Shown piece after piece: positions 1 through 51,794 of a stretch of 51,794 nucleotides of DNA (the stretch's first letter is position 1; the number at the start of each line of letters is the position of its first letter). This DNA is from Bacteroides sp. GTDB taxonomy: Bacteria > Bacillota > Clostridia > Lachnospirales > Lachnospiraceae. The notes beneath the pieces are model-generated. The model had not been told where the DNA came from and searched no databases. It saw only the letters and a program-made list of their open reading frames with translations. Where the stretch lies: assembly GCA_023666705.1 (NCBI GenBank), contig JAMPBO010000004.1, positions 1 to 51,794 on the forward strand, in the 5' to 3' direction. The translations under genes were made by a program, and so were the position numbers.

Positions 1-1
1 T

Positions 2-1192
2 GATTAACGGGTCGATTGGCGGGTTGACGGTGGCAGCCTGGTTGTAGAGTGGGAAATATAACTGAATCAATTTTATAAGGGGATTTATTTTTTCATAATC
101 TTCCATATGTATGGTTTCTATTATCTGGTCTAAAAATTCCTGTTCGCAACATACACTTAACACCGTTATATAATCATCAAGGGCAACTTTAATCTCATCA
201 AAATCTACATTTAATGGCATTCTTTTTATGATATCATTTACTTTCGATAAAAATATATTACTTGCAGTTACAATTTCCTGGTCAACCGTATCAAAATGCC
301 ATGATTCATATCCATTTTTGTACAATGCTTCAATCTGCCCTGCTATATAATACACTTTTATCAACTCAATCCAGTCAATTTCATAGTCATAAATATCATT
401 TCCATAAACATATGCCATATTAACGGAATCCTCAATGGCTTCTTCCCTGGCTTCACTTAGTATTTTATCTCCACTTTTTTTTGCACGCTCCCTGATTTCT
501 TCTTCTGTAAGCTTCCTCTTATCAGAAAGCTCAAAGCAGTAAAAGATAAGTCCGTCTCCTCCATACCAGTAATAAATCGTGTATTCTATGTCATAAACAC
601 CAGTTTCATCCGTATACTGTTTTACAGCCTTTGTTTTTCCGTCACCAAAATCGAGCCTGTCATCCCCATGTTGATATTTTTTATTTGAATCAACATAATT
701 TTTCAACTGTTCCTTTGCCTTCTTCTTTTTATCTTCATATTGCTCATATGACCGTGGTTTTACTTCCCACAGGTATGTTACATCTTCGTCTGAATCCTTC
801 ACCCATAAATCTGCCCTGCCGGTCTTCCCCTGAAGGCTCTCCTTGTTATTGGTGCCATATTCTATTTTTAATTCTTTACCCACATTATTCTTATATTTTT
901 CTTTATTCTTATTCAATATGTCACTTTGAACCTGATTATGAAATTTATTCCATGCAAATTTGTACACGAAAATAGCAGGTCCCCATTTTCCTGCACCATT
1001 GCCTTCCGGTACACGGCTGTCCTCAATTGCCTCTTCTGTTTCTTCGCCATTGTCATTAACAGCATTATTTATTGTATCTGGTATATTATTGGTATCTCCG
1101 GCGGCATGGACCGGGACTGCCCCAATGGAAGATATTGTCAAATAAAAAATCAATAAAAAAGTTATTATTTTTCTAAATATTTTTTTCTTCAT
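2..1192 (-). CDS. Exported protein with PD-(D/E)XK nuclease-like core, 3' end beyond window
   Basis: The frame stays open from an ATG at 1192 to the left edge, giving 397 residues with the C-terminus missing. The N-terminus is a signal peptide: basic KKK..RK, hydrophobic residues 9-26, then VHAAG. Residues 125-147 read GRADLW, about 10 residues, then YLWEVKPR, followed by AKEQLKNY. This fits the D...ExK core of the PD-(D/E)XK nuclease fold with candidates D128, E143 and K145, plus the downstream Q-L-x-x-Y helix typical of the fold. The rest is charged and helical with no family I recognise. The gene starts 20 nt after the DUF4304-like gene, so the two are probably co-transcribed. The site before the start (GGGGTG) is weak. 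An exported nuclease or toxin is an inference; a non-enzymatic surface protein is possible. Confidence 0.6.
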   Translation of the reverse strand, partial: MKKKIFRKIITFLLIFYLTISSIGAVPVHAAGDTNNIPDTINNAVNDNGEETEEAIEDSRVPEGNGAGKWGPAIFVYKFAWNKFHNQVQSDILNKNKEKYKNNVGKELKIEYGTNNKESLQGKTGRADLWVKDSDEDVTYLWEVKPRSYEQYEDKKKKAKEQLKNYVDSNKKYQHGDDRLDFGDGKTKAVKQYTDETGVYDIEYTIYYWYGGDGLIFYCFELSDKRKLTEEEIRERAKKSGDKILSEAREEAIEDSVNMAYVYGNDIYDYEIDWIELIKVYYIAGQIEALYKNGYESWHFDTVDQEIVTASNIFLSKVNDIIKRMPLNVDFDEIKVALDDYITVLSVCCEQEFLDQIIETIHMEDYEKINPLIKLIQLYFPLYNQAATVNPPIDPLI

Positions 1193-1212
1193 AGTACACC
1201 CCACAAATAGTT

Positions 1213-2118
1213 TTATATGTCAAAGCCATAGCCCCTAAGTAATTCCTTGTTTTTCTCTTTTCTGCGTTCCATTTCTTTCATAAGCTTTATGTGTTCTTCC
1301 TTTTCTTCCATGTATTTTGTAAAAGTTGCTATCTGTTCATTCATAAGTTCCTCCCTGAATTTCCTATCTTTTTCAAAGCTCTCCATTGTCATTTTTGTTT
1401 TGCCCGCAGCCATTTCCTCTAAACGCCTACGGTTTCCATTTTCGTGACCCCTTATTTTCATATTTTTATATTCTTCTGTTGTATAAAAAATATAATTAAG
1501 GAAGCCTTCATTATACTCGTATCCCTTATGGTTATTTCCAAAATCATATTCGTCAATTACAAACAAATCTCCTCTAAAATACAGAAAATAATCCAAACAC
1601 GTCCTTAAATCCTTTATGGTTTCAAACAGAGGCAGCATGTATTGTTTTGTTTCTTTCAGTGCATTTTTAAGTGACACAAGCAGTGATGCTTCATCATTTT
1701 TCGTATATGAAAATACAAAAAGCTCCTGAAACCTGTCCCTTGGGCATTTATTTTCCCTTAGCTTCAGGTATGCCTCAAAAATAGGACTATTGCGGATATA
1801 CTCAGGCAAATCATCTGCGATTTCTAAATTTATATTTACAGATAAATCCTGAATATACCAATTGGAATTATCCCATGGTTTATCGTCAAAATTAATTCTT
1901 GGTCTGTATACTGTTGCAATTCCCCCAAAAACCATATATCCCTTTTCTATGTCTTCCCTTCCGAAATTTGCAGGTTGTGGGGCACATGTAATCACATGTA
2001 CAATCTCCTCCCCTATCACCCTTGCATAGTACGGATGCTTCCCCTTTACCTTCTTGAACCCATATGGCTCAAGTGCCTCTCCGTATACCTTTTGAAACGC
2101 TGTGTTTAATGACATCAT
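1213..2118 (-). CDS. DUF4304-like protein
   Basis: A 301-residue soluble protein with no signal peptide or membrane segment. The first about 110 residues (F-x-K-V-Y..L-x-P-Y-GFKK, then Y-Y-A-R, then H-V-I-T-C, then FGGIATVYRP) resemble the DUF4304 pattern of a helix, GFK(K/R), aromatic-R and two beta strands. The last about 100 residues are highly charged, Met/Glu/Lys-rich and probably helical. DUF4304-like proteins are of unknown biochemical function and are often found near polymorphic toxin loci. It lies directly upstream of the exported PD-(D/E)XK-like gene on the same strand, so an immunity or accessory role is conceivable but unproven. Two adjacent ATGs (2118 and 2115) could serve as the start; I keep the first. 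Confidence 0.5.
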   Translation of the reverse strand: MMSLNTAFQKVYGEALEPYGFKKVKGKHPYYARVIGEEIVHVITCAPQPANFGREDIEKGYMVFGGIATVYRPRINFDDKPWDNSNWYIQDLSVNINLEIADDLPEYIRNSPIFEAYLKLRENKCPRDRFQELFVFSYTKNDEASLLVSLKNALKETKQYMLPLFETIKDLRTCLDYFLYFRGDLFVIDEYDFGNNHKGYEYNEGFLNYIFYTTEEYKNMKIRGHENGNRRRLEEMAAGKTKMTMESFEKDRKFREELMNEQIATFTKYMEEKEEHIKLMKEMERRKEKNKELLRGYGFDI

Positions 2119-2214
2119 ATGCCCTATCCTGTAACTTTTTTGTTACTTTTCCTTCCCCTGCACGTGCAGAAATTATTTATATAATTTTACCTTCTCTTGA
2201 ACACCAGCCTATTA

Positions 2215-2310
2215 CTTAGCAACTTCCTTTAGGAATGTGCATATAGGAAACACAGTTTCCTATAAAATCCAGATTTGTTTTCAGCAAATGGACTGACACC
2301 CCACAAATAT
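2215..2310. repeat. Dispersed intergenic repeat, family A, copy 1
   Basis: Runs from CTTAGCAACTTCCT to a CACAAATATT-like end. The 42698-42760 segment shares the same start (CTTAGCARCTTCCT), a central CARATTTGTTTTCAG, and a similar end. Copy 1 carries an extra internal perfect hairpin at 2243-2263 (9-bp arms ATAGGAAAC/GTTTCCTAT, 3-nt loop) that the other copy lacks. It sits in the divergent spacer between the DUF4304-like gene and clpX. Confidence 0.55.
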
Positions 2311-2392
2311 TCCACTTCCAAATGTTATCATATAGAAATATATCTAATTTAGTGATATACTGTCAATATCTTATACATATTGGAGGATAAAC

Positions 2393-3748
2393 ATGTCTGA
2401 TCATAACAATAATAATGACGACTACGAATGTTACTGTTACCTTTGCAGACGTCCCGAATCATCAGTCGGCACTATGATAAAGCTACCAAACAATATTAAT
2501 ATATGTAATGATTGTATGCAGAAAAGCTTTGATGCACTTGGTGGAAATAATTTACAATTTATGGATTTTTCCAAAATGCCAAATATAAATATGTCTGAGT
2601 TCATGCCATTTGATGATATTCCAAAATCTCAAAAGGTAAAAAAGAAGAAAAAGAAAGAGGAACCCAAGGAAGAGCCTGAGCTTTCCCTTGCCACAATTCC
2701 TGCACCACACAAAATCAAAGCAATGCTTGACGAATATGTGGTCGGTCAGGAATACGCAAAGAAAGCCATTTCAGTTGCCGTATACAACCATTATAAGCGT
2801 GTTATCACCAATACAATGGATGACATTGAAATCGAAAAATCAAACATGCTTATGCTTGGACCTACTGGCTGCGGAAAAACTTATCTTGTCAAAACAATAG
2901 CACGGCTTTTAAATGTTCCCCTTGCCATTACGGATGCCACCACCTTGACGGAGGCAGGATACATAGGCGATGACGTTGAGAGCGTTCTCTCAAAGCTCCT
3001 TGCCACAGCTGACAATGACGTTGAAAAAGCAGAACGTGGAATTGTATTTATCGATGAAATTGATAAGATAGCCAAGAAAAAGGAAACCCACAGCCGTGAT
3101 GTCAGCGGCGAGGCTGTACAGCAGGGACTTTTAAAAATACTTGAGGGGGCAGAGGTTGAGGTGCCTGTCGGTGCAGGCAGCAAAAATGCCATGACACCGA
3201 CCACAACCATGAATACAAAAAATATCCTTTTTATCTGTGGCGGTGCATTTCCTGAAATTGAGGATATCATAAAACAGCGTCTTTCCAAAAAGTCCTCCAT
3301 GGGCTTTAATGCCGAGCTTAAGGACCGGTTTGACAATGAACTAAACATTATCAAGGAGGTTACGGTCGAGGATCTCCGTGATTTTGGTATGATACCTGAG
3401 TTTTTGGGAAGACTTCCTGTGCTGTTCACCCTCGATGCATTGGACAAGGATATGTATATCCGCATTTTAAAGGAACCAAAAAATGCAATTTTAAAGCAAT
3501 ACACAAAGCTTTTGGCACTGGATGAGGTTGCCCTATGCTTTGACGAATCTGCTTATGATGAGATTGCAGAGCTTGCAATGCAGAAAAAAACAGGTGCAAG
3601 GGCACTCCGTGCCATCATCGAGAAATTTATGCTTGACATCATGTACGAAATACCGCGGGACGACAGCATAGGCAAGGTAACAATCACAGGCAACTACATT
3701 AAAGGAACAGGTGCTCCTGTCATAGAACTTCGTGGAACAAACATATAA
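2393..3748 (+). CDS. clpX: ATP-dependent Clp protease ATP-binding subunit ClpX
   Basis: 451 residues covering the whole ClpX architecture. ClpX unfolds tagged proteins and feeds them to the ClpP peptidase. The N-terminal zinc-binding domain has C15-x2-C18 and C38-x2-C41. A lysine-rich linker (residues 78-95) follows. The AAA+ module has Walker A GPTGCGKT (156-163), Walker B VFIDE (218-222), pore loop GYIG (189-192), the RDVSGEAVQQ segment, the ClpP-docking loop as MGF (303-305, normally IGF), IPEFLGRLPV and the sensor-2 GARAL. All catalytic elements are intact. GGAGG lies 6 nt before the ATG. It is not next to clpP, tig or lon, so this may be a second, stand-alone clpX paralogue. A glycerophosphodiesterase gene follows after 19 nt. 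Confidence 0.93.
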   Translation: MSDHNNNNDDYECYCYLCRRPESSVGTMIKLPNNINICNDCMQKSFDALGGNNLQFMDFSKMPNINMSEFMPFDDIPKSQKVKKKKKKEEPKEEPELSLATIPAPHKIKAMLDEYVVGQEYAKKAISVAVYNHYKRVITNTMDDIEIEKSNMLMLGPTGCGKTYLVKTIARLLNVPLAITDATTLTEAGYIGDDVESVLSKLLATADNDVEKAERGIVFIDEIDKIAKKKETHSRDVSGEAVQQGLLKILEGAEVEVPVGAGSKNAMTPTTTMNTKNILFICGGAFPEIEDIIKQRLSKKSSMGFNAELKDRFDNELNIIKEVTVEDLRDFGMIPEFLGRLPVLFTLDALDKDMYIRILKEPKNAILKQYTKLLALDEVALCFDESAYDEIAELAMQKKTGARALRAIIEKFMLDIMYEIPRDDSIGKVTITGNYIKGTGAPVIELRGTNI

Positions 3749-3767
3749 TAATGTAGGAGGGGAAGAT

Positions 3768-4472
3768 ATGAAACCTGCTATTATTGCACACAGGGGAGCG
3801 TCCGCACTTGCAAAATATGAAAATACCATTGAGGCATTTCAGCTTGCCATCGACTTAAATGTTGATTATGTGGAGTTTGATATACGGAAAACTTACGATG
3901 ACAAGCTGATTGTTTTTCACAACGCCGACATAAACGGCAAACCCATAAGCTCCCTGACCTATCGGGAGCTTTGTGAAATCACGGCAGCAGACGGTTATGT
4001 ACCGCCGCTCCTTTCCCAGGTCGTTGATTTATGCAAGGGTAACATTAAACTTGATATTGAGTTAAAGGAGACAGGCTACGAAAAACGGGTCATTGACATT
4101 GTGTTAAAAAGCTACGCTTACAGGGACTTTTTTATAAAATCCTTCCATGACACCGCCATTTTTCGTGTAAAGCAGTATGACCACAATATCATAACCGGAC
4201 TCTTGGTAGGAAAAAAACATGCTTCACCCAAAAGACGCCTGCATGAGCTTTTTCCAAAAAAACGGCTTTCCATGTGTAAGGCAGATTTTATTTCCCCAAA
4301 CTATTTTTTCTGCTTTATCGGCTACATAAAGCGGATGCACCGCATGGGCATTCAAACACTTGTGTGGACGGTCAACAATGAAAAGCAAATGAAACGATGC
4401 ATCCGTCTTGGTGCAGATGGAATCATAACCGACCGTCCTGATTTAGCATTAAAGCTTTTACGTGATACTTAA
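3768..4472 (+). CDS. Glycerophosphodiester phosphodiesterase (GDPD family)
   Basis: 234 residues. Family members hydrolyse glycerophosphodiesters to glycerol-3-phosphate and an alcohol. The GDPD signature is complete at the N-terminus: AHRGAS with H8, YENT with E18, then EFDIR and VFHN, giving the metal-binding Glu/Asp and the second catalytic His. The C-terminus has QTLVWTVNN and GADGIITDRP, typical of the family's last strands. There is no signal peptide, so it is cytoplasmic. I place the start at the ATG after GTAGGAGGGG (3754-3762), not at an ATG 36 nt upstream that overlaps clpX and lacks a ribosome binding site. It lies 19 nt after clpX and is probably co-transcribed with it. Confidence 0.9.
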   Translation: MKPAIIAHRGASALAKYENTIEAFQLAIDLNVDYVEFDIRKTYDDKLIVFHNADINGKPISSLTYRELCEITAADGYVPPLLSQVVDLCKGNIKLDIELKETGYEKRVIDIVLKSYAYRDFFIKSFHDTAIFRVKQYDHNIITGLLVGKKHASPKRRLHELFPKKRLSMCKADFISPNYFFCFIGYIKRMHRMGIQTLVWTVNNEKQMKRCIRLGADGIITDRPDLALKLLRDT

Positions 4473-4665
4473 TGCAAAACTAGTTTTTTTAAAACGTCCG
4501 TTGTATAATATAGACAAATCAACGCAAGGCACGCTTCCGCTATATGTCGCACGTAACGGTACTAAGCTCGAAAAAACCTCGCTAAGTACCGACGGCTTCA
4601 TAATGCCTTACTTATGATATTGTATATATTATACAACTAAGTTTTTGGAAATAAAAAGTTTTGCA
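4473..4665. repeat. 193-bp nested inverted repeat (MITE-like or large hairpin)
   Basis: Nested complementary arms bracket this whole spacer. The outer arms TGCAAAACT (4473-4481) and AGTTTTGCA (4657-4665) are perfect. The next arms, 13 nt at 4500-4512 (GTTGTATAATATA) and 4625-4637, are also perfect. Inside are AAGGCA/TGCCTT (4526-4531, 4604-4609) and CGGTACTAAGC/GCTAAGTACCG (4557-4567, 4581-4591, one mismatch). It begins immediately after the GDPD stop codon and ends about 40 nt before proC. No transposase is present. I did not see a second full copy in the window. Confidence 0.5.
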
Positions 4666-4704
4666 ATCGGCTATTTAAAAAGAGATAAGAAAGGAATGAT
4701 TAAA

Positions 4705-5502
4705 ATGAAATACAAGGTTGGATTTATTGGATGCGGAAATATGGCATCCGCAATTATTGGTGGTCTGAAAAGCAAGGCAAATATTTCTGCTGATGCAATT
4801 ATCGTGGCTGACGCATCGGAAGCTGCCCTGAAAAAAGCAACAGAAGCCCTCGGTGTCCATACCAGTGACAATTGCACGGTTGCAGCATCCTGTGATGTTC
4901 TGTTTTTGTCGGTCAAGCCACAATTTTATGAGACTGTCATACATGAAATCAAGGACAGTCTTCCAAATGAGCAGCTGATTGTGACAATTGCACCGGGAAA
5001 AACTCTGGCATGGCTCGGTGAGCGTCTCGGCACGGATAAAAAAATCATTCGGACGATGCCAAATACACCTGCCCTCGTAGGCGAGGGAATTACAGGCGTA
5101 TGCAAAAATGAAACTGTAACACAGGAAGAATTTGAGCACGTTCTGTCACTGCTTCAAAGCTTCGGGCTGGCGGAAGAAATCCCTGAAAGCCTTATGGACG
5201 TATGTGTATCTGTAAGTGGAAGCTCACCTGCATATGTATTTATGTTCATCGAAGCCATGGCTGACGCCGCAGTTGCAGACGGTATGCCAAGGGACAAGGC
5301 ATACAAATTTGCCGCCCAATCCGTGCTTGGAAGTGCCAAAATGGTATTGGAAACAGGAAAGCATCCTGCCGAGCTTAAGGATATGGTCTGTTCCCCTGGC
5401 GGTACTACCATCGAGGCAGTCCGTGTACTTGAGGAAAAAGGCATGCGGAGTGCTGTCATAGAAGCCATGAAGGCATGTACGAAAAAAGCGAAGGGCTTAT
5501 AA
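4705..5502 (+). CDS. proC: Pyrroline-5-carboxylate reductase
   Basis: 265 residues. It reduces 1-pyrroline-5-carboxylate to L-proline with NAD(P)H, the last step of proline synthesis. The N-terminal Rossmann motif GFIGCGNMASAI, VKPQFY, TIAPGKTLAWL, RTMPNTPALVGEG and the C-terminal SGSSPAY...D.A...G and SPGGTTIEA motifs are all present; length is normal. I chose the ATG at 4705 because AAAGGA lies 9 nt upstream and the protein then starts with MKYKVGFIG. Upstream in-frame ATGs read through non-conserved sequence from the inverted repeat. proB (glutamate 5-kinase) lies about 14 kb away on the other strand. A bidirectional terminator follows. Confidence 0.95.
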   Translation: MKYKVGFIGCGNMASAIIGGLKSKANISADAIIVADASEAALKKATEALGVHTSDNCTVAASCDVLFLSVKPQFYETVIHEIKDSLPNEQLIVTIAPGKTLAWLGERLGTDKKIIRTMPNTPALVGEGITGVCKNETVTQEEFEHVLSLLQSFGLAEEIPESLMDVCVSVSGSSPAYVFMFIEAMADAAVADGMPRDKAYKFAAQSVLGSAKMVLETGKHPAELKDMVCSPGGTTIEAVRVLEEKGMRSAVIEAMKACTKKAKGL

Positions 5503-5574
5503 CTTAGCATGCTCCACAAGAAGTGTGCCTATATAAACCACAGTTTGTATCCTGACAGAATTTTTAATCCTGCC

Positions 5575-5605
5575 TTATAAGGAGGTTCGTAGAACTTTCT
5601 TATAA
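5575..5605. repeat. 31-nt palindromic hairpin, family B, copy 1
   Basis: A 14-bp stem with ends TTATAA/TTATAA and core GTTC/GAAC around a GTA loop. The same 31-nt hairpin recurs at 49841-49871. Several sites differ, but the stem is kept through G-U wobbles and one G-C versus G-U substitution (stem position 11), which points to a conserved RNA structure. Both copies are preceded by AATCCTGmC. Confidence 0.6.
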
Positions 5606-5616
5606 AGTAAAAAAAT

Positions 5617-5663
5617 AGCCACTGCATACACAGATATGAAATCTATGCTACAGTGGCTTTTTT
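5617..5663 (+). terminator. Bidirectional intrinsic terminator after proC
   Basis: AGCCACTG (5617-5624) pairs with CAGTGGCT (5651-5658), followed by TTTTTT. An A-run (5609-5616) on the other side gives a T-run on the minus strand, so it can also terminate the convergent histone-like gene. Confidence 0.85.
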
Positions 5664-5719
5664 GTATCCAAACTCCATCGCAAAAAACGATTTGTCCGGC
5701 ATATATGTTCTATATTACA

Positions 5720-6205
5720 TTATAATGAGAAGGAACCTTCCTCGCCATCAGCAGTGAAGTAAACCATTCCATTTTCAGGCTGGTAGTAAACATTTAAGCT
5801 CTTGATTGACTTCTTTCCACTTACCTCGATTGCCTTTGCAGTAATCTCATCTGTGAAAATCTGTCCACCATTGAACTCAACACATACCTTTGTGGTTGCT
5901 GCCTTAGCAGGAGCTGCCTTCTTTGCAGGTGCTGCCTTTTTAGCAGGTGCTGCTTTCTTTGCAGGTGCTTTTGCTGCGGTTTCCTTCTTAGCAGGTGTTG
6001 CCTTTGTTGCTGTCTCTTTCTTTGCAGGTGCTTTTGCTGCTGCCTTTGTCTCTGTCTTAACCTCAGTCGCTGCTGTTTCTTTCTTTGCAGGTGCTGCCTT
6101 CTTTGCTGTTGTCTTAGCTGCCGGCTTTGCCTCTGTCTTAGTTGCTGCCTTTGCTGCTTCCACCTTAGCCATCGTTGAATCAACTGTCGCTTTCTTAACT
6201 GCCAT
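5720..6205 (-). CDS. Lys/Ala-rich histone H1-like protein with small C-terminal domain
   Basis: 161 residues. From about 20 to 105 the protein is almost only A, K, P, T and E, with repeated PAKK/AAPAKKA units like the tails of eukaryotic histone H1 and bacterial H1-like proteins. The last about 55 residues form a compact domain (KVCVEFNGGQIFTDEI...SLNVYYQPENGMVYFTADG). I believe this corresponds to a Lachnospiraceae domain of unknown function (possibly DUF6465, from memory). The start at 6205 follows GGAGG by 8 nt; an upstream in-frame start would add 29 unrelated residues. The basic tail suggests binding to DNA, RNA or polyphosphate in the cytoplasm; this is inferred from composition only. 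The repeats make the opposite-strand frames look open. Confidence 0.8.
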   Translation of the reverse strand: MAVKKATVDSTMAKVEAAKAATKTEAKPAAKTTAKKAAPAKKETAATEVKTETKAAAKAPAKKETATKATPAKKETAAKAPAKKAAPAKKAAPAKKAAPAKAATTKVCVEFNGGQIFTDEITAKAIEVSGKKSIKSLNVYYQPENGMVYFTADGEEGSFSL

Positions 6206-6383
6206 CTTAATTTCCTCCGTAAATAAAATAAATATACGTTCTACAATGATGTCATTTTTTGTTTGCAAGGATGATATTACGCTTTTTTGCACGTTTTTGC
6301 AAGGTTTTTAATTTTTTTCTTAAGTATTTACCAATTGACAACCGCATTATACCCAAAAAAGCGACACTTTGCACAATATATAT

Positions 6384-8312
6384 TTATGCATTGTTTGCCC
6401 TTACAAACTCAACAAACTCATTCCTTGGTATCGGCTTTGAGTAGTAATACCCCTGTATATACTCGCACTTCAAATCCGAGAAAAATCTTACAAGCTTCTC
6501 GTTTTCCACGCCTTCCACCACGATTTTCATATCCATATCCTTGACCATCTTCACCATATTTTCCAGTATAATCTTAAGCTTGGTGCTGTCGCCCACATCG
6601 GCAAAGGTCTTGTCAAATTTTACAATGGACAAAGGAAGGGATGCAATTCTCTTCATGTTTGAGTATCCTGTTCCAAAGTCATCCAATGAAAACTCAATAC
6701 CTGCATCCGTAAGCTGATTGATATTTGCATACATCACACGCTGGGAATATGACGTTGCAGTCTCCGTTATCTCAAGATTAATCTGTCTTGGCTTAACATG
6801 ATACTTTTTCATTGTGTCAAGTATGTCATTTGCAAGCCCCTCCTGCATACACTGTATGGTGGACAAATTCACTTCGATATACTTAATTTTCAGGGAAGCA
6901 AATTCTTCGCTTGCAATAAACTTGCACACCTCTTCAAAGACAAATGCCCCGATTCTGTGTATGGAGCCATTTTTTTCAGCAACAGGAATAAATACCTCCG
7001 GCGAAATAAAGCCATATTTTTCATCCTTCAACCTTAAAAGTGCCTCTGCAGAATTGAACTGCTGATTACTTACCGAGTAAATCGGCTGATAGTAAACCTC
7101 AAATTTGTTCTTAATCAGTGCATCCTCAAGAATTGCATCCATTTCCTTTATGAGATTGTATTGTTTATTTTTAATGATGTCCTCCGCATGTACTACACTT
7201 GCGGTAAATTCCTGCTTTTCCAGCTGGCTTCCAAAAGCAATCAGTGTATCAAAATCATTTAAATCATCCGGGCATTTTACGATACAGACATAAGTCTGCA
7301 TGCTGATTCCTACATTTTGCATACTTACGTTACTGTTCATAACCCAATTGATTTTTTCTGCCGCTTCCTCTGTCTTTCCAAAGCTGTTTTCGTCTATGAC
7401 TACCCGAAAGCGTCCATTTCCCATGTAGTAAAATTCGGCACTAAGCTTAATCTGCCGCTTCAGCCTCATAAAGCCATCACTTATCCTCTTGATAATCTGT
7501 CTTGTGCTTTCGTAACCTACCACATCCTGCAGTGCCCTATAATTTGCAACGCTTACCATGATAATCTGAACCTTTTTGTTATTTCTGAAAGTCCGTTTCA
7601 TGTCAGATTCATATGCAACCAGCTTGTAAATTCCCGTGGAGGCGTCTATCCGTTCCTCCGGTCTTTGAATCATCAGCATAATCAGAAGCAACGCAAGGGA
7701 TATTGCGAACAGCTCTATCAGTACATTTGGCATCAGAATTTGTATAATTGTGGAAGAAAGCATAAACGGATATATTACCAACAGAGAAATCCTCTTCTCC
7801 CTCTCAAGATATGCCGTATATTTGATTGTGTGATAAAAAGCATAAGCAATATACACCAAAACAGCTCCATACAAAACAAAGAAATACTTTCCCCTTGTGT
7901 AAGTATCCGTTTCATCCAGATAATAAATCCATCCTGTCCAATTGCTTATAATAGTAGAGAAAAATACGACGAAAAACGGAATCGGCATCAAAAGCTTTAA
8001 GCTCCTGTTATTGCTGAGCTTATGCCATGTATCCGTGATTGCAACCAAATAAAAATCAAAAATGGCTATTGTAAGATTGTGAAGAATCAGATAGCTGTCA
8101 TGGGCTATGTATTTTGCAATTCTGTTTCCTGTCCCCATATTGTCAAGAGAAACTGCCCATATGTCAGATATAACGGAAAAAAGGGTAACCAGAAGCAGAA
8201 ATAAAAAACCCATATTTGCCTTGCCGCGAAACAACCTTCTGAATAAAATAGCAGCAAGCATAATAAGCATGATAGCCGACGCACAATAATCAAAGTATAA
8301 TAATTTTTCCAT
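6384..8312 (-). CDS. Membrane c-di-GMP phosphodiesterase: 7TM-like, degenerate GGDEF, active EAL
   Basis: 642 residues. The first about 215 contain six to seven hydrophobic segments (about 8-25, 34-56, 73-95, 105-123, 143-160, 177-197 and 200-215), probably a sensory membrane domain. Residues 223-375 look like a GGDEF domain whose signature is lost (GNGRFRVVI at 298-306), so cyclase activity is unlikely. Residues 385-640 are an EAL domain with all catalytic positions: E423 (EALLRL), N482 (VNLS), E514 (EITE), D544-D545 (DDFGTG), K565, E600 (EGVE) and Q620 (QGYYYSKP). An active phosphodiesterase converting c-di-GMP to pGpG is therefore expected. It is monocistronic, with tRNA-Pro upstream on the same strand. 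Confidence 0.9.
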   Translation of the reverse strand: MEKLLYFDYCASAIMLIMLAAILFRRLFRGKANMGFLFLLLVTLFSVISDIWAVSLDNMGTGNRIAKYIAHDSYLILHNLTIAIFDFYLVAITDTWHKLSNNRSLKLLMPIPFFVVFFSTIISNWTGWIYYLDETDTYTRGKYFFVLYGAVLVYIAYAFYHTIKYTAYLEREKRISLLVIYPFMLSSTIIQILMPNVLIELFAISLALLLIMLMIQRPEERIDASTGIYKLVAYESDMKRTFRNNKKVQIIMVSVANYRALQDVVGYESTRQIIKRISDGFMRLKRQIKLSAEFYYMGNGRFRVVIDENSFGKTEEAAEKINWVMNSNVSMQNVGISMQTYVCIVKCPDDLNDFDTLIAFGSQLEKQEFTASVVHAEDIIKNKQYNLIKEMDAILEDALIKNKFEVYYQPIYSVSNQQFNSAEALLRLKDEKYGFISPEVFIPVAEKNGSIHRIGAFVFEEVCKFIASEEFASLKIKYIEVNLSTIQCMQEGLANDILDTMKKYHVKPRQINLEITETATSYSQRVMYANINQLTDAGIEFSLDDFGTGYSNMKRIASLPLSIVKFDKTFADVGDSTKLKIILENMVKMVKDMDMKIVVEGVENEKLVRFFSDLKCEYIQGYYYSKPIPRNEFVEFVRANNA

Positions 8313-8399
8313 AATACTTACCCCACCTCTACAATTTCAAAACGAAGAGCTGAAAAACGAGCTGTCACTGATGCTGCAATTTTAATCAAATAAAACCAA

Positions 8400-8473
8400 T
8401 CGGCGTGACAGGATTTGAACCTGCGACTTCGTAGTCCCGAACCACGCGCTCTACCAAACTGAGCCACACGCCG
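8400..8473 (-). tRNA. tRNA-Pro (anticodon CGG)
   Basis: The reverse complement folds as a full cloverleaf: acceptor CGGCGTG pairs with CACGCCG, the D arm is GCTC..GAGC, the anticodon stem is CGTGG/CTACG with loop TTCGGGA, and the T arm is GCAGG-TTCAAAT-CCTGT. Anticodon CGG reads the proline codon CCG. The discriminator is A and the CCA end is not encoded. Confidence 0.95.
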
Positions 8474-8488
8474 AAAAGCCTATTTCAC

Positions 8489-8517
8489 ATTATATCAAAA
8501 AAACTCTGATTCGACAA
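8489..8517 (-). promoter_or_regulatory. Sigma-A promoter of tRNA-Pro
   Basis: On the minus strand, -35 TTGTCG (8512-8517), a 17-nt spacer and -10 TATAAT (8489-8494), about 16 nt before the tRNA 5' end. Confidence 0.75.
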
Positions 8518-8530
8518 TCCTTTTTTTGCC

Positions 8531-8563
8531 ATGTCCATGCTATGTCCGTGCTATGTCCGCACT
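8531..8563. repeat. 3 x 11-bp tandem repeat
   Basis: Three head-to-tail copies of ATGTCCRTGCT (8531-8541, 8542-8552, 8553-8563; the last reads ATGTCCGCACT) lie just after the stop codon of the TIR gene, before the tRNA promoter. No function is evident; too short and spacer-free for CRISPR. Confidence 0.6.
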
Positions 8564-8567
8564 GCTT

Positions 8568-11081
8568 TTAAAATATACTTTTTATGTCCATTTGAAGCAA
8601 TTCGTCCGTCGTATAAATTGGAAGCTGATATACGGCATCCGACGTACCCACGATAAGTCTGTTATTTTCCTTGTCAACCGCAATCAAATTTTCTATTTTT
8701 GCAGTCGCCCTATAGCTTCCATCCAGACAATAGCCTGCCGTTTCACCTGCAACGTAAATACTTCCCTCCTGATCTGTTCCAAGATATTTTGTCATTTCAC
8801 ACCCAATGTCACTGATGCTTGACAAAAGACTCATATCAGATACGTTGTATACCTCCATCGTCATATCGGAATAGGATACAAATGCCACAGACTTATCATC
8901 AGAATACAAAATATGTGTTACGAGGACCGCACGCTCAAGTCCCAGCTTACCCGCCTCCGCTATATAATAGTCCTGACTTTCCTTCTCCGCAGACTCCGCT
9001 GGAAAATCATCCTCACACGGCTGCAAATCCAGTCCCTTGCTTGCATTGTAAACCGTAACCCTGCTGTCGCCATACGGAAGCACCAACGCACCGCTTGCAT
9101 ATGACTCATACACAGCCACATGCTGTGCCTTACATTCAAATATGTAATCCCGCCAGATATAATTCTTTTGTTCAGGCATCAGAACGCCCTGCCTTCCACT
9201 GCTTATAAAGAACATAAACAAAGGCGTATTGTCATAGCTCTGAACCTTAACAATGTCTGCATTGAGCGGAAAGTTTCCTGTCCTTGCACCTGTTTTCTCA
9301 TTTATCAACAAAATTTCTGTTGCAGAGTAAAGCACAAATTCCTTTGCGTCCTCTGCATAAGATATACATAAGGAGTCGGCAAAGCTTCCGTCAAGGTCTG
9401 ACTCCCACAAAACCTCTCCCTTTGATACGTTATATGCCGTCAGGTGAACCGCCCGCTCCAACGCCTGTACGGAACGCTTTCCCGTGAGAATATATGCAAT
9501 TTTCCCCTTGAAGCCCACATCCAATATGTCCTCATAAGGAACGGGCAGGGATGCATATTCCTTTCCATTTTTCATATTCACAAAATGAAGCACTGCAGAA
9601 CCTGACACAGCAGGGAGTTCCTCTGCGTCTCCAGCCGTTGCAGATATATCCGGTTCGCCCGCTGTTTCCCCGTACATCATAATGTTTTTATCAGAAAAAT
9701 AGCATTTCTCGCTTATGGCGTGTCCGTTTGCTACGGAGCATTTATACATCTGCTTTAATGTATTTGCATCATAAATTGTGTAATCATACCAGTTTTTTAC
9801 AACCAGATACTCTCCCTTTTCATTGGAAAAAATTGCAAGTGCAGAGCCTTCCTCTATGGTTCCCACAGCCTTTTTTTCTGATATGCTATACACCTTTATT
9901 GTATTTTCGGTTGTCCGGTAAGCAAACCGGTCCGTATCAAGAAATGCCATATGCCGTTCCGTAAAATATGTATCTGTATCAGTCAATGTGTCAAGCAGTG
10001 TCTGCGTTTCAATATCCCAAACCATCAAAGCTCCCATATTGTCATGCGTGACAGCGGTTTTTCCATCAGGCGACACTAAAAGGCAATCAATGGTTCCCGA
10101 CGCCGTAAGCTGATACCTTGCCTTCATCACATTGCCTGAATCATATACATGCATACTTTCCGTAAGTGCATATTTTGCCTCGGCAGTGTAAGGCATTTTA
10201 ATTCCATCGTACTCCGACAATGCCTGTCTCGCCGTAATAATCGCACTTTCCCTGTCTCCCGCTTCCAAAAAGGTAAGGGATTTTTCTGCTAAATTTTTCG
10301 CCTGCTGCTCCAGCAGCTTTTGGTTTTGTGCCTGGATTTCATCCGCCTGTGCCTCAATCTCGTCTGCCTGTGTCTCAATCTGTTCCTTTTGTTTTTTTAT
10401 GTGAAGTGCGGCAGCCGTACTAAAGGCTCCGATAGCCAGACAAAGTATCGCCGCAATAAATGAAACCGTTGCAATCTTTTTTAGCTTCCGCTCCCTGTGT
10501 CTTTGCCTTAAGTCATCATAAGAAACCCCGAACATAGGGGCAAGAAGGCGTAGTATCTCAGACCTTAACGCCTTTAACATTCCTTTTTTGCCATCCTGCG
10601 AACGCACATCCGCCGCAAGAGGCTCCAAGGCTTTTCTGTTTACTCCCTGCGTACCGTCAGGGTAATAAAAATATTCATCCTCATAAAGAAGTGCCTCGGG
10701 AAATGACTCCTCAGGCTCTCCCTCTACCAAAACGGCAAAGATGTTTTCCCTGCCATGGTAAGAAATAAAGGTTTCTATCTCTTTTTGGCACCATACGGAC
10801 TCCTTCAGTCTCGGAGAGCATATTACAATCAGGTACTCTGACTGTATCAGTGCCTTCACAAGCGGGTCCTCCAGATTGCTTGTGAGCGGAAGCTCATCCT
10901 TGTCACGAAATACCCGTTCAATTTTTGTTCTGGATGCCTTGCCTGCTTTTATAATGCTTTTGGGTGGCTTAAATGCCTCAAGCTGCTTGTGGAGATTTTC
11001 CGCAATAAATTTGTCAGGCTCCGAATGCCGGTAGCTTATAAATGCATCATAGGTATATTGTCTGTTTTCATTCTCCTTCAC
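8568..11081 (-). CDS. TIR domain - transmembrane - coiled coil - WD40-like propeller protein
   Basis: 837 residues. Residues 9-190 form a bacterial TIR domain: YDAFISYRHS (11-20), FRDKDELP (58-65) and CSPRLKESVWCQKEIE (88-103), with E101 at the position of the catalytic glutamate of NAD-cleaving TIR domains. Residues 203-225 are one transmembrane helix. Residues 229-265 are a coiled coil of QADEI(E/Q)AQ repeats. The rest is a beta-propeller-like region with at least one clear WD40-type blade (PDGKTAVTHDNMGALMVWD). The TIR is predicted to be cytoplasmic and the propeller outside the membrane. The start codon overlaps the stop of the upstream DHH gene by 4 nt (ATGA), so translation is coupled. 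Candidate roles are an NADase or signalling sensor, for example in phage defence; this is inference. Confidence 0.85.
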   Translation of the reverse strand: MKENENRQYTYDAFISYRHSEPDKFIAENLHKQLEAFKPPKSIIKAGKASRTKIERVFRDKDELPLTSNLEDPLVKALIQSEYLIVICSPRLKESVWCQKEIETFISYHGRENIFAVLVEGEPEESFPEALLYEDEYFYYPDGTQGVNRKALEPLAADVRSQDGKKGMLKALRSEILRLLAPMFGVSYDDLRQRHRERKLKKIATVSFIAAILCLAIGAFSTAAALHIKKQKEQIETQADEIEAQADEIQAQNQKLLEQQAKNLAEKSLTFLEAGDRESAIITARQALSEYDGIKMPYTAEAKYALTESMHVYDSGNVMKARYQLTASGTIDCLLVSPDGKTAVTHDNMGALMVWDIETQTLLDTLTDTDTYFTERHMAFLDTDRFAYRTTENTIKVYSISEKKAVGTIEEGSALAIFSNEKGEYLVVKNWYDYTIYDANTLKQMYKCSVANGHAISEKCYFSDKNIMMYGETAGEPDISATAGDAEELPAVSGSAVLHFVNMKNGKEYASLPVPYEDILDVGFKGKIAYILTGKRSVQALERAVHLTAYNVSKGEVLWESDLDGSFADSLCISYAEDAKEFVLYSATEILLINEKTGARTGNFPLNADIVKVQSYDNTPLFMFFISSGRQGVLMPEQKNYIWRDYIFECKAQHVAVYESYASGALVLPYGDSRVTVYNASKGLDLQPCEDDFPAESAEKESQDYYIAEAGKLGLERAVLVTHILYSDDKSVAFVSYSDMTMEVYNVSDMSLLSSISDIGCEMTKYLGTDQEGSIYVAGETAGYCLDGSYRATAKIENLIAVDKENNRLIVGTSDAVYQLPIYTTDELLQMDIKSIF

Positions 11082-12607
11082 TCAGATACCTCCTTATAGG
11101 TTCTGCCAAATATCTTTTGCTCCACAACATACACATCATGTAAGTCATCGCTTCTGACCGCCAGATAATCTCCCGGTCTGCCCAGCATATACTTTTCCTT
11201 ATCCCATGCGGTAAACACCTTTACCCCCCGTAAAAGCGGCTTTGCGTAAATGTACACCGTTCCGCTTGGGGTACATGTCCTTGCATAGTCTGTCAGAGTA
11301 AGCGTTTCTCCCGTGCTCTTAACCTTGACCGTCGGAACATATTTCATATCCGTGTCACTCTCATATACATATGCCCTGTCCTCCATCTTATAGGAGCGGT
11401 TAAACTTCTCCATACGCATCGGATAAACCTCTCCCCGTATGCCAATCATAACAAGCAGATCCTGCTCCACCACCATATCAACATCCCCCTCAAGGGTTCT
11501 TACGATAATTGGTGTTCCAACCGGAAGCACCTCCCATATATTAACGTAACCGATTGGGAGCTTTTTCTTTTCATACTGCTTCATATCCTTTAGATCTGCA
11601 GTATAATTTTTTGCATAAATCAGGTCAAAGGAATCAAAATATTCCGTCATACGGCTGTTAAAATATGCTTCCGCATGGAGTGTTTTGTGCTGTTGCACAT
11701 ACAGCTTTTTACTGATAAAGCCGCCTGCCTTTTCATAATGCCCGCCGCCTGAACCAATTTGCTCCGTCAAAAAGGCAGCAAGCTCACTTGCGTTTACCTC
11801 CCTGACGCAGGACCTGACCGAAAGCTTGTAGCCGTCTCCAATCTCATTGTATACCACGCAGACATTGATGCAGTCTACCTGAAGCAGAAAGTCACTGATT
11901 AAGCCTAAAATATTGGGATCACACGGCTGTGATTTGATAACGGCAAAACCGTATTCATCATTGAAGCTGTACCTTAGCATGGCAACACCTGCAACTTCAA
12001 GCTCCTTCAACGTCAGATTTGAATTCCGCAGTCTGTTAATCAGGGCTCCGTCAAACTTCACGCTCTCACGTAAATCCTTATCTAACGGATTGTTCAGCTC
12101 GGCAAACTGGTTTGTATCGGTATAAAGCCCATAATATAATGCCGTTCCAAGTCCATCCTCCTCGTTGCTGTCTACGTCATAGCCCTCCTCCAAAAGCAGG
12201 TTCCACACAAGGGTTGCACAGCTTCCCACCCCCGGAATAATATGGCTTTGCTTAATATTGTCAATTTCAATCTGGTGGTGGTCTATCACCGCCACATTGT
12301 CTGCTGCTATGCGGCTTACATTTCCTGCACCATACTGACAGTCAACGGTAATCAAAAGACCGTCCACGTGTAATTCCTGACCCTCACCTGCTCTCAGATA
12401 CTTTACAGGTATATTCAGTTCCTCCACCATCAGCTTCAAATTCGATTTGCTGATTTCATTTCTGCCGCTGTAAACTAAACTGACCTGCTTGCCCTTGTCC
12501 CTAAAATAGCAGTAAAGACCATAGCCTGACGCAAGTGCATCTGCATCAGGATTATCGTGACATTGTATCGTAATCGGATTGTATTGCTCAAGTTCTCTAA
12601 GCTTCAC
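11078..12607 (-). CDS. DHH/DHHA1 phosphoesterase with C-terminal PGDYG-like domain
   Basis: 509 residues. The N-terminus has the DHH-family metal motifs: HDNPDADALASG (17-28), VDCQYG and IDHHQ. A DHHA1 domain with GSGGGHYEKAGGF follows. Family members (NrnA, GdpP, RecJ relatives) hydrolyse short oligonucleotides, pAp or cyclic dinucleotides; the exact substrate cannot be read here. About 150 further residues end in RPGDYLAVRSDD...IFGRTY, resembling the small PGDYG domain. Translation starts at a GTG (12605-12607) with CCTCCC (GGGAGG on the coding strand) 9 nt upstream. Its stop overlaps the TIR start, so nuclease-like enzyme and TIR protein should be made together. Alternative: an unrelated housekeeping nanoRNase that shares a transcript by chance. 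Confidence 0.85.
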   Translation of the reverse strand: MKLRELEQYNPITIQCHDNPDADALASGYGLYCYFRDKGKQVSLVYSGRNEISKSNLKLMVEELNIPVKYLRAGEGQELHVDGLLITVDCQYGAGNVSRIAADNVAVIDHHQIEIDNIKQSHIIPGVGSCATLVWNLLLEEGYDVDSNEEDGLGTALYYGLYTDTNQFAELNNPLDKDLRESVKFDGALINRLRNSNLTLKELEVAGVAMLRYSFNDEYGFAVIKSQPCDPNILGLISDFLLQVDCINVCVVYNEIGDGYKLSVRSCVREVNASELAAFLTEQIGSGGGHYEKAGGFISKKLYVQQHKTLHAEAYFNSRMTEYFDSFDLIYAKNYTADLKDMKQYEKKKLPIGYVNIWEVLPVGTPIIVRTLEGDVDMVVEQDLLVMIGIRGEVYPMRMEKFNRSYKMEDRAYVYESDTDMKYVPTVKVKSTGETLTLTDYARTCTPSGTVYIYAKPLLRGVKVFTAWDKEKYMLGRPGDYLAVRSDDLHDVYVVEQKIFGRTYKEVSE

Positions 12608-12747
12608 CCAAAAATCCTCCCAAAATCATAAATAGTAAGATATACCGAAATACCTGTCTTTATAATATCATAAATACGCTTTGGGCACAAGCCACATTCT
12701 TCTGCATACCGGCAAAGAAACGAATGACATAAAAGTCCTCAATCATT

Positions 12748-12779
12748 CAAATCCGTTTTTCAGCAAATACACTGTTACA
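12748..12779. repeat. Dispersed intergenic repeat, family A, partial copy
   Basis: TCAAATCCGTTTTTCAGCAAATACACTGTTACA-like sequence resembles the right half of the family A repeats at 2215-2310 and 42698-42760 (shared TTTCAGyAAAT..ACTGT.ACA). It follows trpA on the minus strand. The rest of the 12608-12788 spacer holds no gene. TATTAT near 12674 with TTGTGC 17 nt upstream may be a weak promoter for the DHH-TIR pair. Confidence 0.4.
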
Positions 12780-12788
12780 GCTTCGACA

Positions 12789-13565
12789 CTATGATATCGC
12801 CTCCTTCATGCTGCGTACATACTCACTGACATGCGGCACCGCATCCTCACCGTATCTGGCAATTATTTTTACAATTGCACTTCCGACGATAACACCGTCT
12901 GCATGCTGTGCCATCTTTTTTGCCTGCTCCGGATTTGATATGCCAAAGCCGACAGCACACGGAATATCCTTCACCGCCTTTACATGGGATATCATTTCTC
13001 CTATATCCGTGGTAATTTCCGTTCTCGTTCCCGTAACCCCAAGGGAGGAAACACAATATACAAATCCACTTGCATCATTGGCAATCGTTCTGATTCTGTC
13101 GTGTGAGGTCGGTGCAATCAGCGATATGAGGTCTATCCCATATTTCTTACAAATTGGCTCAAACTCATCCTTTTCCTCATATGGAATGTCAGGCAAAATC
13201 AACCCATCCATGCCAATTTCCTTACATGTAGAAATGAACTTTTCGGAGCCGTACGAAAAAACAACATTTGCATAGGTCATAAATGCCATTGGAATTTTAA
13301 CCTTATGCCTGATTTTTCTTACCATGTCAAAAATTTTGTCTGTTGTTACAGTTTCTGCTCCGCCAAGTGCCCTTATGTTTGCCTCCTGTATCACGGGTCC
13401 CTCCGCCGTCGGGTCAGAAAATGGAATTCCAAGCTCTATTAAGTCTGCTCCTGCTTCCACCATTGCATATACGATTTGCTCCGTAACCGCAAGGCTTGGG
13501 TCCCCACATGTAATAAATGGAATAAATGCCTTTCCCTTTTCAAATGCTTTTCCTATGTTACTCAT
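12789..13565 (-). CDS. trpA: Tryptophan synthase alpha chain
   Basis: 258 residues. It cleaves indole-3-glycerol phosphate to indole and glyceraldehyde-3-phosphate, passing indole to TrpB. Signature segments are [11 protein letters not shown], the catalytic Glu in [27 protein letters not shown] and [12 protein letters not shown] start it at ATG 13565 ([11 protein letters not shown]), with GGGGAGGA just upstream. It overlaps the 3' end of trpB by 8 nt, indicating translational coupling. An upstream in-frame start within trpB would add 34 residues unlike the family. Last gene of the trp operon; I see no strong terminator after it. Confidence 0.96.
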
Positions 13566-14742
13566 TGATATCCTCCCCTCTGTAGCGTGCGATTGCCGCA
13601 CAATCCTTGTCACCGCGTCCTGATATATTGATAACCATAATTTGGTTGTTATCCATTGTTTTCGCAAGCTTCATTGCATGGGCAACTGCGTGGGCACTCT
13701 CAATTGCAGGAATGATGCCTTCTATCCTTGACAGATACTCAAACGCCTCCACTGCCTCATCGTCCGTGACAGCCACATACTCGGCACGTCCGATGTCATG
13801 TAAATATGCATGCTCCGGTCCGATTCCCGGATAATCAAGCCCTGCTGAAATTGAGTATACAGGTGCTATCTGTCCGTATTCATCCTGACAGAAATAAGAT
13901 TTCATTCCGTGGAATATTCCAAGCTTTCCCGTGTTGATGGTAGCCGCTGTCTCAAATGTATCAATACCTCTTCCTGCCGCCTCACATCCAATCAGCCTGA
14001 CATCCTTTTCCTCTATGAAATGGTAAAATGCCCCCATTGCATTGGAACCGCCGCCCACACATGCAAGCACCACATCAGGAAGCCTTCCCTCCTTTTCCAT
14101 CATCTGTGCTTTGATTTCCCTGCTGATAACCGACTGAAAATCCCTTACCATCTGCGGAAACGGATATGGTCCCATAACGGAGCCCAGTACATAATGGGTA
14201 TCCTCTATTCTTGAGGTCCACTCCCGAAATGTTTCTGACACTGCATCCTTAAGCGTTGCCGTTCCCAAATCCACAGGATGAACCTTAGCACCCAAAAGCT
14301 TCATCCGGTACACATTTAATGCCTGACGAACCGTGTCTTCCCTTCCCATATAAATTTCACATTCCATCCCCATCATGGCGGCAACCGTAGCCGTGGCAAC
14401 ACCATGCTGTCCTGCACCCGTTTCTGCTATGACCCTTGTTTTTCCCATTCTCTTTGCCAAGAGCATCTGACCGATTACGTTGTTAATTTTATGGGACCCT
14501 GTATGGTTTAAATCCTCCCGCTTTAAATAGATTTTGGCACCGCCCAGATCCTCTGTCATTCTCTTTGCATAATAAAGCCTGCTGGGACGTCCTGCATACT
14601 CGTTCAACATTTCCGTAAGTTCACGGTTAAACTCCCCATCATCCTTATATTTCAAGTATGCCTCCTCAAGCTCGTTCATGGCATTCATCAGGGTTTCCGG
14701 TATATACTGCCCTCCATGTACACCAAATCTTCCTTTCGACAT
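13558..14742 (-). CDS. trpB: Tryptophan synthase beta chain
   Basis: 394 residues. A PLP enzyme that condenses indole and serine to tryptophan. It has FGGGQ-like N-terminal [12 protein letters not shown], the PLP lysine in [25 protein letters not shown], the phosphate-binding loop CVGGGSNA and the C-terminal SGRGDKD. Length and motifs are those of the standard TrpB1 type. It follows trpC after a 167-nt spacer that would be the usual place for trpF; the spacer shows a short CCATTT/AAATGG hairpin but no reading frame I can recognise. GGGAGG lies 7 nt before the ATG. Confidence 0.97.
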
Positions 14743-14909
14743 GTTTGTTCCTCCCTTTTCTTAAAATGTACTGTCATTCATTGTTTTTATTTAAATTTTT
14801 CAGGCAATTGCAAAGCTCTGTCTTTTATACAATCCATTTTTGAACAAATGGAGTTTCGCGGTTACCTACAGAAAATCATCTCATGCTTTATGTCAATTTC
14901 CAGTTATAA

Positions 14910-15692
14910 CTATGCCTTACCATTTAAGCTGTCCAACATTGCCTTTTTATCTGCACTTCTCATAAGCGTTTCCCCTATCAGCACCGCATCCGTTTTGTTT
15001 TCTACCAGACGTCTCACATCCTCCGCTGTTTTGATTCCACTTTCGGATACAAATGCAATTTCCTCTGGTACAAGCCGTCTCAGCCTTACCGAATTATCAA
15101 GGTCAACCGTAAAGGTTTTTAAATCCCTGTTGTTGACTCCTATTATTTTTGCATTTGCCTTGAGGGCACGTTCTATCTCGTGCTCATCATGTGCTTCCAC
15201 CAATGCTGACATTCCAAGCTCCTCTGCAATGCTTTGATATTCTGCAAGGGTGCCCTCATCAAGCAGGGAGCATATGAGAAGTACCGCCGAAGCTCCCATC
15301 TGCTTTGCCTGATATATCATGTAGCTGTCAACGGTAAAATCCTTTCTGAGCACAGGCAGGCTGACTGCTTTCGTTATTTCCTGCAGGAAGCTGTCACTCC
15401 CCTTGAAATAAAAGGGCTCCGTAAGGCAGGAGATGGCTGCTGCTCCTGCTGCCTCATAGGATTTTGCTATATCCACATAAGGAAATTCCTCCGCAATAAC
15501 TCCCTTTGACGGGGATGCCTTTTTTACCTCACATATAAACGACATGCCCTGCTTCTTTAACGCCTTATAAAACGGAAACGTATCATTTACAGGCAGTTCC
15601 TCCGCCATGTGCCGCATCTCATGTAAGGAAATTTTCTTTTTTTCAAGTGCAATACGCTCTCTTGTTTTTGCTGCTATCTCGTCTAATATCAT
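14910..15692 (-). CDS. trpC: Indole-3-glycerol phosphate synthase
   Basis: 260 residues. It closes the indole ring from CdRP. Family motifs include FICEVKKASPSKGVI with catalytic Lys and Glu, AISCLTEPFYFKGS, LPVLRKDFTVDSYMIYQA, IGVNNRDLKTF and FVSESGIKTAEDV. The length is that of the synthase alone; it is not a TrpCF fusion, and there is no trpF in the operon. It lies 12 nt after trpD and begins MILDEIAAKTRERI, a typical N-terminus. Confidence 0.96.
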   Translation of the reverse strand: MILDEIAAKTRERIALEKKKISLHEMRHMAEELPVNDTFPFYKALKKQGMSFICEVKKASPSKGVIAEEFPYVDIAKSYEAAGAAAISCLTEPFYFKGSDSFLQEITKAVSLPVLRKDFTVDSYMIYQAKQMGASAVLLICSLLDEGTLAEYQSIAEELGMSALVEAHDEHEIERALKANAKIIGVNNRDLKTFTVDLDNSVRLRRLVPEEIAFVSESGIKTAEDVRRLVENKTDAVLIGETLMRSADKKAMLDSLNGKA

Positions 15693-15704
15693 ATCAATCT
15701 CCTA

Positions 15705-16715
15705 TTAACTGTTCGTTGCACGGATAAACGCCTCAAGCTGTCTTGATGCCGCCCCCGAATCGATTACCGAATTTGCAAGTTCAATGCCCTCATGAATCGA
15801 TATTCCCTTTGTTACATGAAAAGCGGCGGCGGCATTTAACACAACGATATCTCTTTTGGCTCCCTTTTCTTTTCCCTCAAATATATCCTTAATGGTCTGT
15901 GCATTTTCCTCTGGATTTCCGCCCATAAGAGCCGTCTTTTCGCACCGCTTCATCCCAAACTGCTCCGGTGTTATTTCATAGCGTGTGATTTCTCCATCCT
16001 TCAGCTCACATACAAGTGTCGGTGCACTTAAGGATATTTCATCCATGCAGTCCTCTCCATACACAACCATGGCACCTTTTAATCCAAGGTTTTTCAGTGC
16101 CTCCGCTATCGGCTGTACAAGCTCCTCACTATATACACCAAGTAACTGATGGGTGTTGGCAGCAGGGTTGGTCAGTGGTCCAAGTATATTAAATACAGTA
16201 GGAATTCCGATGTCTTTTCTGACAGGTCCCACATACTTCATTGCCGCATGATATTTTTGTGCAAACATAAAGCAAAGGTTTAAATTTTTTAAAATCTCCT
16301 TGTTCTTTTCAGGCTCTACCATTAAATTTACTCCCAAGGCATCCAGACAGTCCGCGGTTCCGCATTTGCTGGATGCCGCCCTGTTTCCGTGCTTTGCGAC
16401 TGCGACACCTGCTGCACTGACCACAAATGCGGCAGCCGTTGATATATTAAATGTGTTGGAGCAGTCACCGCCTGTTCCAACGATATCAATCACATCACGT
16501 CCCTCTCTGTCCACCTTTAATGCAAATTTTCTCATGCCCTCCGCACAGGCAGCGATTTCCTCTACCGTCTCTCCCTTTATGTGAAGTGCACTTAAAAATG
16601 CTCCGACTTGGGCAGGTGTTGCCTCACCGCCCATGATTTCATCCATAACCGCAAGTGCTTCATCCCTCGAAATATCTGTTCCGTTTACTACCTTTGTAAT
16701 TGCTTCTTTAATCAT
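15705..16715 (-). CDS. trpD: Anthranilate phosphoribosyltransferase
   Basis: 336 residues. It transfers phosphoribosyl from PRPP to anthranilate. Diagnostic segments: VGTGGDCSNTFNISTAAAFV (the PRPP/Mg loop), KHGNRAASSKCGTADCLDALG, FMFAQKYHAAMKYVGPVRKDIG and ILGPLTNPA. The start is set at 16715 (MIKEAITKVV) because GGAGG lies 8 nt upstream; a longer frame adds 9 lysine-rich residues with no site before it. It is separate from trpG, unlike the fused enzyme of enterobacteria. Spacing to trpG is 48 nt. Confidence 0.96.
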   Translation of the reverse strand: MIKEAITKVVNGTDISRDEALAVMDEIMGGEATPAQVGAFLSALHIKGETVEEIAACAEGMRKFALKVDREGRDVIDIVGTGGDCSNTFNISTAAAFVVSAAGVAVAKHGNRAASSKCGTADCLDALGVNLMVEPEKNKEILKNLNLCFMFAQKYHAAMKYVGPVRKDIGIPTVFNILGPLTNPAANTHQLLGVYSEELVQPIAEALKNLGLKGAMVVYGEDCMDEISLSAPTLVCELKDGEITRYEITPEQFGMKRCEKTALMGGNPEENAQTIKDIFEGKEKGAKRDIVVLNAAAAFHVTKGISIHEGIELANSVIDSGAASRQLEAFIRATNS

Positions 16716-16763
16716 TTTTTTATCCTCCTTTTTTACATCCATTCATTTAAATTTTCTTTTATG

Positions 16764-17342
16764 TTATTTTGTAGCTTCAATTTTTAAGAACCGTTCCAAT
16801 ATCTGCCGTCCCTGCGGTGTAAGTATGGATTCCGGGTGGAACTGCACGCCGTATACCGGATATTTGATATGCTCCACTGCCATAATCTCGCCGTCCTTTG
16901 TGGTTCCGATAACCTTTAACTCCTTGGGCAGGCTTTCCCGTTTCGCCGCCAGTGAATGATACCTTGCCGCCTGAATACACGGCTCCATCCCTGCAAAGAT
17001 TTTGCTGTCCGTATCCAAATCCACCATGGACATTTTTCCGTGCATCAGCCGCTTAGCATATCCTATCTCGCCGCCAAATGTCTCACATATCGCCTGATGT
17101 CCAAGGCACACCCCAAAGATTGGAATTTTACCTTTAAAATAATCAATTACCTCCTCACATATTCCTGCATCCCTTGGTCTTCCCGGTCCCGGTGAAACTA
17201 TGATATGTGACGGTGCAAGGGCCTCTATTTCCGAAACATCCATCTCATCATTTCTTATCACCTTTATGTCAGCGTTGATATCCCCTACCATTTGAAACAG
17301 GTTGTAGGAGAAGCTATCGTAGTTATCTATCAGCAGTATCAT
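16764..17342 (-). CDS. trpG: Anthranilate synthase glutamine amidotransferase subunit
   Basis: 192 residues. A class I glutamine amidotransferase that supplies ammonia to TrpE. The N-terminus LLIDNYDSFSYNL is typical. The nucleophile is C79 in FGVCLGHQAI, and the His-Glu pair is in QFHPESIL. Oxyanion strand: SPGPGRPRDAG. It lies 14 nt after trpE and is preceded by GGAGGG. In many Firmicutes this subunit also serves aminodeoxychorismate synthase; the sequence cannot tell, but the operon position supports tryptophan synthesis. Confidence 0.95.
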   Translation of the reverse strand: MILLIDNYDSFSYNLFQMVGDINADIKVIRNDEMDVSEIEALAPSHIIVSPGPGRPRDAGICEEVIDYFKGKIPIFGVCLGHQAICETFGGEIGYAKRLMHGKMSMVDLDTDSKIFAGMEPCIQAARYHSLAAKRESLPKELKVIGTTKDGEIMAVEHIKYPVYGVQFHPESILTPQGRQILERFLKIEATK

Positions 17343-17356
17343 GTTTATCCCTCCTT

Positions 17357-18838
17357 TTACATATCATTCAACTCACTCTGCGAGGTTTCAATTGCGGTCA
17401 CAACTGCCTGTGCCTTATTGATACATTCCTGAAATTCATTTTCAGGAACACTGTCTGCAACAATTCCCGCTCCTGACCGTACGAAAACCTTTCCGTTTTT
17501 CTTATATGCAATCCGAATGGCAATGCAGGTGTCCAAATTTCCCGTAAAATCGATGTAGCCTATGGCACCGCCATAAATTCCACGCTTGTTGTTTTCAAGC
17601 TCCCTGATTATCTCACAGGCTCTTATCTTTGGTGCCCCTGAAAGGGTTCCTGCAGGAAGCACGGAACAGACCGCATCCAATGCACATTTATCTTCTCTAA
17701 TCTCGCCTCTCACCGTTGACCCGATATGCATTACATGGGAATACCGTTCAATGGACATATACTTTTCCACATTTACGCTTCCAAATTTGCTGATTCTTCC
17801 CAAATCATTCCTGCCTAAGTCAACCAGCATATTGTGTTCGGCACATTCCTTTTCGTCTGCCAAAAGCTCAGCTTCAAGTGCTTTATCCTCCTCCACTGTC
17901 TTTCCCCTCGGTCTTGTACCTGCAAGTGGAAATGTGTGGAGCACACCATTCTCCAGCTTTACAAGAGTTTCAGGGGATGCCCCTGCCACCTCGATGTCAT
18001 CACCACTAAAGTAAAACATATACGGTGACGGATTAATCGTCCGAAGCACCCTGTATGTATCAAGCAGGCTTCCCTCAAAGTCCGCCTCCAGCCTGTTTGA
18101 TAACACAACCTGAAAGATATCGCCCTCGTAAATATAATGCTTCGCCTTGTTCACCATACTGCAAAATTCTTCTTTATCAAACAGTCTCCTGAACCTTGAT
18201 TTTAAGCTTGCCGTTTCCGTCTTTTCTTCCTCTCCAAACCGAATCAGCCTGATTATTTCGTCTATGGCGTCCAGTGCATCCTGATAACCGTTTTCAATAT
18301 CCACTGCTTGGGCATTTGCGATAACGATTAGCTTCTGCTTTACATTATCAAATGCAATCACCTTATCAAACAGCATAAGGTCAACGTCGTTAAAGCCCTC
18401 CGTATCCGTAACCTCCTGATTGAGCCTTGGCTCGCCGTACTTTATATAATCATAGGCAAAATATCCGACCAGCCCGCCCGTAAAGGATGGCATCCCATCT
18501 ATCCTTGGGCTTTTATACTCTGCAAGAAGCTGATTGATACGGTCCTGCGGATGCATGGTTTTTTCCTCTGAAACGATGTTTCCTTCTATATCTGTTATTT
18601 TCAGCAGCCCATTTATACATGTGATACATAACTTGGGCTGATATCCAAGAAATGTATATCTTCCCCACCGTTCCTGATTTTCCACGCTCTCAAGCATGTA
18701 GCAGTGCCCGCTTACCTTTTTCAGCTTGCGTAGCACCTGTATCGGTGTTATAAAATCGGAATATATTTCCTTACAAACCGGAATCACCCTGTAATCTCCT
18801 GCCAGCTCTTTGGCTGTCTCCAATGTTGGTCTTATCAT
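17357..18838 (-). CDS. trpE: Anthranilate synthase component I
   Basis: 493 residues. Converts chorismate plus ammonia to anthranilate, the committed step. The N-terminal domain has the tryptophan-binding MLES motif (CYMLESVE). The chorismate-binding core has GDIFQVVLSNR, SPYMFYFSG, LAGTRPRGKT, ELLADEKECAEHNMLVDLGRND, VMHIGSTVRG, LPAGTLSGAPKIRA, GAIGYIDF and VRSGAGIVADSVPE. The start is the ATG at 18838 after TAGGAGG; the frame extends further upstream only through the T-box terminator. Feedback inhibition by tryptophan is expected from the motif. First gene of the operon. Confidence 0.96.
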   Translation of the reverse strand: MIRPTLETAKELAGDYRVIPVCKEIYSDFITPIQVLRKLKKVSGHCYMLESVENQERWGRYTFLGYQPKLCITCINGLLKITDIEGNIVSEEKTMHPQDRINQLLAEYKSPRIDGMPSFTGGLVGYFAYDYIKYGEPRLNQEVTDTEGFNDVDLMLFDKVIAFDNVKQKLIVIANAQAVDIENGYQDALDAIDEIIRLIRFGEEEKTETASLKSRFRRLFDKEEFCSMVNKAKHYIYEGDIFQVVLSNRLEADFEGSLLDTYRVLRTINPSPYMFYFSGDDIEVAGASPETLVKLENGVLHTFPLAGTRPRGKTVEEDKALEAELLADEKECAEHNMLVDLGRNDLGRISKFGSVNVEKYMSIERYSHVMHIGSTVRGEIREDKCALDAVCSVLPAGTLSGAPKIRACEIIRELENNKRGIYGGAIGYIDFTGNLDTCIAIRIAYKKNGKVFVRSGAGIVADSVPENEFQECINKAQAVVTAIETSQSELNDM

Positions 18839-18859
18839 ACTATTACCTCCTAATAAAAC

Positions 18860-18896
18860 AAAAAAGTCCTTGACAAATATATAATTTGTCAAGGAC
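18860..18896 (-). terminator. T-box-controlled terminator
   Basis: GTCCTTGACAAAT pairs with ATTTGTCAAGGAC around a short AT loop, followed on the minus strand by TTTTTTG. This is the conditional terminator of the trp T-box leader, ending 22 nt before the trpE start. Confidence 0.92.
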
Positions 18897-19193
18897 GGAT
18901 AATCATTCCGCGGTGCCACCTTGCTTCACAGATAAACTGTGCCCTTATGAAGTACCATCATACTTCCTGCAACTAACGTATGCGAACGTCATGGAATACT
19001 CAGATAAAATCCTTTGACCATGCCCTCAGTGGTCCATTTGCTATACTGCGTTCTGCCAGGCTCTCAGCCACCCCAGCTCTCTGTAAGTGCACATATAACG
19101 TTATCTCCACGTCATAGGTTTTGTGTACCTTATTTAATTAAATCAGGAAACCATCGCTCCCTATACAAAAGTGCCAAAACACTTTTCTTTAAC
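18860..19193 (-). promoter_or_regulatory. Tryptophan T-box riboswitch leader of the trp operon
   Basis: The minus-strand leader has all T-box parts. Stem I includes AGGGAGCGATGG and the GAGAGCTGGGGTGGCTGAGAG-like distal segment. The specifier loop reads AAATGGACCACTGA, where TGG (19034-19036, Trp codon) is followed by the usual ACC. The T-box sequence AAGGTGGCACCGCGG is at about 18908-18922. Next comes a terminator of 13-14 bp (18866-18896) with a T-run at 18860-18865. Uncharged tRNA-Trp would pair with the specifier and T-box to form the antiterminator and switch on trpEGDCBA. Confidence 0.95.
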
Positions 19194-19200
19194 ATTATTT

Positions 19201-19228
19201 ATTATAAACCGTTTTTTTTCTGTGTCAA
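19201..19228 (-). promoter_or_regulatory. Sigma-A promoter of the trp operon
   Basis: Minus strand -35 TTGACA (19223-19228), 16-nt spacer, -10 TATAAT (19201-19206), all just downstream of the proB stop codon. Transcription would start near 19193, at the T-box leader. Confidence 0.85.
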
Positions 19229-19238
19229 GAAAAAATTT

Positions 19239-20033
19239 TTACTTTCCAACGAACAGGGTGCCAACCTCTTTCCCCTTGATAATCTCATATAAAGCGGCCG
19301 GCTCTTTTCCATTTGTAACAATCGTATCAATCCCCTGCATTGTCGCAAGCTTCGCTGCCTGCAGCTTCGTTTTCATACCACCTGTACCACGTCTTGAGCC
19401 TGCTCCACCTGCAAGTGCATACACACTCTCATCAATACATTCAATGCGGTTTATCAGCTTTGCATCCGGATATAAACGTGGATCATTATCATAAAACCCA
19501 TTAATGTCTGATAAGATAACCAATCGTTTCGCCCTACATAAAATAGCAACCACTGCAGACAGCATATCATTGTCTCCAAACAGCCGCTCCTTGGATTCAA
19601 TTTCCGTATAACTGACCGAATCATTTTCATTGACTATCGGAATAATCCCCATTTCCAGAAGTGCATTAAATGTATTGGTCAGATTTTCTTTCTTTTCCTC
19701 CTGCTCTATATCATCTGCATTCAGTAAAATTTGGGCAATTGTTTTGTCATAATCCTCAAAAAATTTATCATACAGGTGCATAATACTGCATTGTCCTACT
19801 GCGGCGGCAGCCTGCTTCATACGCATACTGGTTGGTCTCTCTTTCATATGCAGCTTGTTTATGCCTACCGCAATTGCACCTGAGGACACTAAAATCACCT
19901 CATATCCCATATTTTGAATATCTGATAAAACGCATGCCAGACGGTCAAATGTCCTCAAGTCATTTTGCCCAATTTCATTTGTCAGGGTGGATGTACCAAC
20001 CTTTACAACAATTCTATTTTGATAAAGTCCCAT
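19239..20033 (-). CDS. proB: Glutamate 5-kinase (short form without PUA domain)
   Basis: 264 residues. Phosphorylates L-glutamate, the first step of proline synthesis. Motifs: VVKVGTSTLTN, VSSGAIAVG, the AAAVGQ segment, INENDSV-like VNENDSVSYTE, LFGDNDMLSAVVA, LSDINGFYDNDPR and GTGGMKTKLQAAKLA. The protein ends after the amino acid kinase domain. The short length without the C-terminal PUA domain is usual in part of the Firmicutes, so I do not call it truncated. It begins one nucleotide after the stop of the prolyl-tRNA editing gene. proA is not in the window. Confidence 0.95.
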   Translation of the reverse strand: MGLYQNRIVVKVGTSTLTNEIGQNDLRTFDRLACVLSDIQNMGYEVILVSSGAIAVGINKLHMKERPTSMRMKQAAAAVGQCSIMHLYDKFFEDYDKTIAQILLNADDIEQEEKKENLTNTFNALLEMGIIPIVNENDSVSYTEIESKERLFGDNDMLSAVVAILCRAKRLVILSDINGFYDNDPRLYPDAKLINRIECIDESVYALAGGAGSRRGTGGMKTKLQAAKLATMQGIDTIVTNGKEPAALYEIIKGKEVGTLFVGK

Positions 20034-20034
20034 A

Positions 20035-20574
20035 TTACACCTCGATTACAATTGGTGTATGCTTTGTATACGCTAAAAAATCATGGTAGATATTTTCCAT
20101 ACGCACTTTCATATAGCCTGTCGTAGTACTATCGCTACACCCGTACCATTCTTCTGCCAATACCTCCTTATCAAAGACAAGCTTTACTTTTCCCTCTTTG
20201 TCCAACAGGCAGCTAAAAATTGTAGCTGCTCCAATCTTTGTTCCAAGCATTGTCTCCATCAGCTCTGCTGGTGCAAAGGAAACACGTGCAATATTTAATG
20301 CCGCACTAAAATCCTTCGAACGAAAGGGCTTGTCGCCCACTGTTATGAACAGATAAAAATCTGTCTTCTGGCGGTTGCATAGAAACAATGTTTTTACCAT
20401 TTTCATATTTAACTTTTTATTTATGTCAATGCAATCCTCCATTGTAATTGCTTCATCTGTATCCACCCGCTCAAATGGAATTTGTAAATCACTTAATGTC
20501 TGATACACCCTCTCCTGAAGTGGTGTATGAAATTTGTCAGGTGCTTTCTTTTGAATTTCACTTACGTAAATCAT
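20035..20574 (-). CDS. Prolyl-tRNA editing protein (YbaK/ProX family)
   Basis: 179 residues. A YbaK/ProX-type aminoacyl-tRNA deacylase; relatives hydrolyse Ala-tRNA(Pro) made in error by prolyl-tRNA synthetase. The core includes FERVDTDEAITMEDC, the conserved lysine in MKMVKTLFLCNR, FYLFITVGDKPF, and GTKIGAATIFSCLLD. The start is set at 20574 (MIYVSEIQKK) after GGAAG; an upstream start would add 13 charged residues. Placement next to proB, with one nucleotide between, couples proline synthesis to the quality control of tRNA-Pro charging. Related free-standing proteins are named ProX or PrdX; I cannot decide the subfamily by eye. Confidence 0.85.
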   Translation of the reverse strand: MIYVSEIQKKAPDKFHTPLQERVYQTLSDLQIPFERVDTDEAITMEDCIDINKKLNMKMVKTLFLCNRQKTDFYLFITVGDKPFRSKDFSAALNIARVSFAPAELMETMLGTKIGAATIFSCLLDKEGKVKLVFDKEVLAEEWYGCSDSTTTGYMKVRMENIYHDFLAYTKHTPIVIEV

Positions 20575-20650
20575 AATATCTTCTTCCTTCTTACTTGTAA
20601 TTATTGCATGCATATTGTATCATAAGAATATCAATTACAAAAGTGAATGT

Positions 20651-20671
20651 TTGTCATATTATATATGACAA
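20651..20671. promoter_or_regulatory. Perfect palindromic operator between LysR gene and proX-proB
   Basis: TTGTCATAT-TAT-ATATGACAA, perfect 9-bp arms around a 3-nt centre, lies in the 123-bp divergent spacer 27 nt before the LysR-type start codon. It is a likely binding site for that regulator or another dimeric repressor. Confidence 0.6.
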
Positions 20672-20697
20672 AATCAGATAGAAAGAAAGGATATATG

Positions 20698-21564
20698 ATG
20701 AATACGAACATTCAAAAATATATGGCTTTTGTTAAGACAGTCGAGTACGGAAGCCTTACAAAAGCAGCAGAAATTCTACATTATTCCCAATCAGGCATCA
20801 GCCGTATGATAAATGATTTGGAAAAAGAATGGAAAGTCATACTCTTAGAGCGGGGAAAAACAGGCGTAAAGCTTACCAGTGACGGTCTCCGGTTATTGCC
20901 GTATGCCAAAAACGTATGCGTCGAGTACGAAAAACTGCAAATACAGGTAGACGAACTAAATGGCTTACAGTCAGGTCTTATCCGCATTGGCACATTTTCC
21001 AGCGTGGCAACACACTGGCTTCCCAATATGATTAAAGCATTTCAAAAGGATTACCCGAATATTGACTATGAATTATTGCTTGGAGATTATACGGAAATAG
21101 AGGAATGGATATCAAATGGCAGGGTTGACTGTGGCTTTCTGCGTTTACCTTCCCACAATGATTTTGAAACAATATTTTTGGAACAGGATAAGCTGCTGGC
21201 TATCCTCCCTGAAAACCACCCAATGGCAAATTATGAAAAAATCCCTGTTGCTTCACTTTGCGACGAGCCTTTTATATTGCTGGAAAAAGGAGCACGGGCG
21301 GAAATTTCAGAAATTTTCGAACGCTGCAATTTGGTACCGGACATACATTTCACAACCTGGGATGACTATGCCATTATGTCCATGGTAGAAAGCGGTCTTG
21401 GCATCAGCATCCTGCCACAACTTATATTAAAACGCGTTCCCTACCATATCATTTCAAAAGAACTGGATATACCTGCGTACCGCAATATCGGTCTTGCACT
21501 GCGTAGTAAAAAAACTGCCTCCTTAGCCATGAAACGATTTTTAGATTATTTGAAATACCGCTAA
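20698..21564 (+). CDS. LysR family transcriptional regulator
   Basis: 288 residues. The N-terminal winged helix (residues 3-60: YMAFVKTVEYGSLTKAAEIL, SQSGISRMINDLEKEW, LLERGKTGVKLT) is a standard LysR DNA-binding domain. Residues about 90-285 form the periplasmic-binding-like effector domain (IRIGTFSSVATHWLPNMIKAF, LPENHPMA, GLGISILPQLIL). I start it at the second of two adjacent ATGs, 6 nt after AAAGGA. It is divergent from the proline editing/proB pair and shares a spacer with a palindrome, so it may regulate that pair or itself. Effector unknown. Its stop overlaps that of the converging pseudogene. Confidence 0.9.
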   Translation: MNTNIQKYMAFVKTVEYGSLTKAAEILHYSQSGISRMINDLEKEWKVILLERGKTGVKLTSDGLRLLPYAKNVCVEYEKLQIQVDELNGLQSGLIRIGTFSSVATHWLPNMIKAFQKDYPNIDYELLLGDYTEIEEWISNGRVDCGFLRLPSHNDFETIFLEQDKLLAILPENHPMANYEKIPVASLCDEPFILLEKGARAEISEIFERCNLVPDIHFTTWDDYAIMSMVESGLGISILPQLILKRVPYHIISKELDIPAYRNIGLALRSKKTASLAMKRFLDYLKYR

Positions 21565-22013
21565 ATTTCATCCCACACCTCAGAAAACTCTTCCCACACG
21601 GCATCTCTGTTATATTGTAAATCCGCAGACCAAGCATAATTTTTCAAATAATACTCTAAGCCTTCTTGCACATTTCCACGAAAATTCTCCATGTGATAAG
21701 CTACTTAGCTTCCATGAAGATACTTCACTGTACCTATCTAATACCTGTTTACCAGTTGCTTTGTTTCTTCGCATACAGTACCGCCACTGATGCAAACAAA
21801 CTTCCTTTCATATTCGCCTCTCACAGAAGGCAAAACAGGACCATACTTCCATCCCAAAAAAGCCTCATCAAACAACACATCTTTACGGAACATCAAGGAC
21901 TCTCTCTGAACAAAATACATTAATTTATGCATTTTCATTTCATCCATTGGACACTTGAAACGTTCCAAATACGTATCATACAAATATTTTGCAACATTTA
22001 ATGCATTTTCCAT
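21561..22013 (-). pseudogene. Frameshifted Panacea (SocA-like) antitoxin-type gene
   Basis: Residues 1-80 of the first frame match the Panacea/SocA domain: ALNVAKYLYD, MKMHKLMYFVQRES, FDEAFLGWKYGPVLPSV. That frame stops at 21738, but the domain goes on in a second frame (KQVLDRYSEVSSWKLSSLSH, GEFSWKCAR). It continues in a third frame from about 21668 (GLEYYLKNYAWSADLQYNRD, ending EEFSEVWDEI). Two small indels near 21750 and 21668 would restore one protein of about 150 residues. Panacea proteins act as antitoxins or as proteolytic adaptors. A strong promoter lies upstream, so the shortened protein may still be made. No partner toxin gene is adjacent. Confidence 0.75.
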
Positions 22014-22087
22014 AAGAACTCCTCCTTTTTAATCATACTTTTATAAATGTAGTCTACTATAATTATAGCTTCCGTTTGGTATTTGAA

Positions 22088-22116
22088 ATTATACATGAAA
22101 GAAAAATATTTGTTAA
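22088..22116 (-). promoter_or_regulatory. Sigma-A promoter of the Panacea gene
   Basis: Minus strand -35 TTAACA (22111-22116), 17-nt spacer, -10 TATAAT (22088-22093), about 75 nt before the Panacea start codon. Confidence 0.75.
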
Positions 22117-22124
22117 CTATATTA

Positions 22125-22138
22125 TGAACATTCGTTCG
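22125..22138. promoter_or_regulatory. LexA (DinR)-type SOS box
   Basis: Reads CGAACGAATGTTCA on the minus strand, matching the Firmicute LexA core GAAC-N4-GTTC. It abuts the -35 of the Panacea promoter (9 nt away), so DNA-damage control of that gene is possible. The rest of 22014-22236 is AT-rich with no gene. Confidence 0.6.
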
Positions 22139-22236
22139 ATTCTTGCAATTAAATTGTACCATACTCTGTCAATAAGGGTTACAAAGTATTTATTGATGCT
22201 CTTATTTTATTAGTTTTTAGCATTATGTAAACTACT

Positions 22237-23100
22237 TTATGCAGCATCCCGAATCAAATCTATCATTTCAATAATGTCCGTAATGGTCTGCACGTCACTT
22301 TTGATTTTTTCACGTTCCTTCGGATAGGACAGTTTTTTTCCTACCTTTGCATCAAAGGAATCCCCCGTAACAATTCCCACATACAGCTTTCCGGGTGCAA
22401 ACCGAAATGCCATCATCGGATATCGTTTGTTAATTGTCACAATTTTCTCCATCATTTGCGGTGTAAGGATGTAGAATGCCTCATGTGCATCCATCGAAAA
22501 GACATTAAAAGCGTTGTTAAATTGAACATCCTCCATCTCAAGCTTATCCTCCTCAAGATTGAGGTGGCTGATATAACCTTTTGAGAATATCTTAACATTG
22601 GCAACTACTTTCTGCGAAAAGTCAAATGCAAACATCCTGCCCGTAAAATATGTTTTCGTACTTCGGTTTTGCCCGCTTCCCGTCACATTTTTAATAATGA
22701 CATCTGCCTGCCTGAAATTCACACCCTTGTATGAAGCACTGATATAATCCTCAGAGTAAAAGTAATTCCCCATTTTTACAATTCCAAACTTCATAACATC
22801 AAGCTCTTCAAACCCCAAATTCCAATCATAATCTACATCCTCCAGCATAGTGGCAAGTATTGATTTGACAAAGGTATTTTTGTAGATGGTACGGTGTTCT
22901 TTCCTCAAAAAAGGTGCTTGACTTCCGAGAACAAGCCCTAATAGCAGTCCTCCACCTATTCCTATCGCACCATAGCTATACTTCTCCGTTACCACAGGTA
23001 ACAAAAAACCTGACACAACAAGTACCAACGGCAGATATTCAAACACCAGTATTTTTTTCCGCAGGCGTTCCAGTTTCCGCATCGCCTCATATGCTCCCAT
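22237..23100 (-). CDS. DUF3137 family membrane protein
   Basis: 287 residues. Two transmembrane segments near the N-terminus (about 20-37 and 43-60) are followed by a long cytoplasmic domain with the DUF3137 pattern: FGIVKMGNYFYSEDYISASYKGVNFRQADV, FTGRMFAFDF, FSKGYISHLNLE, FNNAFNVFSMDAHEAFYILTP and GKLYVGIVTG. Function unknown in the family. The start is the ATG at 23100, about 10 nt after AGAGGA; an in-frame TTG three codons upstream overlaps that site. It lies 96 nt downstream of the Big2/LRR gene on the opposite end of the strand flow (it is transcribed toward the Panacea locus). Regulation not visible. Confidence 0.8.
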   Translation of the reverse strand: MGAYEAMRKLERLRKKILVFEYLPLVLVVSGFLLPVVTEKYSYGAIGIGGGLLLGLVLGSQAPFLRKEHRTIYKNTFVKSILATMLEDVDYDWNLGFEELDVMKFGIVKMGNYFYSEDYISASYKGVNFRQADVIIKNVTGSGQNRSTKTYFTGRMFAFDFSQKVVANVKIFSKGYISHLNLEEDKLEMEDVQFNNAFNVFSMDAHEAFYILTPQMMEKIVTINKRYPMMAFRFAPGKLYVGIVTGDSFDAKVGKKLSYPKEREKIKSDVQTITDIIEMIDLIRDAA

Positions 23101-23196
23101 AGCTCGCAATTCCTCTCTCTTCTTGTATCTGTCGTCTTTCTTTCAGTATTTTTCAACACTAAGCATCATGTCTTCAACGTCGGAGAATTTCCTATA

Positions 23197-26100
23197 TCAA
23201 CTCTGTATTTTCATTTTCTTTGTGACACCCTTTTTCAACAAAATCTTCTTATAAGCAGACTTCATCCCCTTTGGAACCTTGATGGTTGCCTTTGCATATA
23301 TTCCTTTGAATGCACGTGAACCTACGGCTGACGCCTTTAATTTTGTTGTTTTTATCACAACTGATTTCAGTTTTTTGCAATTGGAAAATGCATATGCCCC
23401 AATTTTTTTGACATTTGCCCCAATGACAACCTTTTTCAAATTAGTATATTTATAACATGCTTTATTTCCAATAGCAGTTACCTTATATGTCTTTTTACCC
23501 AGCTTAATAGTATTCGGTACCGTAAGACTGGTTACGGAACTGCTTGTAAGCCCACAAAATGTTACCGTTGATGAAGCGGTTACTTTGTAAATGCCTTTGT
23601 TCTTTATTACAATATCACCTATACGATATCCGGATTTGCTGCTATTATCAAACAAACTGGTTTTGTCTTTTTTAAAGGTTGTCAGTTTTTTTGTATTTGA
23701 CTGCACCTTTGACAATTTATATGGATTAATCTCCACAAATACCGGTGAACCGTTGTTCGTCACATACCACACCACTCTTCCACTTTTCGTTACAACAGGG
23801 TCACACATGGAAAGGGCAAGCTTTGAGGAATATATGGACGAAACCTTATTTCCACTCTCATCAAGCAACACCATCTTTGTCTTGTATGCTTGTGTTTTTG
23901 TGTTTATCTCCTCCCACATCAGCAAGAACTGTGTGCCATTTAATTTGACCAGCTTCGGTGATTTCACATTTACGTTATCCGATGTCTTATAGTTTGTTAT
24001 CCACGTTATTCCTTGATTTATCTTTGCTTTTGAGCCTGCATTGACATATACATTTGCCGTACTGTCCGTCTCCTTTATTCCTGTTCCTGCCACAATATAG
24101 GAATTATCCCCAAGCTTTATATCGCTTAATGTGTATCCCGTATAATTACTTCCTATATTTCCCGGAATCGAAATAGCCGTGGCATACATAGTTGGCTTAT
24201 TAATCTTGTCTCCAACCTTTGTAGCTGTTATGGCAATTCCTCTTGGATAAGCATCACCCAAATCCGCCCTGTAAATATATGTTCCATCCGTCTCAATCTG
24301 CTGTGCAAAAGAATGACTTACATATCCATATGACAAATTCATCACATCCGAATAAGAATCAACCAGCTTCATATTTGATTCATTTACCACAAAGGTACAA
24401 TTCGCCTGATGATTGTATCCATCGCTGCCTGCATACATGGTATGACAGGTATGGATATACAAGCGTCCGCCTGTTTCAGCCATATCAAGACCACCCGCAT
24501 CAAACGGTGTGTATGTGTTAGCACCTTTTATGGAGCAGACGCCACACCGTTTCCATTTCTTATCATATTTTACAACACGAATGACTTCTTTTTTGTCGCT
24601 CTCTTTCGGATTTGACTGACCAAACACAAGATAATTATACTTCTTGCCACTATAAAAACCACCAAAGAGTTCAAGCTCCCGCTTCACTGTCTTCTTGCTT
24701 ATCAGCTTGTATTTGGAGTCATATTTTTCAACAAGCACTTTTCCCCGGACATATTCCACACGCTCAAAGCCGCCATTTGACAATGCGGTAAGATATGCCG
24801 TTTTGGTTGTACCATAATTATAATTATTCGCATTCTTGTGCATGATTGCCGAATAACTTCCCACGGTTCCATTTACAGCATAAATTTTGTTACTTTTGGA
24901 TAGTGCGGAATCTTTTACCTTAATTGTAATTGTTTGTTTTTTGGATATTTGTCCTGCCGTTATTGTTATTTTTGCGGTTCCCGCTTTCCATGCATTTATT
25001 CTTCCCTCTGCGTCTACGCTCACAACAGCAGGATTTGAGCTCTTGTATGTGTAGTCTAAGAGAATTCCCTTGCCTGCAGAGCACTGTATCGTCCCAGAGC
25101 CACCCACCTTCAGGGAAGATGGTGCTGTCGCACTAAATGTTGAGGGATACGTCAAGTCAAAAGTTTCAATATAAAATTTATTTCCCTCTCTCTCAAGTAC
25201 CCGACATAAATTCTGATCGATATCCAGCTTATATATTGGATGACTGGTTTGAATCTTTATTTTCTCCTTCTTGGTTTTTATGTCATATTCCGTCAAAATA
25301 TTGGAATCTGTTTTTACAATAAGGGAGGTTCCTGCACTGTTTAATGCACAGCGTGGTCCGACACTGGAGACATCCACATCATCCACATACTCAGAATCTG
25401 CCGTATAACACGCTAACTTAATTGCTTTTGAATTGGCAATGTTAATCATTGAAACTGAAACTCCACTTGTCAGAATGCTAATTGTAGTCGTCTCCTCTGT
25501 GACATCCTTATAATCATAAGCATTGGAATCAAGTAAAACTAATGCATTGGCGTTAAATGTAGAAAGAGCCGCAAGATATTTTCCGTTTAGCATTGTGACC
25601 GGACTTTTATGATAAAACCATCCATTTTGATATAAGGTCATCATATTACCTTCCGTGATAGAAATTTTGTTTGCTGAATTTACATTTCCTGCCATCAGAC
25701 TTGCCATACTATGGTCATAGCCCCAGTAACGCCAATTATGCTCTCCCTTATAATAGAAATTGCCACTCAAAGTATCAAACCCAAAGAAATCATAAATGTT
25801 TCCTTCATATGTAGTCTTTGACAATAATTTTCCATTTTTGTCGTACAGATAAAGCAAATCATCATGCGTTGCAAGATAGATTCTGCCCTTTCCGTCAACA
25901 CCCAAAGCAGACATGAGATTTGCCCAATTTGATTGTGATATTATAGGCTCCATATTTATTTGTGATGACGTACCTAAGTCAAAATCGAATGCATAAAGCA
26001 TCAGGTTAAATGTATAGACATAATTTCCGGAGGCATCCTTACTACTCACTTTATCCGACTTGACAAAATATGCTTTTGCGTCATTAATATATGCTTCCTC

Positions 26101-26433
26101 TATCCCTTTTTCGCTCGTGTATACCGTTGTATAGGTGTCCTTATTAATATCATAAAATACAATCTCATATTGTGCACTGTTGGCATAAACCGTACCAACC
26201 GTATATATAAAATAATACCCTTGCTTTTTTGCATTATAAACCGCTTCGCTATGTGTATTCTGTGACAGCTTTGCATATTTCTCTTTAATCTCTATAGCAG
26301 AATCTTCCGTTTGATTCCTTGTCTGTTTCGTACTGCTTTCCTCCGTACTCTGTGCCTGAACCGGAAATACAATCAACCCGATACATAACACAATCGACAT
26401 AACCACTCCAATAAACCGATTCTTCTTCATCAT
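23197..26433 (-). CDS. Large secreted protein with Big2 and BspA-like LRR domains
   Basis: 1078 residues. The N-terminus is a signal peptide (KKNR, hydrophobic 8-24, cleavage near VQAQ). Residues 50-430 and about 560-930 look like beta-propeller repeats (YFIYTVGTVY, GRIYLATHDDLLYLYDKNGKLL and similar). Residues 438-507 are a bacterial Ig-like Big2 domain (SSLKVGGSGTI, YTYKSSNPAVVSVDAEGRI, WKAGTAKITI). Residues about 985-1050 are BspA-type leucine-rich repeats (AIGNKACYKYTNLKKVVIG, KIGAYAFSNCKKLKSV). There is no LPXTG motif or membrane anchor, so it is probably released or held non-covalently. Likely a surface or adhesion protein. GGAG lies 8 nt before the start; the promoter is clear. Confidence 0.85.
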   Translation of the reverse strand: MMKKNRFIGVVMSIVLCIGLIVFPVQAQSTEESSTKQTRNQTEDSAIEIKEKYAKLSQNTHSEAVYNAKKQGYYFIYTVGTVYANSAQYEIVFYDINKDTYTTVYTSEKGIEEAYINDAKAYFVKSDKVSSKDASGNYVYTFNLMLYAFDFDLGTSSQINMEPIISQSNWANLMSALGVDGKGRIYLATHDDLLYLYDKNGKLLSKTTYEGNIYDFFGFDTLSGNFYYKGEHNWRYWGYDHSMASLMAGNVNSANKISITEGNMMTLYQNGWFYHKSPVTMLNGKYLAALSTFNANALVLLDSNAYDYKDVTEETTTISILTSGVSVSMINIANSKAIKLACYTADSEYVDDVDVSSVGPRCALNSAGTSLIVKTDSNILTEYDIKTKKEKIKIQTSHPIYKLDIDQNLCRVLEREGNKFYIETFDLTYPSTFSATAPSSLKVGGSGTIQCSAGKGILLDYTYKSSNPAVVSVDAEGRINAWKAGTAKITITAGQISKKQTITIKVKDSALSKSNKIYAVNGTVGSYSAIMHKNANNYNYGTTKTAYLTALSNGGFERVEYVRGKVLVEKYDSKYKLISKKTVKRELELFGGFYSGKKYNYLVFGQSNPKESDKKEVIRVVKYDKKWKRCGVCSIKGANTYTPFDAGGLDMAETGGRLYIHTCHTMYAGSDGYNHQANCTFVVNESNMKLVDSYSDVMNLSYGYVSHSFAQQIETDGTYIYRADLGDAYPRGIAITATKVGDKINKPTMYATAISIPGNIGSNYTGYTLSDIKLGDNSYIVAGTGIKETDSTANVYVNAGSKAKINQGITWITNYKTSDNVNVKSPKLVKLNGTQFLLMWEEINTKTQAYKTKMVLLDESGNKVSSIYSSKLALSMCDPVVTKSGRVVWYVTNNGSPVFVEINPYKLSKVQSNTKKLTTFKKDKTSLFDNSSKSGYRIGDIVIKNKGIYKVTASSTVTFCGLTSSSVTSLTVPNTIKLGKKTYKVTAIGNKACYKYTNLKKVVIGANVKKIGAYAFSNCKKLKSVVIKTTKLKASAVGSRAFKGIYAKATIKVPKGMKSAYKKILLKKGVTKKMKIQS

Positions 26434-26486
26434 GTGCCACGCTCCTTTTTACAAAATCTCAAGGGAATTGAATCATTCTGCTTTTC

Positions 26487-26515
26487 ATTATAGTAAATTA
26501 TATGGATATTTTCAA
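26487..26515 (-). promoter_or_regulatory. Sigma-A promoter of the Big2/LRR gene
   Basis: Minus strand -35 TTGAAA (26510-26515), 17-nt spacer, -10 TATAAT (26487-26492), about 50 nt before the start codon. Confidence 0.8.
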
Positions 26516-26520
26516 TTCAA

Positions 26521-27072
26521 TTATTTAATAGTTGCACCAAGCTCATATGCTTGTTGGAGCTCGTTCTTTCCTTCAATATCCCCTACATCCCCATTTCCTC
26601 CAGCGAGAACATGACCGAGATTTTTCCATCTCAAATGCTCCATAAGATGTTCGTAATAAAGCAGTACATCTTCAAAACCATTTCCTTCCGCTGCCATTAG
26701 CAACGCTGAAGCTCTGCCATTTCCCCTGAGAAGATTACCATCACCTTCCTCAAGTGCAAACAAACGGTCAATGGCAGTCCTAATCTGACCGCTCATATTC
26801 CAATAATAGAGCGGCGTTGCAAGTACAATCACATCGCACTCTTTAACTGCAGGATAAATCTGTGCCATGTCATCCTTTTGCACACAGGGACATTCCCTGC
26901 TACTGTGACCGCCAAAGCACCCCTTACAGCCATGAATATCCATGCTGTCAAGAAAGAACTCCTTAACCATATTTCCCACGCTTTCAGCACCTTCAGTAAA
27001 TTTTTTAACCAATGCTGAAGTATTACCGTTTCTTCGTGGACTTCCATTCAAAATTACAATCTTCTTTCCCAT
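26521..27072 (-). CDS. Flavodoxin-fold NAD(P)H-dependent FMN reductase / iron-sulfur flavoprotein-like
   Basis: 183 residues. The N-terminus KKIVILNGSPRRNGNTSALVKKF is the FMN-phosphate loop of the FMN reductase family. Cysteines in GCKGCFGG and ECPCVQKDDM resemble the compact Cys motif of iron-sulfur flavoproteins, although spacing is not exact. VIVLATPLYYWNMSGQIRTAIDRL is the isoalloxazine-contact segment. It is cytoplasmic. The start is the ATG at 27072, 7 nt after GGAGG; the TTG codon just before is rejected. It is divergent from an HxlR regulator, a frequent arrangement for redox or electrophile-response genes. Confidence 0.85.
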   Translation of the reverse strand: MGKKIVILNGSPRRNGNTSALVKKFTEGAESVGNMVKEFFLDSMDIHGCKGCFGGHSSRECPCVQKDDMAQIYPAVKECDVIVLATPLYYWNMSGQIRTAIDRLFALEEGDGNLLRGNGRASALLMAAEGNGFEDVLLYYEHLMEHLRWKNLGHVLAGGNGDVGDIEGKNELQQAYELGATIK

Positions 27073-27100
27073 CAATATACCTCCATTCGTATCTGCAACA

Positions 27101-27223
27101 TTATTTATTCATTAACTCTACTCCACTGTGTCCTGCCTGCCCGACCTTTTCCCCAACTGCATAATATCCCTTCTGCATTTGAGCAAAGGAAAAAGCATTT
27201 AATTTTGCAGCATCAATCTTTCT
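27101..27223 (-). pseudogene. Unidentified 3' gene remnant in the reductase-HxlR spacer
   Basis: An open segment of 40 codons ends at TAA (27101-27103) with no start and an in-frame stop just upstream. Its peptide (KLNAFSFAQMQKGYY, then GHSGVELMNK at the end) has coding character and an Ala/Gly/Gln-rich helix-like make-up, but I cannot name the family. It fits a decayed gene in this redox cluster. The remaining 27224-27374 holds the HxlR promoter and leader. Confidence 0.35.
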
Positions 27224-27256
27224 TCATGGCAATCTCTCCTTTTCAAAATCGCAAAA

Positions 27257-27285
27257 TTGACTTTCTTAAACTGTGATATTATAAT
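27257..27285 (+). promoter_or_regulatory. Sigma-A promoter of the HxlR gene, with possible HxlR site in its leader
   Basis: -35 TTGACT (27257-27262), 17-nt spacer, -10 TATAAT (27280-27285). The transcript would have an 80-nt leader. Inside it, AAGT-GTGAT-ACTT near 27323-27338 is a small palindrome that may be the HxlR operator. Confidence 0.75.
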
Positions 27286-27374
27286 CATAACAAGAATTAT
27301 CCTAAAAACAAGTACGCACCTTCAAGTGTGATACTTACCTAGAGTTTATATACTTACTCAAAGGAGAGTGTACC

Positions 27375-27707
27375 GTGAATATAACGTGTATTAAAGATGC
27401 CAATTTGGAGGAAACAGGATTTAACTACACCATGTCCCTGATTCAAGGAAAATATAAAATGTTTATCCTGTATGCACTAATGGGATTTGAAGTTGTACGT
27501 TTCAATGAACTAAAAAAATATATCAAGACTATTTCATATAAAACACTGAGTGCTACCCTCAAGGAATTAGAAGCAGATAATTTGGTACATCGTGAGGAAT
27601 ATCCCCAAATTCCTCCAAAGGTTGAATACAGCTTGACAGAGCGTGGCAAATCGCTAATCCCTATTTTGGATCAAATGTGCGATTGGGGAGAAAAAAACCG
27701 CCTTTAA
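27375..27707 (+). CDS. HxlR family transcriptional regulator
   Basis: 110 residues forming a single HxlR winged helix: N-terminal segment GFNYTMSLIQGKYKMFILYAL, FNELKKYIKTISYKTLSATLKELEADNLVHREEYPQIPPKVEYSLTERGKSL. The wing motif PP-K-VEYSLTE-G is diagnostic. Translation starts at GTG with AAGGAG 8 nt upstream. The early cysteine (Cys5) could be redox-sensing as in YodB-like members, but this is a guess. It is divergent from the flavin reductase and probably controls it. Its last codons overlap the terminator of the convergent SDR gene. Confidence 0.9.
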   Translation: MNITCIKDANLEETGFNYTMSLIQGKYKMFILYALMGFEVVRFNELKKYIKTISYKTLSATLKELEADNLVHREEYPQIPPKVEYSLTERGKSLIPILDQMCDWGEKNRL

Positions 27708-27727
27708 AACTAGAGTCTTTAAAGGCG
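27691..27727 (-). terminator. Intrinsic terminator of the SDR gene
   Basis: CGCCTTTAAA (27699-27708) pairs perfectly with TTTAAAGGCG (27718-27727); on the minus strand a run of seven T follows (27691-27697). It lies inside the end of the HxlR coding region. Confidence 0.8.
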
Positions 27728-27755
27728 ATTGAATTTCAATCATATTTATCCGTCT

Positions 27756-28589
27756 TTATTTTTCAGGTCTCAACGCACCGTAAAAATAACTTGCTGTTGC
27801 ACCGCCGTCAATCAGGAAATCTGCTCCTGTAATAAATGCCCCTGCCGGGCTCATCAAAAGCTCTGCCACGTTTGCCACCTCATCTGCTGTACCAGGTCTG
27901 CCTGCCGGACATTTTGCAAACATATTTTTATAAAAATCTCCACGAGGTCCATTAAACTCGTCGATGGCAAGAGGTGTCACAATAATTCCCGGAGAAATGG
28001 AATTGAGCCTTGCACCTCTTTCTCCCCATTTTACAGATTCTGCCATGACACGTTTTTCATTACAGCGTTTCGCCATCTGATAGGCATGAAGTGTATCATT
28101 GATGTTTTTCGGCTGTAAAATTTCCAGCTTCAGCAGTTCTTCCGTCGGCGTTATGGCAAGCTGCTCATCTTCCTCCTGTGTAAGCTGTTTCATCCGATGC
28201 CCTGATTGGCTTGAAATCGTTACGCCAACGCCGCCTTCTGCAATCACTTTCCCGACTTCTTCCAATAATACTGCCGTTCCATATAAATCCACCTTCAATA
28301 TAGCTTCTACGGGTGCCTGACTTGGGGACACGCCCGCCGCATTGACAAGCATTTTAATTTCTCCATAACCCAAAGCCTTATCAATCAGCTTCAAAATAGA
28401 TTCCCGTGATGACAAATCCATTTCCACAGGTTCCACATCAAACCCTGCCTGATTCATAATTTCTGCAATGGTTTTTGCATTTTCGATATTTTTGTCACCC
28501 ACGACAATCTTTTTTCCGTACCCCATACGTCTTGCAATTGCCATGCCAATCTGTCCTGCCCCTGTTAAAATCATAACTTCTTTTTTCAT
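27756..28589 (-). CDS. Short-chain dehydrogenase/reductase (SDR)
   Basis: 277 residues. A Rossmann-fold NAD(P)H oxidoreductase with TGAGQIGMAIARRM, GDKN (cofactor specificity), NAAGVSP, the catalytic Ser in ISSQSG and the Tyr/Lys pair in YQMAKR, then SPGIIVTPLA and FITGADFLIDGGA. Spacing from Ser to YxxxK is longer than usual (an insertion of about 30 residues with QEEDEQLAITPTEEL). All catalytic residues are present. Substrate unknown. It lies downstream of the flavodoxin/NTF2-like genes on the same strand, with a flavodoxin remnant between, and has its own terminator. Confidence 0.88.
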   Translation of the reverse strand: MKKEVMILTGAGQIGMAIARRMGYGKKIVVGDKNIENAKTIAEIMNQAGFDVEPVEMDLSSRESILKLIDKALGYGEIKMLVNAAGVSPSQAPVEAILKVDLYGTAVLLEEVGKVIAEGGVGVTISSQSGHRMKQLTQEEDEQLAITPTEELLKLEILQPKNINDTLHAYQMAKRCNEKRVMAESVKWGERGARLNSISPGIIVTPLAIDEFNGPRGDFYKNMFAKCPAGRPGTADEVANVAELLMSPAGAFITGADFLIDGGATASYFYGALRPEK

Positions 28590-28610
28590 GCTGCCACGTC
28601 CTTTCTTTTA

Positions 28611-28832
28611 TCAATACGATAAGCTACCTAACCATTTCTTTACTGTTTCTTTTACTTTATCCTGCTCGTTTTGGGCATCTTCCCCTTTTATGGAAAGACC
28701 TTCTAATATCTCAGAATCAGCACAAACACGTTCTATGCTCTTTTTTGTTCCTGACAAGCCACTGCCTGCGTGGGTGCAAAAAGAAATGACATACAGAAAC
28801 GCAAGAGAAACAATGGCAGTCGCTTTATTCTC
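28611..28832 (-). pseudogene. Flavodoxin C-terminal remnant
   Basis: An open segment of 73 codons between two in-frame stops ends in TGA at 28611-28613. It reads YVISFCTHAGSGLSGTKKSI then a helix ending VKKWLGSLSY. This matches the C-terminal part of flavodoxins such as the intact neighbour at 29236-29742 (PVCTHEGSGMG, ending ALKKWLEA). The first about 90 residues, including the FMN loop, are missing. It is therefore a truncated second flavodoxin gene. Confidence 0.8.
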
Positions 28833-28854
28833 TTATTCATTTCGCACCTGCCTT

Positions 28855-29229
28855 TCAATATACAGAGGCAACGGATTTTTCTATTACCCATGTACCATGT
28901 TCCTTTTTACAGGAAATTGTCTGCCTTAACCGCCATGTATGTCTGCCTCCGCCGAATACTGCTGCCAAAACCTGACTGTCACCGATTAACTGCGCACAAT
29001 TCCCTGTAATCTGAACATTGATTTTTTCATGGACAGCAGAAAAATAATTCAATGTTCCCTGCCTGACTGCCTTTAAAAAATCCTGTTTTCCCTGTACCAT
29101 TCCTGTCATATGATGCAGGGAAAATTCATCACTAAGTATTCCTGCAAGTTTATCTATGTCCTTTTTTATCATAAACTGATACATATTTTCATACAGCATA
29201 ATCAGCTGTGTTTTATCATCCATTTCCAT
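28855..29229 (-). CDS. NTF2-like (SnoaL/DUF4440-type) protein
   Basis: 124 residues with an NTF2-like fold pattern: N-terminal helices (LIMLYENMYQFMIKKDIDKLAGILSDEFSLHHMTG), then QGKQDFLKAVRQGTLNYFS and a beta sheet ending WRLRQTISCKKEHGTWVIEKSVAS. Such proteins are small enzymes (isomerases, hydrolases) or stress-related; no function can be assigned. It starts 6 nt after the flavodoxin stop, so the two are co-transcribed. GGAAG lies about 11 nt before the ATG; an alternative ATG two codons on is possible. Confidence 0.8.
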   Translation of the reverse strand: MEMDDKTQLIMLYENMYQFMIKKDIDKLAGILSDEFSLHHMTGMVQGKQDFLKAVRQGTLNYFSAVHEKINVQITGNCAQLIGDSQVLAAVFGGGRHTWRLRQTISCKKEHGTWVIEKSVASVY

Positions 29230-29235
29230 ATTCTG

Positions 29236-29742
29236 CTACGCTTCCAGCCATTTTTTCAAGGCATCATCACATCTGCCTACGCTGCTCCCCTGAATTGCCA
29301 AGCCTTGCTTAATAATTGCACCCTGACAGCATTTCGCAAGGTCTGCTTCACTCCTGCCCATACCACTGCCCTCATGGGTGCATACAGGACGGACTGTTTT
29401 TCCCTCAAAGTTAATCTGTTCAAGGACTGTAAACATATGCATCGGCATTGTTCCCCAATAGTTCGGGTACATGACTGTCACCAAATCATACTGTGACATA
29501 TTTTCCGGCATTGCCACAACTGCAGGACGCACACCACCTTGCATATCCTGTTTTGCCTGTTCAATACAGGTATTGTAATCTGCAGAATATGGCTTTACAG
29601 GCTCAACCTTGAATACATCTGCACCTGTCATGGCGGCTGCCTTTTCTGCCACAACCTCTGTGTTGCCTTTATCAATGTATTTCAGACTTCCGCCAAAATA
29701 ATTTTCATCTGCCCTTGAATAATATAAAATAATTTCTTTCAT
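29236..29742 (-). CDS. Flavodoxin
   Basis: 168 residues. The N-terminus IILYYSRADENYFGGSLKYIDKGNTEVVAEK is a flavodoxin FMN-phosphate loop of the longer type with an insertion. LVTVMYPNYWGTMPMHMFTVLEQINFEGKTVRPVCTHEGSGMG holds the two flavin-contact loops. It is an FMN electron carrier acting in the cytoplasm. It heads a minus-strand set of NTF2-like protein, flavodoxin remnant and SDR. GGAGG lies upstream of the ATG. Confidence 0.9.
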   Translation of the reverse strand: MKEIILYYSRADENYFGGSLKYIDKGNTEVVAEKAAAMTGADVFKVEPVKPYSADYNTCIEQAKQDMQGGVRPAVVAMPENMSQYDLVTVMYPNYWGTMPMHMFTVLEQINFEGKTVRPVCTHEGSGMGRSEADLAKCCQGAIIKQGLAIQGSSVGRCDDALKKWLEA

Positions 29743-29834
29743 TGTGTTCCTCCTTCAAATATGGTTTTTATTTTTGCCACATCTATATTTTAATCTAGCA
29801 ATCCTTATCAATCAATTTCATTTTCAGGGATATG

Positions 29835-29853
29835 TTATAAGTTTTTCTTATAA
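29835..29853. repeat. Short palindrome related to hairpin family B
   Basis: TTATAAG-TTTTT-CTTATAA, perfect 7-bp arms. The ends match the TTATAAG/CTTATAA ends of the 31-nt hairpins at 5575 and 49841. It lies in the 314-nt spacer upstream of the flavodoxin, which otherwise contains the family C repeat and no gene. Confidence 0.45.
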
Positions 29854-29930
29854 AAGAACGAAGTATCTTTAGAAGCTCCACGGGAGCATATCTATATAAA
29901 ATTCTGAGAAATTTCCTATAAAACCAAAAT

Positions 29931-29995
29931 GGGGCTGCCGCAGTAAGGATTTAAGGCACAGCTTTAACAAGCTTCTTTCTTACTGCGACAGCCTC
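29931..29995. repeat. Palindromic repeat family C, copy 1 (terminator-like)
   Basis: GGGGCTGCCGCAGTAAG (29931-29947) pairs with CTTACTGCGACAGCCTC (29979-29995), 15 of 17 positions. The reverse complement of 36897-36927 matches the left arm and its next 14 nt (GGATTTwAAGGCACA), so it is a dispersed repeat. T-rich sequence on both sides makes a terminator role for the LysR remnant possible. Confidence 0.7.
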
Positions 29996-30056
29996 ATGGA
30001 TATTTTTTCTTTAAATCTACAGTTAGAACTTGCACTGTAAAATCTCTGCAAATTCT

Positions 30057-30338
30057 TCAGACATTCCTGTTTCCCGCCTGCAAGCCTGCCTCTCTGACAA
30101 TCTGCTCATAATCGGCAATCAGTACAAGACTTTTCTTATAGAAAAATTCCCCCGCAGGCGTCAGCTTGAATTTACGCTTTTGGCGTTCAAGCAGCAAAAA
30201 CCCCAGCTCCTTTTCCAATGCTTGTATCTGCTGCGATATGGCAGATTGCGATATATTACACTCATAAGCCGCCTCGGAAAAGCTATTGTTCCTCACAACA
30301 GCCTGAAAATATTTTATTTGTCTTAGCAAAACATTCAC
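30057..30338 (-). pseudogene. LysR family regulator, truncated after the DNA-binding domain
   Basis: 93 residues. Residues 1-65 are a complete LysR winged helix (LLRQIKYFQAVVRNNSFSEA, SQSAISQQIQALEKELGFLL, RQKRKFKLTPAGEFF), followed by the linker helix and a stop. The about 200-residue effector domain is absent and the next bases are a palindromic repeat, so a deletion probably removed it. LysR regulators commonly sit beside flavodoxin/SDR genes like those downstream. The stub might still bind DNA. Confidence 0.8.
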
Positions 30339-30360
30339 CTCTGTTCAATATCTAAACCAA

Positions 30361-31119
30361 TTACTTTTTTGCAACAATCAGATACCGATGAATGGTTCCC
30401 TGCACAAATCCGTCTTTCTCTATGATTTGCTGCATTTTCAGCAGCTTGCCAAAGCATCTGTCCACGGAAAAGTCTGGAAATTCCCATTCAATGACGTGTG
30501 CAAACCAGACAAATGCTCCAACATCATAAAATTTTATTGGACGGTATGCTTCCTCTGCCTGAACAATTTGAAGCCCTGCATCCTCAAATTCCTTACGCTG
30601 ATTTGCAAGATTTAATTTCGGAAATGGCTTCTTTGCTCTCGGCAACACCAGTTTCACCAAATCCTGCTCATTATCTCCACCCACCTGTTCTGTCACAATT
30701 AAGCCATTTGGACGCAGCAGCCTATGTATTTCTTTTGCACAAAAGCCGCCATGTCTGTTGATGATTAAGTCAAAGGCTTCATCCTCAAACGGAATTTGTG
30801 ACGGGTCGGCACATTCTTTAAAGCGTATCCCAAGTGGTAACAGCCTTTCCTGACACAGCCTGACATTTGGCGGATATCCTTCCGTTGCCGCAGTTTTGTC
30901 ATACGGATGATTTAACGACAGCAAAAATTCACCACCGCCTGTATCATAATCCAAAATACGCAAGCTGCTTTTTAAGTATTTTCTGACTAATCTTTCATAA
31001 TTCCATGGCAGGTCCTGCTCCGCTTCGTATCTTCCCTCAATATGTGAAAAATCCCATCCATGAATATGGGCTGTTTCTTCTTCCTGCTTCCAAATTGTTT
31101 TTAAATAATCTCTGTTCAT
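30361..31119 (-). CDS. Class I SAM-dependent methyltransferase
   Basis: 252 residues. Motif I is LRILDYDTGGGEFLLSL (about 53-69), followed by the acidic loop ATEGYPPN and CADPSQIPFEDEAFDLIINRHGG (motif IV region), then EIHRLLRPNGLIVTEQVGG. This is the Rossmann-like methyltransferase fold. The C-terminus (GAFVWFAHVIEWEFPDF) is a substrate lid typical of small-molecule or rRNA-type enzymes; target unknown. AAGGAGC lies before the ATG. The transcript appears to have a leader of about 260 nt from a strong promoter at 31393-31422. Confidence 0.85.
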   Translation of the reverse strand: MNRDYLKTIWKQEEETAHIHGWDFSHIEGRYEAEQDLPWNYERLVRKYLKSSLRILDYDTGGGEFLLSLNHPYDKTAATEGYPPNVRLCQERLLPLGIRFKECADPSQIPFEDEAFDLIINRHGGFCAKEIHRLLRPNGLIVTEQVGGDNEQDLVKLVLPRAKKPFPKLNLANQRKEFEDAGLQIVQAEEAYRPIKFYDVGAFVWFAHVIEWEFPDFSVDRCFGKLLKMQQIIEKDGFVQGTIHRYLIVAKK

Positions 31120-31392
31120 AAAACTGCTCCTTTTCTTTGTACAACGTCCATTCCGAATTTGCTTTCAGAAAACGGACCGATACTGCATGTCAAGTTTTCA
31201 CGGAAAACCTGGCAAGGCACTTTTGACATATCATATAATAGGTGCAGCTCCTGACAACATAAAAATTTTAAAATTTAACCTCGATACAATCTGTTGCCAG
31301 CCTCTAAAACTGCACCGAGTTGTTAATTCGTTTTCCCACAATAACCCTCCAAAAAATGAATTTCATATCCCATTTATGAGAATACATGAATT

Positions 31393-31422
31393 ATTATAAA
31401 CTACCATAAATTTTCCTGTCAA
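31393..31422 (-). promoter_or_regulatory. Sigma-A promoter upstream of the methyltransferase
   Basis: Minus strand -35 TTGACA (31417-31422), 18-nt spacer, -10 TATAAT (31393-31398). It points toward the methyltransferase gene 270 nt away. Confidence 0.65.
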
Positions 31423-31568
31423 TATCGTGACGGCTTTCCTCCATGAAGCTAAGCATGAAACACAGGATAGAATTTTTCACATCACACATCTGCATTTTAT
31501 TTTCTCTACAGCATATACTACTTAGCAATTACAACAACAAAAGAACTGGTTAAATAGGCTTATCAAGC

Positions 31569-31603
31569 ACACCCATACACAAATATAATTTGCATATGGG
31601 TGT
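31569..31603. terminator. Hairpin after the ABC exporter operon
   Basis: ACACCCATA (31569-31577) pairs with TATGGGTGT (31595-31603); AGTCTTTTT follows on the plus strand. On the minus strand, the direction of the ABC genes, the T-run is poor, so its role as their terminator is uncertain. Confidence 0.45.
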
Positions 31604-31637
31604 AGTCTTTTTGTCAAATGATTCTACCAAGGATTCA

Positions 31638-33461
31638 TCAGCCAGCCGTTTCGAACTGTGCATTATAAAGTCCAGCGTAGAACCCATTTTTCTTCAACAG
31701 CTCCTGATGTGTACCCTGTTCCACAATGTCTCCTTCTTTCATTACCAAAATCAGGTCGGCATTCCGAATGGTAGAAAGGCGGTGTGCAATCACGAATGAG
31801 GTACGTCCTTTCAGCAAAGTATCCATAGCTGCCTGAATCAAATGCTCTGTTCTGGTGTCCACGGAAGATGTGGCTTCATCCAAAATCATAATTGGATTGT
31901 CAGCAAGAATTGCACGGGCAATGGTCAAAAGCTGCTTTTGCCCCTGGGAAATATTGGAAGCTTCCTCGTTAATCTCCATCTGATAACCGCCTGGCAGGGA
32001 ACGGATGAATTTGTCCGCCCTTGCAAGCTTTGCTGCATGCATCACCTCTTCATCCGTCGCATCCAATCTGCCATAACGGATGTTCTCCATGATGGTTCCC
32101 TTGAAAAGCCATGTATCCTGCAAAACCATACCAAATCCCTTCCGCAGTTCATTCCGGTCAAAGTCTTTGACCGAATGACCATTCAATCGGATACAGCCAC
32201 CATTCACGTCATAAAACCGCATCAGCAGCTTTACCATTGTTGTCTTGCCGGCACCTGTAGGTCCCACAATCGCCACCATCTGCCCCGACTTAATCTCCCC
32301 ACTGAAATCATGGATAATCATCTTATCCGGAGTATAGCCAAAACGGACATGGTCAAAGGAAACGGCACCACGGATCACGGACGGACTGACAGGATCTTCA
32401 ACGGCTTGGACTTCTTCCTCCTCACCTAAAAATTCAAAAATACGTTCCGCTGCAGCTGCCATTGACTGAAGGAGATTGGAAACCTGGGCAATCTGTGTGA
32501 TTGGCTGTGTAAACCGTTTGACGTATTGTACAAATGCCACAATATCACCAATTGCAATCGTTCCTGCTGCCGCTAACATTGCACCGGAAACTGCAACTGC
32601 AACATATCCAAGGTTACTGACAAAGTTCATAATCGGCTGCATCAAGCCAGACAGGAACTGGCTCTTCCATGCAGATTCAAAAAGAATACCGTTTGTTTTC
32701 CTAAATTCTTCCAATTCCGCACTTTCCCGGTTAAAAGCTTTTACTATATTGTGACCGGCGAAGGTTTCTTCAATCTGTCCGTTAATCTGTCCCAAATAAT
32801 TCTGCTGTGCCATAAAATATTTTTGGGATTTTTTCACAATTCCCACTACCAGTGCCATCGACAATGGAAGAATCAGCACGGTAATCAATGTCATAAGCGG
32901 GGAAATCGTAAGCATCATAACAATAACCCCCACCAGGGTACATACGGAAGTAATTAACTGCGTAATAGACTGGTTAAATGCCTGCCCCAGTGTATCCACA
33001 TCATTTGTAATGCGTGAGAGAACATCCCCCACGGAATTCCGTTCAAAATAGGAAAGCGGCATCCGATTGATTTTCTCACTGATATCCCCTCTCATCCGAA
33101 AACACATTTTCTGGGACATCTCCGTCATCAAAAGTCCTTGTACAAAAGAAAAAATTGTACTCAGCACATAAATCCCCATAAGCCCTAACAGAATTGAGCC
33201 AATCTTTCCAAAATCAATGCTTCCGGTACCCGACAGCTTAGCAATCAGTCCGTTAAACAGTTCCGTTGTCGCATTTCCCAATATCTTCGGTCCAATTACA
33301 TTGAAAATCGTGGAAGCAACTGCAAAAACGGCAACCACAGCTAGTGCAATTTTATATGCCCCCATATAACGCAATAGGTTTTTGACCGTTCCTTTGAAAT
33401 CTTTTGCCTTTTCACCAGTCATACGCCCGTGCCCTCTCATCGGTCTTCTATTCTCAGCCAT
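31638..33461 (-). CDS. ABC exporter half-transporter (membrane + ATPase), canonical site subunit
   Basis: 607 residues. Residues about 35-320 form the six-helix ABC exporter domain; the ATPase follows with Walker A VGPTGAGKTT, Q-loop VLQDTWLFKGTI, signature NISQGQKQLL and Walker B PIMILDEATSSVD with the catalytic Glu, then the switch His in IAHRLSTI. Signature Gln replaces Gly (SQGQ for SGGQ). It starts one nucleotide after the stop of the partner gene. Together they make a heterodimeric multidrug-type exporter, likely under the MarR regulator three genes upstream. Substrate not predictable. Confidence 0.92.
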   Translation of the reverse strand: MAENRRPMRGHGRMTGEKAKDFKGTVKNLLRYMGAYKIALAVVAVFAVASTIFNVIGPKILGNATTELFNGLIAKLSGTGSIDFGKIGSILLGLMGIYVLSTIFSFVQGLLMTEMSQKMCFRMRGDISEKINRMPLSYFERNSVGDVLSRITNDVDTLGQAFNQSITQLITSVCTLVGVIVMMLTISPLMTLITVLILPLSMALVVGIVKKSQKYFMAQQNYLGQINGQIEETFAGHNIVKAFNRESAELEEFRKTNGILFESAWKSQFLSGLMQPIMNFVSNLGYVAVAVSGAMLAAAGTIAIGDIVAFVQYVKRFTQPITQIAQVSNLLQSMAAAAERIFEFLGEEEEVQAVEDPVSPSVIRGAVSFDHVRFGYTPDKMIIHDFSGEIKSGQMVAIVGPTGAGKTTMVKLLMRFYDVNGGCIRLNGHSVKDFDRNELRKGFGMVLQDTWLFKGTIMENIRYGRLDATDEEVMHAAKLARADKFIRSLPGGYQMEINEEASNISQGQKQLLTIARAILADNPIMILDEATSSVDTRTEHLIQAAMDTLLKGRTSFVIAHRLSTIRNADLILVMKEGDIVEQGTHQELLKKNGFYAGLYNAQFETAG

Positions 33462-33462
33462 A

Positions 33463-35631
33463 TCATTCTCCTCCTTTCAGCACACTCTGGATTTCTTCCT
33501 CTGAAAGCTGCCCTCTGGCAATTTCCATGTAGGTTTCACAATTCTCCAACAGTTCCTTGTGCGTTCCCATTCCTACGATACAGCCTTCCTCCATAACAAG
33601 AATCTGATCGGCGTGCATGATGGTGGATATTCTTTGTGCAACGATAATAACTGTTGCACTCCCCGTCTGTTTTGCAAGTGCACTGCGGAGTGCCGCATCT
33701 GTCTTATAGTCCAACGCAGAAAAAGAATCATCAAAGAGGTAGACTTGCGGATGTTTCGCAATTGCTCTGGCAATAGAAAGCCTCTGCCTCTGACCTCCTG
33801 ATACATTGGAACCATTTTGGGCAATCGGTGCCTGATATCCCGCTTCTTTCGCTTCAATAAATTCCACTGCCTGCGAAATTGCTGCGGCAGACTCCATATC
33901 TTCATCTGTTATCTTCTCTCCGCCATATTTTAAATTACTCTCTATCGTTCCTGAAAACAAAACACCTTTCTGTGGCACATATCCAATGCTGTCCCTGAGT
34001 TTCTTTTGGCTAATCTCACGGATATCCACTCCATCAAGAGTAATACTTCCCTCGGAAACATCGTAAAACCTTGGGATAAGATGCATTAGTGTAGACTTGC
34101 CGCATCCGGTGGAACCTATGATTGCTGTTGTTTTTCCCGGCTCTGCCGTAAAAGAAATATGCTCCAGTACAGGTGTTTCGGCTCCAGGATAAGCAAAGGA
34201 AACATCCGAAAAAACAAGAACCCCTTTCATATGCTCCAATTCCTTATCCTTTGTATCAGGGACATCAACCAAAGAAACCTCCGTTTCCAAAACTTCCTCA
34301 ATACGGTCAGCAGCAACCCCGGCACGAGGCAGCATAATAGAAATCATGGAAAGCATTAAAAATGACATAATAATGACCATCGAATAGGTAATAAATGCTG
34401 TAAGGTTACCAACCTGCACGGTACCTGCATCCACACCCTGTGCTCCGACCCAGACAATCAGGACCGAAACACCATTCATAATGAGCATCATAACCGGCAT
34501 CATAAAAGTCATGGTGCGGTTGGTAAAGAGCTGTGTTTTAAAAAGATCCGTATTTACTTTCGCAAATCGTTCCTCCTCATATCCCTGCCGCCCAAATGCA
34601 CGAATCGGCATCACACCAGTTAGAAGCTCTCTGGATACAAGGTTCAGCCTGTCAACCAATTTCTGCATCACCTTGAATTTTGGATACGCTATGACAAACA
34701 AAACAGCAATACATACAGCCAGTGCAATGACTGCAACCACAATAATCCAGCTCATCTGTGAACCCGTCTGAATCACCTTGATAACACCTGCGACTGCAAG
34801 GATTGGTGCATATGTTACCATCCGCAGGAGCATGACAACCAGCATCTGCACCTGCTGGATATCATTGGTACACCGTGTAATAAGGGATGCAGTGGAAAAC
34901 TTCTCAATCTCTGCACTGGTAAAACCCATAACTTTGGTATAAAGCTGCTCCCGAAGGTCACGTCCAATGCCCGCCGATATGACAGATGCGATATAACCGG
35001 TCAGGACGGCAACCACCGCCATCACCAGTGCCATCGCTAACATCTTCATTCCAACTTTCCAAAGATACGTATTCCTGATTTTATTTAAATCAACACCTTG
35101 AGCCTCATATTCTGCCGAAACATAACTGACAGCAATCTGGTCAAGAAATGTGTCCGTCATCCCCTCCATCTGCGTAAGCGTATTTTGCATTTGCTGCCTA
35201 AAATCTTCTTTTGTCATTGCACCGGAAGCGATTGCAGCCTTTATCTGCTGAAGCCCTGCTGCCCCCTCTTCACTGCCTGCCATCTGGAAGACCACGCTCT
35301 CAGGAAGCAAAAGAATACTATGGATTTTTTCCCTGTCAGCATCTTCGATGTCTTTAAGGCTTCTCACCCCGTCACTGTCAGCAGCCAAATAGGATGCTTC
35401 AAGAGCTTCCGTTTCAGCATCTGTGAGAAAAAGCTCCAGTGTATCCAGACTTTCCCTGCGTATCGTTTCAGGCACGGCATCCTCAATACCATTTTGCTGA
35501 AGACCTACGTTGAGCAAATCACTGGTGTATGTCGGCAGGGCAAGGTCACAATATGCCTGCACAATCAACAATATAATAATAACCGCAACTGCAGACTTAG
35601 CTTTCGATAAAAAGTGAAAAATATTCTTCAT
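33463..35631 (-). CDS. ABC exporter half-transporter, degenerate-site subunit with extracellular insertion
   Basis: 722 residues. The first membrane helix (about 13-30) is followed by an about 150-residue acidic insertion predicted outside the cell (residues 35-190, e.g. DTLELFLTDAETEALEASYL), then helices 2-6 and the ATPase. Walker A is IIGSTGCGKSTL, signature NVSGGQRQRLS. In Walker B (VYLFDDSFSALD) the catalytic Glu is Asp, and the switch position is Gln (VAQRIST). These are the usual degenerate-site changes of heterodimeric exporters, so it pairs with the downstream half. It overlaps the upstream kinase-like gene by 4 nt. Confidence 0.92.
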   Translation of the reverse strand: MKNIFHFLSKAKSAVAVIIILLIVQAYCDLALPTYTSDLLNVGLQQNGIEDAVPETIRRESLDTLELFLTDAETEALEASYLAADSDGVRSLKDIEDADREKIHSILLLPESVVFQMAGSEEGAAGLQQIKAAIASGAMTKEDFRQQMQNTLTQMEGMTDTFLDQIAVSYVSAEYEAQGVDLNKIRNTYLWKVGMKMLAMALVMAVVAVLTGYIASVISAGIGRDLREQLYTKVMGFTSAEIEKFSTASLITRCTNDIQQVQMLVVMLLRMVTYAPILAVAGVIKVIQTGSQMSWIIVVAVIALAVCIAVLFVIAYPKFKVMQKLVDRLNLVSRELLTGVMPIRAFGRQGYEEERFAKVNTDLFKTQLFTNRTMTFMMPVMMLIMNGVSVLIVWVGAQGVDAGTVQVGNLTAFITYSMVIIMSFLMLSMISIMLPRAGVAADRIEEVLETEVSLVDVPDTKDKELEHMKGVLVFSDVSFAYPGAETPVLEHISFTAEPGKTTAIIGSTGCGKSTLMHLIPRFYDVSEGSITLDGVDIREISQKKLRDSIGYVPQKGVLFSGTIESNLKYGGEKITDEDMESAAAISQAVEFIEAKEAGYQAPIAQNGSNVSGGQRQRLSIARAIAKHPQVYLFDDSFSALDYKTDAALRSALAKQTGSATVIIVAQRISTIMHADQILVMEEGCIVGMGTHKELLENCETYMEIARGQLSEEEIQSVLKGGE

Positions 35632-36248
35632 GATGCCCCTCCCTGCTCTTTAGCCATTGTATTCCAAAGGATATCTGCACAACTTTCAATTCCAAGTTTA
35701 CCGCTATCCAGAACAAGATGATAATTCGACAGGTCACGCCAATCCTTTCCCGTATTTGCCGTAAAGTAACTGCTGCGCTTACGGTCAAACTTATGTATGA
35801 CAGCATCTGCCCTGTTTTTACTGATTTTATAATCCTCCACTGCCCTCTTTTTTCGCAGGCTTTTATCCGCATGGATGAATACCCACAGCACATCGTTTCT
35901 GCCTTCTAAAGCATTTGCAGCACATCTTCCCACAAAAATACCCGGGCCCTCCTCTGCCAAGCCTTTGATGATATTCTGCTCTTCCAGATAAATCATTCCT
36001 TCCTTAGAAAGATTTTCATCCAGCCCCTCATTCACTTTACCCATAAGATAAATGGAATACAGAAAACTGTTTGTTGTCTTTTCTTCATACCTCTCTATCT
36101 GGTCTATTCCAATATTCAGCTTTGCAGACACCCGTTCCAGAATTTCGGTCCCATAACAGGGAATCCCACTGATTTCTGACAATTTTTTTCCAATCTTAGT
36201 TCCTGCACTCCCATATTCGCGCTCAATCACAACATAATGGTATTTCAT
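35628..36248 (-). CDS. Cytidylate kinase-like protein
   Basis: 206 residues of the cytidylate kinase-like family 2. It has YVVIEREYGSAGTKIGKKLS (degenerate P-loop G-S-A-G-T), GIPCYGTEILE, the central helix EEQNIIKGLAEEGPGIFVGRCA, and a lid-like KRSSYFTANTGKDWRDLSNYHLVLDSG. The last segment NYHLVLDSGKLG is diagnostic. It may phosphorylate a nucleoside monophosphate or another small molecule. Its stop overlaps the ABC gene start (ATGA), and it lies between a MarR regulator and the exporter. In such operons its role is unknown. Confidence 0.82.
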   Translation of the reverse strand: MKYHYVVIEREYGSAGTKIGKKLSEISGIPCYGTEILERVSAKLNIGIDQIERYEEKTTNSFLYSIYLMGKVNEGLDENLSKEGMIYLEEQNIIKGLAEEGPGIFVGRCAANALEGRNDVLWVFIHADKSLRKKRAVEDYKISKNRADAVIHKFDRKRSSYFTANTGKDWRDLSNYHLVLDSGKLGIESCADILWNTMAKEQGGAS

Positions 36249-36266
36249 AAACGCCGATTACTCCTT

Positions 36267-36716
36267 TCATACTTCCATTGCATTCATCTTCTTAATTCTT
36301 TCTGCATTTTTATCCACAACCGCGAGACAACGCTGGTATGTTTCAATATCCGTTTTTGTAAGGTTTTCACTGATAAGCATATGAAATGACTCATGTGCTT
36401 TCTGGGCACGTTCAATAATGGGCTGTGCCTTCTGTGTACAAACAAGGCGCACCTTTCGCCGGTCGCCTGCCACAGATAACCGTTCCAAAAATCCTTCGTT
36501 TACCAGCTTATTGATGTTTACCGACAGGATATTCTCTTTGAATCCCCGACATCTGCTGATATCCTTTGCAGTACAAAGCTCAGGATTATTTGCTAAAAAC
36601 AACAGAACATCTATCGCCATCTGCGGCATTCCCAATTCGCTGCAGAGAGGCTTACAATAATGCTCATATGCTTCAAGACAGCTACGAAACACTGCTATAC
36701 TGTTCTTTGGTTCCAT
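36267..36716 (-). CDS. MarR family transcriptional regulator
   Basis: 149 residues with a MarR winged helix: QMAIDVLLFLANNPELCTAKDIS, RGFKENILSVNINKLVNEGFLERLSVAGDRRKVRLVCTQKAQPIIE. The D-R-R wing is canonical. The protein likely represses the operon encoding itself, the kinase-like protein and the ABC exporter, with derepression by an exporter substrate. A perfect palindrome (TTCAAATTTGAA) lies between its -10 element and start codon. Confidence 0.92.
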   Translation of the reverse strand: MEPKNSIAVFRSCLEAYEHYCKPLCSELGMPQMAIDVLLFLANNPELCTAKDISRCRGFKENILSVNINKLVNEGFLERLSVAGDRRKVRLVCTQKAQPIIERAQKAHESFHMLISENLTKTDIETYQRCLAVVDKNAERIKKMNAMEV

Positions 36717-36748
36717 CTCACACCTCCAATTAATCCAAATTTATAAGC

Positions 36749-36797
36749 TTCAAATTTGAACAATTCATTATTATACTATTTTAGATTTCTTTGTCAA
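36749..36797 (-). promoter_or_regulatory. Promoter and MarR operator of the exporter operon
   Basis: Minus strand -35 TTGACA (36792-36797), 16-nt spacer, -10 TATAAT (36770-36775). A perfect 12-bp palindrome TTCAAATTTGAA (36749-36760) lies at the expected transcription start, the usual place for MarR repressor binding. Confidence 0.8.
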
Positions 36798-36872
36798 TAG
36801 AAAACATTTTATATACATTATATATTTTTTTTGGGGGTATTAAGTCATTCCCAAACAGAATAAAAAAAGAAA

Positions 36873-36927
36873 GGGGCTTGGCAGTGTAATTTTATGTGTG
36901 CCTTAAAATCCTTACTGCGACAGCCCC
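36873..36927 (-). terminator. Palindromic repeat family C, copy 2, acting as terminator
   Basis: CTTACTGCGACAGCCCC (36911-36927) pairs with GGGGCTTGGCAGTG (36873-36886). On the minus strand a T-rich tract (TTTCTTTTTTTATT) follows, so it terminates the small membrane protein gene. About 31 nt are shared with the 29931 copy in opposite orientation. Confidence 0.8.
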
Positions 36928-36933
36928 TTAATA

Positions 36934-37281
36934 TCAATATAATTCATTCCAATAAGTAACCAAATTCACAATTTGGCAAATACAAAGTAACCAAAGCGGT
37001 ATTGTATTAAATAATACGAGAATAATATACTTTTTACTAATGATTTCTTTTTTTCTCAATTCAGAATATAAAAAAATTGAAATGACTGTAAAAAGAATTG
37101 GTATGCCAATGCTTTGGGCAGGTACAAGGTACTTTCTTTCAAATATTGCATAGGGATGTGTAATAACGATTGAACCGTCAAATGTTGCAGAAAAATAAAA
37201 GACTAACCACAAGCACCAATAACACGCAAGCAACACAATCACTACATCAAGAACGGTAAACAAAAATTTTTTTATTTTCAT
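36934..37281 (-). CDS. Small membrane protein of unknown function
   Basis: 115 residues with three hydrophobic segments (about 8-30, 55-72, 82-108). A segment between the first two (FDGSIVITHPYAIFERKY) should be outside the membrane. I do not recognise the family. AGGTGA lies before the ATG. A good promoter precedes it and a terminator follows, so it is expressed alone. Confidence 0.7.
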   Translation of the reverse strand: MKIKKFLFTVLDVVIVLLACYWCLWLVFYFSATFDGSIVITHPYAIFERKYLVPAQSIGIPILFTVISIFLYSELRKKEIISKKYIILVLFNTIPLWLLCICQIVNLVTYWNELY

Positions 37282-37341
37282 TTTAAATCACCTGCCATCC
37301 CTAACCTTAATGTGAGTGCAAAAAACTTACCCTCTACCACT

Positions 37342-37370
37342 TTTATACATTATTTCATACCCAAAGTCAA
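37342..37370 (-). promoter_or_regulatory. Sigma-A promoter of the 115-residue membrane protein
   Basis: Minus strand -35 TTGACT (37365-37370), 17-nt spacer, -10 TATAAA (37342-37347), in the spacer after the MATE gene. Confidence 0.7.
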
Positions 37371-37387
37371 TGACACCGTAAGCGGCT

Positions 37388-38797
37388 TTACTCTGTTGCT
37401 TCACGCCGTCCGCCAAGCTCCCGATATGTACGCACAATTATAACCAGTGCTATTACAAAGGTCAGAATATCCGAGACAGGCATGGAATAAAGTACGCCGT
37501 CCAAACCAAAAAACACAGGTAAAAGCAAGGCAAAGCCAACACCAAATACTACCTCACGTACCAGTGAAATTGCAATTGAGGCTGCCGCCTTTCCCAAGGA
37601 TTGCAGGAAAATAAAGGTTCCCTTGTTTACAGTGGCAAAAATCATCATGCACAGATAAATCCGAAAGCTCTTGACTGCGAATTGTGTATAATAGGTACTT
37701 TCATTTGCTGCACCAAACAAATTGATAAGCTGCCGTGGGAATAATTCCACAATAAGCAGTGCAATTGCACCTACAATGGCTTCCACGGCAAGTAACCTTG
37801 TAAACAGGCTTTTCACCCTGTCCTTCCTGCCTGCACCGATATTGTAGCCTACAATCGGAATACAGCCTGCCGCCGTTCCCACTGCGATAGAAATAACAAT
37901 TTGAAAGAATTTCATTACGATACCGACTACCGCCATCGGGATTTGTGCATACTGCACCTGTCCAAATACATCATCTACTGCACCATACTTTTGAATCATA
38001 TTATTGACTGCCGCCATCGCCGCTACCAATGAAATTTGTGACAAAAAGCTTGTAACACCAAGTGCAAGATATTTTCCTGCCAGTTGGTGATGCACACGGA
38101 AGCTGGCTGCCTCAAGACTGACCGCCTTCATATGGCACAAATACCACACAGCCATTCCCGCCGTTAAAATTTGCCCCATAACGGTAGCCACTGCCGCACC
38201 CATCATGCCCCATTTACAGACAAAAATGAAAATAGGGTCAAGAATAATATTTACAACTGCCCCCGCCAAGGTAGACAGCATGGCAAACCTTGGGCTTCCG
38301 TCAGAACGGATAACAGGATTCATTGCCTGACCGAACATATAAAATAGAATACCTATGCTTATCCAGAAAAAATATTCCTTGGCATGTGCAAATGTTTCCT
38401 CATTGACCCGTCCTCCAAACAACGTCAAAATTGGCTCCTGAAAAATGAGATAAGCAGCAGTAAGTACAATACTGCTTATTACACATAGCAATACTGCACT
38501 TCCAATGCTTTTTCCTGCATCGTCTCTCCTGCCTCCTCCAAGACAAATGCTGACAAAGGCACAGCAGCCGTCACCAATCATCACGGCTACTGCCAATGCT
38601 ATTACTGTCAGTGGAAATACTACCGTATTAGCCGCATTCCCGTAAGAACCAAGGTAATCGGCATTGGCAATAAAAAGCTGGTCTACAATGTTATAGAGTG
38701 CTGCCACCAGCAGGGAAATCACACAGGGCACTGCATACTTTTTCATCAATGCTCCGACAGGCTGTTTTTCCAAAAAATCATTTACTTTTTCTTCCAT
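37388..38797 (-). CDS. MATE family efflux transporter
   Basis: 469 residues, about 12 transmembrane helices in two MatE halves. Diagnostic parts are GALMKKYAVPCVISLLVAALYNIVDQLFIA (helix 1), AVMIGDGCCAFVSICLGGGRRDDA and its repeat GCIPIVGYNIGAGRKDRVKSLF. It exports drugs or metabolites with Na+ or H+ antiport. Three ATGs occur in a row (38803, 38800, 38797); I use the last, 7 nt after AAGGAG. The gene has its own promoter and a hairpin with T-run in the leader, so expression may be controlled by premature termination. Confidence 0.92.
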   Translation of the reverse strand: MEEKVNDFLEKQPVGALMKKYAVPCVISLLVAALYNIVDQLFIANADYLGSYGNAANTVVFPLTVIALAVAVMIGDGCCAFVSICLGGGRRDDAGKSIGSAVLLCVISSIVLTAAYLIFQEPILTLFGGRVNEETFAHAKEYFFWISIGILFYMFGQAMNPVIRSDGSPRFAMLSTLAGAVVNIILDPIFIFVCKWGMMGAAVATVMGQILTAGMAVWYLCHMKAVSLEAASFRVHHQLAGKYLALGVTSFLSQISLVAAMAAVNNMIQKYGAVDDVFGQVQYAQIPMAVVGIVMKFFQIVISIAVGTAAGCIPIVGYNIGAGRKDRVKSLFTRLLAVEAIVGAIALLIVELFPRQLINLFGAANESTYYTQFAVKSFRIYLCMMIFATVNKGTFIFLQSLGKAAASIAISLVREVVFGVGFALLLPVFFGLDGVLYSMPVSDILTFVIALVIIVRTYRELGGRREATE

Positions 38798-38833
38798 CAT
38801 CATTCTCCTTATCTGTTTTTTGTAAAAAAATAA

Positions 38834-38876
38834 TGCGTAATCAAAGAAGCTGGACTTATGCCTCTTTGGCTACGCA
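38834..38876 (-). terminator. Terminator-like hairpin in the MATE leader
   Basis: TGCGTA..CAAAGA pairs with TCTTTG..TACGCA across the segment; on the minus strand TTATTTTTTT follows. It is downstream of the MATE promoter and about 35 nt before the start, the position of an attenuator. Promoter-distal leader sequence is not a riboswitch class I recognise. Confidence 0.7.
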
Positions 38877-38964
38877 CTTTTCATATCATTATTTTATTAG
38901 ACAGCATTTTTGATGCAAACAGTCATACCTGAAAACAGCATCCAAAACACCTTTTTCGCATTGT

Positions 38965-38993
38965 ATTATAAACCTTCGGCTATTTTTTTTCAA
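38965..38993 (-). promoter_or_regulatory. Sigma-A promoter of the MATE gene
   Basis: Minus strand -35 TTGAAA (38988-38993), 17-nt spacer, -10 TATAAT (38965-38970). It sets a leader of about 160 nt. Confidence 0.75.
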
Positions 38994-39067
38994 TATAAAT
39001 TTTACCATGAATTTACATTTTTTATGCAAATGTCAAAATTTACTATTGACATCTACTGTAATTCATT

Positions 39068-39439
39068 TTATTTCAGTAATTCATCACTGATTCTGATTAT
39101 CTCAGGTGCGATTCTTTCTTTTTCCTTTTTTGTAATATGGCTGTACAGGGGATAGGCTGCCGCCACCCCTGCAATGCCCACGATACCGACAATAATGCCA
39201 AGTACAAACAGCTTTTCTCCCCACACCATGATACAGGACATGCCTGTTCCCAAAATCAGGCACCCGATAATGCCTGTCGTTAATGCCGCAATCATGCCCT
39301 TCCTCGTAACACCTGCGTCCAAACGGCGAAGCTGCTCCAATTTATCATCCTGCTTTGGACAGTATTTATCCCTGATTTGCTTTACCTCAGCCTGCTCCTT
39401 TGGCGAATAAGTGTAATTATATTTATTATCATCCTCCAT
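39068..39439 (-). CDS. Small two-TM protein, paralogue of 42801-43163
   Basis: 123 residues. A charged N-terminal helix (QAEVKQIRDKY, DDKLEQLRRLD) precedes two hydrophobic segments (about 48-72 and 76-99) and a charged C-terminal helix ending EIIRISDELLK. The protein at 42801-43163 has the same plan and shared motifs: KLxQL..LD, GMxCIM/GMSLVM, GIVxGIVG/GIVIGVVG, YPxY, EII.(I/L)SD..(L/M)K. I do not know the family; similar small proteins are sometimes annotated from weak homology. It is the last gene of the two-component operon, 34 nt after the membrane protein, with AAGGAGG before the ATG. Confidence 0.75.
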   Translation of the reverse strand: MEDDNKYNYTYSPKEQAEVKQIRDKYCPKQDDKLEQLRRLDAGVTRKGMIAALTTGIIGCLILGTGMSCIMVWGEKLFVLGIIVGIVGIAGVAAAYPLYSHITKKEKERIAPEIIRISDELLK

Positions 39440-39473
39440 TTTAACGTCCTCCTTTTACTTTTCAACTTAAATC

Positions 39474-40346
39474 CTATAATTTACGCAATTGCTTTGTAGC
39501 GTAAACTATCATGTAAACAGCCATATAAAGTATCACTGCACACACAACAAAGCCCGTGCAGGAGGTCATAGTTCTGCGGAAGCTGCCACCGTCTCCGTCC
39601 CCAAACGCCGTAATCATTGCAGTCTCAAGGGACAGCATGGATACAACTGCTGCCACAAGGTTGATTGCCTTTGCAGCAGACATGACTGGACTGTTATATT
39701 TTTTGTAGCGGACGACATTTACAATTGCAGACGCAAGGGTTGAAAACGTATATGCTGCCATGGCAATTGTCATAATATAGTGGTAAGAAAATCCCCTGTT
39801 TTGCCGTACAATGTAAAACACGATAACCGACAGGGCAATATTCATTACAAGCAGCATGATGCCGCAGAAGCGGTAATGCTGAAGCTCAAGCTGATGGTTT
39901 TCTCCAAGCTTATCCTGCTTCGTTCCCCTAAGCAGAAAAAAACGCATACAGCCCAGCAGGAAATAATATCCCGACAATGCGTAAAACCATACGGAATGGT
40001 TGTAAATCCCAAGTCCAAGCTGCATAATGGCATAAACTGCATTTATGGCAAGGGAGCCATACAAAGAAATTTTTACACGAAGCGACGCATCACCCAGGTA
40101 CCTGCTTATATATTGATTGCCCTGCTTGATTTTACTTACTTTATGCTTAGCCGCAGGTATGACTGCACAGCATGCAATTATCAGTGCATAGGCTGATAAG
40201 AAATAGGACAGATACGCTATTGCAGGCAGTACATTTTTACCGGCAAATGCATAAACCAAAAGTGCTGTCGCAAACGGCACAAACAGAATCGTGACTATTT
40301 TGTGTGGGAACAACAGCTTATGCAGAATTTTCTTCAGTTTTTCCAT
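39474..40346 (-). CDS. Polytopic membrane protein of the two-component operon
   Basis: 290 residues with about seven to eight hydrophobic segments (around 17-30, 38-63, 92-112, 118-135, 158-178, 187-212, 226-245, 260-283). No family is recognised. Its start overlaps the kinase 3' end by 29 nt, with GGAGG 8 nt upstream inside the kinase gene. The location suggests it senses or modulates the kinase, or is its output. The shared operon with the kinase is seen; the role is inferred. Confidence 0.7.
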   Translation of the reverse strand: MEKLKKILHKLLFPHKIVTILFVPFATALLVYAFAGKNVLPAIAYLSYFLSAYALIIACCAVIPAAKHKVSKIKQGNQYISRYLGDASLRVKISLYGSLAINAVYAIMQLGLGIYNHSVWFYALSGYYFLLGCMRFFLLRGTKQDKLGENHQLELQHYRFCGIMLLVMNIALSVIVFYIVRQNRGFSYHYIMTIAMAAYTFSTLASAIVNVVRYKKYNSPVMSAAKAINLVAAVVSMLSLETAMITAFGDGDGGSFRRTMTSCTGFVVCAVILYMAVYMIVYATKQLRKL

Positions 40347-41418
40347 TTGTAATCCTCCGCATTTTCACCGTAAAGGTGCTTCCCTTTCCCACCTCGCTTG
40401 AAACGGAAATTTCGCACCCCATAATATCAATAATCCGCTTCACGAGAGCAAGCCCCAAGCCGTTTCCCTGCGAGGCATGTGAGGTATCTCCCTGATAAAA
40501 TTTATCAAATATATGGGTGCCTGTTTCCTTGGAAATACCACACCCTGTATCTCTTACCGTCACAACAGCCGTCTCATTTTCAGCATGCAGGGAAAGAGCC
40601 AGCAAGCCTCCCTGTTCGGTAAATTTAATGGCATTGGAAAATAGATTGTTCCATACGAGCTTCACCATTTCCTTGTCCGCCCTTACCTGAATGTTATCCG
40701 AAATATCCGTCTTAAGCTCAAGCTCCTTTTCCTCCCACAAATTTTCAAAATCCAAAAGGCACTCACAAAGCTGCTCCCCCAAATCATACACCTCAAGCTG
40801 CGGAAATATCTGTTGGTTTTCCAGCTTATTTAATTTTAAGATATTTGAAATCAAATCAGAAAGACGGTGTGTTGCATCCATGATTGCCTTTGTGTATTCA
40901 TGTTTCTTTTCCTCCTGCAACTCTCTTTGGGAAAGCAGCATGGCATAATTTTGAATGACTGCAAGGGGCGTCTTTATCTCGTGGGATACATTTGCCACAA
41001 AATCCGCACGCAGCGTCTCAATGCCCGAAAGCTCCTCTGCCATTTTATTAAAGCAGGCAATAATTCGGTTAAATGCATCATCCCTTCGCAGCCCGCCATT
41101 TGCCTCAATCCGAACAGTAAAATCGCCCTGCATGATTTGTTCTGCTGCCTGCACAATTTTTTTGACGGGTCTTTCCACGGTAAGCCTTCTTCTTATTCCG
41201 TCTATCAATACAAATACTACGGTCAGCAATAATACATTTCCAAATGTAAGCTTAGCTGCAACATTAATATTTTCTCTCGTCAGCTGCAAGCCCATCTTTG
41301 ATGACAATACACTCAAAAAAAGCAGCATACAGCAGGTAACGCTAAATGCCGTCAACAGAAAAAATACGAGAAAGCTCCATATGGAATGTAACAGTATTTT
41401 ATGATTTTTCTTTTTCAT
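40318..41418 (-). CDS. Sensor histidine kinase
   Basis: 366 residues. Two transmembrane helices (about 13-35 and 55-70) enclose a very short outer loop (about 15 residues), as in intramembrane-sensing kinases. HAMP: RPVKKIVQAAEQIMQGDFTVRI. HisKA has the phospho-acceptor in NVSHEIKTPLAVI; HATPase has N-box NNLFSNAIKFT, DTGCGISKETG and GLGLALVKRII. All catalytic boxes are intact. The tiny loop suggests it detects a membrane signal or a partner protein, perhaps the polytopic protein downstream. Its start overlaps the regulator stop by 4 nt (ATGA). Confidence 0.93.
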   Translation of the reverse strand: MKKKNHKILLHSIWSFLVFFLLTAFSVTCCMLLFLSVLSSKMGLQLTRENINVAAKLTFGNVLLLTVVFVLIDGIRRRLTVERPVKKIVQAAEQIMQGDFTVRIEANGGLRRDDAFNRIIACFNKMAEELSGIETLRADFVANVSHEIKTPLAVIQNYAMLLSQRELQEEKKHEYTKAIMDATHRLSDLISNILKLNKLENQQIFPQLEVYDLGEQLCECLLDFENLWEEKELELKTDISDNIQVRADKEMVKLVWNNLFSNAIKFTEQGGLLALSLHAENETAVVTVRDTGCGISKETGTHIFDKFYQGDTSHASQGNGLGLALVKRIIDIMGCEISVSSEVGKGSTFTVKMRRITNGKTEENSA

Positions 41419-42089
41419 TTGATTACCGCCTTATAACCAAGCCCATGGACCGTTACAATTTCAAAATCAGGGCAGCCTGAAAATTTGTCCCGAAGCTTTG
41501 TAATATACACATCTACTGTTCTCGGACCCGAAGCCGTATCACTGTCCCAAAACTCATCCATAAGCTGCGAGCGGGTAAATGTTTTTTTCGGATAGGAAAG
41601 CAGCTTATACAAAAGATTAAATTCACGCACGGTAAGCGAAATTTCCTCCGTATCCAAATAAGCTGAATGTTCCTCCAAATCAAGTACAAGCTTGCCGATT
41701 TTAATTTCCTTGCTTGCCGCAATTTTTGCCCGACGCAAAAGTGCCCCTATCCGTAGCAGCAGCTCATCCAAATCAATGGGCTTAACCAGATAATCATCAA
41801 TCCCTGCCCGAAAGCCTCTTTGCTTTGCCGCAAAATCATCACGTGCCGTCATAAACAAAATGGGAATTTCATCATCAAGCTCCCGAACCGATTTTGCAAA
41901 TTCAAAGCCATCCACATCAGGCATCATAATATCCGAAATAATCATATCAAAAACCGTGCCGCCGTACATTTCATCAAATGCCTCATTTGCAGAAAGACAG
42001 CCGACCGTCTCGTATCCGTTTTGTCCCAAATATGTACAAACCGTCCGGTTCAGCTCCCTGTCATCCTCGACAACTAAAATTTTGAACAT
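41415..42089 (-). CDS. OmpR-type response regulator (SaeR-like by predicted site)
   Basis: 224 residues. Receiver domain with acidic pair EDD, phospho-acceptor in DMIISDIMMPDVDG, T in FMTARDD and K in YLVKPIDLDELL. C-terminal winged helix with LTVREFNLLYKLLSYPKKTFTRSQLMDEFW and VDVYITKLRDKF. The start is placed at the second of two ATGs, 7 nt after GGAGG. A GTTAA-N6-GTTAG repeat upstream matches the site used by SaeR regulators and recurs before a paralogue of an operon gene, suggesting autoregulation and a small regulon. Confidence 0.93.
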   Translation of the reverse strand: MFKILVVEDDRELNRTVCTYLGQNGYETVGCLSANEAFDEMYGGTVFDMIISDIMMPDVDGFEFAKSVRELDDEIPILFMTARDDFAAKQRGFRAGIDDYLVKPIDLDELLLRIGALLRRAKIAASKEIKIGKLVLDLEEHSAYLDTEEISLTVREFNLLYKLLSYPKKTFTRSQLMDEFWDSDTASGPRTVDVYITKLRDKFSGCPDFEIVTVHGLGYKAVIK

Positions 42090-42122
42090 CATTTCGCCTC
42101 CCATCTGAGTTTATTATGCCAT

Positions 42123-42172
42123 ATCGCCAATCGAAGATTGGCGATGCACTATTTGCGACGTTCTTTCGCAAA
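42123..42172. other. Two tandem hairpins in the response regulator leader
   Basis: ATCGCCAATC-GAA-GATTGGCGAT (42123-42145) is a perfect 10-bp stem; TTTGCGA/TCGCAAA (42152-42172) follows. Both lie between the promoter and start of the regulator gene on the minus strand. No T-run follows, so not a terminator; they may shape mRNA stability. Confidence 0.5.
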
Positions 42173-42193
42173 GTATAATGTTCGTTTACGTAC

Positions 42194-42223
42194 ATTGTAC
42201 CATAATTTCACAGTGCAGCTCAA
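42194..42223 (-). promoter_or_regulatory. Possible promoter of the two-component operon
   Basis: Minus strand TTGAGC (42218-42223), 18-nt spacer, TACAAT (42194-42199). It lies about 105 nt before the regulator start codon, 38 nt from the GTTAA repeat. Confidence 0.5.
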
Positions 42224-42260
42224 TTTCGCTTCACTATCGTGTATATTCTACCATACAATT

Positions 42261-42276
42261 GTTAAAGTTTTGTTAG
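42261..42276. promoter_or_regulatory. SaeR-type direct repeat GTTAA-N6-GTTAG
   Basis: Two GTTAR half-sites spaced one helical turn (11 bp) apart upstream of the regulator-kinase operon. A matching site is at 43300-43315 in the same orientation. OmpR-type regulators bind such tandem repeats; GTTAA-N6-GTTAA is the published SaeR consensus of Staphylococcus. Confidence 0.6.
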
Positions 42277-42363
42277 CGTTTCCGTATACTACATCATACC
42301 TATAAGAAGATTTGGTCAGTGTATTACTATATTAAAAATAAAACTCTGCATCTTTCCTAATTC

Positions 42364-42386
42364 AAAAAACGGGATTTTACGTCCCG
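42364..42386 (-). terminator. Intrinsic terminator after the 85-residue gene
   Basis: CGGGA (42370-42374) pairs with TCCCG (42382-42386); on the minus strand TTTTTTG follows (42364-42369). It separates the 42.4-43.2 kb pair from the two-component operon. Confidence 0.75.
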
Positions 42387-42405
42387 CTTTTTCTTTTGCA
42401 GCATA

Positions 42406-42663
42406 TTATCGGTTTTGGGCGGCAGTAATTCGTTCCTTGGCAGCAGCAATTCGGGTATTTGCTTCCTCAATCTGTTTTTCCCGTTTTTCCTGCTCCTTCG
42501 CCTTATGTACCTTAGGGCTTCCCATTGCCTTCGCTTCTTCCCACTGTGCCTTAGACTCAGCCTTGACCGCAGCAAAATTTGCCTTATCTACCTCATGCTG
42601 TGCCTTTGCACTTTCCTTCATATCAGCAAAAGCATTCTTAAAAAATTCACCTGTCTTACTCAT
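42406..42663 (-). CDS. Small charged helical protein of unknown function
   Basis: 85 residues, almost all helix-forming (A, K, E, Q), with heptad-like repeats: FKNAFADMKESAKAQHEVDKANF, ESKAQWEEAKAM and EKQIEEANTRIAAAKERIT. It is likely a coiled coil; no signal peptide or membrane segment. I recognise no family. AGGAGGACATAATAAA precedes the ATG. It lies 137 nt after the small two-TM paralogue, with a family A repeat between, and ends at a terminator. Confidence 0.75.
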   Translation of the reverse strand: MSKTGEFFKNAFADMKESAKAQHEVDKANFAAVKAESKAQWEEAKAMGSPKVHKAKEQEKREKQIEEANTRIAAAKERITAAQNR

Positions 42664-42697
42664 TTTATTATGTCCTCCTTTTGAACTTCACCCATCA

Positions 42698-42760
42698 CTT
42701 AGCAGCTTCCTATAAATTTCAAATTTGTTTTCAGTAAATAGTCTGTCACATCACGAATAT
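42698..42760. repeat. Dispersed intergenic repeat, family A, copy 2
   Basis: Same ends as the 2215-2310 copy (CTTAGCAGCTTCCT.., CAAATTTGTTTTCAG, CACGAATATT) but lacking its internal hairpin. Confidence 0.5.
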
Positions 42761-42800
42761 TTATATCATAATAACAAAATACTCTTAGTACAGCAGCAAT

Positions 42801-43163
42801 TTACTTCATAATTTTATCGCTGAGTGCAATAATTTCGTCTGCATATTTCCTGCGGCGGGAAGCAAGCATATTCTTATAAATCGGATAGTTGACAATTGCC
42901 ATCAACATACCAACAACACCGATAACAATACCTGGTGCCATTGGGCTGTCAATTCCAATAGTCGCTCCAATATCTGTCATCACCAGGCTCATTCCGCTGC
43001 CCATAATAATGGCAGCAAAGATGCCGAATATATAGGCAAATACATTGGCAGGCTTTTTCACCTTGCCGTCCAGCTTTTTCAGTTCGTCAAGCTGTGAGTT
43101 TTCCTTTTCCATATACTGTGTGCGGATTTTTTGTACAATAAATTCCTGATCCTTGTTATCCAT
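42801..43163 (-). CDS. Small two-TM protein, paralogue of 39068-39439
   Basis: 120 residues. A charged N-terminal helix (QEFIVQKIRTQYMEKENSQLDELKKLDGK), two membrane segments (about 41-65 and 70-98), and a helix ending YADEIIALSDKIMK. Motif order matches the last protein of the nearby two-component operon, so the two are paralogues. Start at 43163 because AAAGGGG lies 8 nt upstream. Upstream is the SaeR-type box 43300-43315, suggesting it is a target of the neighbouring regulator. Function unknown. Confidence 0.75.
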   Translation of the reverse strand: MDNKDQEFIVQKIRTQYMEKENSQLDELKKLDGKVKKPANVFAYIFGIFAAIIMGSGMSLVMTDIGATIGIDSPMAPGIVIGVVGMLMAIVNYPIYKNMLASRRRKYADEIIALSDKIMK

Positions 43164-43299
43164 TTTCATTACCCCTTTCTGTCGGAACGCAAGTCCATTC
43201 TTTCGCATTTTTAACACGCTGCCAGAACATCACTTCCGAAATGCTTTTTTATTATGGTTGCATTTTATCCCTCTAATATTTTTAAATGTTTCAGGTTTT

Positions 43300-43315
43300 G
43301 TTAAAGAAATGTTAA
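43300..43315. promoter_or_regulatory. SaeR-type direct repeat GTTAA-N6-GTTAA
   Basis: Two perfect GTTAA half-sites with 11-bp period, 137 nt before the start of the two-TM paralogue gene. It matches the site at 42261-42276 in orientation and spacing. The rest of 43164-43568 has only a GCGTG/CACGC hairpin near 43378 and the family C-like palindrome. Confidence 0.6.
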
Positions 43316-43433
43316 ACTATGGAGATTTGCAAAAGGGCGGGAATCCATCGCAGACTAATAAGAAAAAACTTACTATGCGTGTTTAATGATTACCACGCAG
43401 ATTAAATTTAATATGATTCCTGTAATTACATAA

Positions 43434-43488
43434 GGGGTTGTCACACCGGATTTTTGTATTCATCCCAAAAATCCGACATGGCAACCCC
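43434..43488. repeat. Large palindrome similar in plan to family C
   Basis: GGGGTTG..CACCGGATTTTTG-like arm pairs with CAAAAATCCG....CAACCCC, a stem of about 24 bp with few mismatches and a short loop. Sequence differs from copies at 29931 and 36873 except for the GGGG(C/T)TG(T)C ends. It follows the MCP remnant and could terminate it. Confidence 0.6.
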
Positions 43489-43568
43489 CTTTTAAATGGA
43501 AAACCACCTTATAAGCCATCTATGTATTTCATGCTAACATGGTACATCGCATCAGCTTCCCTTACTTA

Positions 43569-43844
43569 TTAAAGATTAAATATCTCCATACTCTCATCAA
43601 TCTCACTTGCTATCTGCTTTAATTCATTCGCTTTCTCTGAAATACTGGTAATGATATTGTTAATTTCTATCATGGATGCAAAGGTTTCTTCCGTGCTGGC
43701 TGTATTTTCCTCTGCAATCGCCGTCAGGCTTTGGACTGTATCAACTACAGTTACCCTTGCGTCATCCAAATTTTTTTCTGAAATACGGTTCATGGATTTT
43801 AGGGATTCCTCAATTCCAGTAATTACTTTTTGGAATCGTACCAT
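43569..43844 (-). pseudogene. Methyl-accepting chemotaxis protein C-terminal remnant
   Basis: 91 residues matching the last part of the MCP signalling helix bundle: DTVQSLTAIAEENTASTEETFASM and the trailing ANELKQIASEIDESMEIF. Sensory, membrane, HAMP and most of the signalling domain are missing, and a stop lies just before the first ATG in frame. No other chemotaxis genes are nearby. A decayed gene is more likely than a small functional protein. Confidence 0.75.
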
Positions 43845-44001
43845 TTAGGTTGATACTAATTTACAAGTTATATAAGCTGTATTTAAAACAGAAAAGCCCA
43901 CTGCAACAATTCGTTGCGGTACTTCCAGCTTAAGTTGGTAGAAACAAAATCTCTTGTCTGCTATACTGTTTTCAAAATAAATAAAATCAGGAGGAGCCAA
44001 T

Positions 44002-44793
44002 ATGACACTTGGAGCAAAAATACAAAATTTAAGAAAACAAAAAGGTCTTTCACAGGAAGCACTCGCCGAACTGGTAAATGTAACAAGACAGACCATTTCA
44101 AAATGGGAGCTCGGACAATCGAATCCTGATTTGGATTTTATTGTTGCTCTCAGTAACATTTTCAATGTTTCCACTGATTATCTTATCAAAAATGAAATCA
44201 TGGAAAACCGTGAACCACAATCGAAAAAACGAACCTATCCGATATCTGAAAAAGCAAGACGCATTATTTTGACAATTCTGTCCGTGTCAATGCTGATTGC
44301 CATTTGTGTATGCCTGATTTGCGATTATTTTACAGGCAGTGGATTATCATGGTCAATCATTGTCACTTTGTCAATTACCGCAGCATGGTTTATGATGCTT
44401 CCTGCTTTCATTGCAAAAACAAGGCTCGTTCAGAAAACCTTACTTGTAGTCAGCATTGTTCCAATTCCTCTATTGGCAGGTCTTGCACTTCATTTACACA
44501 AATCAATTATTTTTACCTTAGGTGCCTGCATTTCGCTTGTTGCAATTGCTGCAATTTGGATAATATATGGCATTTTCTGCAAATGCAGCACACATTTGTG
44601 GAGAGCACTCGGCTTTGCCTTACTGGTTATCATCCCTGTTGCAATTACCATCACCCATATCTCAGTTACATTTATACCAAAAAATCAGACAGACTTTACT
44701 TCGGACATATTCAACAGCGTGATTACACTTGCGTTATCTCTCGGTTGCTTTGGTCTTGACTGGCTTTCCTGCCACAAAAAGGAGGAAGCATAA
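44002..44793 (+). CDS. XRE-type HTH protein with C-terminal membrane domain
   Basis: 263 residues. Residues 3-60 are a Cro/CI helix-turn-helix ([37 protein letters not shown]). After a basic linker come about five to six hydrophobic segments (about 90-110, 115-135, 145-165, 170-195, 200-225, 235-255). It is thus a membrane-attached regulator, a common Firmicute design that couples envelope state to transcription. GGAGGAGC precedes the ATG. It is co-transcribed with the hydrolase that starts 2 nt later. Confidence 0.88.
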
Positions 44794-44795
44794 AA

Positions 44796-45413
44796 ATGAA
44801 AACGATTCTTTTACACGGTTTAGGACAGACCCCACAGGACTGGCAGGCTGTAACCTGCCAAGCTTCATTTTCAGATATTGACTGCCCTTGGCTTTTTTCT
44901 CCTGCAAAAGAACACATTACTTATCCTCACATACTGGCAACGCTTGAGAAACGGTATACATCCACAACACAGCCGCTTTGCCTTTGCGGGCTTTCCCTCG
45001 GTGCACTGCTTGCACTGGATTATACCATCCGACATGGGGACAACGTAGCATCACTCATATTAATCGGGGTACAATACAAGGTTCCAAGCCGGCTGATAGA
45101 TTTCCAAAATGTTTTATTCCGCTGTATGCCAAAGAAAATGTTTGAACACATGGGAATGACAAAAAACAATATCATCCAATTATCACATTCCATGAGGCAA
45201 CTGGATTTTTCCAAAAACCTGAATAACATTACATGTCCCACAACAATTATATGCGGCGATAGGGATAAAGCAAACCGAAAGGCATCAAAGCAATTAAGCA
45301 GGCTTCTGCCACAAGCCGAATTACATATTATCCCTAACGCAGGACACGAAATAAATAAATGTGCTCCGCAAGCGATTGTCACTGTACTAAATAAACAGCA
45401 TGAAATCATATAA
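44796..45413 (+). CDS. Alpha/beta hydrolase
   Basis: 205 residues. The fold begins KTILLHGLGQTPQDW (oxyanion HGLG). The nucleophile elbow is CGLSLG with S67. The acid is likely Asp in IICGDRD and the His in IPNAGHEINK. This is a small serine hydrolase of the BioH/YdeN-like type; substrate unknown. GGAGG within the XRE gene end serves as its ribosome binding site. The stop lies inside a 31-bp direct repeat. Confidence 0.87.
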   Translation: MKTILLHGLGQTPQDWQAVTCQASFSDIDCPWLFSPAKEHITYPHILATLEKRYTSTTQPLCLCGLSLGALLALDYTIRHGDNVASLILIGVQYKVPSRLIDFQNVLFRCMPKKMFEHMGMTKNNIIQLSHSMRQLDFSKNLNNITCPTTIICGDRDKANRKASKQLSRLLPQAELHIIPNAGHEINKCAPQAIVTVLNKQHEII

Positions 45414-45498
45414 TGACGAATATACAGCAATTCAAACTTACACGTGCTTCCCTTACATCAGGCGTAGAAAATCATATAATGACAAATATGCAGCAATC
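45403..45498. repeat. 31-bp direct repeat at the end of the hydrolase gene
   Basis: Copies at 45403-45433 and 45468-45498 (AAATCATATAATGACRAATAT and onward), 28 of 31 identical, offset 65 bp. The first copy includes the hydrolase stop codon. It looks like a local duplication. Confidence 0.6.
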
Positions 45499-45561
45499 CG
45501 AATATAACCGTACTAAGACTTGCAAATTTAAAGTGTCCATAGATTGTCTTAAAGCAACCAT

Positions 45562-46233
45562 TTATGTGCTGCCAGTTTCATATGCCCGGTTCACAATAAA
45601 ATTGTAAACATCGGTCAGCCGCTCCCCTATGAAAACATTTCTGTACCTTTTAAATTCATCCGCTGTAGTTGTTCCCGTCAGGACACCCGCAAAAACTGCC
45701 TGTGCATTTTCGGCAGTTTTTGCGTCAACAATGCTGTCCCCAACATAAAGAATTTCGTCCTTTTCCAGCTTAAAGCTGTCTATTGCAAAAAGCAATCCCT
45801 CAGGATTCGGCTTTTCAATTTTGACGTCCTCGGCACCGACAATCAAATCAACCAAATAGGAAGCATCAAATTTGTCTAATATATGCTCAATCCTGTAACG
45901 AAACTTCGTCGTCACGATACTGATTTTATACCCAGCTTTCTTTAACTGCTGAAGAACCTCCTTGGTATCGGCGTACAGCCTTGCACTTTCCACCATAACA
46001 AGGTCCGCCTGCTCCCTGAAATATTTGGCAAACGCCTCTGCCTGTTCCTCATTTTCCACCCCTGTCAAAGCTATAAATGTATCCTTTAAGGACAATCCAA
46101 CCGTCTTTCTTATGTCAGCCTCGGCTCTCATGCCCAAACCCAGCTTTTCCAAGGCATAATTTACACTTAAAACAATACCGTCTGTGGTATCTCCCAACGT
46201 ATAATCAAAATCAAAAATGACAGCCTTTAGCAT
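45562..46233 (-). CDS. HAD-superfamily phosphatase (phosphoglycolate phosphatase-like)
   Basis: 223 residues. HAD motif I FDFDYTLGDT (D8, D10), helical cap with ALEKLGLG and EQAEAFAKYF, motif II in SIVTTK, motif III lysine in EDVKIEKPNPEG, and motif IV YVGDSIVDAKTAENAQ. Typical of Gph/YjjG-like enzymes that dephosphorylate small metabolites. It is convergent with the hydrolase gene. Confidence 0.9.
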   Translation of the reverse strand: MLKAVIFDFDYTLGDTTDGIVLSVNYALEKLGLGMRAEADIRKTVGLSLKDTFIALTGVENEEQAEAFAKYFREQADLVMVESARLYADTKEVLQQLKKAGYKISIVTTKFRYRIEHILDKFDASYLVDLIVGAEDVKIEKPNPEGLLFAIDSFKLEKDEILYVGDSIVDAKTAENAQAVFAGVLTGTTTADEFKRYRNVFIGERLTDVYNFIVNRAYETGST

Positions 46234-46357
46234 TTTTTATCTCCTAATTTTGAACATCAGCCAATTGACTTCCTGCACAGATACCAGCCTCGTGCCCTGG
46301 CAACTTTGCAACCGTACATAAACACATCAAGTTTTATTATAAAGCTTAATATAATCC

Positions 46358-49300
46358 TTACAGATATTTCCCTAATATGCTCAGGAACAAGTCCATATTA
46401 AGCGGCTTTGCTATATGGTCGTTCATTCCACTCTTTAATGCAGTTTCCTTATCTTCCTCCATGGCATTTGCCGTCATGGCAATAATCGGCAGAGTTTCAA
46501 CATCCTTCCTTTGCATGGCACGTATGGTCCGCGTAGCCTCATAGCCGTCCATAATCGGCATCTGAACATCCATAAGCACTGCATCGTAGTAGCCCTCCTC
46601 GGATCTGCCCACCATATCCACCGCATCGGTGCCGTCAGGTGCAGTCTCCACAACAAAACCGCTCTCTTCAAGAATAAACTCAGCAATCTCACGATTGAGT
46701 TCAATATCCTCAACCAGCAAAATACGCTTGCCCCCAAAATCAACTTTCGTCCATGGAGCACGTTCTTCCTTCTCAGCCAAATTGTTGGCTGACAACAAAA
46801 CTGTCTTCAAGTCTGACATAAACAACGGCTTCGCACAAAAAGCGGTAACACCTGCCCGCATTGCTTCTTCCTCAATATCAGTCCAATCGTACGCCGTCAG
46901 GATAATAATCGGTATATCAGAACCGACAGCCGCACGAATACGTCTGGTAGTCTCAATACCGCTCATTTCAGGCATCTGCCAGTCTATAATATATGTGTGG
47001 TAGGAATCGCCCTCATTGTGGGCACTTTTTGCCCTGTGAACTGCTTCCCTGCCTGAGACAGTCCACTCCGAACGCATTCCAATCTGCTTGAGCATCTTTG
47101 TAATACTCTCACAGCTGTCACAGTCGTCGTCCACCACAAGAGCACGCAATCCCTCAAGCTCTTTGATTTCGGATGCATTCTTCTCCATATCCTGAAGCTT
47201 TAAGCTAAGCTCTACCCTAAATTCACTTCCCTTACCCTTATCACTCTGGACAGTAATGGTACCGCCCATCATTTCTACGATATTTTTCGTGATAGCCATG
47301 CCAAGACCTGTTCCCTCAATGCCTGACTTGGTCGTGCTGTCTTCCCTCTCGAACGGCTCAAATATATGCTCTACAAAATTCTGTGTCATGCCAATACCGT
47401 TATCCTTGACTGTAAATACAAAATCTCCATAGCCACGATGGAAGGTAGTCTGCTGCTGAATACGGAAATGTATCGTTCCACCTGCAGGTGTATATTTTAC
47501 GGCATTGCTAAGTAAATTTACAAAAATCTGACTCAGTTTAAGCGAATCCGCAATGATATCTTCATTTGCAACATCAAAGGTATCAATAAACAACTCCAAC
47601 TGCTTTGCCTTCACCTGTGGTTGGATGATATTAACCAAATTGTGCGTCAACTCGGAAATGTTACATTCCTGCTCCTTAATCTGAAGCTTTCCGCTCTCAA
47701 TACGGCTCATATCAAGAATATCATTGATCAGGCTGAGCAGGTGGTTGCTGGACGAAAGTACTTTTTGCAGGCAATCCTGTACCTGTGACTTGTTATCTAT
47801 ATGGCTGACTGCAATGGTTGTAAAGCCAATAATAGCATTCATCGGAGTACGGATATCGTGGGACATATTGGACAAGAACGTCGTCTTTGCACTGTTTGCA
47901 TGCTGTGCCTGCATCAGGGCATCCTGAAGTGCCTGTGTCTGCTCCCTCTGCTTTTTCACCTGTGCTGTAATATCCCTCGACACTACCATTACCATAATGT
48001 CCTCTGTCTGTTCATCCCTTGTCATAATAAATGACTGGCGAACGCACATTGACACTCCATCAGGTATTCCGCCCCAGTAATCCACTGTTACCTCAGCCTC
48101 TCCCTTTTCAAAGCGTTGCTTAAGATTTTCAATATTTACAACCTCTTCGTATTCCTCTATGGATTCCTGCAAAACATATTCCTTCCACTTTTCAAAACAC
48201 TCCGATGCAGAACATGGTGCAGACAAACCTGTTTTTTCCAGCAAAGAAACCTGTACTCCGTCAACTGTGCGGACAATATCCTGTTCAATCAAATTCCGTG
48301 TAAGGTTAAACTCAAAAGTATTGAAAGCGGCGGAGGTAATAGCAATACGATACTGACGTTCCTTGCGGTTTGCCTTATTTATAACCTCCTGTACCTTAAG
48401 CTCTTTCTCCTTTAATGCGGTAACATCCTGCCTCATGAAGAGAAGCTTACCTGCCCTGCCTTCCTTATGTTCCAGACAAACGATGTTGATATGCTCCCAT
48501 GCTCTCTTACCATTTTTCCGGGACTTTATTTCATATTGAAGCGTGCCACCGTTACCCATCTCCTCAGCGATTATATCCTGCTCAAGCTGCTCCTTAAACC
48601 TTTGCTGTTCTTCTTCATCCTCAAACAATGCACACAGATAATGGACAAAATCCTCATAAGAACCACTTACTGCCAGATTATCCTGCTCTGGTGCCGTTCC
48701 TGCCAGATACTGGTATGTATTTTCCTCTAAATCCACCATAGTAAAACGGGCAAACAACGTGCTTACACCATCGATAATGTATCCCATCTCCCGGTTTTTC
48801 TTCTCCAACTGCTTGTGTGTTTTTCGGTTGTGGAAAATCAAAATAACAATATAAATAACAAACAGTGCAATCAAAATAACCTGCAAAACCATTCCGATAT
48901 GATTGGCTTCCTTCACCATCCTCTGCGTTACACTCTTTGGAAATGCCTGGACCAGAATATAATCTGTATTTGGAACATGCAGGGCACACAAATTGTCCGT
49001 CAGACTCCCTGTACTGCAAATGAAGCCTTTCTCATCAATCTCACCCCGAAACACTTTCCAAACTTTTTCAGCTGTCTCGGCATCAATCACGCCTGTATCA
49101 CGCAAAACATCAGGTAGTAATTTGTCCTGTTTCCTGCCATCGGACGTGGCAATCACATCTCCCTCACGGGTACACAAATAAACGTCCGCTGCCTCTCCAA
49201 AATAATTGGTTTTCAATATTTCCTGAAGATAATCTTCCGCAAGGTAAAGTCCGAGCAGCACTCCAATCACCTCATTCTCTTCCCATACCGGTGCGTAAAA

Positions 49301-49747
49301 AACCATGGTTGTCCTTCCCGTAATTCTCGAGTTCAATACCATGGAACAGCCACTCTCTCCCTGCATTCCAGCCTCAAAATAATCCCTGTCCGCACTATCA
49401 GACTTTGTTCCGTCCGAAGTCAAATTGACTCCCTCCGTATTAACATATCGTATGGAGTCAAAATCCACATTACCTTCCAGTTCTTTCAGCATACCTGCAT
49501 CAATATCAGGTGTATCCGTTCCCACACTCAGAAAATACGCATAATTCCGCACACGCCTTTGGGCATTGGCGAACTCATTGCTAATACCCATTGTTGTCTG
49601 GCGGGCAGAATCCATTGCATAATTTAAATTCCGTTCTTCTATCTGTTTCCTGTTTGAAACGGTATACCATCTGAATAACAGAATAACTGCTATCAATAAA
49701 ATAAATATGTATAATACATTTTTTCCTGTTTTCCTTGTCGTACTCAT
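46358..49747 (-). CDS. Hybrid sensor histidine kinase: Cache, PAS-like, HisKA, HATPase, two receivers
   Basis: 1129 residues. Helix 1 (11-28), an extracellular double-Cache domain (31-280; RDYFEAGMQG at 121-130 and ITGRTTMVFYAPV are typical), helix 2 (284-306), then two PAS-like segments (about 325-445 and 465-595), HisKA with H630 (NMSHDIRTPMNAIIGF), HATPase with N-box NLLSNAVKYT (744-753), DNGIGM and GTGLGMAI, receiver 1 with D922 (IIDWQMPEMSG) and receiver 2 with D1060 (LMDVQMPIMDG). No HPt domain, so an external phosphotransfer protein is needed. AGGAG precedes the ATG. Ligand unknown; a small molecule is likely from the Cache domain. Confidence 0.93.
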   Translation of the reverse strand: MSTTRKTGKNVLYIFILLIAVILLFRWYTVSNRKQIEERNLNYAMDSARQTTMGISNEFANAQRRVRNYAYFLSVGTDTPDIDAGMLKELEGNVDFDSIRYVNTEGVNLTSDGTKSDSADRDYFEAGMQGESGCSMVLNSRITGRTTMVFYAPVWEENEVIGVLLGLYLAEDYLQEILKTNYFGEAADVYLCTREGDVIATSDGRKQDKLLPDVLRDTGVIDAETAEKVWKVFRGEIDEKGFICSTGSLTDNLCALHVPNTDYILVQAFPKSVTQRMVKEANHIGMVLQVILIALFVIYIVILIFHNRKTHKQLEKKNREMGYIIDGVSTLFARFTMVDLEENTYQYLAGTAPEQDNLAVSGSYEDFVHYLCALFEDEEEQQRFKEQLEQDIIAEEMGNGGTLQYEIKSRKNGKRAWEHINIVCLEHKEGRAGKLLFMRQDVTALKEKELKVQEVINKANRKERQYRIAITSAAFNTFEFNLTRNLIEQDIVRTVDGVQVSLLEKTGLSAPCSASECFEKWKEYVLQESIEEYEEVVNIENLKQRFEKGEAEVTVDYWGGIPDGVSMCVRQSFIMTRDEQTEDIMVMVVSRDITAQVKKQREQTQALQDALMQAQHANSAKTTFLSNMSHDIRTPMNAIIGFTTIAVSHIDNKSQVQDCLQKVLSSSNHLLSLINDILDMSRIESGKLQIKEQECNISELTHNLVNIIQPQVKAKQLELFIDTFDVANEDIIADSLKLSQIFVNLLSNAVKYTPAGGTIHFRIQQQTTFHRGYGDFVFTVKDNGIGMTQNFVEHIFEPFEREDSTTKSGIEGTGLGMAITKNIVEMMGGTITVQSDKGKGSEFRVELSLKLQDMEKNASEIKELEGLRALVVDDDCDSCESITKMLKQIGMRSEWTVSGREAVHRAKSAHNEGDSYHTYIIDWQMPEMSGIETTRRIRAAVGSDIPIIILTAYDWTDIEEEAMRAGVTAFCAKPLFMSDLKTVLLSANNLAEKEERAPWTKVDFGGKRILLVEDIELNREIAEFILEESGFVVETAPDGTDAVDMVGRSEEGYYDAVLMDVQMPIMDGYEATRTIRAMQRKDVETLPIIAMTANAMEEDKETALKSGMNDHIAKPLNMDLFLSILGKYL

Positions 49748-49840
49748 AAAATAATATCTCCTTTGTTACAAAACACTGACGAATCTTGTCCAAACAATCA
49801 ATGAACAAAGCGTCTCCGACGCTGCAGTTTAAATCCTGAC

Positions 49841-49871
49841 TTATAAGAAAGTTCGAAGAATTTTCTTATAA
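49841..49871. repeat. 31-nt palindromic hairpin, family B, copy 2
   Basis: 14-bp stem around GAA; matches the 5575-5605 copy with compensating changes. A small perfect hairpin AGCGTC-TCC-GACGCT (49809-49823) lies just before it. The 49748-50101 spacer has no gene. Confidence 0.6.
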
Positions 49872-49983
49872 ATCACCGCAATTTAAAAAAGCATTTATCC
49901 ATTGGACATTTACTAATATCATATAAATTAAGGGTATTATATCACTGCATTTTAATTATGACAATTTTTTTTAGGGTATTAAA

Positions 49984-50063
49984 TAAAAAACAAAGCTGGC
50001 GGACTGCCGCACCGCAAAATTTATACCGAAACATAAATTTTTTGGTGAGACAGTATCATCAGC
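49984..50063 (-). terminator. Terminator-like palindrome after the radical SAM gene
   Basis: On the minus strand GCTGATGATACTGTCTCACC..AAATTTAT..ATAAATTT..GGTGCGGCAGTCCGCCAGC forms a long stem, followed by TTTGTTTTTTATT. The outer arms loosely resemble family C repeats. Confidence 0.6.
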
Positions 50064-50101
50064 CTTGTCCATAATTGTTACAACTATACTTAGTCCTGTT
50101 T

Positions 50102-51529
50102 TTAATTTGCCGCCGACATCATTCTTGCCAAATCTTCCCGCAGGTCACTCCTGCCACCCGAAATAATCACGGCGTTTTTCATTTTATCAATTCCGTTCTT
50201 TATATCTCCCAGCCTGTAAAGTGCAATGGCATATCCGCTTAATGCATCTGCATTTTCTTTATCAATTTCCAACGCTTTTGCATTATCCTCCTTGCAGATT
50301 TCATAGTTGCCACACATATATTCCGCATACGCTTTGACAACCAGTGCCTTTTCATTTTTAGGGTCAAGCTCCAGCAAACGCTCTAAAATGATTGCTGCTT
50401 CCTGATAAATACCCAGCTTGATTAATCCTTCAGCTTTTTCATACAACCCCTTTTTGTCCTTGATACACTGCTGTTTTTCCTTCATTTCCTTAAGCTTCAG
50501 GTTATATGCACAGTACTGGTTTTCAGAATGGATGCTTCCATTCATGGTAAGCCTTGTATTTGGGCATCCACCCAGACATTTGCTGCCATAGACACAGGTT
50601 TTACAGTCACCATCCAAATCCGCTTTTTTGAATTTTCTTCGCCATGCAAAAGCATCTTCATTTTCCCAGATTTCCTTAAGTGAGCTTTCCCTTATTGACT
50701 TCTTTTCGATAAATTCATCCTCGCGGATGGATGTACAGCCAAGAATTTTTCCATCATGCAAAATTCCAAAGCCCCTGATTCCCGCATTACATCCGTCCCA
50801 TAATGATATCCTGTCAGTTTCATAGGATATCATTTTAATTTCCAATTCTTTTTGGGTGTAATAACCAATACAATCCGCAGGATAGATTTTGATTCTGCCT
50901 TCCTTTGCCGTTTCGTAGCAGAAATTTATAATATCTACAACCTTCTCAGGTGCAAGAAGCCAGTCAGGCTTTTCCTTCATATTCCCCATCGGAAGCCCCA
51001 ACTGTACCTGCCATGTCTGCACTCCCATACGAATCAGCTCTTCCTTTAATTCACCAAGAATACCCATATTCTTGTTTGTAATGGTAGTAACCACGCCGCT
51101 TTTGATTCCAAGCTCTTTCATATATTGAAAGCCTCTTCTGGCGTTGTCAAAAGCACCTGCCTTACGGATTTCATCATGTATTTCTTTTGTTCCGTCAATG
51201 CTGATTGCAAGCGTAGCAATTCCATTTTCCTTTAATTGCTCTGCCATGGTCCTATCAAGCAGTAATCCATTGGTAATCATGTTGACAGCAACTCCCCTGT
51301 CAGACAGTCTTTTTACAATTTGGGTAATATCCTTTCTTGTCAAAGGCTCGCCGCCTGACAATGTAACCCATCTGAGACCTAAGTCTGCAATCTGGTCACA
51401 TAAATCCAAAGCTTCTGCCGTGGTTAATTCACCCTCCAAAGGCTCTGCACAGGATGAACCACAGTGTCCGCACCGCATATTACAACCCATGGTTACTTCC
51501 CATACACAGGTAATTGGCTGATATTTCAT
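50102..51529 (-). CDS. Radical SAM/SPASM peptide-maturase-like enzyme with TPR tail
   Basis: 475 residues. Radical SAM core: C16-x3-C20-x2-C23 in GCNMRCGHC, GGEP (59-62), ISIDG (109-113). A SPASM domain follows with cysteines 247, 265, 309, 312, 318, 322 and 340 (CKTCVYGSKCLGGCPN), which bind auxiliary [4Fe-4S] clusters. Residues about 360-460 are tetratricopeptide repeats (GIYQEAAIILERLLELDPKN, ADALSGYAIALYRLG), probably for peptide or partner binding. Start at 51529 because GGAGG lies 7 nt upstream. The gene just upstream encodes a Cys-containing repeat peptide, so I infer it modifies that peptide. Confidence 0.9.
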   Translation of the reverse strand: MKYQPITCVWEVTMGCNMRCGHCGSSCAEPLEGELTTAEALDLCDQIADLGLRWVTLSGGEPLTRKDITQIVKRLSDRGVAVNMITNGLLLDRTMAEQLKENGIATLAISIDGTKEIHDEIRKAGAFDNARRGFQYMKELGIKSGVVTTITNKNMGILGELKEELIRMGVQTWQVQLGLPMGNMKEKPDWLLAPEKVVDIINFCYETAKEGRIKIYPADCIGYYTQKELEIKMISYETDRISLWDGCNAGIRGFGILHDGKILGCTSIREDEFIEKKSIRESSLKEIWENEDAFAWRRKFKKADLDGDCKTCVYGSKCLGGCPNTRLTMNGSIHSENQYCAYNLKLKEMKEKQQCIKDKKGLYEKAEGLIKLGIYQEAAIILERLLELDPKNEKALVVKAYAEYMCGNYEICKEDNAKALEIDKENADALSGYAIALYRLGDIKNGIDKMKNAVIISGGRSDLREDLARMMSAAN

Positions 51530-51639
51530 AAGTTTCCTCCTTTTGAACATCATCCCATTCCTCATCAAGCTTCCTTCAGCACATGTTTATCCGATAAACA
51601 CTACCTTTGCTTTCCACAAATGGGTTGACTTTGTGTTCC

Positions 51640-51664
51640 GGTTGCCTTGCCAGTTGGCACAACC
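51640..51664. other. Stem-loop between peptide gene and radical SAM gene
   Basis: GGTTGTGCCA and TGGCAAGGCAACC fold with GGTTG/CAACC and GCCA/TGGC stems, three nt after the peptide stop codon. No T-run. It may protect the peptide mRNA or set the peptide:enzyme ratio. Confidence 0.4.
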
Positions 51665-51667
51665 TCA

Positions 51668-51794
51668 TTAAAGCGGAACACCATACATACGTGTTTCAAT
51701 TGGACTTCCCGTACATGGGTCACCATACTTACAGATTGCGTCCTGTACCCCACACGGATAACCATATTTAAGGTTTGCATCCTGTACCCCACAC
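51668..51794 (-). CDS. Repeat-containing Cys peptide, putative RiPP precursor, 5' end beyond window
   Basis: Frame ends at TAA (51668-51670) and is open to the right edge, giving 41 residues. It contains two tandem 13-residue units CGVQDAxxKYGxP (51755-51793: NL, Y; 51716-51754: IC, D), then a 15-residue tail starting CTGSP and ending RMYGVPL, again with YGxP. The 39-bp DNA repeats differ by codon as well as amino acid changes, supporting a coding role. It is 138 nt upstream of a radical SAM/SPASM gene on the same strand. I infer a ribosomally made peptide modified at Cys or the KYG motif. Leader and start lie outside. I do not recognise the precursor family. Confidence 0.7.
   Translation of the reverse strand, partial: CGVQDANLKYGYPCGVQDAICKYGDPCTGSPIETRMYGVPL

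Follow-up and report, generated by a model that had tools for sequence, protein, structure and literature searches.

A predicted tyramine-splicing enzyme and its candidate substrate, a repeat-tailed protein with a putative chagasin-type head

The right-hand end of the window – the 51,794-nucleotide stretch of DNA analysed here – holds the last part of a gene for a repeat protein beside a gene for a radical SAM enzyme, which raises the question of what the enzyme does to its neighbour. A sequence-only reading had described tandem 13-residue units with Cys and KYG(x)P that end in a YGVP variant, and translation bears this out: the frame finishes with RMYGVPL and two stop codons, and the window breaks off within a tandem array of 39-bp units, each encoding 13 residues. 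Exactly 100 N lie directly beyond the window (contig C26, 51795-51894), a run that looks like an assembly gap cutting the substrate gene. Past it the array resumes (39-bp period, 3.8 copies, 95% match). The gene starts at an ATG at C26:52616, the protein opens with MQKEYVALEGKVFVVELLSYMGSANYGWC, and the stretch from head to array carries further YG motifs (QDYGLP, EYGVP, AYGVP). The codons seen number 281 (240 + 41, the gap not counted) and the tail has at least 11 YG. The protein has two domains, and the repeats form its tail. The proposal of a repeat substrate beside the enzyme thus stands, and its description as a peptide does not. Extension to the right, likewise suggested by that reading, yielded more repeats and a putative I42-type head; no peptide transporter or leader peptidase was recognised by eye in the ORF lists of the pair's neighbours. 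A match of the repeats to PF21403 OTU1_UBXL (E 2.8e-4, under the cut-off) was judged to be chance.

Table 1. Features of the candidate substrate-enzyme pair (window positions).
Feature	Positions	Strand	Basis or sequence
Radical SAM/SPASM-TPR enzyme, 475 aa, ATG start, candidate splicease	50102..51529	-	Pfam, NCBIfam
Radical SAM domain, residues 11-165	51035..51499	-	Pfam PF04055, 1.7e-27
SPASM domain, residues 247-312	50594..50791	-	Pfam PF13186, 4.2e-7
TPR tail, residues 361-454	50168..50449	-	Pfam TPR_2 1.2e-7, TPR_19, TPR_17
AGGAGG, likely ribosome-binding site of enzyme gene	51536..51541	-	read from sequence
3' end of substrate gene	51668..51794	-	CGVQDANLKYGYP, CGVQDAICKYGDP (13-residue units), then CTGSPIETRMYGVPL, stop

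The adjoining gene had been read as a radical SAM protein with SPASM cysteines and TPR repeats, and this assignment held: the ORF is intact and Pfam recognises all three regions (Table 1; the limits of the TPR tail were drawn also from designed-TPR matches). The enzyme carries CxxxCxxC, and its SPASM cysteine set, CxxC-x5-CxxxC...C, extends to residue 340. Translation probably begins at the ATG at 51529, which follows AAAAGGAGGAAACTT; a TTG-started ORF (50102-51568) is 13 codons longer. The gene lies downstream of the substrate gene, 138 bases past the first stop codon, and the protein is 84-85% identical to the partner enzymes of two same-genus genomes. A gene for a hybrid sensor histidine kinase with dCache, HisKA, HATPase_c and two receiver domains (46358-49747, minus strand) also adjoins the pair in the window; it is not next to the pair in two same-genus loci.

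A single scan of genome contigs with the window enzyme recovered 47 loci, 34 of which (33 by script, with L034 added on reading its ORFs) encode a head-plus-repeat protein beside the enzyme. Among the loci are L026 of Kineothrix alysoides KNHs209, L038 of Butyrivibrio hungatei XBD2006 and L060 of Cellulosilyticum ruminicola. The substrate gene is positioned after the enzyme gene in L051, L052 and L059. The loci include three near-copies (L028 of L027, L035 of L033 and L059 of L052), and the proteins of L020 and L023 are identical to those of genomes G015 and G022. Another XYG-bearing candidate substrate was found at 10 loci (L046-L050, L053, L055-L057, L060), so that 44 of 47 have one near the enzyme; none was seen at L032 and L065, where the start of the enzyme is at or near a contig end, or at L061, a true miss. 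The proposed pairing of a repeat-bearing substrate with a SPASM-TPR enzyme is thus kept elsewhere. The contrary outcomes that the sequence-only reading had named were looked for and did not occur: the pair is conserved, and an origin of the repeats as the end of a large unrelated protein is ruled out by the joint conservation of head and tail.

The substrate and enzyme genes co-occur in the same three of 61 related genomes (enzyme at E <= 1e-80), and the substrate is patchy within the genus (3 of 37 genomes). Four Fibrobacter-labelled rows, with labels that come from metagenomes, cluster with L033 (Butyrivibrio) and L062 in the enzyme tree (100/100). A search in E. coli gave no match.

The other candidate substrates vary in architecture. 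Short peptides with LYGIP, LYGAP, MYGVP or KYGVAP are found at L053, L055-L057 and L060; the L060 peptide has a ComC-type leader according to Pfam, and a C39-peptidase ABC transporter is encoded upstream of its enzyme. Spliceotide pathways may use peptidase-ABC transporters, according to the accessible part of PMC10885120. The L048 and L049 peptides have DYG/HYG, that is, YG without xP. At L046 and L047 Pfam finds SLH domains and at L050 a dockerin, in substrates with a PYGFP motif. These SLH and dockerin proteins open, as judged by eye, with signal-peptide-like stretches, which suggests that some products may be exported; no signal peptide was noticed by eye in the head-plus-tail substrate.

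To describe the tail motif we counted 33 sequences, comprising 31 loci (the 34 minus near-copies L028, L035 and L059) and the two gap sides of the window gene counted apart. These tails contain 236 YGxP, against 5.3 expected when each tail is shuffled, and a chance origin of the repeats is excluded. Total YG come to 326, from two in a tail (L051) to 16 (L040). At the 246 Y[GAS]xP sites Tyr is preceded by Lys in 191 and followed by Gly in 236, Ala in nine and Ser in one. Among other ORFs of at least 80 residues in the same loci, 1273 of 1295 lack YGxP, in a set that still includes the non-I42 substrates. The element that the substrates have in common is Tyr-Gly, usually as YGxP, rather than Cys.

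Some tails depart from this pattern or add to it. The L051 substrate (L051:7512-8228), interrupted by a long run of N, has repeats NIYAYPFSHNNAAHT with Tyr-Ala replacing Tyr-Gly, and its NIYAYP array supplies three of the ten sites with Ala or Ser after Tyr. A second recurring motif, approximately [EDQNT]PF[ILF], was noticed by eye in L034:175-1098 (QPFLRNSCAP-like units), L064:4988-5839 and L066:5299-5985 (EPFITKYG), with similar motifs in L027, L029, L030 and L043-L045.

Structure prediction places the first ~100 residues of the substrate in a putative family of chagasin fold, that of the I42 cysteine-protease inhibitors: the predicted structure of a close relative's head has the I42 beta-sandwich. 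PF09394 matched six of 27 heads scanned (34 in all) at E<=1, with a best value of 3.1e-9, and the whole L058 protein scored above its cut-off (34.8 bits vs 27.2); the window genome's own substrate had no PF09394 match. The inhibitory loop motifs of chagasin are kept only in part. Compared with the sequences in the PDB, the head profile matched saxiphilin stretches only (best E 0.033). An order-wide search with a three-row head alignment, a model too narrow for measuring prevalence, matched two of 392 genomes, the window's own among them.

The nearest NCBIfam model to the window enzyme is TIGR04103 (nif11-class peptide rSAM maturase 3), which we take to be the same family as IPR026482; the score, 222.5 bits, does not reach the equivalog cut-off of 725. 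TIGR03913 (205.9), TIGR04133 (191.4) and TIGR04545 AhbD (188.6) follow, all far under their cut-offs. Eight family or close-kin enzymes were scanned (window, L021, L050, L057, L058, L060, L061 and Agathobacter L068); they score 200-235 bits on TIGR04103, which is the top model for seven, and in L060 TIGR03913 leads it by 1.3 bits. Positive controls gave 853 bits (Nostoc) and 428-461 bits (Azospirillum, Aureibacter, Tropicibacter), and seven radical SAM enzymes of other types, namely PqqE, two MftC and TIGR04133, TIGR04347, TIGR04053 and NirJ2-like ones, gave 82-107. The window enzyme is 33% identical to the Nostoc TIGR04103 member over 70% of its length. Excerpts of PMC11002830 place PlpX in IPR026482.

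Two further motifs accompany this kinship. WQxQ..MGN occurs in 43 of 47 family rows, the exceptions being L029, L045 and two rows that are short or broken, L063 and L065, and in the window, Agathobacter, Nostoc TIGR04103, Aureibacter and Azospirillum enzymes; it occurs in none of eight other radical SAM enzymes. [IM]GYY is found in 38 of 47 rows; of the rows that lack it, seven have LGYY, VGYY, IGYF or MGYF in its place. Neither motif is diagnostic, because the Azospirillum enzyme lacks [IM]GYY and the Tropicibacter enzyme lacks both, yet scores 428-431 bits on two splicease/GDL models. In a tree built on 49 of the 61 rows, from which three short rows and nine near-copies or close rows were omitted, one set (95/94) unites the family, Agathobacter, a Nostoc/GDL/Tropicibacter group (100/99) and two long-branched TIGR04133-type rows; its internal branching is unresolved near the group's base. 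PqqE, both MftC, TIGR04347 and TIGR04053 fall outside. A tblastn search of the loci with one 71-residue Nostoc query found no PlpY-like gene at E<=1.

Building on what is directly supported (the gene structure, the predicted fold of a relative's head, the conservation of pair and motif, and the nearest enzyme model), we infer that the pair is probably a tyramine-splicing, spliceotide-like modification system. In the predicted reaction, which draws on enzyme kinship and substrate motif, the enzyme would excise tyramine from each XYG, mostly Lys-Tyr-Gly, to leave an α-keto-β-amino residue. Splicing would take place at many sites on a chagasin/I42-fold scaffold with an XYGxP tail, and each site would lose about 135 Da (C8H9NO), where the sequence-only reading had looked to -2 Da. 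Substrate recognition has probably moved from a leader and PlpY to the head and/or the TPR tail. The mature protein would bear a row of alpha-ketoamides on its inhibitor-fold head, and these are expected to be Lys-type because X is Lys at most sites.

We favour splicing over sactipeptide, ranthipeptide and cyclophane chemistry because Tyr-Gly is nearly constant, because the best model is that of the PlpX class, with whose Nostoc member the enzyme shares WQxQ..MGN, because XYG is kept on unlike scaffolds beside the enzyme, and because the Nostoc precursor, which ends SIALYGLPPELF, contains LYGLP. LYGLP and GYGLP are contained in PlpXY splice tags (PMC10533398, in the part available), and the parts available of PMC10373908 and PMC11117315 report that several XYG sites of one precursor can be spliced and that the products inhibit proteases. 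Several observations count against splicing. The enzyme falls far short of the TIGR04103 cut-off, with TIGR03913, TIGR04133 and AhbD scoring not much lower, and has low identity to the Nostoc member; no PlpY-like gene turned up with the one query; the Tropicibacter enzyme lacks both motifs; the tree groups two TIGR04133-type rows with the family; and neither L061 nor the Agathobacter locus shows an XYG substrate. Ala or Ser follows Tyr at 10 of 246 Y[GAS]xP sites, outside the published XYG rule, the YG of L048 and L049 has no xP, and Cys comes after most sites, which splicing leaves unexplained.

The Cys residues are what a thioether reading would explain, in which the SPASM enzyme would join the first Cys of most units to a residue close by and so form one ring per unit. 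Loci of the sactipeptide/ranthipeptide class typically have SPASM enzymes next to Cys-rich repeats, Cys stands directly after the motif (position +4) at 170 of 246 sites, and all 33 tails have at least one. Yet Cys and Tyr alternate at one position in G015/L020 (CSMQ/YSMQ), YGxPC is absent from L037, L051 and L058, and the L060 substrate has no Cys in the sequence read; models of thioether enzymes also score low on the window enzyme (StsB 132.9 of 625 bits, PapB 76.1 of 340). We regard thioether formation here as unlikely, and rejected it as the general chemistry because a Cys donor is not present in every unit. The sequence-only reading had put forward sactipeptides, ranthipeptides or cyclophanes; as a general interpretation this gives way before the inconstant Cys, the nearly constant Tyr-Gly and a splicease model as best match.

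Chemistry centred on Tyr, such as a three-residue cyclophane or a C-C crosslink at Y-G-[YFLV], would instead make use of the constant Tyr and of a +2 residue that is Tyr at 191 and Phe at 27 of 246 sites, and SPASM enzymes do make such links. However, L, V, I and A are seen at +2 as well, and Gly after Tyr is nearly constant, as in spliced motifs; we consider such a crosslink improbable. That the tail is unmodified, as part of a repetitive adhesive or structural protein, while the enzyme acts elsewhere seems very improbable: KYGYP does also occur in the visible part of a mussel foot-protein paper, but the pair stays together in 34 of 47 loci, other XYG proteins substitute in 10 more, and both genes are in the same three of 61 genomes.

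The wider neighbourhood was compared across 44 loci, three near-copies left out. Upstream on the opposite strand we observed a GHKL kinase (13 loci), a LytTR regulator (12) and a possible C92-type, permuted papain-fold protein (10), as at L025:2128-5156 and L026:1858-4946, and similarly at L027, L029, L030, L036, L043-L045, L054, L063, L064 and L066. In the possible C92-type protein His and Cys are constant; Pfam C92 matched one of three scanned, under the cut-off (E 4.5e-4), and the structure model has a pLDDT of 55.5. This protein was not found in the window's genome, and the set is not adjacent to the window's pair. The placement of a papain-like protein beside an I42-fold protein at some loci is suggestive.

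Other arrangements were seen singly. A protein with Schlafen AlbA_2 and a RecG-like C-terminal domain is encoded between tuf and the substrate gene at L006:3745-5292 (minus strand). On a Tropicibacter oceani plasmid (L079:2189-5880), a GDL/PlpX-related radical SAM enzyme lies by annotated trypsin-like and M23 peptidases. In Agathobacter rectalis NZ_CP143948.1, labelled "plasmid", rpoC-rpsL-rpsG-fusA-tuf precedes an enzyme that is of the same clade but has no TPR, together with an MFS transporter (L068:5986-8417). This site is close to the position after tuf that the window's pair occupies; no XYG substrate was seen at the locus.

Alpha-ketoamides trap serine and cysteine proteases, and the inhibitor fold and such trapping agree in direction, towards protease inhibition. 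We tentatively consider a further reading, which we hold possible while leaning against it: a multi-warhead protease inhibitor the size of a protein, produced by the ribosome and a PlpY-free, TPR-tailed splicease, the pair being mobile between bacteria and the enzyme's kin acting on SLH and dockerin surface proteins. A chagasin-fold head would carry a tail with up to 16 Tyr-Gly sites, each Lys-Tyr-Gly becoming a Lys-type alpha-ketoamide. If the splicing interpretation is right, Lachnospiraceae would make folded proteins with many reactive beta-amino residues per chain, one enzyme family would modify scaffolds that range from an inhibitor fold to SLH and dockerin proteins, a splicing tool that acts on a Lys-bearing motif and may not need PlpY would be at hand, and the idea of spliced proteins as protease inhibitors could be put to a direct test.

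The mining study behind the predicted splicease systems is reportedly that of Scott 2022 (Chem). The accessible part of PMC10533398 counts 27 other characterised and 939 predicted systems, and the present enzyme and substrate family may already be among the latter. Literature on spliceases and spliceotides, chagasin and SPASM-TPR proteins, a body that did not cover the key mining study, yielded no I42-fold substrate or TPR-tailed splicease. YGVP with radical SAM/SPASM and chagasin in the RiPP literature were absent among the matches listed, chagasin together with radical SAM gave no literature match, and the available part of PMC10352776 does not describe this head-plus-tail, splicease-like system.

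Set beside known systems, the pair shares features with several. Sactipeptide and ranthipeptide loci likewise have a SPASM enzyme adjoining Cys-bearing repeats; here, however, Cys is not constant and the enzyme is far under the cut-offs of their models. Compared with chagasin inhibitors (I42, PF09394), the substrate has a long XYG tail added to the head. The GDL-motif (DUF1843) maturase model TIGR03913 is second-best or best for most enzymes scanned, two members examined have WQxQ..MGN, and some of the peptides have YG near the N-terminus, whereas that system has short DUF1843 peptides and no TPR in the two enzyme tails read. PlpX/PlpY of Pleurocapsa offers a SPASM radical SAM enzyme whose class supplies the best-scoring model, an XYGxP substrate motif with several sites per substrate, and WQxQ..MGN in common with the Nostoc class member. 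In contrast to it, the window enzyme is TPR-tailed and far under the model cut-off, X is mostly Lys, and where PlpX/PlpY substrates have a short core behind a Nif11 or nitrile-hydratase-like leader, the substrate here has an I42-type domain with up to 16 YG in its tail.
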